NCBI GenBank assembly: GCA_020052375.1 | Contig: JAGVPG010000008.1 | Coordinates: forward strand, 1-46,460 | Length of the DNA stretch: 46,460 nt | Direction: 5' to 3' | Source of the DNA: Actinomycetota bacterium | Lineage (GTDB): Bacteria; Actinomycetota; JAHEXW01; JAGVPG01 | Shown: in pieces, positions 1-46,460 of the stretch | Position numbering within the stretch: position 1 is the stretch's first letter | Layout of the letters: each line of letters begins with the position of its first letter | Position numbers and translations under genes: made by a program | Notes under the pieces: generated by a model | Database searches by the model: none | What the model saw: the letters and a program-made list of their open reading frames with translations, nothing else | Told to the model about the DNA's origin: nothing

Positions 1-3000
1 ACTACTACTCGTGGGACAACGCGTACATGTCCAACTCTGAATCCGTCAAGAGCAAAGTGATCAAGGTGGACACGACTTCTCCCACCTGGAACACGGCCTG
101 GGCGATAAGGTTCGCTGAATTCGTGTTCACAGGACCAGGCGGAGAGATGAAGATCGGCTGGGACGGAGCATCCGATACGAACGGCGTGACATACAGGCTC
201 TATTACGCCCCGGACGGCTCCTTCAACTGGAACACATCTCCCTACATCCTCGTCTCACCGACGGACCCGGGCGTCACATATCCGGGAGTGAATGCCCAGT
301 ACGAATACGTGGTATCCGGACTCATCCCCTCGACGGACTACACCTTCGGCGTCCGTGTCCAGGACTTAAACGGAAACGCGACCACGAACACCCAGTCCTT
401 GAGCGGTTGTCCCACTTCAGCGATAGACACGGCACCACCCACCACCAACATATCTCTGAATCCAGCTACTCCCAACGGAGAAAACGGCTGGTACAGGACG
501 ACACCTTCGATTACCCTGACAAGGAGTGAGACCGGCACCACCTACTACTCATGGACTTCCACCTTCGGACCCTGGACTCCATACACAGACGGGGTGCCCG
601 TAAACGCCATCGAAGGCAACAATACCTTTTACTACTACTCGGAGGATGAGATAGGGAATCTAGAACAGGTGCAAAACCGGCAGATGGCGGTGGACACCGT
701 GAGTCCGATCGACCCGACTTTATCAAGCACGAGCCATACAATAGGAGAATGGTCAACCGATCGATTTATCGACATCTCAATATCAGGTGCGTCAGACGCG
801 GTCAGCGGTGTAGACGGATATTCTTATACATACAGTTATTACCCGATCACTATACCTGACGCGATAAAAGATTTTGAAGAGACGACGACATTAGATACGC
901 GCTTTGTGCAAGACGCACCGATATGGTACGTACACATGAGGACAAGGGACAACGCCGGCAACTGGACCTCCACTGTTCATCTGGGACCTTTCAAGATAGA
1001 CGGGACAAGTCCGCCCGCCTTCGATCTTTCAGCTCCAGCAAACAACGCCTGGGTGACCACTAGGGACGTACTGTTTTCCTGGGAAGCGTCTCCCGATCAG
1101 ACATCGGGACTCGAAAAGTATATGTTATACATAGACGGAGCATTCAACAAGGACGTCTCTCCGACGCTTACAAGTGCCACCGCCAGATTGTCCGAAGGCG
1201 TTCATACATGGTATATAGTCGCGAGAGACATAGTAGGGAACCCAAGAACATCGACCTCGACAAGGACCGTAAGGGTGGATTCATTTGCTCCGGTCACGTC
1301 ACGCACAGTCACGCCTTTGAATCCGACGGGGGATAACGGCTGGTACCTGGCGTACCCGACGATCAGTCTGTCCGCGACGGACAGCTCCGGAAGCGGTGTA
1401 GCAGATGTTCTCTATCACTGGGACTCTGACGGTGACCAGCCATACACAAGCGGGAATATACAATCCACCGAGGGAGACCACACACTCCACTACCACGCGA
1501 CGGATGTCGCGTCGAATTCCGAGTCCGATCAGACATTGCAGATCAAAGTGGATAAGACACTGCCCACAGATCCTGTCGTGTCAAGTCCAAGCCATACCGT
1601 TGGAACATGGTCGAATGACCGAATGATAGATATTTCGTTCCCGGGTGCCTCGGATTCGGTGAGCGGTTTAGACGGCTATTCGTTCGAGTGGAGTAATCAA
1701 CCGGGAACTATACCTGATGTCGAAAAAGACATTGAGGAAAACGTAACTGCTCTGTCAAAATGGCCTCTGTCGAACGGGACATGGTATTTTCATATGAAAG
1801 CCAAAGATAACGCCGGCAACTGGACAAACACCGTCCACTTAGGACCTTTCTATATCGATTCGCAGGCGCCGTTGACCGGCATATCCTTAAGTCCTAGCAG
1901 TGAAGACGGAGACAACGGCTGGTATAGAACGACTCCCGCGATCACCTTGACGAGGAATGAAAACGGCACTAGCTACTACTCATGGGTATCCTCATCAGGT
2001 CCCTGGACCCCCTACACGGACGGAGTGCCGGAAAACGCCATCGAAGGGAACAACAACCTGTACTTCTACTCGGAGGATCTAGCGGGGAACCTGGAACAGG
2101 CGAAAAGCAAGCAGATAGCGGTAGACTCGGTGAATCCGATCGATCCGAGCGTCTCGAGCCTGAGTCACGTCAGCGGCGCATGGTCCAACGATCCTACGGT
2201 CGATATCACGATATCAGGCGCGTCGGACGCGACCAGCGGACTAGACGGATATTCGATCGAGTGGAGCCTGCAAGCTGCGACGATACCCGATACACGCATA
2301 GAGCTTGAAGAAAACACAACGTCGACCACCAGTCCGCCTCTCATCGACGGTTCGTGGTATTTCCATCTAAGAACAAAAGATAACGCCGGTAACTGGGCAT
2401 CCACACAACATATCGGGCCGTTTGTCATCGACTCGACACCGCCTACGGTAGTGGCTGTGACACCTCTAGAGACGGCATCGAACGTGCCGTTGGGTACAAA
2501 CATGATCGCGACATTCGACGGTGAGATGGACACAGCGACCGTTAACAACACCACATTCACCGTTCAGAAGCAATCCTCCGGGCAATCCATCGCGGGAACG
2601 ATATCGATCAATCCGGCAGGCACGGTGGCCACCTTTGATCCGCAAAACGATCTTGAGACCGGCGAGGTTTACGATGTAGTCCTTACAACCGGTTTGAGTG
2701 ACGTAGCCGGCAACTATATGGCTGCCGCGAAGAGCTGGAGTTTCGCCACCCGGACAAACAGCGCGCCCGTCGCGGATCCCGGGGGCCCGTATACGGTAGA
2801 TTTGGGTACTTCTTTAGTGCTGGACGGCACCGGTTCTTATGATGCCGATATACTCGTTGGTGATACGATATCGAGTTATCAGTGGCGGATAGGAAGCAGT
2901 CTGACTCCGACCGGAGCGTCTCCCACTCTGTCAAGCGGCCAGATAAGCATCCTTGGACTAGGGGTTTACCAGGTCGAGCTCACGGTAACAGATAGTCTTG

Positions 3001-4103
3001 GACTGCAATCGGTTCCTGTGACCACCAACCTGAGTATTCAGGATCTTTCGGGTCCGTCGGTTCCGGTATTGTCAGGAGCGGCTCGTGACAGCTTCACAAT
3101 AGAACTCTACTGGAGTGCTTCAACAGATAACGTAGGAATCACAGGATATAGTGTTTATAACGCCGATACTGGTTCTTTGGTCGGGACTACGTCCGCTCTT
3201 ACGCTCCAAATCCCGGGATTATCACAGGGTACCACATACAGATACCTGGTGAGGGCCTCGGACGCCGCCGGCAATGAGTCGACTTCGAGCAATACGGTCA
3301 CGACGACAACGCCTTTACTGCAGGACTCGGTTGCGCCAACGGCGCCGAAACAGGTCTCGGCTCTGCCTTTGAGTTCTTCAGAGATAGAGCTTTCATGGAA
3401 TCCTTCGAACGATAATATCGGAGTCACAAGGTATGTTATCTTCGATGCTGACACGAATGTCGGCATCATCTCTGCTTCACAGAGCCCTTGGATTATTCAG
3501 AACCTTAGCGCGTCACGGACTTACAGATTCTACGTAAAGGCATACGACGCATCCAGTAATGAATCTGCCGCGAGCACTACAGTGAGCGCGACCACTTTTG
3601 CCGCTCCCGTCCAGACGAACATAGGCACAAATGTCCAGGTTATTCCCAGCACTGCCACAACACTGACATTCTCAAACATCACTTCGGCTGGAACGACATC
3701 AGTTACGTCAAGTTCGACGCCGAGCCAGGGTTCGCCGGACAACTTCCGTTTGCTCCAGGGAGGATATTACAATATCTCGACCACAAGCACTTATAACGGC
3801 CCGATCACCGTGACTCTGACCTATGATGACAGCCGGATGCAGGCGCCGAACCAGGAAAGCAGGCTTCGCATGTTCCATTGGGAGAACGGTAACTGGGTGG
3901 ACTGCACAGTATCATTAGATACGGTCAACAACGTAATCACCGGCCGTGTGACGTCCTTGTCGCCGTTCGGCATCGGCGAACCAGGCCCTGGCGGTACTGT
4001 GACAGGCGCTAATAGAAATATCTTGACGGTCTTAAGTGTATTTTCTATCCTGATCGGTCTGATGATGATCGGACTCACGAAACCTTTCAGGTTAGCTTCC
4101 TGA
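1..4103 (+). CDS. Large modular cell-surface protein, 5' end outside the window
   Basis: The frame is open from base 3 and the residues before the first ATG (base 27) match the end of an internal module, so the start lies upstream of the window. Numbering from that ATG there are 1358 residues. A fibronectin-like region (about 18-135) is followed by alternating Ig-like modules in the order X-Y-Z-X-Y-X-Y to about 800, a SbsA/Big_5-type Ig domain (about 805-911), a PKD-like domain (about 911-1005), two fibronectin III domains (about 1007-1192), and a beta domain (about 1192-1320) of a kind often seen near surface-protein C termini. The end is a hydrophobic span (about 1331-1350) and a basic tail (TKPFR), as in sorted wall proteins. 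GTVTG (1323-1327) precedes the span and may replace LPXTG. The next gene is a sortase. Likely an adhesin or envelope structural protein; its ligand is unknown. Confidence 0.85.
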   Translation, partial: YYSWDNAYMSNSESVKSKVIKVDTTSPTWNTAWAIRFAEFVFTGPGGEMKIGWDGASDTNGVTYRLYYAPDGSFNWNTSPYILVSPTDPGVTYPGVNAQYEYVVSGLIPSTDYTFGVRVQDLNGNATTNTQSLSGCPTSAIDTAPPTTNISLNPATPNGENGWYRTTPSITLTRSETGTTYYSWTSTFGPWTPYTDGVPVNAIEGNNTFYYYSEDEIGNLEQVQNRQMAVDTVSPIDPTLSSTSHTIGEWSTDRFIDISISGASDAVSGVDGYSYTYSYYPITIPDAIKDFEETTTLDTRFVQDAPIWYVHMRTRDNAGNWTSTVHLGPFKIDGTSPPAFDLSAPANNAWVTTRDVLFSWEASPDQTSGLEKYMLYIDGAFNKDVSPTLTSATARLSEGVHTWYIVARDIVGNPRTSTSTRTVRVDSFAPVTSRTVTPLNPTGDNGWYLAYPTISLSATDSSGSGVADVLYHWDSDGDQPYTSGNIQSTEGDHTLHYHATDVASNSESDQTLQIKVDKTLPTDPVVSSPSHTVGTWSNDRMIDISFPGASDSVSGLDGYSFEWSNQPGTIPDVEKDIEENVTALSKWPLSNGTWYFHMKAKDNAGNWTNTVHLGPFYIDSQAPLTGISLSPSSEDGDNGWYRTTPAITLTRNENGTSYYSWVSSSGPWTPYTDGVPENAIEGNNNLYFYSEDLAGNLEQAKSKQIAVDSVNPIDPSVSSLSHVSGAWSNDPTVDITISGASDATSGLDGYSIEWSLQAATIPDTRIELEENTTSTTSPPLIDGSWYFHLRTKDNAGNWASTQHIGPFVIDSTPPTVVAVTPLETASNVPLGTNMIATFDGEMDTATVNNTTFTVQKQSSGQSIAGTISINPAGTVATFDPQNDLETGEVYDVVLTTGLSDVAGNYMAAAKSWSFATRTNSAPVADPGGPYTVDLGTSLVLDGTGSYDADILVGDTISSYQWRIGSSLTPTGASPTLSSGQISILGLGVYQVELTVTDSLGLQSVPVTTNLSIQDLSGPSVPVLSGAARDSFTIELYWSASTDNVGITGYSVYNADTGSLVGTTSALTLQIPGLSQGTTYRYLVRASDAAGNESTSSNTVTTTTPLLQDSVAPTAPKQVSALPLSSSEIELSWNPSNDNIGVTRYVIFDADTNVGIISASQSPWIIQNLSASRTYRFYVKAYDASSNESAASTTVSATTFAAPVQTNIGTNVQVIPSTATTLTFSNITSAGTTSVTSSSTPSQGSPDNFRLLQGGYYNISTTSTYNGPITVTLTYDDSRMQAPNQESRLRMFHWENGNWVDCTVSLDTVNNVITGRVTSLSPFGIGEPGPGGTVTGANRNILTVLSVFSILIGLMMIGLTKPFRLAS
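449..2440 (+). repeat. Internal modular repeats in the surface protein gene
   Basis: Two kinds of module of roughly 85-100 codons alternate. Type X (near 449-705, 1305-1560 and 1872-2130) carries an NGWY start and, in two copies, PWTPYTDGVP and NAIEGNN. Type Y (near 706-1020, 1561-1860 and 2131-2440) carries SGASDA or PGASDS, SGxDGYS and RDNAGNW or KDNAGNW blocks. The first and third X copies are also close at the DNA level, which suggests recent duplication or ongoing homogenisation. Confidence 0.75.
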
Positions 4104-4115
4104 TAGAATTGTTTT

Positions 4116-4706
4116 ATGACTAATAAAAACCTACTGAAGACTTTACTCGATTCGCTTCTCTATCTGGTCGGTAGCTTTCTGGTCGTAGGCGGTTTACTAT
4201 TTCTATTATGGCTGGCCAGGCCATATATCATCCTGTTTGCGTTCTCCGGGCAGAAGGCGGCTCTTGAGAAGAAAGCGGAGCAGAAGAGCGTCGGCGGGAA
4301 CTATATAATCATCCCGTCTGTGCTGGTCGACGCGCCGATCCTCGAAGGGATGAATCCCAAACAGCTCTCGAAGGGGATAGTACGCGTGCAGAATACACCG
4401 CCGCCAGGCGGCAAAGGAAATTTCATCCTTGAAGGCCACAATCTGGCGGAGGTCGGTCTTATTAAACCGAACAACCTGTTCAGCTTGCTGGAAGTGATCG
4501 GTAACGGAAGCAGAGTCTATATTTACTGGCAGAACAAGCGATATGTATACGAGGTCACGGATAAGACCGTCAAGGACGTTCGCGACGGCAGTATCTACAA
4601 ACAGGCCAACAACGAGAGACTGACACTAGTCACATGTGTTTCGACCTGGTCGACGACAATTTACACCAACAACCGTACAATAGTTGTTTGCAGACCACTG
4701 TTTTAA
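4116..4706 (+). CDS. Sortase family transpeptidase
   Basis: A 196-residue membrane-anchored sortase that would cleave a C-terminal sorting signal and attach the protein to the wall. An N-terminal hydrophobic segment (about 10-45) is followed by the sortase barrel. The catalytic residues are visible: His108 in EGHN, Cys174 in the TLVTC motif and Arg187 in NNRT. Length and TLxTC are normal for sortases; the subclass (D or E) cannot be fixed by eye. It starts 12 bases after the stop of the surface protein, so it is probably a dedicated sortase for that protein. No strong Shine-Dalgarno precedes the ATG, which fits coupling to the upstream gene. The stop codon lies inside an 11-bp tandem duplication. 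Confidence 0.88.
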   Translation: MTNKNLLKTLLDSLLYLVGSFLVVGGLLFLLWLARPYIILFAFSGQKAALEKKAEQKSVGGNYIIIPSVLVDAPILEGMNPKQLSKGIVRVQNTPPPGGKGNFILEGHNLAEVGLIKPNNLFSLLEVIGNGSRVYIYWQNKRYVYEVTDKTVKDVRDGSIYKQANNERLTLVTCVSTWSTTIYTNNRTIVVCRPLF

Positions 4707-4725
4707 AGACATAATAAAGACATAA
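4704..4725 (+). repeat. 11-bp perfect tandem duplication
   Basis: TAAAGACATAA occurs twice in direct succession. The first copy begins with the TAA stop codon of the sortase gene. It is one of several short tandem repeats found at gene junctions in this window. Confidence 0.8.
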
Positions 4726-4748
4726 ATATGATTGGAGGATGATTGGTC

Positions 4749-7748
4749 GTGGCGTCGCTTTCTATGCTTAATGCATGCTTACCGGCTATCATCGCAATTG
4801 TAGCGCTCATCATCGCTATCATCTGGTCTAACCAGGAAAAAAGAAAACGGCACAGCGGCTCCGCTTCTTCTCTAGAATCAAACACAACGGAGATCTCCCA
4901 TATACAATATTTGCTGGACGCTCTCGATCAAGCGAAAGCCGCCGGTGAGATCGACAATGAGCCTTACGAGAATATCAAAAAGAAGTACATCGCGAGATGG
5001 CAAGAGCTGTATCAAGCTGTACAACCTTTGGAAGAACCAGCACAAGAGCCGTCAGAAGAACATATGGATAAGCTGGTAACACCCCAACCGGTAAGACCGG
5101 CACCCACACCCCGGGAGCCATTGACACTGGCCCGGATCACCCGCTGGCTTCTTTATCTCGGTGTCTTCCTCTTGTTCATAGCGACGGTGATCTTTGCCGT
5201 CTATAAATGGGAAAGCTTCCCCGAAGTCGTCAAGTTCATGATCCTGGTTGTCATAACTCTTTCTTTCTACGCCGGCGGGTGGTACGTCGCTGACCGCATC
5301 AGCCGGAAGGGCGGATTGGCTTTCGTTATTGTCGGTGCTATCATGACCGTCTTCGACGGATATATATACTTGAGCGCCAAGGACCTGCTGAATTCGGAGA
5401 TCAGCTGGGCGGCTGCCTTAGGTATCTGTGGCGTCGCGTATATCCTTATTGCTATAGCGACTCGATACAAGACCCTTACGTATCTATCGTGTGCAAGCCA
5501 GGCAGCGGCTATCTATCTGGTCGGGCTTCACTTCGAAACCGTTTTCAACCATAAGTACGAGACGCAGGTCTTTACCGCGACTCTAGCCGGCGCGGTCCTT
5601 CTTGCCCTGGCATGGTTGTTTATATCGCTGGCGCTCAAACGCAAGACGGAACTGTCGGACACCTTTAAGCGGCCCTTGATAAGCTCGTCGGACCTTTTAG
5701 CACCGTTGGCAATGATCTACTTTACCCCTCTGGTCATAAGTTACTTTATCAGAGACCAGCAGATCATAGGCGTGAGCGGCCTTCTGCTTAGCGTATGTTT
5801 CAGTACCTTGATTATTATTTACTATACGGTCCTATACCGGGCGAAAAGACAACCCGGATATATCTATCCGGTGTTTGTCGCGCAAGTCTTTATAGTTGCC
5901 AGCCTGCTGGCTTATATGAAGATCACGCGGTACGATCAGATATTCCTTGCTCTGGGGAGCCTGGCGCTTGTCTGGACGGCCACTGTTGGTTCTATGCGGA
6001 AATGGAAAGAAACTGAATTCTTAAAAGAGCCACTTATATATTCAGCGATCGGATTAGCCGGGCTTGTCAGCGCATTTTTAGCAGTCTACGTGGCCGCTTT
6101 TTCAATCGATAGCGGATCACTCCGGCCGGTAGCGACATTCAGTCTGGTGGCGGTTTTGTTTGTACTTGCGGTCGTCTATGTAGCGATCGCCTTTATGGAA
6201 CAAACAAGCTTCGTTTTTTATCCGGGACTCGTCTTAGTCACCGGTTCTTTAGCATACTTTCTGATCAGAGTCGGAGTCGATAACGATTATCTGCCTCTGG
6301 CGGTGGTTCTGTTGAGCCTGGTGTTTCTTGTATGTGCTGGTCCGGTTGCAGGAATCGAACGGTTCAAGCTGGCCGCAACACCATTGAGGATCTATAGTTA
6401 TATCCTGTCGAGTGTTATTGCTGTACCGTTTGCATTTGTCGCGTTGAACGCTACCCTAGGCGGCGACTGGGTTTACGTGATGCGGAACTCGACTATACTG
6501 GCGTACGTCTCGCTGGTCGCTTTTTATCTGACGGCGCTGTTTCTTAGGCGCCGGGACTTACTGCTCTATCCGGCGATACTATTTACTACTTATCTCATCC
6601 AGATCCTGGCGCACAAAGCAGGTATTGGCGAGGATCTCGCTGCGCTACCCGTTATCCTGCTGGCTGCGATCAGCCTCACCGGCTTCTTGATGGGCAGGAT
6701 ATTTGACGTCAAAGAGGTGAAAAGACCGGCCTTGGCCGGAGTCTACGGCTTGTCCGCCTATGCGTTTATTCTAAGCGCTCCTTCTCAACCGGTTCAGATG
6801 ACAGTACTCCTGCTAAGCGCTGCTTACTTCCTGGTCCTCGCTTTTATGCTTGTCGGTCCTTCCGTAAATGTCTGGCTTGGATTGTCGGCGGCCGCATTAG
6901 CAGTATTTATCGGCCTGGACTACGAAGGCATCACTCATCTTCTGGCAAACGTCTCATTCATAGCGTTCTACATGGCGATATTCTCGATATCGCTGGCTCT
7001 CAAGCAGACAGGGCTTACTAAAATACAGTCGATTGGCAGGCAGTTTTTTAGCTTCTCTGTCTTATATTGCCTGATCGTTCTTGCTTTACAGGCATTCGCG
7101 GCGACAGCCGGCGTCTTCCCTTTCTGGATGTACGCGCCGGCAAACGGCGCCAACGTGATGATGGTCGCCTTCGCTGTCGGCGGATTCTTCTATATTACGG
7201 CAGCCTACATCTACGAAAAAGAAACACTACTCTATGCCGGATTCCTGTTTTTCCTGATCGCGTATTTAATAAAGTTATCCGATCTGGAGGTCGCATTCAT
7301 CGAATGGTACTCGGTACCGATAGGCGCATATCTGATAACTATGGGTTATATGTTTAAAGCTAAACATCAAGAATACGAAGTCACGTCTCTTTCAAACACG
7401 CTAGGTTCCTTGATCATATTGGGAGCTCCGACACTCGCTTACATGACGATAGTCAAGGCACCGGATGTGCAGATACATGCCTTGATCGCGGCAGTATTCG
7501 CTGTGATCGCTCTCGCCGCCGGGTTGATGGCGCGAAACAAAGTCTTTTTCTTTAGTGGCATACTCTTTCTAGCCTGGAACGCGGTCTATCAGAGCTGGGA
7601 GTACGTATATGCGCTGCCCAAATGGATCACGATAGGTCTTCTAGGTCTCATCTTGATCACGTCCGGGATCTATCTCGAACGACGCCGCGAACAGTTTACG
7701 CAGATGCTCCGCGACATCAAAGACAGAATGATCAGTGAATGGAGCTGA
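4749..7748 (+). CDS. Giant polytopic membrane protein, SCO7613/DUF2157-like
   Basis: About 1000 residues. An N-terminal hydrophobic segment is followed by a soluble charged region (about residues 30-120) with a short helical HIQYLLDAL...EIDNEPYENIK stretch resembling a SHOCT/coiled adaptor. After about residue 130 there are more than twenty closely spaced hydrophobic segments, beginning with RWLLYLGVFLLF. This resembles large actinobacterial membrane proteins annotated as SCO7613 C-terminal-domain or DUF2157/DUF2339-like, whose function is not known; the assignment is from memory of their look. GGAGG at 4734-4738 serves either TTG 4743 (4-base gap) or the in-frame GTG 4749 (10-base gap); the GTG is preferred. 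It stands alone, with no neighbour of clearly related role. Confidence 0.75.
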   Translation: MASLSMLNACLPAIIAIVALIIAIIWSNQEKRKRHSGSASSLESNTTEISHIQYLLDALDQAKAAGEIDNEPYENIKKKYIARWQELYQAVQPLEEPAQEPSEEHMDKLVTPQPVRPAPTPREPLTLARITRWLLYLGVFLLFIATVIFAVYKWESFPEVVKFMILVVITLSFYAGGWYVADRISRKGGLAFVIVGAIMTVFDGYIYLSAKDLLNSEISWAAALGICGVAYILIAIATRYKTLTYLSCASQAAAIYLVGLHFETVFNHKYETQVFTATLAGAVLLALAWLFISLALKRKTELSDTFKRPLISSSDLLAPLAMIYFTPLVISYFIRDQQIIGVSGLLLSVCFSTLIIIYYTVLYRAKRQPGYIYPVFVAQVFIVASLLAYMKITRYDQIFLALGSLALVWTATVGSMRKWKETEFLKEPLIYSAIGLAGLVSAFLAVYVAAFSIDSGSLRPVATFSLVAVLFVLAVVYVAIAFMEQTSFVFYPGLVLVTGSLAYFLIRVGVDNDYLPLAVVLLSLVFLVCAGPVAGIERFKLAATPLRIYSYILSSVIAVPFAFVALNATLGGDWVYVMRNSTILAYVSLVAFYLTALFLRRRDLLLYPAILFTTYLIQILAHKAGIGEDLAALPVILLAAISLTGFLMGRIFDVKEVKRPALAGVYGLSAYAFILSAPSQPVQMTVLLLSAAYFLVLAFMLVGPSVNVWLGLSAAALAVFIGLDYEGITHLLANVSFIAFYMAIFSISLALKQTGLTKIQSIGRQFFSFSVLYCLIVLALQAFAATAGVFPFWMYAPANGANVMMVAFAVGGFFYITAAYIYEKETLLYAGFLFFLIAYLIKLSDLEVAFIEWYSVPIGAYLITMGYMFKAKHQEYEVTSLSNTLGSLIILGAPTLAYMTIVKAPDVQIHALIAAVFAVIALAAGLMARNKVFFFSGILFLAWNAVYQSWEYVYALPKWITIGLLGLILITSGIYLERRREQFTQMLRDIKDRMISEWS

Positions 7749-7803
7749 CAGAGTAAAGACAAGAGGCCGCATTCTGATTGTCCTTCAAATCTTTGCACAT
7801 CGT

Positions 7804-7857
7804 TCATAGATTCTCAACATCTTCCGGTTATACTCAAGGTATAGACGGCCATATACT
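7804..7857 (+). promoter_or_regulatory. Possible promoter region of htrA
   Basis: Two TATACT hexamers (7829-7834 and 7852-7857) lie in the 159-base gap before htrA. The first has only a weak TTCATA 19 bases upstream (7804-7809). No operator or heat-shock (CIRCE-like) inverted repeat was recognised. Low confidence. Confidence 0.3.
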
Positions 7858-7907
7858 AGCAGGTGGACAAGAGTAATGCTACAATTCATAAACGAGGTGG
7901 GATAAAA

Positions 7908-9071
7908 GTGACTGATGGTAAAGAAACGGTTGTAAAGACTGAAAAGAAAGGGATCGGACGCTATATCCTGGCAGCAGCGGCTTGTTTCTTCTCCGCGGTT
8001 ATCGGGATCTTCTTTGGCGGACTTGTGATGCTGCTTCTCATCTCAGCTGTCACCGGTACCAGTCCGGGTTCTCTTCTCAAGGGTGCGCTAGGTTCAAACG
8101 CCAACAGACAGATAAACATACTTACCGAGGAACAACGAGCGGACGTCGTCGTCGCGGTGGGCAAAAAGGTCCAGCCGTCGATCGTCAATGTCAGGACGAC
8201 GGAGGTCATAAGCGATTTGTTCCATCAGAACCAGGAGACGAAAGGTGAGGGAAGCGGCGTTATATACAAGGAAGACGGCTATATCATCACCAACAACCAC
8301 GTCGTCGAGAACGCGAAGGATATCTTTGTGACCATCGGCGACGAGGATCTGAAGGGAACCGTAGTCGGCGGGGACAAAGTCACCGATATCGCGGTCATAA
8401 AGATCGACAAGAAAGGTCTTCAAGCGGCGGAGCTGGGCGATTCCGGTAAGCTTCAGGTCGGGGAGCTGGCTGTCGCAATCGGTAGCCCGTTCGGTTTCGA
8501 GCACAGCGTGACGACGGGTGTGATCAGCGCTTTGCACCGGAATATAAGCACGAACGACGGGCAGGGCCAGACATATACCAATCTGATCCAAACGGACGCG
8601 GCCATCAATCCGGGAAACAGCGGCGGCGCTCTGGCGAACAAAGAAGGTAAAGTGGTCGGCATCAACTCGCTGATCTTTTCTCCAAGCGGAGCTTCGGCCG
8701 GGTTGGGATTCTCGATCCCGATCGAGACGGCAAAGAACGTAGCCGATCAATTGATAGAAAAAGGCAGCGTAAGCCATCCTTACATGGGCGTCCTCGGACA
8801 AACGGTGGATAAAGACATAGCCAAGCAGCTGAACCTGGATGTCCAGGAAGGCGCGATCCTGCAGGAAGTCGTTGCGGGCGGACCTGCCGACCAGGCGGGT
8901 CTGAAGCGCAAAGACATAATAGTCAAGTTCGACGGCCAGCAGATAACCACGATGGACGATCTGGTGGCGGCGATCCTGGCAAAACAGGTCGGCGATAAAG
9001 TGACAGTCGAATATATAAGGGACAAAGAGACAAAGACGGCAACTGTGACTCTGTCGGAGAAACCAAAATAA
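7908..9071 (+). CDS. htrA: HtrA/DegP-type membrane-anchored serine protease with PDZ domain
   Basis: An envelope quality-control protease of the S1C family. From the chosen start it has 387 residues: a short cytoplasmic tail, one transmembrane segment (about 18-45), a trypsin-like domain with catalytic triad His131 (NNHVV), Asp160 (TDIAV) and Ser238 (GNSGGA), and one C-terminal PDZ domain (about 285-385, starting HPYMGV). The start is GTG 7908 because GAGGTGG ends 7 bases upstream; an in-frame GTG at 7863 would add 15 residues but has no ribosome site. argS begins 8 bases after the stop, an association that may be only positional. Expected to act outside the membrane on misfolded proteins. 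Confidence 0.93.
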   Translation: MTDGKETVVKTEKKGIGRYILAAAACFFSAVIGIFFGGLVMLLLISAVTGTSPGSLLKGALGSNANRQINILTEEQRADVVVAVGKKVQPSIVNVRTTEVISDLFHQNQETKGEGSGVIYKEDGYIITNNHVVENAKDIFVTIGDEDLKGTVVGGDKVTDIAVIKIDKKGLQAAELGDSGKLQVGELAVAIGSPFGFEHSVTTGVISALHRNISTNDGQGQTYTNLIQTDAAINPGNSGGALANKEGKVVGINSLIFSPSGASAGLGFSIPIETAKNVADQLIEKGSVSHPYMGVLGQTVDKDIAKQLNLDVQEGAILQEVVAGGPADQAGLKRKDIIVKFDGQQITTMDDLVAAILAKQVGDKVTVEYIRDKETKTATVTLSEKPK

Positions 9072-9078
9072 AGGCCAC

Positions 9079-10746
9079 ATGATCAGGCGCAGGCTTGAAT
9101 CCGTAATAGACCGCACACTTCAAGGAATCCGCGACTCGAAAGAGTTGGAACTTCCTCACATCCCGACAGTAGAGATCGAAAAGACGCGCGACAAGAAGTT
9201 CGGGGATTATTCGACCAATATCGCTATGCTCCTTGCCGGCGGCCTCAAGAAAAACCCGATGGACATAGCGGAGATATTCTTATCCTTTATGCCGTCCGAA
9301 CCCGGGTTCATCAAAGAAGTAAAGGCGGCCCCGCCAGGGTTTATTAACTTCTATCTGAGCGATGACTTTCTAACGTCGTCACTTGATGAGATCGAAAAAC
9401 AGGACGAGTCCTTCGGGGCGGCGGCGGAGACAAACGGTAAGAGCGTGCAGGTGGAGTTCGTAAGCGCCAATCCGACCGGGCCGCTGCACGTCGGTCATGG
9501 CAGGTGGGCGGCAGTGGGCGATACGCTTGCCAACGTCCTTGAAGCGGCTGGTTATCAGGTGGAACGCGAATTCTATATCAACGACTACGGCAACCAGATG
9601 GCTCTGTTCGGCGCCTCGGTCTCGGCTAGATACGCGCAGCTTCTGGATGTGGATGAAAAAGTCCCGGAAGACGGTTACCAGGGAGAATACATAAAGGATA
9701 TTGCTAAAGTCCTGCTCGACAAGAAGGGCAAAGTCTATTTCGACATGAATCCGGAATTCAGGCGCCAGGCCATACAGCAGGAAGCTAAGGAACAGGTCAT
9801 CGAGCATTTTCGTTTAGTCCTGGAGTCTTTCGGCGTCAGGTTCGACGAGTGGTTTTCCGAGACGTCTCTTCATGAAGGCGAAGAGATAGGCAAGGCGATA
9901 CAGGAGTTAAGAGACCACGGCCATGTCTTTGAGAAGGATGGAGCCGTCTGGCTTAGAACGACCGACTTCGGGGACGATAAAGACCGCGTTCTGATCAAAG
10001 AGTCAGGTGAACCGACTTATTTTGCTTCGGATATAGCTTATCATCTGGACAAGTTCGAGAGAGGATTCGATACGGTCATCAATGTCTGGGGCGCCGATCA
10101 CCACGGATATGTCGCCCGTATGAAAGCGGCTATTCAGGCTCTGGGTTACGGATCGGAACGCCTGGAGATCATCATAGGCCAGCTGGTGAACCTTTTCCGG
10201 AAGGGCGAACCCGTGCGTATGTCGAAGCGGACCGGCGAGATGGTGACATTCGATGACTTGATCGCTGAGGTCGGGCCTGATGTCGCCCGGTATCTCTTCC
10301 TTACGCGGAGCACCGACAGTCCTCTCGATTTCGATATAGAACTGGCCAAGGAACAATCGCAGGACAACCCCGTTTATTATGTGCAGTACGCGCATGCCCG
10401 GATCTGCAGCATCTTAAATTTTGCCGAATCGAAGGGTGTGGCAATACCCGGCCCCGGAGAAGCAGATCTCAAGTTGTTAAAAGAAGAATCGGAGTTGGAC
10501 TTGATCAGACACATGGTCTGGTTTCCGGACTTCGTCGAGGATTGCGCCACCTTCAGGGCGCCTTTCAAGCTCACGAAATACGCCGAAGACCTCGCGGCGG
10601 CCTTCCACCTTTTTTACACAAAATGCAGGGTCGTCACAGACGACGCCGCATTGACAAGCTCCCGTCTTGCTTTAGTCAAGTGCGCAAGGATAGTATTACG
10701 TAATACGCTTGGATTGCTTGGCGTAAGCGCACCGGAAAGCATGTAA
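9079..10746 (+). CDS. argS: Arginyl-tRNA synthetase
   Basis: A class I aminoacyl-tRNA synthetase charging tRNA-Arg in the cytoplasm. It has 555 residues, normal for the family. The N-terminal Add1 domain is followed by a HIGH-type motif (HVGHG, residues 137-141) in the ANPTGPLHVGHGR context that is typical of ArgS, a KMSKS-equivalent RMSKR at 380-384, and a C-terminal anticodon-binding helical domain with a YVQYAHARI signature. It starts 8 bases after htrA with only a weak AAAGG in the gap. The stop is followed by a 133-base spacer full of G/C palindromes, which separates it from the exporter genes. Confidence 0.97.
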   Translation: MIRRRLESVIDRTLQGIRDSKELELPHIPTVEIEKTRDKKFGDYSTNIAMLLAGGLKKNPMDIAEIFLSFMPSEPGFIKEVKAAPPGFINFYLSDDFLTSSLDEIEKQDESFGAAAETNGKSVQVEFVSANPTGPLHVGHGRWAAVGDTLANVLEAAGYQVEREFYINDYGNQMALFGASVSARYAQLLDVDEKVPEDGYQGEYIKDIAKVLLDKKGKVYFDMNPEFRRQAIQQEAKEQVIEHFRLVLESFGVRFDEWFSETSLHEGEEIGKAIQELRDHGHVFEKDGAVWLRTTDFGDDKDRVLIKESGEPTYFASDIAYHLDKFERGFDTVINVWGADHHGYVARMKAAIQALGYGSERLEIIIGQLVNLFRKGEPVRMSKRTGEMVTFDDLIAEVGPDVARYLFLTRSTDSPLDFDIELAKEQSQDNPVYYVQYAHARICSILNFAESKGVAIPGPGEADLKLLKEESELDLIRHMVWFPDFVEDCATFRAPFKLTKYAEDLAAAFHLFYTKCRVVTDDAALTSSRLALVKCARIVLRNTLGLLGVSAPESM

Positions 10747-10763
10747 AGAGCAGAAAAGCAGTT

Positions 10764-10858
10764 ACCCCCTCCCTTGAGGGGAGGGGGATCAAGGGGGAGG
10801 GTGGTAAAAAGAAATCCACCCCCACCTTTAATTCCTCCCCCTTAGAGGGGGAGGAAAA
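10764..10858 (+). repeat. G/C-rich palindromic element, copy 1
   Basis: Two hairpins occupy most of the argS-adaptor spacer. One has a 9-bp stem, CCCCCTCCC (10765-10773) with GGGAGGGGG (10779-10787). The other has a 10-bp stem, TTCCTCCCCC (10832-10841) with GGGGGAGGAA (10847-10856). Between them are further GGGGGAGGGTGG and CCACCCCCACC blocks, so the whole element is roughly an inverted repeat. A related copy lies at 11653-11706. No U-run follows, so a classical intrinsic terminator is unlikely. Confidence 0.8.
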
Positions 10859-10879
10859 CACCGAGACGGGGAGGCTGTT

Positions 10880-11611
10880 GTGAAAAAGGTAGTTCCTATC
10901 GTAATCATCCTATTTCTTCTTACCGCTGCGGGTATCGGGACATATTACTACTATCAGCAGAATAACAAGGATAAGAATCTGATAGAAGTCTCCGGGAATA
11001 TCGAAGCAAAAGAGGTCGATATCGGCGCCGAGGTCATGGGGAAGGTCAAAGAGCTTAAGAAACAAGAAGGAGACCAGGTCACCAAGGATGAAGAAGTCGC
11101 GAAGATCGACGACCGGCTTTTACAGGCGCAAGTCGACCAGGCGAAAGCATCTTTGGCTGTTACCCAGGCCAAACAAGATCCCACACAGATCGCGCTGGCC
11201 CAGGCGAGTGTCGATCTCGCGGAACTCAATCTTACAAAATCAGTTGTTACATCACCGATCGACGGAGTTGTTATCACAAGGCCTTATGAAGAGGGGGAGG
11301 TCGTAAGCCCCGGCGCCACCATATATACGGTGGCCAACCTCGACGAAGTATCTCTTGTGGTCTATATACCCGAAGATCAACTCGGGAAGGTCGATATAGG
11401 ACAGAAAGCGGATGTCAAAGTCGACAGCTACCCCAATAGAGTCTTCAAAGGCGCCATAAAGAAGATCTCGGACAAAGCGGAATTCACGCCGGCTAACGTC
11501 CAGACGAAAGAGCAGCGGATAAACCTCGTCTTTGCCGTCACGATCAGTCTGGAAAACAAAGACCATAAACTAAAAGCTGGCATGCCGGCGGACGCAAAGA
11601 TCAGAATATAA
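10880..11611 (+). CDS. HlyD/YbhG-type membrane fusion (adaptor) protein of an ABC exporter
   Basis: A 243-residue adaptor: an N-terminal transmembrane anchor (about 4-26), first lipoyl half (about 35-72, ISGxIEAKEVDIGAEVxG-like), a short coiled-coil hairpin (about 73-115), second lipoyl half (SPIDGVVITRPYEEGEVVSPG) and a beta-barrel to the C terminus. It is smaller than many HlyD proteins because the hairpin is short. GTG 10880 has GGGGAGG five bases upstream; that sequence borders the palindromic element. With the next four genes it forms an exporter resembling E. coli YbhG-F-S-R. Substrate unknown; drugs or lipids are typical for the family. Confidence 0.88.
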   Translation: MKKVVPIVIILFLLTAAGIGTYYYYQQNNKDKNLIEVSGNIEAKEVDIGAEVMGKVKELKKQEGDQVTKDEEVAKIDDRLLQAQVDQAKASLAVTQAKQDPTQIALAQASVDLAELNLTKSVVTSPIDGVVITRPYEEGEVVSPGATIYTVANLDEVSLVVYIPEDQLGKVDIGQKADVKVDSYPNRVFKGAIKKISDKAEFTPANVQTKEQRINLVFAVTISLENKDHKLKAGMPADAKIRI

Positions 11612-11645
11612 GAAGTTAGAAGCTAGAAGCTAGAAGCTAGAAGCC
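11611..11645 (+). repeat. Heptamer tandem repeat, five copies
   Basis: Five consecutive 7-bp units of AGAAGCT (first copy AGAAGTT, last AGAAGCC). The array begins on the last base of the adaptor's TAA stop codon and ends 8 bases before the second G/C-rich palindromic element. Confidence 0.85.
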
Positions 11646-11652
11646 GGAGGAG

Positions 11653-11706
11653 TACCCCCACCTAAATCCTCCCCCTTTAAGGGGGAGGAATAAAAGGAGG
11701 GGGTTA
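11653..11706 (+). repeat. G/C-rich palindromic element, copy 2
   Basis: The central hairpin has TCCTCCCCC (from 11667) and GGGGGAGGA (to 11689) around a short T/A loop. Outer flanks ACCCCCACCT and AGGAGGGGGT also pair with one mismatch, so the element is a nested inverted repeat. It is built from the same blocks as 10764-10858 and ends 15 bases before the ATPase start. Confidence 0.8.
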
Positions 11707-11721
11707 GTTTTTGTAGGGATT

Positions 11722-12471
11722 ATGAGTGATTTCTCGATTGAAGCGAACAATCTTAGCAAGAAGTTCGGCGATCTGCCTGCTGTACAAGATCTCTCATTTA
11801 AAGTAAGGACCGGGGAGATATATGGGCTGGTCGGCCCTGACGGCGCGGGAAAGACCACGACTATCCGGATGTTGGCCACTATAATGCGAGCGACTAGTGG
11901 CGAAGCAAAAGTCGCAGGTTATGACCTTCAGCGTGACGTCGAAAAGATACGGCTGAAGATCGGATATGTAGCCCAGGTATTCAACCTCTACCAGGACCTC
12001 ACAGTTTCCGAAAACCTTGATTTCTTCGCCGGGATCTACGCGATATCGGATGAAGAACGAAACGAAAGGAAGAAAGAATTACTCCGTTTTAGCAGGCTGG
12101 ACCGTTTCTTGGACCGTAGAGCAGGATTACTGTCCGGAGGTATGCAAAAGAAACTGGCGGTGTCATGCGCTTTGATGCATGAACCGGAGATCCTGCTTTT
12201 GGACGAGCCGACGATCGGAGTCGATCCGCTTTCCCGCCAGGAACTATGGGACATCCTTCTGGAGTTGAACGGGCGCGGTGTGACGTTGCTGGTCAGCACG
12301 ACATATATGGACGAAGCCGAAAGGTTCGGCCGCCTGGCTTTTATCGACAAGGGCAAGATGATAGCCGAAGGAACACCGGCTGAACTTAAACAACGATATG
12401 CCCGTGAGGTCGACTCGAACAGTCTTGAAGCGGCATGGCGGACGCTGGCCGGGCAGGGAGGAGACGCTTAA
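11722..12471 (+). CDS. ABC exporter ATPase subunit (YbhF N-terminal half-like)
   Basis: A 249-residue ABC nucleotide-binding protein energising the ABC-2 permeases encoded next. Walker A is GPDGAGKTT (38-46), the Q-loop region is GYVAQVF, the signature is LSGGM (from 137), Walker B is ILLLDEPT with Asp161 and Glu162, and a switch-region TTYMDEAERF follows. The GPDGAGKT form and DEAERF tail are typical of the first ATPase domain of YbhF-type proteins. The signature is intact, unlike that of the second ATPase at 14790. The ATG follows AGGGA by a few bases, and the stop is one base before the next ATG, so the operon is tightly packed. Confidence 0.92.
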   Translation: MSDFSIEANNLSKKFGDLPAVQDLSFKVRTGEIYGLVGPDGAGKTTTIRMLATIMRATSGEAKVAGYDLQRDVEKIRLKIGYVAQVFNLYQDLTVSENLDFFAGIYAISDEERNERKKELLRFSRLDRFLDRRAGLLSGGMQKKLAVSCALMHEPEILLLDEPTIGVDPLSRQELWDILLELNGRGVTLLVSTTYMDEAERFGRLAFIDKGKMIAEGTPAELKQRYAREVDSNSLEAAWRTLAGQGGDA

Positions 12472-12472
12472 G

Positions 12473-13576
12473 ATGAAGAGGATCCTGCCGATCATCCGTA
12501 AAGAGTTCCTGCATATACTAAGAGACCCGCGCACTCTTATCGCCGTTCTGATACTGCCGTCTATGCTACTGATACTTTTTGGTTATGCTTTGACCTTCGA
12601 TGTTAAGAACATCGATCTCCTGATAAATGATGCCGATAAAAGCGAGTTGAGCAGGCAGTTGATTGACGGGTTCAAGGTCTCGGGTAAGTTCCGGATCGTC
12701 GGTTACACTGAAGACCGCCAGGATATCGAGAAAGACCTAAAGAATGGATCGGCCAAGGTCGGGCTCGTCATCCCGCGCGGTTTTAGTGCCTGTCTGAAGG
12801 CGAAACGAGCTGCCCCCATACAGACGGTGATCGATGGCGCAAATCCTTTGATCGCCCAATCGGCAAGGAACTATACCCTTGTGATAACCCAAGGCGTGTC
12901 GGCAAGATTGGCTGGTTCTACTGGGACACCGCCCGTAAACGTGAGCTCGCAGCTACTTTATAACCCAGAACTGAAGAGCGTTAATTTCATAGTTCCCGGT
13001 ATAATCACATTGATCTTGATGATGATACCGGCTGTCATCACTTCCAGCGCGATCGTCAGAGAGAAAGAGACAGGGACGATCGAGCAGATCATTGTCTCAC
13101 CGGTGAGACCCGTGCATCTGATGCTGGGCAAGATAACACCCTATTTGATGATCTCCGCGTTCGACGCATTTTTAATCACACTTGTGGGAGTCGTCTGGTT
13201 CGGCGTCATCCTTAGGGGGAGCGTCTGGCTTCTGGCCCTGGCAGTCTTTGTGTATATGATATCGACTGTCGGTATCGGCCTTCTGATCTCGACGATCGCT
13301 GAAACACAACTGGTCGCCCAGATGGCCGCTTTTCTTTCCACGATGCTGCCGTCTTTTCTGTTGTCCGGTTTTGTCTTTCCGATATCCAGCATGCCCAAGG
13401 TCGTCCAGTATATCTCGGTCTTTATTCCCGCCCGTTACTTCTTGATCGTGGTCAGAGGCATCTTTCTAAAGGGAGTGGGTTTAGACGTCTTTTGGAGAGA
13501 GGCGCTCATATTACTTTTTTTCGGTCTTATTATGATCAGTTTGAGCTCGCTCAGGTTTACTAAGAGGTTACGATGA
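12473..13576 (+). CDS. ABC-2 family transporter permease (YbhS/YbhR-like), first copy
   Basis: 367 residues with the ABC-2 permease plan: one N-terminal membrane helix (ILPSMLLILFGYAL, about 27-45), a large extracytoplasmic domain (about 45-170, ending YNPELKSVNFIVPG), then five helices with the conserved REKETGTIEQIIVSP segment between the second and third. The start is ATG 12473, since GGGAGGAG lies about 10 bases upstream; a longer in-frame start at 12398 would overlap the ATPase gene and has no ribosome site. Its stop overlaps the next permease start (ATGA), showing coupling. It probably forms a heterodimer with the following permease. Confidence 0.92.
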   Translation: MKRILPIIRKEFLHILRDPRTLIAVLILPSMLLILFGYALTFDVKNIDLLINDADKSELSRQLIDGFKVSGKFRIVGYTEDRQDIEKDLKNGSAKVGLVIPRGFSACLKAKRAAPIQTVIDGANPLIAQSARNYTLVITQGVSARLAGSTGTPPVNVSSQLLYNPELKSVNFIVPGIITLILMMIPAVITSSAIVREKETGTIEQIIVSPVRPVHLMLGKITPYLMISAFDAFLITLVGVVWFGVILRGSVWLLALAVFVYMISTVGIGLLISTIAETQLVAQMAAFLSTMLPSFLLSGFVFPISSMPKVVQYISVFIPARYFLIVVRGIFLKGVGLDVFWREALILLFFGLIMISLSSLRFTKRLR

Positions 13577-14703
13577 AAAGGTTCTTGTATTCACGGCTCT
13601 CATTCCTAATAAGGAAGGAGTTCATCCAGCTTTCGCGGGATAAAAAGCTCGTGTTCTTGATGTTCGTATATCCGCTGCTGCAGCTATTGATCTTCGGGTA
13701 CGTCTTTTCAACGGATGTAAAACACATGAGTCTCGGGGTGATGGACGCATCTTACACGAAAGAGAGCCGTCAGCTTGTAAGCTCGATAAAGAGCGCCGGT
13801 TACTTTGATGTGAACGTAAACACGAAAGAGCGGTCGGTCCTTGAGGAAAAACTAGAACACGGTGATATAACGGCGGCTGTAGTCATACCCGGTGATTTTT
13901 CAGTAAGACTCAAACATAGACAGACGGCGACCGTCCAGGTGGTGATAGACGGCTCGGATCCGAATACGGGCGGGACCGCACTGTCCTACTTGAACAGGAT
14001 AATAAGGGAACAGTCGCTCAAGCTTGTGACGATAGACCCGCGGTTTACGAGGACGGCACAAGGCGTGGACAACCATATAAACGTTCTGTATAACCCGGAC
14101 ATGAGGAGCGTGAACTACATGGTACCGGGCCTGATCGGTATTCTGCTGATGATGGTCACGATGCTTCTGACGTCGGTAGCTTTAGTCAAAGAGCGAGAAA
14201 AGGGGACGATGGAGCAGCTGATCGTCATGCCGTTAAGGCGTTACGAGATACTGCTAAGCAAACTGGTGCCGTTCGTGGCCATCGGTTTCTTTGACGCGGT
14301 GATCATCGCGGTTTTCGGGACGTTGTGGTTCAATGTCCCGATGAGGGGCAGTGTGATCCTGCTCTTCTTCATGAGCGCGCTCTTTGTCTTCGCCAGTCTG
14401 GGGTTAGGGCTTTTCGTATCGACCGTATCCAAGACGCAGCAGCAGGCGATGATGACGGCTTATTTTATTCTTCTGCCGTCCATGATACTTTCGGGTCTCA
14501 TATTCCCGATCGAGAGTATGCCGACAGCCATCCAGTATTTAACGTACATCCTCCACATCAAGTACTTCCTGATCATCGTAAGAGGGATATTCTTGAAAGG
14601 GAATACGTTGTTAGACCTGTGGCAACCGGCTCTTATCCTGGCGGTTTACGGAATCATTGTATTTAGCCTAAGCGTCGCCCGCTTCCGGAAAAAGTTGACG
14701 TGA
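13573..14703 (+). CDS. ABC-2 family transporter permease (YbhS/YbhR-like), second copy
   Basis: 376 residues with the same architecture as the preceding permease: one helix near residues 25-45 (LVFLMFVYPLLQLLIFGY), an extracytoplasmic domain with YNPDMRSVNYMVPG at its end, and five C-terminal helices with KEREKGTMEQLIVMP. The two permeases are clearly paralogous (matching YNPxxxSVNxxVPG and PARYFLIV/HIKYFLIIVRGIFLKG blocks), as YbhS and YbhR are. A 4-base ATGA overlap couples it to the upstream gene. An 86-base spacer with a dispersed-repeat-like sequence separates it from the second ATPase. Confidence 0.92.
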   Translation: MKRFLYSRLSFLIRKEFIQLSRDKKLVFLMFVYPLLQLLIFGYVFSTDVKHMSLGVMDASYTKESRQLVSSIKSAGYFDVNVNTKERSVLEEKLEHGDITAAVVIPGDFSVRLKHRQTATVQVVIDGSDPNTGGTALSYLNRIIREQSLKLVTIDPRFTRTAQGVDNHINVLYNPDMRSVNYMVPGLIGILLMMVTMLLTSVALVKEREKGTMEQLIVMPLRRYEILLSKLVPFVAIGFFDAVIIAVFGTLWFNVPMRGSVILLFFMSALFVFASLGLGLFVSTVSKTQQQAMMTAYFILLPSMILSGLIFPIESMPTAIQYLTYILHIKYFLIIVRGIFLKGNTLLDLWQPALILAVYGIIVFSLSVARFRKKLT

Positions 14704-14715
14704 CAGACTTTTAGG

Positions 14716-14755
14716 TGTCGTTGCGAGGAGTAGTGTTATCAGTGCGACGAAGCAA
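14716..14755 (+). repeat. Dispersed palindromic repeat fragment between permease and ATPase genes
   Basis: GTCGTTGCGAGGAG (14716-14729) and GCGACGAAGCAA (14744-14755) form an imperfect inverted pair. The TTGCGAGG...CGACGAAGCAA form resembles a common class of genome-dispersed bacterial palindromes; that class assignment is from memory, not from a second copy in this window. Confidence 0.5.
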
Positions 14756-14789
14756 ACTAAGCAAAAGACATAGCAATGAGGATTGATAT

Positions 14790-15539
14790 ATGAACGAGAA
14801 CGCGATAATGGCAGTCAAACTCACAAAAGCGTTCGGCGATTTCGTGGCGGTTGATAATGTCACCTTGAATATCAAGAAAGGCGAGATCTTCGGGTTCGTC
14901 GGGCCGAACGGAAGCGGTAAATCGACCACGATCCGTATGCTTTGCGGCATCATAGATCCGACATCGGGTTCAGCGGAAGTCCTTGGCTATGATATCGCCA
15001 GAGAGGCGGAGAAGATAAAAAGAGAGATAGGTTATATGTCTCAAAAGTTCGGCTTATATCAAGATCTGACGGTCCGTGAGAACCTCGAGTTTTACGCGGG
15101 TGTCTATCAAGTGGGGAGACGGGTGTATGATGAACGCGTCAAGCGAGGATTGGCTATGGCGGGACTCGGAGACCGGGAAAAAGAACTGACAGCGAACCTA
15201 GGTGTAGGGTACCGGCAGAGGCTCGCGCTGGCTTGTGCTGTCATCCACGACCCGGAACTCATCTTTCTGGATGAACCCACCGCCGGCGTCGACCCGGTCG
15301 CCCGGCAGCAATTCTGGAAGATGCTTTATGATATGGCCGAAGCCGGCAGGACATCGTTCGTGACCACGCATTACATGGAAGAAGCCGAACGATGCACCAG
15401 GCTCGGTTTTATATACGAAGGAAAGATCATCGCCATCGGCCCACCCGATGAAGTAAAAGGCACCGACGAAACCCTCGAACAAGCATTTCTCCGCCTAACA
15501 AAGAACAACACACAAAAGAGTGTGCCTGGGGGAGGTTGA
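14790..15539 (+). CDS. ABC exporter ATPase subunit with degenerate signature (YbhF C-terminal half-like)
   Basis: 249 residues. Walker A is GPNGSGKST (38-46) and Walker B is LIFLDEPT with Asp161 and Glu162, followed by TTHYMEEAERC. The signature position reads LGVGY (137-141) instead of LSGGQ, while RQRLAL follows as usual; a degenerate signature is also known in the second ATPase domain of YbhF-type fused proteins. This gene and 11722 therefore look like a split version of that fused ATPase, probably a heterodimer with one weak site. The ATG follows GAGGA by 7 bases. The last codons and the TGA lie inside a long inverted repeat, so the C-terminal residues are repeat-derived. Confidence 0.9.
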   Translation: MNENAIMAVKLTKAFGDFVAVDNVTLNIKKGEIFGFVGPNGSGKSTTIRMLCGIIDPTSGSAEVLGYDIAREAEKIKREIGYMSQKFGLYQDLTVRENLEFYAGVYQVGRRVYDERVKRGLAMAGLGDREKELTANLGVGYRQRLALACAVIHDPELIFLDEPTAGVDPVARQQFWKMLYDMAEAGRTSFVTTHYMEEAERCTRLGFIYEGKIIAIGPPDEVKGTDETLEQAFLRLTKNNTQKSVPGGG

Positions 15540-15598
15540 AGATACTTCTTCTCGCTAAAGATTCTCGCTCTAAGAAGACTTCAACCTCCCCAGGCACA
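15521..15598 (+). repeat. Long inverted repeat overlapping the ATPase stop codon
   Basis: The left arm at 15521-15541 (starting TGTGCCTGGG) and the right arm at 15579-15598 (ending CCCCAGGCACA) pair over about 20 bp with one bulged G. Shorter inner arms containing CTTCTT (from 15546) and AAGAAG extend the stem. The ATPase TGA at 15537-15539 is in the left arm. No U-run follows on the + strand, so it may be a mobile palindrome used as an mRNA 3' end rather than a standard terminator. Confidence 0.8.
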
Positions 15599-15714
15599 AA
15601 ATGTATAGAATGACCAGCGTCTGCGCGCTTGAATTCAGTACCCGTATGTTTTGCGCCCCCTCCTCCCACAATGCACCTTTTCAGCATGAAGTGAAAACCC
15701 CGATATTTGTAGCC

Positions 15715-15732
15715 GCCGACCTTTAGGTCGGC
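15715..15732 (+). repeat. Perfect hairpin GCCGACCT/AGGTCGGC
   Basis: Two 8-bp arms around a TT centre give an almost perfect palindrome. It may be part of a larger repeat that includes the flanking GTAGCC. Confidence 0.7.
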
Positions 15733-15788
15733 CCACCTAGAATCCAGAAAAAAGAAATCGATACATTCCCTTTAACCTGGGTTGATTC

Positions 15789-15805
15789 GGACGCCTACGG
15801 CGTCC
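15789..15805 (+). repeat. Hairpin GGACGCC-TAC-GGCGTCC
   Basis: A perfect 7-bp stem with a 3-base loop, 56 bases downstream of the previous hairpin. Confidence 0.7.
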
Positions 15806-15833
15806 TCACAGTGATGTCGTTTTGCTGCACGTT

Positions 15834-15866
15834 TCTCTAGATTCCTCACTTCGTTCGGAATGACAT
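15834..15866 (+). repeat. Dispersed-repeat-like sequence with ATTCC/GGAAT arms
   Basis: The sequence CTCTAGATTCCTCACTTCG followed by TTCGGAATGACAT resembles a widespread class of bacterial intergenic repeats. ATTCC (15841-15845) and GGAAT (15857-15861) can pair. Confidence 0.5.
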
Positions 15867-15919
15867 GGTTTTTTCCTTCTTCCCCCGGAACGATGGGAGC
15901 AATTTAATGTGAAAGAGAC

Positions 15920-16210
15920 TTGACGTCTTCAAGTTACAGAGACAAGGTTGTCTGGATCAACTCCATAAGGGAGCTGACCTTAGATATTACGAGCATTTCC
16001 CAGGTCAGTGAGGAAGACCTTCTGATAAAGCGTTAAAAAGAGTCTTACGAACGACCTGCTGGAAATGAGAGTAAAATCAAGGACGGCGACCAGGAGTATG
16101 ATCCAGACAACTTGTCTCTAATTAGCAGCCTCTTTAGGCCATTCACTTATTGCAAGCACGTAACCACATGTGTTAGACTAGCTGGTAATTCAGACATCGT
16201 GACCTCTTAG
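15920..16210 (+). pseudogene. Possible decayed small gene upstream of lysA
   Basis: One frame from 15908 to 16210 is open except for a single TAA at 16034-16036. The part before it reads like real protein (SYRDKVVWINSIRELTLDI, then QVSEEDLLIKR) and could start at TTG 15920. After the stop the same frame stays open for 57 codons with no recognisable motif. It may be a 38-residue gene, a remnant broken by a nonsense mutation, or chance. No family was recognised. Its distal part would overlap the suggested lysA promoter. Confidence 0.25.
16150..16179 (+). promoter_or_regulatory. Candidate promoter for the lysA operon
   Basis: TTGCAA (16150-16155), an 18-base spacer and TAGACT (16174-16179) make a reasonable housekeeping-sigma promoter about 60 bases before the lysA ATG. 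No lysine riboswitch or T-box signature was recognised between it and the gene. Confidence 0.4.
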
Positions 16211-16237
16211 TATAAGCAGTCTTTTAGGAGCTCTTCC

Positions 16238-17536
16238 ATGGTCTTGCCTCTGACATCAAAAACATCACCCGAAGGCCATCTGACGATCGGCGGATGCGAT
16301 ACCGTTTCTTTAGCTAAAAAGTATGGTACTCCGCTATTCGTCATCGACGAAGAGCACGTAAGAAAACAATGTCGCCGATATAAAAAAGCCTTCCGGGACC
16401 TTGATGAAAGATGCGAGATCATATACGCGGGCAAGGCCTTCCTGTCAGTCGCTTTCCTGAAAGTCATCATGGAGGAAGGGCTATCACTGGACGTAATGAG
16501 CGGCGGTGAGCTATTTGTTGGCATGAAGGCGGGCTTCCCGGCCGGGAAGATGTATTTTCACGGCAATAACAAAACGCCGGAGGAGCTCGAGCTCGCGTTA
16601 GGCGTCGACCTGGGTAGGTTCGTCGTGGATAGTAAGATCGAACTGGAGCGTCTCGACCGGATGGCCGGCGCCGTCGGCAAGAAAGCGCATATCTTAATAC
16701 GTCTGACGCCCGGCATCCACGCCACTACGCATGACTATATAAAGACGGGAACGGAAGACACGAAGTTCGGTTTCAGCATAGCTTCGGGAGCGGCGCTTGA
16801 CATAACCGGGAAAGCGACTGAAAAAGCGAACATAGAGTTAATGGGGTACCACGCGCATATCGGTTCGCAGATACTGTCTTTGGACGCGTACGAGGAGACC
16901 GTAGAGGTCCTGACGGATTTCATCAAACAGGTGGAAGACGAGCTCGGATGCGACGTCAAAGAGCTGGATGTAGGCGGCGGGCTGGGGATCAAGTACAAGT
17001 CGACGGACGAGCCGTCGGGGATCGAGGACTTTGCCGGTGTCATCGTCGGGGGGATAAAGAGACAGGCCGAACGGCACGGGATAAAAATGCCCAAGATAAT
17101 GACGGAGCCCGGACGCTCTATTGTCGGCAGCGCGGGTGTCACCCTTTATACGATCGGGACGATCAAGACGGTATCCGAGTCACGGACATACGTAAGCGTC
17201 GACGGCGGCATGAGCGACAACCTGCGGCCCATGCTTTACGGAGCCACTTACGAGACCTTGATCGCGAACAAGGCGGACAAAGGCGCGACAAAAACGGTCT
17301 CAGTGGCTGGCAAACACTGCGAATCGGGTGATATATTAGTCGAAGACATCAAGATACCGGAACCGGAGACAGGAGACATACTGGTCACCCCCGCGACGGG
17401 CGCGTACGGCTATGTGATGGCGAACAACTATAACCGCCAGCCGAGGCCTGCCGTCATCATGGTAAAAGACGGCAGCGCACGAGTAATATTGCGGCGTGAG
17501 ACCTATGAGGATCTTCTGCGCCTGGAGGAGTATTAA
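16238..17536 (+). CDS. lysA: Diaminopimelate decarboxylase
   Basis: The last step of lysine synthesis, meso-diaminopimelate to L-lysine plus CO2; a PLP enzyme of fold type III. 432 residues. The PLP lysine is Lys66 in IIYAGKAF, a HIGSQ motif occurs near 207, the glycine-rich phosphate-binding VGGGLGI near 245, and Cys361 in CESGD is the active-site cysteine from the partner subunit. The ATG has TAGGAG 7 bases upstream. It opens the amino-acid part of the operon and is followed by hom after 60 bases containing a heptamer repeat, so lysine and threonine branches of the aspartate family sit together. Upstream genes of the pathway (lysC, asd, dapA) are not in the window. Confidence 0.96.
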   Translation: MVLPLTSKTSPEGHLTIGGCDTVSLAKKYGTPLFVIDEEHVRKQCRRYKKAFRDLDERCEIIYAGKAFLSVAFLKVIMEEGLSLDVMSGGELFVGMKAGFPAGKMYFHGNNKTPEELELALGVDLGRFVVDSKIELERLDRMAGAVGKKAHILIRLTPGIHATTHDYIKTGTEDTKFGFSIASGAALDITGKATEKANIELMGYHAHIGSQILSLDAYEETVEVLTDFIKQVEDELGCDVKELDVGGGLGIKYKSTDEPSGIEDFAGVIVGGIKRQAERHGIKMPKIMTEPGRSIVGSAGVTLYTIGTIKTVSESRTYVSVDGGMSDNLRPMLYGATYETLIANKADKGATKTVSVAGKHCESGDILVEDIKIPEPETGDILVTPATGAYGYVMANNYNRQPRPAVIMVKDGSARVILRRETYEDLLRLEEY

Positions 17537-17553
17537 TGGGTCTATTTGTTTTT

Positions 17554-17574
17554 GTTCACTGTTCACTGTTCACT
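17554..17574 (+). repeat. Heptamer tandem repeat GTTCACT, three copies
   Basis: Three consecutive 7-bp copies, with a partial fourth (GTTAAT), lie in the lysA-hom spacer. It is similar in kind to the heptamers at 11611 and 28702. Confidence 0.85.
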
Positions 17575-17596
17575 GTTAATGAAGGATAAGTTTGCC

Positions 17597-18892
17597 ATGA
17601 AAAAGAACATCAACATCGGTCTATTAGGGCTCGGGACTGTCGGGAGCGGCGTCTTTAAGATACTTAACAAGCGCAAAGGCGCTCTTAAGCGGCTGGTCGA
17701 GGCGGACCTTGCGATCAAGAAAGTCGCCATCAAAGACATGCGCGAGCTGAAAGACCGCAATCTGGTGAAAATAGACAAGAAACTGGTCACAACAAACGCC
17801 ATGGAGATAATCAAAGATCCCGACATCGATATCATCGTCGAAGTCATAGGCGGACGCGAACCCGCGCGCGGGTTCATAAAGGAAGCCATCAAAACGGGCA
17901 AGCATGTCGTTACGGCGAACAAGGAAGTCCTGGCTAATTTCGGCGAAGAACTGTTCGGGCTGGCCGACAGCAAGGGAGTCGACCTGTATTTCGAAGCCAG
18001 CGTCGGCGGAGGGATCCCGATCATAGCGCCGCTTAAACGCGGGCTGGTGGCGAACAAGATCTCGCAGGTTAAGGGTATAGTCAATGGTACGACCAATTAT
18101 GTCCTGACCAGGATGTACGAAGACGGTTGTTCGTTCAAGACAGCTTTGAAGGAAGCGCAGCGTGAAGGATTCGCCGAACGCGATGCTTCGCAAGACGTCG
18201 AAGGCAACGACGCAGCTGCCAAGATAGCCATCCTGGCATCGATAGCTTTCAACGCCAGAGTCACCGCCAAAGACGTATACAAAGAAGGCATCGGGCGTGT
18301 TCTGCCGCAAGACATCATATATGCCGATGAGATGGGATATGTTATCAAACTGCTGGCCCTGGCCCGCGAAGACAAGGACGGCTTGGACGTCCGCGTCCAT
18401 CCGGCGATGATCCCGCTCGAACATCCGCTGGCCGGCGTAGACGGAGTCTATAACGCGATATTCGTGGAGGGCGATTCCGTCGGCGAAGTCATGTTCTTCG
18501 GTAAGGGCGCGGGGAGTCTTCCTGCCGCCAGCGCCGTTGTCTCGGACATCGTCGAAGTCGCCCGGAACATCCAGTATGAACGGTGCGGCAAGATCGGATG
18601 TACATGCTTCGAAGAAAAACCCGTTAAAAAAATGGATGACATAATAACTTCTTACTATGTGTTGATACAAGCCGCGGACAAGTCAGGCGTCCTGGCAAAG
18701 ATATCCAAGGCGTTCGGTGACGCCGGAGTCAGCTTAGCCAGCGTCATCCAGAAAAGGACGTGGAAGGACAAGGCCGAGCTTGTCTTCGAGACACATCCTG
18801 TCAAAGAACACAACCTCCGGGAAGCGCAAAAAAGAATAGTGAAACTGGACGTCGTGGATTCCATATTGAACATCATAAGGGTTGAGACTTAA
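17597..18892 (+). CDS. hom: Homoserine dehydrogenase with C-terminal ACT domain
   Basis: Reduces aspartate semialdehyde to homoserine with NAD(P)H, the branch point to threonine and methionine. 431 residues from ATG 17597. A Rossmann motif GLGTVGSGV lies near the N terminus, TANKEVLA near 113, the catalytic-domain signature [11 protein letters not shown] near 170 with [10 protein letters not shown] downstream, and an ACT domain at about 350-425 ([17 protein letters not shown]), the usual site of threonine feedback. The start was chosen because AAGGA (17582-17586) precedes it and the protein then begins [11 protein letters not shown]; the in-frame ATG 17579 lies in the repeat-derived leader. 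thrC follows after 5 bases. Confidence 0.96.
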
Positions 18893-18897
18893 GGAAT

Positions 18898-19965
18898 ATG
18901 TGCGGACCTGACACACCTTACCAGGGCCTCATCGCCAGATATTACGAGTTTCTGCCGGTCACCGACCGGACGCCGGTCGTTACCCTTCTCGAAGGCAATA
19001 CGCCTCTACTGCCCGCTCCTTCATTAAGTAAGGAAGTCGGAGCCAAAGTGTATCTGAAATATGAAGGCCTTAATCCGACCGGTTCGTTCAAGGATCGCGG
19101 GATGACGATGGCCATCAGCAAAGCGCTTGAAGAGGGATCGAAGACCGTGATGTGCGCGTCGACCGGCAATACATCGGCTTCGGCGGCGGCTTACGCGGCG
19201 CGGGCGGGACTTAGATGCATCGTCCTTATACCTGAAGGTAAGATAGCTTTTGGTAAACTGGCGCAAGCGTTGATGCACGGGGCTAAAGTGATTGCCATCA
19301 AAGGGAATTTCGACGAAGCCCTTGAAATAGTCAAGAAAGTCACGTCTGAGTCCGATATAACCCTCGTGAACTCGCTTAACCCTTTCCGCATAGAAGGACA
19401 AAAGACCAGTTCTTTCGAGGTGTGCGATACCTTAAGGGACGCGCCCGACTACCTTTTCATACCGGTCGGGAACGCCGGTAACATAACCGCGTATTGGAAG
19501 GGTTTCAAAGAGTACAAGGAAGCGGGACATGCTAAAAAGACTCCGAAGATGATGGGATGGCAAGCCGAAGGCGCGGCTCCTATCGTCCGCGGTTTCCCGA
19601 TAAAAGATCCGCAGACGATCGCTACGGCGATCAGGATAGGAAACCCGGCGCGCTGGGAAGAAGCGGCACAAGCGGCTTCGGATTCCGGCGGTAAGATCGA
19701 TATGGTCTCCGATGAGGAGATCCTGGATGCTTACCGGTATATATCCTCAAAAGAAGGCATATTCGCGGAACCGGCATCAGCTGCTTCGGTAGCCGGCCTT
19801 TTTAAGGCGAAAGAACAGGGGGCGATCGAGAAGGATTCGCGTATCGTATGTGTCCTGACGGGGCACGGTCTTAAAGATCCCGATACCGCGGTCAAGGCGT
19901 CGAGTAGCGGCATTGTAGAGATAGAAGCGGATCTTGAACTGGTCTTAAAAGAGGTCAACGGATGA
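18898..19965 (+). CDS. thrC: Threonine synthase
   Basis: Converts O-phosphohomoserine to threonine; PLP fold type II. 355 residues, the short form typical of many Gram-positives and archaea. The N-terminal [13 protein letters not shown] and EGNTPLL blocks are characteristic. The PLP lysine is Lys65 in [16 protein letters not shown] follows near 85, and a phosphate-binding PVGNAGN stretch lies near 190. The start lies 5 bases after the hom stop with AAGGA overlapping that stop. Its own stop overlaps the apgM start by ATGA. Its substrate requires a homoserine kinase, and no thrB is present; see the next gene. Confidence 0.96.
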
Positions 19966-21152
19966 AATATGTCATGTTGATCCCGGATGGCGCCGCCGAT
20001 CTTCCGCTCGATGAACTTGGAGGGAAGACGCCTCTAGAGGCTGCGAACATCCCGTTCTTAGACCTGATCGCCAGGGAAGGCATCGGAGGCACGGTGCGTA
20101 CGATACCGCCGGGAATCGGAACGGGAAGTGATGTGGCAAGCCTGTCTCTTCTTGGTTATGACCCGCGTAAATATTATACGGGACGGGGCCCTCTCGAAGC
20201 GGCATATCACGGCATCGAACTTAAGAAAGGACAGATAGCTTACCGCTGTAATCTGATAACGGAAAAAGACGGCGCTCTTGCCGATTATTCAAGCGGGCAT
20301 ATAACGTCCGACGAAGCGGCCATATTGATCAGGGCGATAGATGATGCTTTGGGTACTGACAAGATAGAGTTCCATCCGGGTGTAAGCTACCGGCATCTGA
20401 TGATCCTTAAAGAAGGCGGTTCGCCGGAGACAAAATGCTATCCGCCTCATGACGTCCTGGGCAGGCCGATCAAGGAGGTCCTGCCAAGCGGTTACGGCGC
20501 GAATCTCCTGATCGATCTGATAAACCGGTCGCCGGCAGTGTTAAGGGACCATGAGATCAACAAGAAGAGGATCGCTGCGGATAAGAATCCGGGCAATATG
20601 ATCTGGCCCTGGGGACAGGGTCCCCCGCCGCACCTTACGACCTTCAGGGACCGGTTCGGTATCGAGGGGTCCGTGATCACGGCTGTAGATGTTATCAAAG
20701 GCATCGGTATCTACAGCGGGCTGGATGTCATCAATGTAAATGGAGCTACGGGGTATTATGATACGAACTACGAGGAAAAAGCCAGGTCGGCTCTAGCCAG
20801 TTTGAAGATGAAAGATTTCGTCTTTGTCCATGTCGAAGCGCCGGATGAAGCCGGGCACGAAGGTGACGCGAAGGCGAAGATCAAGGCGCTCGAGGATTTC
20901 GATAACAGAACAGTCAGGTCGATCATGGAAGGATTACCGGAGTTCGGGGACTACAGAGTGCTTGTAGTGCCCGACCACGCGACTCCATGCAGTCTAAGGA
21001 CACACGACCCGGCACCGGTGCCGTTTGCTCTCTACTCATCAAACGGAGAGGCGGATGGTATGCCGGCGTTCGACGAGAAAAGCGCAAACGAGGACGGATC
21101 CATACATCTAAAACACGGGGAAGAACTTATACGCCTTCTGATCGACTCTTAA
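19962..21152 (+). CDS. apgM: ApgM-family cofactor-independent phosphoglycerate mutase / proposed homoserine kinase
   Basis: 396 residues of the alkaline-phosphatase superfamily, archaeal-type 2,3-bisphosphoglycerate-independent phosphoglycerate mutase. Metal and active-site features are visible: Asp9 in IPDGAADLP, Ser56 in [29 protein letters not shown] near 287, and VVPDHATP...[10 protein letters not shown] near 335-352. Family knowledge gives two readings: 2-PG/3-PG interconversion, or the subgroup annotated as proposed homoserine kinase when it adjoins hom and thrC and thrB is lacking. Both fit here, since it overlaps thrC by 4 bases and shares the operon with a 2-phosphoglycerate kinase. 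The fold is certain, the substrate is not. Confidence 0.88.
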
Positions 21153-21163
21153 GGAAAAAGCCA

Positions 21164-23416
21164 ATGCTGGAAAAAAAGGTCAAAAGTCCGCACGGTGAGG
21201 AATTCGAGGTCATATCCTCCGAGGCGATAATCAGGATCCTTAACGAAGGCGTCCCGTTTATCGCGGCCGGTGTGGAAGTCAAGAAGCTAGTTGTCAAGGA
21301 GGGTGAAGTATTCTTATATACAAATAGCGAGGGCAGCCTCCCGCGCGGAAATCCCCTTGGACTGGGATTTTATTATAAAGATACGCGGTTTCTAAGCGTC
21401 TATGAGATGTACATGCAGGGCAAGAAGCCGCTACTGCTTTCTTCTTCGGCCGAACTGGACTACCGTGCGTTCATAGAGCTTACCAACGCGGACATGGTAG
21501 ATCTAGCTGGCGTGGTCGTCCCCCAGGAGACGATCAATATCCGCCGGTTGCGAGCGACGAAAGATAATCTTTACGAACAGATCCGGATAAAGAACTATAA
21601 CCTTTTTCCGGTATCGCTCGAGCTCCAGTTCCTGGTCGGCTCCGACTTTTTCGATCTTTTCGAAGTCAGAGGTCTGCGCCGCCTGAAACGAGGCCAGATC
21701 CTGAAGCCGAAGTATGACGGCCGGGCGTTGAGCCTTGCTTATCTCGGGTTGGATGATGTATTCAGGCAGACCAGGGTGGAATTCAAGCCCAGGCCGGCAT
21801 CCGTGGCAACAGGTCCCGAGGGAGCCCAGGTGACGTATACGTTTACCCTTAAACCTCATGAAGCGCGGACTCTTAACATCTTCTTCAAACCGATCGTCGG
21901 GACGGAGAGGAAGCGGACGGCATCGTTCAACTCTGTGGCAACGGAACTGCGGCGTTCCTATGATGAATGGGATAGCGGAAGCCTCAATATAACGACTGAC
22001 AATGAGATGTTCAACGAGGTCATGGAGCGAGGCAAGAAAGATGTCCGCCAGCTCCTGACACCCACCCCGATGGGCACGATGATGGCGGCCGGCATCCCGT
22101 GGTTCGTTGCGCCTTTCGGAAGGGACAGCATAATCACCGCGATCGAGACCTTGATGCTTAGCGACATACCGGCGTTTGAAACGTCGAAGACGCTGGCTTC
22201 GATGCAAGGGAAGTCGGTCGACGGATGGAGGGATGAAGAACCGGGTAAGATACTGCATGAGTACAGGCAGGGTGAACTGACGAACCTGGGAGAAGTGCCG
22301 CATACACCTTACTACGGGACGGTCGATTCGACTCCGCTTTTCTTGATAATGGTGTCACAACTGTTTAAATGGACGGGCGACGAGAGCTTCATCAACACGA
22401 TGATCGATCCGATGGACAAGGCGCTTAACTGGATCAGCGAATACGGTGATGCCGACGGCGACTTTTTTGTAGAATATATCCGCAAGTCACCGCGCGGGTT
22501 GATCCATCAGGGATGGAAGGATTCGGGCGGAAGTATCTGTTTCAAAGACTCCTCGCCGGCTGTTCCTCCGATAGCCCTGGCCGAGGTGCAAGCGTATATA
22601 CACGCCGCTAAGAATGGCCTCTCCGAGGTATACGATTTCCTTGGTTACGACGAGAAGGCGGAACAACTTCGTGAAGAGGCCAAGGCATTGAAGAAGCTGT
22701 TTAACGAGACGTTCTGGCTCGAAGCCGACAAATGCTATGCCCTGGCGCTTGATAAGGAAAAGCGGCCTGTGGACGCCATCACGTCCAATGCCGGACACTG
22801 TCTGTTCGGAGAGATAGCGGATCCCAAGAAAGCCCGCCAGCTTGTGGCGCGTTTGATGCAGCCGGATATGTTCTCCGGTTGGGGTATCCGCACTTTGAGC
22901 AAGACGTCCGCGAACTATAACCCGATGCAGTATCATTGCGGGACGGTCTGGCCGCATGATAACGCGATAATCATAGCCGGGATGAAGAAATACGGTTTCA
23001 AGGAGGCGGCGGTAAAGCTGGCCGGATGTCTCTTCGACGCCGCCATGTGGTTTGACGATCAGCGATTGCCGGAGTTGTTCTGCGGTTTCTCGCGGCGAGT
23101 ACCGCACCCGCCGGTCGCTTATCCTGTTTCCTGTTCGCCTCAAGCCTGGGCAGCGGGGAGTTTCTTTTTGATCCTGCAATCCCTGCTGGGCATCGAACCT
23201 GACGCTCCGAAAAAGCAGCTCAAGATCATAGATCCAGTCATGCCGCTATGGCTGAACGAGGTCAGGATGGAGGGCCTTAAGATCGGGAAGGCGCGCCTGA
23301 ATATCGAGTTTTACCGCAAGGATGACAAGGTCACATATAAAGTGACGAAGAAGCAGGGAGATATAACGGTAGTAGATGAGAGGAAGCAAGGAAGCGAGGA
23401 AGTGAGGAAGAGATGA
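21164..23416 (+). CDS. Glycogen debranching enzyme-like amylo-alpha-1,6-glucosidase
   Basis: 750 residues. The N-terminal domain (about 60-290) matches the look of the GDE N-terminal bis domain, starting near EGSLPRGNPLGLGFYYKDTR in character. The C-terminal part is an (alpha/alpha)6 barrel like amylo-alpha-1,6-glucosidases, with GIPWFVAPFGRDSI near 312, TVDSTPLF near 386, YHCGTVWPHD near 586 and CSPQAWAAGSFF near 646. It would hydrolyse alpha-1,6 branch points or a related glucoside; specificity in this group is poorly defined. ATG 21164 has AAGGA 8 bases upstream; a longer frame from 20987 runs over apgM and is rejected. The last 11 codons lie in an 8-bp tandem repeat, and the stop overlaps sppA. 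Confidence 0.87.
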   Translation: MLEKKVKSPHGEEFEVISSEAIIRILNEGVPFIAAGVEVKKLVVKEGEVFLYTNSEGSLPRGNPLGLGFYYKDTRFLSVYEMYMQGKKPLLLSSSAELDYRAFIELTNADMVDLAGVVVPQETINIRRLRATKDNLYEQIRIKNYNLFPVSLELQFLVGSDFFDLFEVRGLRRLKRGQILKPKYDGRALSLAYLGLDDVFRQTRVEFKPRPASVATGPEGAQVTYTFTLKPHEARTLNIFFKPIVGTERKRTASFNSVATELRRSYDEWDSGSLNITTDNEMFNEVMERGKKDVRQLLTPTPMGTMMAAGIPWFVAPFGRDSIITAIETLMLSDIPAFETSKTLASMQGKSVDGWRDEEPGKILHEYRQGELTNLGEVPHTPYYGTVDSTPLFLIMVSQLFKWTGDESFINTMIDPMDKALNWISEYGDADGDFFVEYIRKSPRGLIHQGWKDSGGSICFKDSSPAVPPIALAEVQAYIHAAKNGLSEVYDFLGYDEKAEQLREEAKALKKLFNETFWLEADKCYALALDKEKRPVDAITSNAGHCLFGEIADPKKARQLVARLMQPDMFSGWGIRTLSKTSANYNPMQYHCGTVWPHDNAIIIAGMKKYGFKEAAVKLAGCLFDAAMWFDDQRLPELFCGFSRRVPHPPVAYPVSCSPQAWAAGSFFLILQSLLGIEPDAPKKQLKIIDPVMPLWLNEVRMEGLKIGKARLNIEFYRKDDKVTYKVTKKQGDITVVDERKQGSEEVRKR
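23381..23412 (+). repeat. Octamer tandem repeat, four copies, abutting the sppA start
   Basis: Four consecutive 8-bp units (AGGAAGCA, AGGAAGCG, AGGAAGTG, AGGAAGAG) end exactly at the base before the sppA ATG. Every unit holds an AGGA Shine-Dalgarno core. The array also encodes the C-terminal tail of the debranching enzyme. Since 8 is not a multiple of 3, gain or loss of a unit would change that tail and its stop. Confidence 0.85.
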
Positions 23417-24348
23417 AGAACAAAGGGTGGTTGATAGGGATTGTGTTGGTCGTATTGGTGGTCCTGTTCATGTGTTTCGGATGCACCGCGATATTCTTAA
23501 CGAGTATGTCCGGGGACTCATACAAGATCGGTCCTGCCGACTCGGTAGCGGTGATCAGGGTGGAGGGCATCATCGCATCGTCTTCTGACAGCGGACTTCT
23601 AAGCGGCGCTACAGTAAATCCGGAGAGCATCATCAGCCAGATCCGGCAGGCCAACAAGGACTCGCGGGTGGCTTCCATACTGATCAGGGTGGACAGCCCG
23701 GGTGGCAGCGCAGCCGCGTCTCAAGAGATATATAAAGAGGTGACGCGAAGCAAGAAGCCGATTGTAATATCCATCGCCGATGTGGGCGCCTCCGGAGCGT
23801 ACTATATATCAAGCGGAGCGAAAAAGATCATGGCCAGTCCGGCTTCGATGGTCGGTAGTATAGGCGTCATCATGAGTGTGCCGAACCTGGAAGAGCTATA
23901 TAAGAAGCTGGGCATCAGTTACGTCACTATCAAACAGGGAAAATATAAGGATATTGGAAGTTCTGACCGTCCGATGACCGATGAGGAAAAACAGATGCTT
24001 ACAAAGGAAACGGAGATAATCTACGAACAGTTCATCAATGATGTCGCTAAAGGGCGCAACATGCCGGTCGACAAGGTGAGAGAGATGGCGACGGGGATGG
24101 CATGGGCCGGCAGCGAGGCAAAGGACATGGGATTGGTAGATGAACTGGGCAACTATCAGGACGCGATCACGCTGGCAGGTAAGCTGGGCAAGATCAAAGG
24201 AGAGCCGCGAGTCGTAGGTTACGGCAAAACGACGTTATGGGATGTAGTGGCCCAGTCGCTTGAAGAATCAGGCACCAGAGAGATGCAAAGGATATTCAGC
24301 CTCTTCATGAGGCAGAACCTTCCAGCAGAAACGACAATCCCGAAATGA
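23413..24348 (+). CDS. sppA: Signal peptide peptidase SppA, 36K-type
   Basis: A membrane-bound serine protease of the S49 family that degrades leftover signal peptides. 311 residues, the short Gram-positive form. One N-terminal membrane helix (about 5-30, with FGCTAIFLTS) is followed by the protease domain: RVDSPGGSAAAS near 95, catalytic Ser127 in GASGAYY, and general-base Lys179 in KYKDIGSS. The Ser-Lys spacing of 52 equals my recollection of the B. subtilis enzyme. It overlaps the debranching-enzyme stop and the cpgS start by 4 bases each, so it is embedded in the operon although its role seems unrelated to central metabolism. Confidence 0.95.
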   Translation: MKNKGWLIGIVLVVLVVLFMCFGCTAIFLTSMSGDSYKIGPADSVAVIRVEGIIASSSDSGLLSGATVNPESIISQIRQANKDSRVASILIRVDSPGGSAAASQEIYKEVTRSKKPIVISIADVGASGAYYISSGAKKIMASPASMVGSIGVIMSVPNLEELYKKLGISYVTIKQGKYKDIGSSDRPMTDEEKQMLTKETEIIYEQFINDVAKGRNMPVDKVREMATGMAWAGSEAKDMGLVDELGNYQDAITLAGKLGKIKGEPRVVGYGKTTLWDVVAQSLEESGTREMQRIFSLFMRQNLPAETTIPK

Positions 24349-25682
24349 AGAAAACCGTTGTGGCGCTGATAGACGGGGAGCATTATCCTCCGGTCATAAA
24401 GGAAGCGCTGGATAAGCTGAAAGACGATCCTGAATATGATCTTAAAGGAGCCGTATTCCTCGGTGGTACCGAGAAGATCAGAGATGACGGTGCGATGTCC
24501 GATCTGGGCGTTCCAGTGATCGCGGAAAGCGAAGCGGTTGCCGGACTCCGTAAAGCGATCGATGCGTACCACCCCGACGTCTTTATTGACTTGAGCGATG
24601 AGCCGGTGGTAGGATATAAACAACGATTTGAATATGCTTGCTTAGCCTTAAGTCACGGCGTTGCTTATACCGGAACGGATTTCCATTTCAGTCCACCAAT
24701 CTTTGAAGATATAGTCCAGAAACCTTCGATCTCGATAATCGGCACAGGGAAGAGATGCGGCAAAACGGCTGTATCAGCCTATGTGTGCAGGGAACTTGAC
24801 AAAAGGGGTTTCGATCCCTGTATCATCGCGATGGGCAGAGGCGGTCCCGAGAAACCCGAGGTGCTTCATGGGAAGACCCTCGAGATGACGCCGGAGTTTC
24901 TTCTAGGCGCGAGCCGTGCCGGACGGCACGCCGCATCGGACCATTATGAAGACGCTCTGACGAGCCGGATCACGACTGTCGGCTGCAGGCGCTGCGGAGG
25001 CGGAATGGCCGGTTCTCCGTATGTGACCAATGTACCCGATGGTGCCAGGACGGCGAACGGCTTGAGCGAGAAGTTCCTTGTCTTTGAAGGCAGCGGAGCG
25101 GCGATACCGCCGGTCAAGACCGATGGATACATACTTATCGCGGGAGCGTGGCAACCAGAGGAATATATCACCGGATACTTCGGTCCCTACAGGATATTCC
25201 TATCGGAACTTGTCATACTGACGATGTGCGAGGGCGAGGATGCGCCGGAAGATAAGATCCGGCGTCTCGAACAAGGCATTAAGAAGGTAAGACCGGGCAT
25301 CGATGTAGTCAGGACGGTATTCCGGCCTAGACCTCTGGAAGATGTGCGAGGGAAAAGGGTGTTTCTTGCGACCACGGCGCCGGCGGCGGCCGGAAAGGTG
25401 ATCGGGGATTACCTGGCCAGTGAAGAAGGCTGTGAAGTCGCCGGTATTAGTCACAATCTGTCTAACAGGAAGCTGCTTAAAGAAGACTTAACGAAAGCCG
25501 GCGGAGCGTATGACATCTTACTGGTCGAGTTGAAAGCAGCCGCGGTCGATGTGGCTACGGAAGCCGCGCTGGACGAAGGCAAAAGAGTTGTATATGTCGA
25601 TAACATACCGGTTACTGTCGGTGGAGACGGAGACCTGGCGGAATTGGCGGTAGGCCTTGCGGATAGAGCAAGGCAGAAGTAG
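24345..25682 (+). CDS. cpgS: Cyclic 2,3-diphosphoglycerate synthetase
   Basis: 445 residues resembling the methanogen enzyme that closes 2,3-diphosphoglycerate into cyclic 2,3-diphosphoglycerate with ATP. An N-terminal domain (MKKTVVALIDGEHYPPV, about 1-125) is followed by a P-loop GTGKRCGKT (133-141) and a family-like IIAMGRGGPEKPE stretch, then LGASRAGRHAASDHYEDA near 187, a cysteine-rich CRRCGG near 215, and a C-terminal VYVDNIPV. The next gene encodes the enzyme that makes its substrate, which strongly supports the call. It overlaps the sppA stop by 4 bases. Known characterised examples are archaeal (Methanothermus, Methanopyrus), where the product is a thermoprotectant or phosphate reserve. 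The role in this bacterium is inference. Confidence 0.85.
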   Translation: MKKTVVALIDGEHYPPVIKEALDKLKDDPEYDLKGAVFLGGTEKIRDDGAMSDLGVPVIAESEAVAGLRKAIDAYHPDVFIDLSDEPVVGYKQRFEYACLALSHGVAYTGTDFHFSPPIFEDIVQKPSISIIGTGKRCGKTAVSAYVCRELDKRGFDPCIIAMGRGGPEKPEVLHGKTLEMTPEFLLGASRAGRHAASDHYEDALTSRITTVGCRRCGGGMAGSPYVTNVPDGARTANGLSEKFLVFEGSGAAIPPVKTDGYILIAGAWQPEEYITGYFGPYRIFLSELVILTMCEGEDAPEDKIRRLEQGIKKVRPGIDVVRTVFRPRPLEDVRGKRVFLATTAPAAAGKVIGDYLASEEGCEVAGISHNLSNRKLLKEDLTKAGGAYDILLVELKAAAVDVATEAALDEGKRVVYVDNIPVTVGGDGDLAELAVGLADRARQK

Positions 25683-25688
25683 AGAAAG

Positions 25689-26633
25689 ATGAAGAAGGAA
25701 ACAAGCAAACCAAAGAAAAACAACGACATCAAGCACATAGTCATCAGCGACGGAAAACACGGGCTTCCTTACTCCAAGGGAGTTACCGCATCTTCGATCA
25801 TGGCGACCGGTCTTTCGCCGGGTAGAGCGTATAGGATAGCCCAACAGATCGAAGACCACCTTCGGGATAATAATATACAGATGATCACGATGGACGAGTT
25901 AAAGGACCTGACATATAAGACACTTGCTGACAACGTCAGTGTTGAAAACGCCCGGAAGTACAGGCAGTGGGACAATCTTTCAAAGGTGGATAAACCGATA
26001 ATCGTGCTGGTCGGCGGGACGACCGGCGCCGGCAAGTCGACTATCGCCAGCGAACTCGCATACCGGATGGGCTTTAACAGGATGGTCTCGACGGATGCTA
26101 TCAGAGAGATCATGCGGTCCTTCTTTTCACCCGAGTTGATGCCCACGCTATATAAATCATCTTTCAATGCCTGGAAGAATCTCCGTTATCCGGACCCGAA
26201 ATCCGTCGATCCGGTCATAGAAGGCTTCAGGGAACAGGCGGAAGCGGTCATGGTGGGTATCGAGGCCATCATCGAACGGGCGATCGACGAGGGTATAAAC
26301 ATGGTCATCGAAGGGGCTCACGTACTACCCGGCTTCATCAGCAAGAGGTATTCCGAGAAGGCGTTCATCCTGCCGTTGATAATCGTCGTCAAAGACGAAG
26401 AGCAGCACAAAAGCCATTTCTTCATGAGGGAAGTGGAGACGGCGCCGTCTCGGCCGTATATGCGCTATCTTGATAATCTTGAAAATATCCGTAAAATACA
26501 GGAGTATATAAAGTCGCTCGCCAAAACCAACCATGTGCCCGTCTTTTCAAGTTACAATCTTGATGCCACAGTCTCGAAGGCTCTGGAATACATCATGGAC
26601 TCGATCTTCGGCGCAATAGGAGGCGTAAAATGA
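25689..26633 (+). CDS. pgk2: 2-phosphoglycerate kinase
   Basis: 314 residues. Phosphorylates 2-phosphoglycerate to 2,3-diphosphoglycerate. An N-terminal ATP-cone-like region (about 14-95, with LPYSKGVTASSIMATGLSP) precedes a kinase domain with P-loop GGTTGAGKST (109-118), STDAIREIMR near 136 and an EGAHVLPG block near 215. This two-part layout is that of methanogen 2-phosphoglycerate kinase. It begins 6 bases after cpgS with only a weak purine stretch as ribosome site and overlaps the transaldolase start by ATGA, so expression is probably coupled. Homologues are annotated in various bacteria, but the pairing with cpgS is the informative point. Confidence 0.9.
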   Translation: MKKETSKPKKNNDIKHIVISDGKHGLPYSKGVTASSIMATGLSPGRAYRIAQQIEDHLRDNNIQMITMDELKDLTYKTLADNVSVENARKYRQWDNLSKVDKPIIVLVGGTTGAGKSTIASELAYRMGFNRMVSTDAIREIMRSFFSPELMPTLYKSSFNAWKNLRYPDPKSVDPVIEGFREQAEAVMVGIEAIIERAIDEGINMVIEGAHVLPGFISKRYSEKAFILPLIIVVKDEEQHKSHFFMREVETAPSRPYMRYLDNLENIRKIQEYIKSLAKTNHVPVFSSYNLDATVSKALEYIMDSIFGAIGGVK

Positions 26634-27277
26634 AACTCTTCATCGACACGGCAAACATCGACCACATCAAAGAGATAAACGGGTGGGGGATATTGAGCGG
26701 CGTGACGACGAATCCAACACTTTGCTCCAAGGAATGCCGGAGTTTTAAGGATATGATCAAAGAGATCGCTGCGATCGTCGACGGGCCTATCAGCGCCGAA
26801 GCGTTGAGTATGAAGAAAGACGAGATCGTCAAGGAAGCCAAAGAACTGGCATCCATCGCGGGTAATATCGTCATAAAGGTGCCTATCATGCCGGACGGCC
26901 TGGCGGCGACCAAGATCTTAAGCGAGGAAGGCATAGATATTAACATGACGCTCATCTTCTCAGCGAACCAGGCGATGCTTGCCGCAGCCGCGGGCGCCAG
27001 GTATGTCAGCCCGTTCGTCGGCCGGCTGGATGACATCGGAAACGACGGCATGGGAGTGATCGAGGAGATCATGGAGGCGTATATAAACTTCGATATAGAC
27101 ACGGAAGTCATCTGCGCCAGCATCAGGCACCCGCAGCATGTAGTAGACGCGGCCCTGATCGGATGCGATATTTCGACAATACCATATGAAGTCTTCAAGA
27201 AGATGATAAAACACCCGTTGACGGACAAAGGAATAGAATCGTTCCAACAAGATTGGGAAAAGATCAAAGGTTTATAG
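26630..27277 (+). CDS. Transaldolase / fructose-6-phosphate aldolase family protein
   Basis: 215 residues, the short TalC/FSA subfamily. MKLFIDTANIDHIKE and SGVTTNPTL open the protein, the Schiff-base lysine is Lys83 in NIVIKVPIM, and SPFVGRLDDIGNDG and ASIRHPQHV follow in the expected order. It transfers dihydroxyacetone units between sugar phosphates or cleaves fructose 6-phosphate; the two activities cannot be told apart reliably by eye. The start overlaps the pgk2 stop. A short transaldolase just before rho is a common order in Firmicutes and Actinobacteria, so its link to the cpgS-pgk2 pair may be positional. Confidence 0.95.
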   Translation: MKLFIDTANIDHIKEINGWGILSGVTTNPTLCSKECRSFKDMIKEIAAIVDGPISAEALSMKKDEIVKEAKELASIAGNIVIKVPIMPDGLAATKILSEEGIDINMTLIFSANQAMLAAAAGARYVSPFVGRLDDIGNDGMGVIEEIMEAYINFDIDTEVICASIRHPQHVVDAALIGCDISTIPYEVFKKMIKHPLTDKGIESFQQDWEKIKGL

Positions 27278-27280
27278 TAC

Positions 27281-27336
27281 TGAAGAGCTGAAGGCTGAAG
27301 CACTGAAGGAAGAAACTTCAGCTCTTCATCCTTCAG
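27281..27336 (+). repeat. Inverted repeat in the tal-rho spacer
   Basis: TGAAGAGCTGAAG (27281-27293) pairs perfectly with CTTCAGCTCTTCA (27316-27328), and CTGAAGGA (27303-27310) with TCCTTCAG (27329-27336), giving competing stems. The sequence is built from CTGAAGR-type heptamers. The downstream U-run is too poor for an intrinsic terminator. Confidence 0.8.
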
Positions 27337-27360
27337 ACTTAGAAAGGGGAGGTCGTTTTA

Positions 27361-28695
27361 GTGGATAGGACCACGCTGGAAGAAAGGCCTTTGAAGGAGC
27401 TAAAGGCGATAGCCGCCGAAGCCGGGATCAAAGGAGTGACAGGAATGAAAAAGAGCGACATCATCGAATGTCTGCTGGAAAAAGGAGGGGAGACCGAGAC
27501 CAAAGAACAGCCTGTTCAGAGCGATAGGCGCGACAGAGGCGACCACGGCGATATCGATAGCGAAACGCTCAACACGAAAGAGGGCGTTCTCGATATCCTG
27601 GCGGACGGTTACGGTTTCTTGAGAACACACGGTTATCTGCCCGGCGAGGGCGATATCTATGTATCCAACTCACAGATCCGCCGTTTTCATCTACGGCGGG
27701 GCGACAAGGTAACGGGACAAGTCCGTCCTCCGAAGAACACGGAGAAGTTCAGCGCTTTGTTAAGGATCGATGCCGTTAACGGCGACGATCCTGAGAAGGC
27801 GCGCAGCAGAGCTTTCTTCGAGACTTTGACGCCGATCTATCCGGTCGATCAGTTCCGGCTTGAGAACCATGGCAACAATATAACGGCCAGGATCATAGAC
27901 CTGATGGCCCCGATAGGAAAAGGACAGCGTGGCTTGATCGTATCTCCTCCCAAGGCAGGTAAAACGACCATCCTTAAACAGATAGCGAATTCGATAACGG
28001 ATAATCATCCTGAAGTCGAGATGCTGGTCCTGTTGGTGGACGAGCGTCCGGAAGAGGTCACGGATATGGAAAGGTCGGTCAAGGGCGATGTCGTGTCCTC
28101 GACCTTCGACCAGCCGAGCGAGAACCACATACAGGTGGCGGAACTCGTGCTGGAGAGAGCGAAACGGCTTGTAGAGCACAAACGGGACGTTGTGATACTA
28201 CTGGACAGCATCACAAGGCTGGCCAGGGCATACAACCTTACCGTACCGACCAGCGGACGGATCCTGTCGGGTGGTGTTGATTCGACGGCCTTGTACCCGC
28301 CGAAGCACTTCTTCGGCGCAGCCAGGAACATCGAACACGGCGGCAGTCTGACGATCATGGCGACAGCGTTAGTCGATACGGGTAGCCGGATGGACGAAGT
28401 CATCTTCGAGGAATTCAAGGGCACCGGCAACATGGAGCTGCATCTCGATCGCAGGCTTGCCGACAAGCGGGTCTTCCCGGCTATAGAGCTCGAGAAATCG
28501 GGTACGCGAAAAGAAGAGCTTCTATTCGAGCCGGAAGAGGCCCAATCAATATGGAAGTTAAGAAGGATCCTACACGCGCTGGAACCGGCGCAAGCGCTGG
28601 AACTTCTTATCGCAAAGATAAAAGATACGAAATCAAACATGTCTTTCTTGAAGGAGATCGAGAAGTCTCCCGGACGTGATTACGAAACAGTCTAA
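27361..28695 (+). CDS. rho: Transcription termination factor Rho
   Basis: Hexameric RNA helicase that ends transcription. 444 residues. An N-terminal Rho_N/SAP-like helix region (about 1-40, [12 protein letters not shown]), a cold-shock-like RNA-binding domain (about 70-140, [15 protein letters not shown]), and the ATPase core with SPPKAGKT (Lys201), [25 protein letters not shown] and [13 protein letters not shown]. The long charged insertion seen between N-terminal and RNA-binding domains in many high-GC actinobacteria is absent; only about 30 polar residues occur (about 40-70). GTG 27361 has AAGGGGAGGT 7 bases upstream. Confidence 0.97.
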
Positions 28696-28701
28696 AGAGT
28701 A

Positions 28702-28811
28702 AGTGGTGAGCAGTGAGTAGTGAGTCGGGTGAGGTGCAAGGAAGTGATTAGTGATAAGAGAGGGTTTGTGCTTTCAAAGCACGACTCACAACTCACCACT
28801 CACGGTTCACT
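28702..28811 (+). repeat. Heptamer-based inverted repeat in the rho-rpmE spacer
   Basis: The left arm, from 28702, consists of GTGAGYA-type heptamers (AGTGGTGAG, CAGTGAG, TAGTGAGTCG); the right arm, CGACTCACAACTCACCACT (28782-28800), is its complement lacking one heptamer, followed by CACTCAC and GGTTCACT. A small hairpin GTGCTTT-C-AAAGCAC (28768-28782) lies at the tip. No U-run follows. Confidence 0.8.
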
Positions 28812-28830
28812 AAGATAAGGAGGAACACAA

Positions 28831-29130
28831 GTGAAGAAGGAGATACATCCGGAATATCAGGAGACGCGGGTCATCTGCTCCTGTGGCGAGACATTCATGA
28901 CGCGTTCCACGCAAAAGGAACTTAAAGTCGAGATATGCTCCAAATGCCACCCGTTCTATACCGGCAAACAGAAGTTCGTCGACACAGGCGGGAGAGTAGA
29001 GCGGTTCCAGAAGAAATACGGGGATATAAAATCCACACCCAAGGCCGCGCCCGTAGCGGAAGAAAAGGCCGATGAGCCAAAGGAACAAGAATCTAAAGAG
29101 GAGAACGCGGCTGAAAGTCAAGATTCTTAA
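28831..29130 (+). CDS. rpmE: 50S ribosomal protein L31, zinc-binding type
   Basis: A 99-residue L31 of the large subunit. The four zinc ligands of the C+ form are present: Cys16, Cys18, Cys36 and Cys39 (CSC and CSKC), followed by [20 protein letters not shown]. Typical L31 is about 66-75 residues; here a Glu/Lys/Ala-rich tail of about 25-30 residues (from KSTPKAAP) is added. Charged C-terminal extensions of this protein are not rare. GTG 28831 has AAGGAGG 7 bases upstream. The gene's 3' end overlaps the annotated start of thyX. Confidence 0.97.
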
Positions 29131-29788
29131 CAGCACGCCCGATCCCGAACGCACGATAGCCGCGGCCGGCAGGTTGTGCTACGCGCCTGTAGGCGCTGAT
29201 GAGCTATTCGAGGAGATGTCCGACGAGGATGTCTCCAAACTTTTACGTTTCTTGATAAAAGCCGGGCACCACAGCGCGATCGAACACGCGGTCTACACCT
29301 TCGCGATCGAGGGCGTAAGCCGCGCTTGTACGCATCAACTGGTGCGCCACCGGCTCGCTTCTTATAATCAACAGTCACAGCGTTATGTGAGATTCCTGGA
29401 CGATTTCGAGTACATCACCCCGCCGGCTATCCGGGATGATGAAGCTATGAACGAGACTTTCAACGAGTATGTCGGCAAGGCGTTCGAACTGTATAAGAAG
29501 ATGCTCGCATCAGGGATAGAAGCGGAAGACGCCCGGTATATATTACCCCAGGCGGGCGAGACGAAGATCGTCGTCACGATGAACGCCAGGGAGCTTTTAC
29601 ACTTTTTTAGTCTGCGATGTTGCGACCGGGCGCAGTGGGAGATCAGGGAGCTGGCGATCGCCATGCTCGGGCTTGTCAAAGAGACGGCACCGGTGATCTT
29701 TGAGAAGGCCGGGCCGGGCTGTATGCGAAGCCCATGCCCCGAAGGCAAGATGACATGCGGCGATCCCTGGCCGAGAGACAAAGAATAA
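29072..29788 (+). CDS. thyX: FAD-dependent thymidylate synthase ThyX
   Basis: Makes dTMP from dUMP with methylenetetrahydrofolate, FAD and NADPH, without needing dihydrofolate reductase. The ThyX signature RHRxxSxNxxSxR is seen as [13 protein letters not shown] (residues 92-104 from ATG 29072), with [22 protein letters not shown] downstream. The start is uncertain. ATG 29072 overlaps rpmE by 59 bases and gives a basic leader unlike the family. CTG 29111 has AGAGGAGA 6 bases before it and would give the usual short N terminus ([15 protein letters not shown]). No ATG, GTG or TTG exists between them in frame. A dCMP deaminase further down fits dTMP supply. Confidence 0.93.
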
Positions 29789-29792
29789 AACA

Positions 29793-30668
29793 TTGAAGAA
29801 GCTCAAGAACGTCGGCGGACAAGCGGTCCTCGAGGGAGTCATGATGCGCGGTCCCCACGCTTATACCGTAGCCGTCAGGAAACCGGACGGAACGATAGCA
29901 ACCAAGATCGAAACGACCGGCGGCCTGTTCAGAAGCCGTCCTTTCAAAGTCTTTCCCCTTCGCGGCATAGCCGCGCTCATAGATACCTTCTCGATAGGCA
30001 TGAAAGCTCTTTCGTTTTCAGCGCAGGAAGCCGGCGGCGAAGGAGAGGAGATGGGCACCAAGGAGTTTGCATTGTCTCTCACCTTTGCGGCCGTGTTCGT
30101 CGTCATCTTCTTTATAGCGCTTCCTGTCTTTCTGTCATCTTTGATAAAAGGATACATAGGACAGTCGTACCTAAAGTCTCTTATAGAGGGTCTTATCAGG
30201 ATAACCATCTTTATCACGTATATCGCGGTGATCGGCAGGATGAAAGACATAAAACGCGTCTTCCAGTATCACGGCGCTGAACATAAAGTGATCCATACAT
30301 ATGAAGGTGACAAGGAACTCACCGCTGATAATGCGCTAAAGTACAGCCCGCTTCATGTCGGTTGCGGAACGGCTTATCTCATGATGGTGATGATGATCGC
30401 CATCTTCGTATTCTCTTTTATACCTAAGACGACGATACCCGTAAGGATGCTGATACAACTTGTTCTCATACCTGTGATAGCCGCCATCTCATATGAGGTG
30501 ACAAGGTTGTCGCGCCGGTTCGAAAACTCCATTATCATACGCGTATTGATGGCTCCAGGGCTTATGTTACAGAAGCTCACAGCCCAGGAACCGGATAAAG
30601 ACCAGATCGAAGTCGCGATCATGGCTTTGACTTCTCTATTGGAGATCGAGAATGCTCAGGAAGCTTGA
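29793..30668 (+). CDS. DUF1385 family multi-pass membrane protein
   Basis: 291 residues, recognised from the opening [18 protein letters not shown] and the [13 protein letters not shown] block near 155. Four or so membrane helices (about 90-112, 128-150, 190-212, 218-238) follow a soluble N-terminal part. Function unknown; the family commonly sits just upstream of prfA and prmC in Firmicutes and Actinobacteria, as here, which suggests a link to translation or the envelope but does not prove one. TTG start 4 bases after thyX with no clear ribosome site, so probably coupled. Its 3' end overlaps prfA by 17 bases. Confidence 0.92.
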
Positions 30669-31719
30669 TAAAGTCGAAAAGCGGTACGAGGAGATAGAAC
30701 GGGAACTGGTGAAGCCGGAAACGGCTTCCGACCAGGATCGTTACCGTAATCTGACGCGGGAATTCAGTGAGTTGAAAGAACCGGTGGAGAAGATCCGGTC
30801 GTATAAACAGGCGGCCACCCATCTTAATGAGGCCAAAGAACTGCTGGCCGAGTCGCCCGACAAAGAGATGGTCGACTTCCTGAAGGAAGAGATCGAATCC
30901 CTGACCAGGCAAGTGGTTGAACAGGAAGAGGAGCTCAAATTTATTCTCCTGCCTAAGGATCCGAACGATAAAAAGGATGTCATCCTGGAGATCAGAGCGG
31001 GAGCCGGCGGCGAGGAAGCCAGCTTGTTCGCCAGAGATCTTTTCCGGATGTACACGCGTTATGCCGAGGCCAGGAAATGGAAGACGGATGTGATGAGCAG
31101 CAGCCTGGCCGGACAGGGAGGGTTCAAAGAGGTCATATTCTCCGTCAAGGGCACAGACGTCTATGGAGCGCTCAAGTACGAATCGGGCGTTCACAGGGTG
31201 CAGAGGATACCGGTCACGGAGTCGGGCGGCAGGATCCATACTTCGACGGCAACCGTAGCGGTCATGCCGGAAGCTGAGGATGTCGAAGTGGATATCGATC
31301 CGAAAGACTTGAAGATAGACACCTACCGTTCGAGCGGCGCAGGTGGTCAGCATGTCAATGTAACCGATTCGGCTGTCAGGATCACGCACGTCCCGACGGG
31401 AATAGTCGTCTCGTGCCAGGACGAGCGCTCCCAGTTTCAGAATAGGGAGAAAGCGATGCGTGTCTTAAGAGCCCGCTTGTATAGAGATGCTTTGGACAAA
31501 CAACAAGCGAAACTTGCCGATAACCGTCGCATCCAGATCGGCACCGGGGATCGCAGCGAGAAGATCAGGACATACAACTATCCGCAGAACCGGGTGACGG
31601 ATCATCGTATCAATCTGACGGTCCACAGACTCGAAGGGATAATCGAGGGAGAACTGAACGAGGTCATCGAGGCGCTGGCTCACGAAGATAAGATAAAAAG
31701 GCTGGCCAAGGCAGGTTGA
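30652..31719 (+). CDS. prfA: Peptide chain release factor 1
   Basis: Reads UAA and UAG stop codons. 355 residues, normal for RF1. The stop-codon-recognition tripeptide is Pro187-Val188-Thr189 (PxT form, so RF1 and not RF2), in [18 protein letters not shown]. The peptidyl-hydrolysis motif GGQ is at 231-233 in [21 protein letters not shown] 30652 has GGAGA about 6 bases upstream inside the preceding gene. The gene for the methylase that modifies the GGQ glutamine follows directly. Confidence 0.98.
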
Positions 31720-31724
31720 TCTGT

Positions 31725-32588
31725 ATGTGCGCTTTATCGGTCCGCGCCGCGATGCGCGAGGGCGAGAAGGCATTGAAGGAAGCGGGGATCGATGACGCGC
31801 AGGGCAACGTCCGCCGGCTCATCGAAGGAACAGCCAAGCAGCCGATGTGGCGGTTGATCGTCGACGACTACGAGCTGACTGACCAAGAGGAAGAAGATCT
31901 CTTCAAAGCTATTGAAGAACGGAAGTCGGGAAAGCCCCTGCAGTATATTTTGAAGAAAGCTCCTTTCATGGAACTCGAGCTTTCCGTGGATGAGAACGTC
32001 CTTATCCCGAGGTTCGACACGGAATCCGTCGCCGCGAAGGCCATCGAACTGGCGCAAGGTTTTAAAGAGCCGCTGGTCCTGGATATCGGGACCGGTAGTG
32101 GAGCCATCGCTATAAGCGTAGCTTATGATGTCCGGTCGTCGCGCGTCGTGGCTACCGATATCTCACCCGAAGCTCTTGATATCGCCGCCTTGAACGCCGG
32201 TATACACGGCGTCGAGGACCGCATCACTTTTATGGAAAGCGATCTATATCAGGGGCTGCCTGAGAGTTATAAGGGATCATTCGACGTGATCGTATGCAAT
32301 CCTCCGTATATCGCGGTGTCGGAGTTCTCCGGGCTCGACCGGGAAGTAAAAGACCACGAACCTCGTGCGGCTTTGTCGGCGGGTGACGATCCTTTGAACG
32401 TATACAGGATGATAGCGGCGGGTGCCGGCGATTATATAAAAAGCGGAGGTTTTATCGTACTTGAGATCGGAGACGGAATGGCCGGTCAAGTGGGAGAACT
32501 TGTCAAAGAGACCGGCCTTTTTACTGATCTTTGCATAAGCCCCGATATCAGCGGCATCGAGAGGGTACTATCGGCTAGACATATCTAA
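31725..32588 (+). CDS. prmC: Peptide chain release factor N5-glutamine methyltransferase
   Basis: Methylates the GGQ glutamine of release factors with S-adenosylmethionine. 287 residues from ATG 31725: a helical N-terminal domain (about 1-75), LQYILKKAPFMELEL before the SAM domain, SAM-binding VLDIGTGSGAIAIS near 117, and catalytic NPPY at 192-195. An alternative TTG at 31716 overlaps the prfA stop and adds three residues. The position after prfA is the classical arrangement. Confidence 0.96.
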   Translation: MCALSVRAAMREGEKALKEAGIDDAQGNVRRLIEGTAKQPMWRLIVDDYELTDQEEEDLFKAIEERKSGKPLQYILKKAPFMELELSVDENVLIPRFDTESVAAKAIELAQGFKEPLVLDIGTGSGAIAISVAYDVRSSRVVATDISPEALDIAALNAGIHGVEDRITFMESDLYQGLPESYKGSFDVIVCNPPYIAVSEFSGLDREVKDHEPRAALSAGDDPLNVYRMIAAGAGDYIKSGGFIVLEIGDGMAGQVGELVKETGLFTDLCISPDISGIERVLSARHI

Positions 32589-32598
32589 GGGATGTGGG

Positions 32599-33210
32599 AT
32601 GGACCGGAACATGATCGATAAAGCGGTTAAGACCTTGAAGAACGGCGGAGTACTCGTATTTCCCACGGAGACGGTGTACGGAATAGGCTGCGGTGTGTTC
32701 TTCCGGCAAAGCATCCGTCGCGTTCTTGCCATAAAGAAGAGGAAGACGAACAAACCCCTGCCTGTGCTGATATCAGATACGGACCAACTCGCCGGCCTGG
32801 TCAAGGGATCTCCGGCTATGGCTGCGTCACTTATAAAGGCTTTCTGGCCCGGGCCATTGACCGTCATCTTCGAAGCCGGTGAAGCGGTGCCCGAGGAAGT
32901 GACGGCCGGGACAGGGACGGTAGGCGTAAGGATGCCCGATCATCCCTTGTGTCTTGAGATCATTAAGGAATATGGCCATCCGGTCATTGCTCCCAGCGCC
33001 AACATATCGGGGCAAGAACCGCCGGTGTCGTTTATGAAAATAGAGCCCGCGGTCATCGAAGAGGCGGACATGGCAATGGACGATGGTGTCTGCCGTTATG
33101 GCATACCCTCCACCGTCGTCGATGCCACAGGCCGTGAACTGGTGATAGTCCGCGAGGGAGCGATAACAATAACGGAGTTACAAACGGCGGTTCCCGCTGT
33201 GATAAAATAA
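32599..33210 (+). CDS. tsaC: L-threonylcarbamoyladenylate synthase (TsaC/YwlC/Sua5 family)
   Basis: Makes the intermediate for t6A37 of tRNAs from threonine, bicarbonate and ATP. 203 residues, the short form without the C-terminal Sua5 domain. KNGGVLVFPTETVYGIGC (about 14-31), KKRKTNKPLPVLI, FWPGPLTVIF, VGVRMPDHPL and APSANISGQ appear in the family order. GGGA about 6 bases before the ATG serves as ribosome site. It uses threonine, whose synthesis genes lie at 17597-21152, but the locus position after prmC is a common conserved order. Confidence 0.96.
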   Translation: MDRNMIDKAVKTLKNGGVLVFPTETVYGIGCGVFFRQSIRRVLAIKKRKTNKPLPVLISDTDQLAGLVKGSPAMAASLIKAFWPGPLTVIFEAGEAVPEEVTAGTGTVGVRMPDHPLCLEIIKEYGHPVIAPSANISGQEPPVSFMKIEPAVIEEADMAMDDGVCRYGIPSTVVDATGRELVIVREGAITITELQTAVPAVIK

Positions 33211-33244
33211 CATCTATCTCATTTTCTTCGACAAGGGAGGACTC

Positions 33245-33706
33245 GTGACGAAACAAAACATAATAATCGGCTCCGACCACGGAGGATACCATCTTAAAGA
33301 AACGGTCAAGCACTGGCTCGAGATGAACGGTTTCACCGTGACCGATGTCGGGTGCGATTCCAGCGAATCCGTCGACTACCCGGTATTTGCCTGCGAAGTG
33401 GCCCAGCGGGTTTCCAGAGGCGAGTTTCCGCGGGGGATCCTGATCTGCGGGACGGGTATAGGGATGTCGATGGCGGCCAACAAGTATCGCGGCATCAGGG
33501 CCGCCTTATGCAACGATCTTTTTTGCGCCACGCACAGCCGGGCTCATAACGATGCCAACATCCTGGTCATGGGCGGCCGTATTCTGGGTTCGGCTTATGC
33601 GCTCGCCATAACCAAAGAGTTTATGAATACGAAGTTCGACGGTGGACGGCACAGAAAGCGCGTCGATCAGATCATGAAGGCCGAGGAAAAATGGGGGAAG
33701 AAGTAG
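33245..33706 (+). CDS. rpiB: Ribose 5-phosphate isomerase B
   Basis: Interconverts ribose 5-phosphate and ribulose 5-phosphate. 153 residues. [14 protein letters not shown] at the N terminus, a phosphate loop with the catalytic-type cysteine in [15 protein letters not shown] (about 73-87), [16 protein letters not shown] and the C-terminal [11 protein letters not shown] are all as in LacAB/RpiB. GTG 33245 follows GGGAGG by 4 bases. Its stop overlaps the glyA start region. Confidence 0.97.
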
Positions 33707-34962
33707 TGTCCGAGATATCCGAGATACAAAAAATAGATCCTGAGATAAGCGAGGCCTTAAAGGCGGAACTGAAGAGGGAAAGGAATACTCTGGAGCTTAT
33801 CGCCAGCGAGAACTTCACTTCCGTGCCCGTTCTGGAAGCGCAGGGTTCGGTGCTGACCAATAAATACGCCGAAGGATATCCCGATAAAAGATATTACGGC
33901 GGGTGCGAGTTTGCGGACGAGGTGGAAAACATAGCCCGGAACAGGGCGAAGGAGCTTTTTATAGCAGATCACGTCAATGTCCAACCGCATTCGGGCAGCC
34001 AGGCGAATATGGCCGTCTATTTCGCGTCTATCAAGCCGGGCGATACGGTCATGGCGCTGGAACTGTCGCACGGCGGGCATCTTACGATGGGCGCGCCGGC
34101 TTCATTCTCCGGCCAGCTATATAAAGTAGTCCCGTATACGGTGGACAAGGAGACGGAGCAGCTGGACTACGATCAGATAAGGGAGATAGCCAGGAAGAAC
34201 AAACCGCAGATCATCGTGGCTGGTGCGAGCGCCTATCCGCGGTTAACAGATTTCGTCGTCTTCGCGGAGATAGCCGCCGAGGTGGGCGCGTATCTTATGA
34301 CGGATATAGCGCATATCGCAGGTCTTGTGGTGACCGGGCTGCATCCTTCACCGGTCCCATACGCCGATTTTGTGACTACGACGACGCATAAGACGCTCCG
34401 CGGTCCGCGCGGCGGCTTGATAATCTGCAAAGAGAAATACGCGTCAGCGGTGGACAAGACCATCTTCCCGGGTATCCAGGGCGGCCCGCTGATGCATGTC
34501 ATAGCGGCCAAGGCGGTCGCGTTCAAACAGGCGATGGCGCCGGAGTTCAAAACATATCAGCAACAGGTCATAAAGAATGCCCGGATCTTATCGGATACGG
34601 TACGGGAAGAAGGATTCCGCCTTGTTGCGGGCGGTACGGACACCCATCTATTCCTTGTCGACCTGTCCGGCAACGGCTTGACAGGCGCGAAGGCGCAGAC
34701 CGCGCTCGATGCCGTAGGCATCACCGTAAACAAGAACACGATCCCGTTCGAGACGCAAAGCCCGATGGTGACAAGCGGAATAAGAGTCGGAACACCGGCT
34801 GTCACAACAAGGGGTATGAAAGAAGCGGAAATGCAACATATAGGCAAGCTCATCAGCCGCGTCTTGAAGAACATCGGGGATGAGGATGTACAGAAAAAGG
34901 TAAGCGGCGAAGTGGGTGACCTGTGCCGCCGGTTCCCGCTTTACCCCAGCCTCGAATACTGA
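33691..34962 (+). CDS. glyA: Serine hydroxymethyltransferase
   Basis: Converts serine and tetrahydrofolate to glycine and methylenetetrahydrofolate; PLP fold type I. 423 residues. [10 protein letters not shown], the [14 protein letters not shown] block and the PLP lysine Lys234 in [13 protein letters not shown] are present. It supplies the one-carbon unit used by ThyX in the same cluster. The ATG overlaps rpiB by 16 bases with GAGGA only 3 bases before it; the in-frame GTG 33706, touching the rpiB TAG and with GGGGGA 7 bases upstream, is an equally good start and would shorten the protein by 5 residues. Confidence 0.97.
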
Positions 34963-35426
34963 TGAATGAGGAGAAACGCGACCGTCGCCCTTCCTGGGAC
35001 GAGTATTTTATGAATATCTCCGACCAGGTGGCTACACGCTCGACGTGCTTGCGGAGGCAGGTAGGAGCGGTCATAGTCAAGGAAAAACGGATCTTAGCGA
35101 CCGGCTACAACGGCGCGCCCTCCGGATTGGAACATTGCCTGACCAAAGGATGCCTTCGCGAACAGCTGGGCATCCCTTCCGGCGAGAACCAGGAGCTGTG
35201 CCGGGGCCTGCATGCCGAGCAGAACGCTATTATACAGGCGGCTCTACACGGCGTCAGGTTGAACGACGCTATTATCTATTCGACGCATAAACCATGCGTC
35301 CTGTGCTCCAAGATGATCATCAACGCCGGATTGAAGGAAATCCGCTATGTAGAGGGTTATCCGGACAAATTAGCAGATGAATTGCTGAATGAGGCGAGAA
35401 TAAATGTTTCTTGTCAGGGTAGATGA
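34962..35426 (+). CDS. dCMP deaminase / ComE operon protein 2 family
   Basis: Zinc deaminase converting dCMP to dUMP, the substrate of thymidylate synthase. 154 residues from ATG 34962, which shares a base with the glyA stop (TGATG), so it is coupled. RPSWDEYFM opens the protein; zinc ligands and catalytic glutamate are His84 and Glu86 in HAEQNAI and Cys112 and Cys115 in [10 protein letters not shown] longer frame from 34923 inside glyA is not needed. The -35 box of the ATP synthase promoter lies within its last codons. Confidence 0.94.
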
Positions 35427-35439
35427 TATCCGATATAAT
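35411..35439 (+). promoter_or_regulatory. Promoter of the ATP synthase operon
   Basis: TTGTCA (35411-35416), a 17-base spacer and a perfect TATAAT (35434-35439). It is the best sigma-70-type promoter seen in the window. The expected start near 35446 leaves a leader of only about 12 bases before the ATG at 35458, with no Shine-Dalgarno. Confidence 0.75.
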
Positions 35440-35457
35440 TAGGGCGGCTCAAAACCC

Positions 35458-35697
35458 ATGAAGTACGAAGAGGACGGCAACAAGGGATCATGGCAGGGTA
35501 TGGTCGAGTACGGAAGTATCGGCGTTGAGCTCGCTGCCTCGGTTTTTATCGGTGCTTTTATCGGATATCGGATCGATCTCTACCTACACACAGAACCATA
35601 CTTCATGGTAAGCGGACTTATGTTGGGAGCAGCGGCAGGCTTCTATAGTCTGTATAATATCGCGGTCAAAGCGGAACGAAGGAGTAAAGATAAGTAA
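35458..35697 (+). CDS. AtpZ-type F0F1 ATP synthase-associated protein
   Basis: 79 residues with two predicted membrane helices (about 20-41 and 48-68) joined by a short DLYLHTEP loop, matching the AtpZ/ATPase gene 1 family. EYGSIGVELAASVFIGAFIGYRID is the family-like part. AtpZ works with AtpI in assembly of the c-ring or in cation supply in some bacteria. First gene of the atp operon behind the 35411 promoter. Confidence 0.85.
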   Translation: MKYEEDGNKGSWQGMVEYGSIGVELAASVFIGAFIGYRIDLYLHTEPYFMVSGLMLGAAAGFYSLYNIAVKAERRSKDK

Positions 35698-35700
35698 GCT

Positions 35701-36018
35701 ATGTCGGTTACTTGGATGGCATTTGTCTTTGGGATAGCAATCAGCTTGGTCAATTTTCTTGTCGTTTTGTTTCTGTCTATTCTAGCTGTAAGGAAAGATA
35801 GGACGACCAGTGCGGCCACAATCGTTGTTTTGAGTTTTGCCGTCCGCTTACCTGTCCTGGCTTCCCTCTTCTTTTATCTGTCTCGCAATTCTTTGTCAAA
35901 AGCGCATATAGTACCCATACTCTTGGGTTTCATATCGGTCCATGTCGTATCTACGATGCTGGAGATCCTGGCGGTCTTGAGATTCGGAGACAGTCGGGTT
36001 CAGCGAGTTCTTTCATAG
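35701..36018 (+). CDS. AtpI-like ATP synthase subunit I
   Basis: 105 residues with four hydrophobic segments (about 5-28, 38-60, 70-92 in part overlapping). Sequence similarity to AtpI is not obvious by eye; the call rests on size, topology and position between AtpZ and AtpB. AtpI helps c-ring assembly. Starts 3 bases after the preceding stop, with GGAG about 20 bases upstream as the only Shine-Dalgarno candidate. Confidence 0.7.
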   Translation: MSVTWMAFVFGIAISLVNFLVVLFLSILAVRKDRTTSAATIVVLSFAVRLPVLASLFFYLSRNSLSKAHIVPILLGFISVHVVSTMLEILAVLRFGDSRVQRVLS

Positions 36019-36043
36019 ACTAAAAAGGAGTTGACAAGGCAAA

Positions 36044-36808
36044 TTGGCTGAGCATTCTGAAATGGTCGATGTCATCGAGCATTATAGTGAGGTCTTTCAT
36101 CCGCTGGTCAAGTTAAAGGTTCTGGGTATTGATATGTCGATAAATATGGCTGTGATCACGATGTGGCTGGCGGTCATACTGATCATGGTCTTTATTTTGC
36201 TCGCGGGGCGTAAGACGAAACTTATTCCGAAGCCCTTACAAAGTATGGGTGAGTATATCTACCTTTTTATAAGAGATACCATAGTCCTTGATATGGTCGG
36301 CAAAGAGGGACTGCCCTGGGTACCCTTCCTTACCACTATTTTTCTGTTCATACTTGTGAATAATTTCTTGGGATTGATACCGGGGCTGGCGACACCGACC
36401 GCTTCCATCTATTTGACTTCAGTACTTGCTTTAACTGTATTCTTCTCGGTCCATATAACAGGCGCCATAAAGCATGGACCACTGAAGTATCTACGAGCTG
36501 TCGTTCTGCCGGAAGGGGCGCCGTTGTGGCTGGCGCCGCTTTTTATCCCGATTGAGATAATCAGCGCTTTAGCTAAACCCTTCTCTTTGATGGTCCGACT
36601 TTTCGCGAACATGTTTGCCGGACATGCCGTCCTGCTTGTATTTCTCGGGTTGATCATCCTGTATAAGAGTTTTATCATCGCGCCGATACCGCTTGTGCTA
36701 TCGGTCATCGTCGGTTTGCTGGAGATATTCTTCAAGTTTTTACAAGCGTATATTTTCACAGTACTATCGGCAATGTATATCAGCGACGCCATTCATGGTG
36801 GTCACTAG
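36044..36808 (+). CDS. atpB: ATP synthase F0 subunit a
   Basis: The stator channel subunit for protons. 254 residues with about six membrane helices. The essential arginine is Arg185 in LMVRLFANMFAGH, with GLIPGLATPTA and FLQAYIFTVLSAMYI at the expected places. The start is TTG 36044, with AAGG 4 bases upstream and AAGGAG 13 bases upstream; no ATG is near. A repeat of about 45 bases separates it from atpE. Confidence 0.96.
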   Translation: MAEHSEMVDVIEHYSEVFHPLVKLKVLGIDMSINMAVITMWLAVILIMVFILLAGRKTKLIPKPLQSMGEYIYLFIRDTIVLDMVGKEGLPWVPFLTTIFLFILVNNFLGLIPGLATPTASIYLTSVLALTVFFSVHITGAIKHGPLKYLRAVVLPEGAPLWLAPLFIPIEIISALAKPFSLMVRLFANMFAGHAVLLVFLGLIILYKSFIIAPIPLVLSVIVGLLEIFFKFLQAYIFTVLSAMYISDAIHGGH

Positions 36809-36816
36809 GAAAACCT

Positions 36817-36860
36817 GTCATCCTGAGGAGGTCACCATTGGTGACCGACGAAGGATCCTA
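36817..36860 (+). repeat. Dispersed palindromic repeat between atpB and atpE
   Basis: GGTCACC (36830-36836), loop ATT, GGTGACC (36840-36846) is a perfect 7-bp hairpin, flanked by an outer pair ATCCT (36820-36824) and AGGAT (36852-36856). The TGTCATCCTGAGG...GACGAAGGATCC frame resembles a widespread class of bacterial intergenic palindromes (from memory). It interrupts an otherwise compact operon and may tune expression of the high-copy c subunit. Confidence 0.7.
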
Positions 36861-36900
36861 ATATTGAAAGTACTCATAGATGCGAAAGGAGGGACTACGT

Positions 36901-37119
36901 ATGAACTTAGCCCATCTGGGAGCAGGTATTGGAATGGGACTGGGAGCGGCCGGGACCGGCATTGGCATCGGTCTTCTGGCGGCGAGAGCTTGTGAGGGAA
37001 CTGCGAGGCAGCCGGAAGCGGGCGGTCTGATCAGGACTACGATGATCATCGCCGCGGCTCTGGTCGAGGCTATTGCCCTCTATACCCTGGTTATATGTAT
37101 TATTCTGACCGGTAAGTAG
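36901..37119 (+). CDS. atpE: ATP synthase F0 subunit c
   Basis: The proteolipid of the rotor ring. 72 residues: helix 1 with the glycine ladder GAGIGMGLGAAGTGIGIG, polar loop ARQPEA, helix 2 with the ion-carrying Glu56 in LVEAIALYT. The residue after Glu56 is Ala, not the Ser/Thr typical of sodium-type rings, so a proton ring is likely. The start is ATG 36901 because AAAGGAGGG ends 7 bases upstream, the strongest ribosome site of the operon and fitting the high copy number of c. Confidence 0.97.
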   Translation: MNLAHLGAGIGMGLGAAGTGIGIGLLAARACEGTARQPEAGGLIRTTMIIAAALVEAIALYTLVICIILTGK

Positions 37120-37144
37120 GAAAGAGCTTGAAGGGTGATATGTT

Positions 37145-37666
37145 ATGGCAATATTTGAATCTTTACTGAAGATTCCGCTTTTCGAACCCCAGCCGGGTCT
37201 AATGATCTGGACGGTCATATCGTTTGCTCTACTACTGACTGTATTGGCAAAAGTGGGTTTCAAACCACTGGCCGATATTATCAAGAAGAGAGAAGACAGC
37301 ATACGCGGCTCGATAGATGAAGCGGAAAAGGTGCGGCAGGAAGCCGAGAAGCTGCTGGGCAACTATAAGAAGCAGCTCGCCGAGGCACGCAAGGAATCTC
37401 ACGAGATCATCAAACAAGGTAAGAAGATCGCAGAGAACGTGAAGACGGAGATAGTCGCCAAGGCGGACAAAGAAGCCAAGCAGATCGTCGAGAACGCCAA
37501 GCTGGAGATCGACAGAGAGCGGGCGCGGGCGATCGAAGACCTTGAAGCAAAAGTCACGGACCTGACGGTCCTGACGACGGCGAAAGTCGTCAACAAGATG
37601 CTTGATTCCAAAGATCATATGAAACTGATCGAAGACAGCCTCTCCGAGGTGAAGGATCTTGGCTAG
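37145..37666 (+). CDS. atpF: ATP synthase F0 subunit b
   Basis: Peripheral stalk subunit. 173 residues: one N-terminal membrane helix (about 18-38), then a long charged helix (about 45-150) with the alternating Ala/Glu/Lys pattern of the b dimer. The ATG is preceded by AAGGGTGAT at about 8 bases. Its end overlaps the atpH start by 8 bases. Confidence 0.96.
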   Translation: MAIFESLLKIPLFEPQPGLMIWTVISFALLLTVLAKVGFKPLADIIKKREDSIRGSIDEAEKVRQEAEKLLGNYKKQLAEARKESHEIIKQGKKIAENVKTEIVAKADKEAKQIVENAKLEIDRERARAIEDLEAKVTDLTVLTTAKVVNKMLDSKDHMKLIEDSLSEVKDLG

Positions 37667-38210
37667 CGCTCAAGATCCCGGCATCGCCCGGGGGTACGCG
37701 GAAAGCCTTCTCGGACTGGCGAAGGTCGAGGGGATGGAAGACCGCCTGGAAGATGAGCTTTTCGACCTTATGAGGGTTGTGGAAAAAAGCTATGAACTGC
37801 GGGAGTTTCTAAAGAACCGCGATCTGGATCCGGAAGCGAAGAAGAAAGCTCTCGATGAACTTCTCGCTAAGGACACCTCGATGCTCCTTAAGGGCGAGCT
37901 TAGGATCCTGATCGATCTGGACAGGACCGATCTCATCACAAATGTCGCGCAGGCATATATAGACCTGATGAAGACGGAGAAGAACCGGCTCCTGGCCGAG
38001 GTAGTGACCGCCGTCGCGATGACCGACGAGGTAAAGGGCAGAGTAGCGGCGAAGCTTAGCGAGGTCACGGGCAAGAACGTTTCGGTAAAGAACACTGTGG
38101 ACAAGGATGTGATCGGCGGCGTGGTCGTCAAGGTCGAAGGTAAGATCGTGGACCTATCGGTCAAAAGGAAACTTGTCGATCTGCAAAGAGGCATTAAGGC
38201 CGCTGGGTAA
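37659..38210 (+). CDS. atpH: ATP synthase F1 subunit delta
   Basis: Joins the peripheral stalk to F1. 183 residues. The N-terminal helical domain begins [13 protein letters not shown], and the C-terminal signature appears near 150 ([26 protein letters not shown]). TTG start within the end of atpF, with AAGG 3-4 bases upstream; overlap suggests coupling. Confidence 0.95.
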
Positions 38211-38227
38211 GGAGGAAGTCTAACAAT

Positions 38228-39757
38228 ATGGCAGAGATCATTCAATCGGATAAGATCTTGGACGTCATCAAGAAGCAGATCGAGCAGTATAAACCGGACA
38301 CGGAAGCCGCGGAAGTCGGTGTAGTGCTCGAAAGCGGTGACGGGATAGCGCGTATCAAAGGCCTGCCGAACGCCATGTATAATGAGATGCTCCAGTTCCC
38401 CGGAGACGTGTACGGGATCGCATTGAACCTTGAGAAAGAGCAGATCGGGTGCATCATCCTCGGCGACCAGACTTCGGTCGAAGAGGGCGCGGAAGTCAGG
38501 GGGACGGGCCGCATCATGGAGGTCCCGGTGGGTGAGGCGTTGATCGGCCGCGTTGTGAACGCGATCGGGGAGCCGGTGGACGGAAAGGGACCGGTGGAAA
38601 CGGACAGTTTCCGTCCGGTCGAGCGTCTGGCGCCGGGTGTAGTCGAGCGACAACCGGTCCGCGAACCGCTGCAGACAGGCCTCAAAGCAGTCGACTCGAT
38701 GATACCGATCGGCCGCGGACAGCGCGAACTTATCATCGGCGACCGCCAGACGGGTAAGACGGCGATCGCTATCGACACTATCATCAATCAAAAAGGCCAG
38801 GACGTCATATGTGTTTACGTGGCGATCGGGCAAAAGGCGTCGACTATCGCGCAGGTAGTCGAGAAACTGACGCAAACGGGCGCGATGGACTATACGATCA
38901 TCGTCAACGCCCCGGCGTCCGAACCGGCGTCGCTGGTATATCTAGCCGCATACGCCGGATGCGCGATGGCCGAGGAGTTCATGTACAAATATAACAAGCA
39001 TACTCTGGTCATCTACGATGACCTTTCAAAACACGCTACAGCGTACCGCCAGTTGTCGCTTCTCTTGAGGCGGCCACCAGGCCGCGAGGCTTACCCCGGG
39101 GATATATTCTATCTCCATTCACGCCTGCTCGAGCGGTCTGCGAAGTTGTCGGATGAACTCGGAGGCGGGTCCTTGACAGCGCTTCCTATAATCGAGACAC
39201 AGGCGGGCGACGTATCGGCTTACATCCCGACAAACGTCATCTCAATAACCGACGGTCAGATATACCTTGAACCGGACCTTTTCTACGCCGGTGTTCGCCC
39301 GGCCATCAATGTGGGTATTTCCGTTTCGCGTATCGGCGGCTCGGCGCAGATCAAAGCGATCAGGCAGGTTGCCGGGATGCTCCGGATGGACCTGGCGCAG
39401 TATCGTGAACTGGAGGCGTTTGCCCAGTTCGGAACGGAGCTGGATAAAGTCACACAAGCGCAGCTCAACCGCGGCGCCCGGATGGTCGAGATCCTTAAGC
39501 AACCCCAGTACCAGCCGATGCCGGTTGAGGAACAGGTCATCATCATCTATGCCGGCACAAAGGGATTCCTCGACGATATAGAGATAGGCCGGATCCGCGA
39601 GTTCGAACAGCAATTCCTCGAATTCATGCGGGTATCACGTCCGGATGTGGGCAAAAAGATCCGCGAAGAGAAGACAGTATCGGAAGATCTGGGAAAACAA
39701 CTTGAACAATCGATAGACGAGTTCAAGCGAACCTTCAGTGAGTCCGAGACGGCTTAA
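38228..39757 (+). CDS. atpA: ATP synthase F1 subunit alpha
   Basis: Non-catalytic nucleotide-binding subunit. 509 residues. Walker A is GDRQTGKT (171-178), preceded by [14 protein letters not shown]; a VYDDLSKHA-like Walker B region and the arginine-finger region [17 protein letters not shown] are present. The stop of atpH and an AAGGAGG sequence precede the ATG. Length and motifs are standard. Confidence 0.98.
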
Positions 39758-39781
39758 GGCAAGGCGGGAAGCTAAGAGACG

Positions 39782-42098
<2,317 letters not shown>

Positions 42099-42103
42099 GC
42101 CAA

Positions 42104-42526
42104 GTGGCTGATAGGAAGCTTGCTTGCGAAGTCGTTACACCTGACAGGGTAGTGTTCGACGGGGAAGTCGATATGGTCGTCGCGCCTGGAGTCGACGGCG
42201 AAGTGGGCATCCTGCCTTTACACACCCCGTATCTGACGATGCTTAAAGTGGGCGAGCTTCGAGTAAGGTTCGAAAAAGAAGGGCGTGTCGTTGAGGACTA
42301 TATAGCGGTCCACGGAGGGTTTCTGGAGGTCTTCGAGGACCGCGTGACCGTCCTCGCTCCGGCGGCCGAACTGGCCCGCGAGATAGATATCGAAAGAGCC
42401 AAAGAGGCGCAGGAAAGAGCCAAGACTTTACTCGACAAAAAGGAAGGCGTGGACTATGCGCGGGCGGATGCGTCACTTGTGCGGTCGCGTACAAGGATAA
42501 AGACCTCCGGCCGCTCGCAACGCTGA
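42104..42526 (+). CDS. atpC: ATP synthase F1 subunit epsilon
   Basis: Rotor and regulatory subunit. 140 residues: an N-terminal beta-sandwich (LACEVVTPDRVVFDGEVDMVVAPGVDGEVGILP) and a C-terminal helical hairpin (about 88-135). GTG start 5 bases after atpD with no clear ribosome site. Last gene of the operon; no intrinsic terminator follows, and murA begins 18 bases later with its own -10 box. Confidence 0.96.
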   Translation: MADRKLACEVVTPDRVVFDGEVDMVVAPGVDGEVGILPLHTPYLTMLKVGELRVRFEKEGRVVEDYIAVHGGFLEVFEDRVTVLAPAAELAREIDIERAKEAQERAKTLLDKKEGVDYARADASLVRSRTRIKTSGRSQR

Positions 42527-42532
42527 TTCTGT

Positions 42533-42538
42533 TATAAT
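42533..42538 (+). promoter_or_regulatory. TATAAT box directly before murA
   Basis: A consensus -10 hexamer preceded by TGT ends 6 bases before the murA ATG. A start 6-7 bases downstream would fall on the A of the ATG, giving a leaderless mRNA. No convincing -35 box is seen at 16-18 bases. Confidence 0.45.
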
Positions 42539-42544
42539 CTAAAA

Positions 42545-43807
42545 ATGACCCGTTATATAATCCAAGGAGGCATACCGCTTAGCGGGGAGATCAAGTTAAG
42601 CGGGGCTAAAAATGCCGCTCTCAAGATGATGGCGGCCTCCATACTCACTTCCGACATTAGTGTGCTCAAGAACGTACCGAGTATCAAAGATGTCGATACG
42701 ATGATCCAGGTCCTTGAATTTCTTGGCGTAAGCGCGTCTTTCAATCCGGACGGCGATCTGCATATAGACGCTGCCGGGGATCTAAGCGACAAAGCGCCTT
42801 ATGAGCTGGTCAGCCAGATGCGCGCATCGATAATCGTCCTCGGGCCTTTACTGGCACGCTTGGGCAGGGCACATGTGGCGTTGCCGGGCGGATGCAACAT
42901 CGGTTCACGCCAGATAGACCTTCACCTGGGCGGCCTGAAGGCGCTCGGGGCGAAGATAACAACCGGCCACGGCTATATAGAAGGCGAATGCAGCGACCTG
43001 AAAGGGACCATAGTCACCTTGGACTTTCCAAGTGTCGGAGCCACGGAGAACCTTTTGATGGCTGCCGTGCTGGCTAAGGGGACGACCGTCATCGAAAACG
43101 CGGCCCGGGAGCCTGAAGTCACCGACCTGGTCTTATTCCTTAATAAGATGGGCGGGAGGATCAGTGGTGAAGATACCGCGGTGTTGACGATCGAAGGCGT
43201 GGACTCACTACACGGCGCGGTACATGAGATAATGCCGGACCGGATCGAAGCCGGAACGATGCTGATCGCCGCGGCGATGACCAACGGTAGCATACAGGTA
43301 GATCCCGGACATGCCGAACATCTCGGGATAGTGTTAGAAAAACTGTCTCTGACCGGGGCTGATTTAAGCGTTGCGAACAGTACGATCAGACTTACCACCA
43401 AAGGGCGTCCGGCGGCTCTCGATGTCTCGACCCTGCCGTATCCCGGCTTTCCGACCGACCTTCAGCCGATGATAGCGGCATACCTGTCGTGCGCCGAAGG
43501 TATAAGCATTCTGACGGAGAACGTGTTCGAGAACCGCTTCATGTATATCGATGAGTTGAACAGGATGGGGGCCGACATACGCCTGGACGGCCATCACGCC
43601 ATTATAAAGGGTGTAAAGTCGCTTAGCGGCGCTCCTGTAAGAGCGCCGGATCTCCGGGCGGGAGCGGCTTTGATACTGGCCGGGCTGGGCGCCGAAGGTG
43701 AGACCATAGTCGAAGACGTCGGACATATAGAGCGGGGATATGAAGGCCTTGAAGAGAAATTACGCTATCTGGGAGCGGACATTGTCAAGGAGGAAGCCGT
43801 ATGTTGA
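42545..43807 (+). CDS. murA: UDP-N-acetylglucosamine 1-carboxyvinyltransferase
   Basis: First committed step of peptidoglycan synthesis: enolpyruvyl transfer from PEP to UDP-GlcNAc. 420 residues with the EPSP-synthase-like double fold. [15 protein letters not shown] near 17 carries the conserved Lys-Asn, and the fosfomycin-reactive catalytic cysteine is Cys117 in [12 protein letters not shown]. Positions [12 protein letters not shown] near 163 and [10 protein letters not shown] near 300 fit. The gene has no Shine-Dalgarno (TCTAAAA directly before ATG). fabZ overlaps its end by 7 bases. Confidence 0.97.
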
Positions 43808-44226
43808 TGGATAGAGAACAGATCAAGGGTATAATACCGCATAGGGAACCGTTTCTTTTACTCGATAGAATAGTCGAGTATGAGGAAGGAAAGCGAGCCG
43901 TCGGCGAATGGACATTAACAGGTGAGGAGTACTTCTTCAAAGGTCATTTCCCGGACTATCCGGTACTACCCGGTGTGCTTATGGTCGAGTCGCTTGCGCA
44001 AGTCGGAGCCGTTGTCATTCTAGATAAACCGGAAAACAGAGGGAAGATCGCTTTATTCGCCGGTATAGATAACGTCAGGTTTAAAAGCCAGGTCAGGCCG
44101 GGTGACACCCTACGGCTGGAAGTAGAACTCACCAAGATCAAAGGCCCGATCGGCAAAGGAGCGGCCAGGGCGACCGTTGACGGCCGGGTGGCCGTGAAAG
44201 GCGAACTCATGTTCGCGGTCAAGTAG
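43801..44226 (+). CDS. fabZ: 3-hydroxyacyl-ACP dehydratase FabZ
   Basis: Dehydrates 3-hydroxyacyl-ACP in fatty-acid elongation. 141 residues, hot-dog fold. [13 protein letters not shown] near 12, the catalytic pair His49 in [11 protein letters not shown] and Glu63 in [18 protein letters not shown] ends 6 bases before the ATG, and the gene overlaps murA; an ATG at 43807 is an alternative start. Coupling of a lipid gene to murA is common in envelope clusters. Confidence 0.96.
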
Positions 44227-44273
44227 GTAAAATTGATTAATAGTCAGGTCTGTGATATCCTGTTGAATTTGAG

Positions 44274-45539
44274 ATGGTCAGACGATCAAGAAAATCCCAG
44301 TCGATGAGCAGCACAGATAGAATGTTCCATCGCCGACTCATCGCCAAACGCATCCTTATAGGTTTCCTCGCTGTACTTCTTGTCGCTACAGGCAGTGCTT
44401 TTGCTTACGTCAAGTATATCGAAGGAAAAATGCAGCCCAAGGGCCAGTTGGCCGGGGCTGTTGCTGCTGTTTTGTCGGAACCGGCGCCTAAAGAGCCGGT
44501 AAACTTCCTGATCATGGGCTCCGACTATACAGAAGAAGATGATGGCCGGTCGGATACCATCATGCTGCTACGAGTGGACCTGAATAAAAACAAAGGTGTG
44601 CTCATATCCATCCCGCGCGATTTCCGCGTAGAGATACCCGGACAAGGTATGGATAAGATCAACCATTCCTTCAACTACGGAGGTCCGGCATTGACGATCA
44701 AGACAGTCGAGAAACTGACCGGCCTTTCGATAAACCATTACGCAGTCGTCGACTATAATGGTTTTATCGGAATGGTGGACGCCGTCGGCGGAGTGGAGAT
44801 CGACGTCGACCAGCGTATGGTCGATGACGAACTGGGTGACCCGATAGAGGAAGGCCGCCAGAGGATGGACGGCTTGACAGCTTTGCATTATGTACGCTGG
44901 CGAAACGATCCCAGGGGTGATTTTGCCCGTATCGAACACCAGCAGAAGTTTGCCCGGGCTCTGATAGATCAATCAGGCCAGATCCTTAACGCGTTCAAGA
45001 TACCCCAGCTGGTCAATATCGTCTCTTCAAGCGTCCAGACGGATATGAGTATGGCGGATATGCTCTCCTATTCGGGGCATGTGAAAAGTGTCAACCAGAA
45101 CAACTTGACGACGATCACACTGCCCGGCGCGGCCGGCGAAGTCGACGGCATAAGCTACGTCATGCCGGATTGGGAGAAGGTCGAACTTATCATGGACCTG
45201 GTCAGAAACGACAAACCGCTGGATGAGGCGCTGGCCATGGAGATCCAGTCTTACGATATATCGGCCAAGGTACTGAACGGTTCGCCGACCGAAGGCGTTG
45301 CCGGTGAGATCTCCGACTTTCTTAGCAATAAAGGGTATCAGGTGGTCTCGGTCGGAAACGCCGATAAGAATGATTATACCAAGAGCGTCTTGTTCTACCA
45401 GAAGGCGAACTATGCAAAAGCCCTGAATATAAAGGCCGCCTTGAAAGAACTCCTACCGGATATCGAACTCAAAGAATCCGATACCCTTGATTCTCAATCA
45501 GATGTCCTGCTCATCGTAGGGAGCGACTATAAGAAATGA
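44274..45539 (+). CDS. LytR-CpsA-Psr (LCP) family protein with LytR C-terminal domain
   Basis: LCP enzymes attach wall teichoic acids, capsular or other glycopolymers to peptidoglycan. 421 residues: a basic cytoplasmic tail, one membrane helix (about 25-45), the LCP domain (about 80-260) with NFLIMGSD, DDGRSDTIMLLRVD, SIPRDFRVEIPG, KINHSFNYGG and WRNDPRGDFARIEHQQKF, and a LytR_C domain (about 325-415, ISAKVLNGSPTEGVA). ATG 44274 lacks a ribosome site; ATG 44345-region alternatives are no better. The 47-base gap has no strong promoter. The next gene overlaps its stop by ATGA. Confidence 0.94.
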   Translation: MVRRSRKSQSMSSTDRMFHRRLIAKRILIGFLAVLLVATGSAFAYVKYIEGKMQPKGQLAGAVAAVLSEPAPKEPVNFLIMGSDYTEEDDGRSDTIMLLRVDLNKNKGVLISIPRDFRVEIPGQGMDKINHSFNYGGPALTIKTVEKLTGLSINHYAVVDYNGFIGMVDAVGGVEIDVDQRMVDDELGDPIEEGRQRMDGLTALHYVRWRNDPRGDFARIEHQQKFARALIDQSGQILNAFKIPQLVNIVSSSVQTDMSMADMLSYSGHVKSVNQNNLTTITLPGAAGEVDGISYVMPDWEKVELIMDLVRNDKPLDEALAMEIQSYDISAKVLNGSPTEGVAGEISDFLSNKGYQVVSVGNADKNDYTKSVLFYQKANYAKALNIKAALKELLPDIELKESDTLDSQSDVLLIVGSDYKK

Positions 45540-46336
45540 AGCCGCGATGGCATCATATCCCGCAGATAATCGCTGACGCGGCTCTCGTTGCCGCTTCTTT
45601 GCTGCTTGCGTTCCTTATAAGGTTTGAATTCTCGATACCCGCCAGCGACTGGCGGATCCTAAGAAACACGATCGTCGTGGTCATCGCGGTCAAACTACTG
45701 GTCTTCTTCCTAAGCGGCCTGTATGACCGCATGTGGCGATATGTAAGCATCCGCGAGCTCGTCGTCCTATTGCGTGCCGTACTCATCAGTTCGGTCGCCA
45801 TCGTCATACCGCTTTTCTTTCTCCAGCAGACCGGATTTCCGCGGTCGGTGATCGTAGTCGACGGGCTTTTTACCCTGTTTTTTGTGGGCGGCGCGCGATT
45901 TCTTGTCAGATACCTGTTCGAGATCAAGAAACACCGTAGCGTGTTAGCCGGCTCGAAACCGGTATTGATATTCGGTGCGGGTGACGCGGGAGAGATGATC
46001 GTCCGTGAGATGCTCAAGCACCCGGATGTGGAGTACGATCCGGTCGGTTTTGTCGACGATGACCCTACCAAGAAGGGCCGTCGCATACATGGGGTGGAAG
46101 TGCTAGGAACTCATAACGACATCACCGACCTGGCTGAAAGGTATGAGATCGAAGAGGTGGTCATAGCAATACCGTCGGCTCCAAGCCACGTCATACGAGA
46201 CGCGGTCGCTCTATGCGACCGGGCCGGCGTCAAATGCAAGACGTTGCCCGGTGTGTTCGAAATGATCGACGGGCGTGTCGAACTCTCGCTTATCCGCGAC
46301 GTAAGGTGGAAGACCTGCTCGGCCGGGAACCTGTAA
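45536..46336 (+). CDS. CapD/WbpM-like polysaccharide biosynthesis protein, N-terminal part ended by a frameshift
   Basis: Related to membrane UDP-sugar 4,6-dehydratases of surface glycan synthesis. 266 residues as read: four membrane helices (about 8-28, 42-62, 75-98, 105-125), then a first nucleotide-binding domain (VLIFGAGDAGEMIVREM near 142). Family members continue with a second, catalytic Rossmann domain. Here the frame reads RDVRWKTCSAGNL and stops at 46334-46336, but the missing continuation VEDLLGREPVKIDL is encoded in the +2-shifted frame from 46306. One missing base near 46304-46308 (the GG run) explains this. It may be a sequencing or assembly error or a true mutation. Confidence 0.88.
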   Translation: MKPRWHHIPQIIADAALVAASLLLAFLIRFEFSIPASDWRILRNTIVVVIAVKLLVFFLSGLYDRMWRYVSIRELVVLLRAVLISSVAIVIPLFFLQQTGFPRSVIVVDGLFTLFFVGGARFLVRYLFEIKKHRSVLAGSKPVLIFGAGDAGEMIVREMLKHPDVEYDPVGFVDDDPTKKGRRIHGVEVLGTHNDITDLAERYEIEEVVIAIPSAPSHVIRDAVALCDRAGVKCKTLPGVFEMIDGRVELSLIRDVRWKTCSAGNL

Positions 46337-46460
46337 AGATAGACCTAGCCGAGGCGGCGATGTGTATAAACGACGCCAACATACTTGTCACAGGCGCGGC
46401 CGGATCGATCGGCTCCGAGCTTTGCCGCCAGATATCCCGCTTTGACCCGCGTGAACTTAT
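46306..46460 (+). CDS. Continuation of the CapD/WbpM-like gene in the shifted frame, cut by the window end
   Basis: Reading from 46306 gives 51 codons without a stop: VEDLLGREPVKIDLAEA, then NILVTGAAGSIGSELCRQI, the NAD-binding GxxGxxG start of the dehydratase domain. VEDLLGREPV is a typical link segment in this family. It has no start signal of its own, so it is the distal part of the gene at 45536 and not a separate gene. Confidence 0.85.
   Translation, partial: MEDLLGREPVKIDLAEAAMCINDANILVTGAAGSIGSELCRQISRFDPREL

Follow-up and report, generated by a model that had tools for sequence, protein, structure and literature searches.

ORF 4116-4706 of the window (the whole 46,460-nucleotide stretch of DNA analysed, which is contig 10 of a host genome of 1.64 Mb in 35 contigs) probably encodes a member of a distinct sortase subfamily that would read a GxN-type C-terminal signal, its host substrates being the surface protein encoded just upstream and at least three others. 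The proposal is built on sequence comparison. Across the genomes of the phylum, GxN tails are nearly confined to those that also encode this sortase subfamily. An earlier note on this DNA had suggested a signal other than LPXTG paired with a matching sortase, an idea that held up since the signal recurs in the host and in other families and tracks the sortase clade.

A surface protein without LPXTG lies next to a sortase gene

The ORF preceding the sortase (Table 1) lacks its 5' end because it is open towards the edge of the window, and its C-terminus reads ...SLSPFGIGEPGPGGTVTGANRNILTVLSVFSILIGLMMIGLTKPFRLAS. As the earlier note described, the protein ends with GGTVTGANRN, a hydrophobic span and a basic tail, neither LPXTG nor LAXTG being found before the span, where GTVTG stands in their place; the sortase ATG likewise begins 12 bases past the stop codon of the surface protein gene, as had been stated. 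In its C-terminal layout of motif, span and basic tail this protein resembles a canonical signal, its N terminus is beyond the contig edge, and the three other candidate substrates in the host have a signal-peptide-like N-terminal start. The tail gave no match to the Pfam and NCBIfam anchor models. The stalk domain that precedes it is common to GxN-tailed proteins of other families. Examination of the GTNACNGG DNA pattern was uninformative.

Another host contig, C3, breaks off within the gene of an OmpL47-type protein that has a signal peptide (C3:78182-78946, + strand) and is 72% identical to the window protein over 95 residues. It may be the missing start of the window protein or a paralogue; an exact overlap joining C3 to the start of the window was sought and none was found.

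Table 1 Features of the surface protein and sortase genes in the window
Feature	Position	Strand	Basis
Candidate substrate surface protein, 5' end missing	27..4103	+	OmpL47-type/Big/PKD/fn3 repeats
Conserved C-terminal stalk domain (...HWENGNWVDCT...SLSPFGIG)	3640..3989	+	Ten proteins from other genomes, 36-53% identical
GTVTG	3993-4007	+	Sequence
Candidate sorting motif TGANRN	4002..4019	+	Sequence and conservation
Hydrophobic span	4020-4076	+	Sequence
C-terminal hydrophobic span and basic tail	4020..4103	+	Stop codon 4101-4103
Sortase, unclassified subfamily, N-terminal membrane helix	4116..4706	+	Pfam, class models, tree
Catalytic His108	4437-4439	+	GHN; aligned with relatives and solved sortases
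Catalytic Cys174	4635-4637	+	TLVTC (TLxTC); aligned with relatives and solved sortases
Catalytic Arg187	4674-4676	+	Aligned with relatives and solved sortases

The window sortase falls in a clade whose closest relatives are classes C and D

The product of the sortase gene matched the Pfam Sortase family PF04203 (3.6e-22; 78.9 bits versus a cut-off of 26.6) and scored above the cut-off of TIGR01076 (46.9 versus 39.35 bits), with His108, Cys174 and Arg187 at the expected positions. All the class-specific models scored below their cut-offs: class D (56.1 bits, cut-off 165), the LPxTATN-specific model (54.8, 140), class C (50.8, 160), class E (40.1, 160), class GN (34.8, 158) and class F (26.4, 166), the best class models, D and C, both being far under them. 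The nearest solved structure was PDB 2kw8, which we take to be the B. anthracis class D sortase. Single-sequence structure prediction was poor (pLDDT 53), only the N-terminal helix being well predicted. An initial contig scan with the window sortase as query found no relative. The phylogenetic tree placed the window sortase in one group with those of genomes G244, G266, G223, G276, G159, G368 and G376 (support 97/89), which was joined to the group of family f18 at 100/96, apart from the class E-like enzymes and those resembling a second host sortase on contig C22. On sequence grounds, the window sortase and its relatives can be regarded as one supported clade whose nearest classes are C and D.

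Downstream, at a distance of 36 bases from the sortase, begins a gene for a large DUF2157/SCO7613-type membrane protein (4743-7748) that may be on the same transcript. This neighbour and the class E/LAXTG content of the host tentatively suggest Actinomycetota as its phylum.

The host genome encodes further GxN tails and several sorting systems

All host contigs were read in stretches, and proteins with a C-terminal span followed by a basic tail were listed. Two contigs other than the window encode three more secreted proteins in which TG-x-N-[KR]-[NY] stands directly ahead of the span: C23:13968-15578 (NLSTGYNKY), C33:4311-5408 (AVSTGVNKN) and C33:5449-6546 (NYSTGVNKN). The earlier note had advised looking for other tails in VTG; the search did add these three proteins, but VTG itself is not shared, as they read STG. 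With at least three more candidate substrates on other contigs, the self-contained pair that the note had considered is not supported either. The pattern TG.N[KR] was found at the span boundary of 4 of the 104 C-terminal-span proteins, versus 0.057 expected from its proteome frequency (Poisson p 4e-7; p 2e-9 among the 28 single-span proteins), p values that are optimistic because the pattern was first read off the same tails, which makes the count descriptive. Independent support for the signal comes from the phylum-wide result given below.

The host encodes three sortases. Besides the window enzyme, there is one in the class E-like clade (C5:32747-33388), which faces a small LAYTG protein (C5:33483-33947), and another (C22:31297-31911) related to the sole sortase of G001, a genome of the same order. 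LPYTG proteins are found in contigs C6, C15, C25 and C31, and LAYTG in C5; the short LPYTG and LAYTG tails are devoid of the GxN part, the GxN tails are devoid of LP or LA, and no LPXTA was seen in the candidate host tails. Because of the two other sortases and these LPYTG and LAYTG proteins, the window sortase is to be considered one of several host systems.

Some of these tails have peculiarities of their own. The LPYTG of C6:122533-123906 and C15:1-1833 does not adjoin the C-terminal span but lies about 14 to 27 residues upstream of it, and in the former it is followed by IETTGKDNRTW, with TTGKDNR at the span. Two differing secreted propeller-like proteins of C25 (L061:8062-9225, - strand) and C31 (L067:7284-8528, + strand) terminate at ELPYTGK and ELPYTGR, respectively, without a membrane span, and none of the frames just downstream obviously supplies one. 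On contig C7 (L378:5-2094), an XrtG-like exosortase gene overlaps the end of a secreted-protein gene with the tail NIPTLGITLTVIAV...RRR, the two forming a candidate for a further C-terminal sorting pair in the host.

The signal is conserved in other genomes on the downstream side

Applied to 397 genomes of the phylum, a tail profile trained solely on the four host tails retrieved true terminal tails in G266 (FVPTGVNKY), G276 (TSTGYNEN), G159 (APATGLNTN), G296 (LPSTGTNTW) and G060 (IAFGHNTN); most of the weak matches were ordinary membrane spans and were discarded. The consensus of the homologous tails elsewhere in the phylum was [T/F/Y]-G-x-N-[T/K]-[N/Y]. Among 23 tails, in which Gly was fixed by the choice of tails, the preceding residue was Thr in 13, Phe in 7 and Tyr in 3, and, counted from the assumed cut, the third position was occupied by Asn in 21, followed by Thr (16) or Lys (4) at the fourth position and Asn (15) or Tyr (6) at the fifth. 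Residues upstream of Thr-Gly were unconstrained, with no preference for Leu-Pro. Phe or Tyr ahead of Gly was confined to family f18; we know of no sortase that accepts either residue there. GTVTG as such, put forward in the earlier note as the motif, does not describe what is conserved, namely Gly, any residue, Asn, T/K/R and N/Y in this order; the Thr-Gly pair it emphasized is kept in the host tails but can be lost, through replacement of Thr by Phe or Tyr, in proteins homologous to the window protein.

Its C-terminal region was 36-53% identical to such surface proteins of G137, G034, G060, G020, G233, G368 and G360, and wherever the stalk could be aligned the tail retained G-x-N-[TR]-[NY], with GVKAN as the variant of G368, despite differing residues ahead of Gly. 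Ordinary LPYTG and LAYTG proteins, whose presence the earlier note had listed against its own claim, do exist in the host; the claim as amended here survives because these homologues retain the signal in one form or another. A scan with the propeller of the C33 proteins, which yielded 75 loci from many phyla, was unhelpful because the propeller is generic and the tails encoded at these loci lack the motif.

Proximity of sortase and substrate genes was also observed in G137, where only 9 bp separate the gene of a 2095-aa surface protein, whose end reads TGYGLNTNLV, from that of a relative of the window sortase downstream, so that a second adjacent sortase/GxN-substrate pair exists in the distant family f18. 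An adjacent substrate was absent in most genomes with a readable sortase neighbourhood.

GxN tails and window-type sortases co-occur

Genomes were scored as sortase-positive when the match was full-length with an E value of about 1e-22 or better, or was cut by a contig end. Of the 397 genomes, 13 had GxN tails, 16 a window-type sortase and 11 had both (Fisher p about 4e-16; 8e-15 without the host genome), with a correspondence by family of 6 out of 7 each way; counting only the tails found with the host-trained profile, 4 of the 5 tail genomes had a sortase relative (Fisher 6.6e-6), all these p values being overstated because the genomes are related. The 13 tail genomes came from a widened tail profile, which had been trained on many of the genomes later counted. 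The sortases of G266, G276 and G159 were inspected only after their tails had been found; that of G266 is a close orthologue, sharing 47% identity and the signature IIPSVLVDAPI, TCVSTWSxTIYTxxRT with the window enzyme, and that of G276 a close orthologue with 41% identity. Tails without the sortase were those of G296 (87% complete, no sortase found) and G370 (an ordinary LAATG tail), and the sortase without a detected tail occurred in G223, G376, G083, G169 and G244. The set included just two further members of the host's class, G001 and G002, and neither tail nor window-type sortase was detected in them.

Some members of the sortase clade are altered. In G244 the relative (L326:442-954) is disrupted by stops or a frameshift near the contig start. 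Cysteine-free sortases were seen in families f49 and f68, in G276 (L214), G368 (L324:3228-3887) and G376 (L325:319-978), TLxTC having changed to TLxAS, with Ser for Cys, and the His (GHN) and Arg having been retained; G276 and G368 keep GxN tails despite this.

Discussion

According to the mechanism that we propose, the window sortase would act as a membrane-anchored cysteine transpeptidase recognizing [T/F/Y]-G-x-N-[T/K/R]-[N/Y] right before the span, instead of an LPXT upstream of the cut. The substrate, once exported, would be held by its C-terminal span, Cys174 would attack the bond before the conserved Gly (Thr-Gly in the window protein), as sortases do, and the exposed end would presumably be joined to an amine of the cell envelope. 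In the host, the enzyme would process the window protein and the C23 and two C33 proteins described above, the LPYTG and LAYTG proteins being handled by the C22 and C5 sortases. Counting against this proposal are the genomes with only the tail or only the sortase, the Phe or Tyr ahead of Gly in f18 and the cysteine-free sortases. A further-reaching version, which we regard as possible but rather doubtful, is that the enzyme now recognizes the primed side of the cut (G-x-N-T-N) in place of the LPXT side, freeing the pre-cut residue to become Phe or Tyr, and that in one sub-lineage the catalytic Cys is naturally Ser with the substrates kept.

The GxN tails could instead be degenerate LPXTG signals processed by the general C22 or C5 sortase, the neighbouring enzyme being incidental or broad. 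A continuum of tails (LPATGLNTV, LPSTGTNTW, VPPTGVNTS, IPTGYNTY) would fit such decay, and one C33 tail exceeds the LPXTG_anchor cut-off (21.1 versus 15.9 bits). We nevertheless consider this unlikely, as decay would not be expected to preserve the downstream Asn, T/K and N/Y, the tails follow the window clade and not the widespread class E-like sortases, and no GxN tail was detected in G001, whose sole sortase is of the C22 type. Still less probable is that an exosortase, a rhombosortase or a similar C-terminal sorting enzyme processes the tails: the host does encode an XrtG-like exosortase, but this overlaps its own candidate substrate gene, the tail of which differs from the GxN form, and 8 of the 10 sortase/tail genomes searched gave no exosortase match, so that an exosortase was rejected as the general enzyme for GxN tails. 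Equally improbable, in our opinion, is a plain uncleaved membrane anchor whose motif reflects chance or common descent of the tails. A span with basic residues does end many bacterial surface proteins, but the tails co-occur with the sortase, the motif is common to unrelated proteins (OmpL47-type stalk, TolB-like propeller and C39-protease-like), and TGxNKYML is found in both the G266 protein and the C23 protein of the host. We therefore favour a dedicated sortase subfamily that would read the GxN signal.

Sortase specificity is thought to depend on a PXT-like core ahead of the cut (PMC5148588). If our proposal is true, a subfamily keeping only Gly and the downstream Asn in its substrates would represent a new specificity, possibly a ligase orthogonal to the sortases used for protein labelling, and would add surface proteins missed by LPXTG searches in poorly known lineages. 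No paper describing a GxN signal was found in the open-access literature. Among the known signals, LPXTG and QVPTGV, the latter a boutique sorting signal, resemble the window tail in being tripartite with Thr-Gly ahead of the span, as is also apparent in the G266 tail FVPTGVNKY, but they differ from it in that the conserved part of the GxN tails lies downstream of Thr-Gly and that Thr is replaced by Phe or Tyr in one lineage.

Class D sortases (LPXTA/LPXTATN; Bacillus; PMC3617157; NF033746, NF058671) are those whose models, together with 2kw8, gave the window sortase its best scores, although its relatives score equally high against class C. In class D signals, LPXTA is followed by two conserved residues to give LPXTATN, and the sortase genes of this class are frequently neighbours of their substrate genes (PMC3617157). 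Asn is the third residue after the cut in TATN and after the assumed cut in the TGxN described here, often followed by an aromatic residue, but GxN tails lack LP and have Gly, not Ala, after the cut, and we take the likeness as a working resemblance rather than class D membership. With class E/LAXTG enzymes (Streptomyces SrtE1; PMC5148588) the window sortase shares fold, catalytic residues and coexistence with other sortases, but it belongs to another clade and its substrate lacks LA. Finally, the PEP-CTERM/exosortase and GlyGly-CTERM/rhombosortase systems (PMC1569441, PMC3237569) follow the same logic, in that co-occurrence links one enzyme to unrelated proteins bearing a short signal at the C terminus; the enzyme in the window is a true sortase (PF04203).
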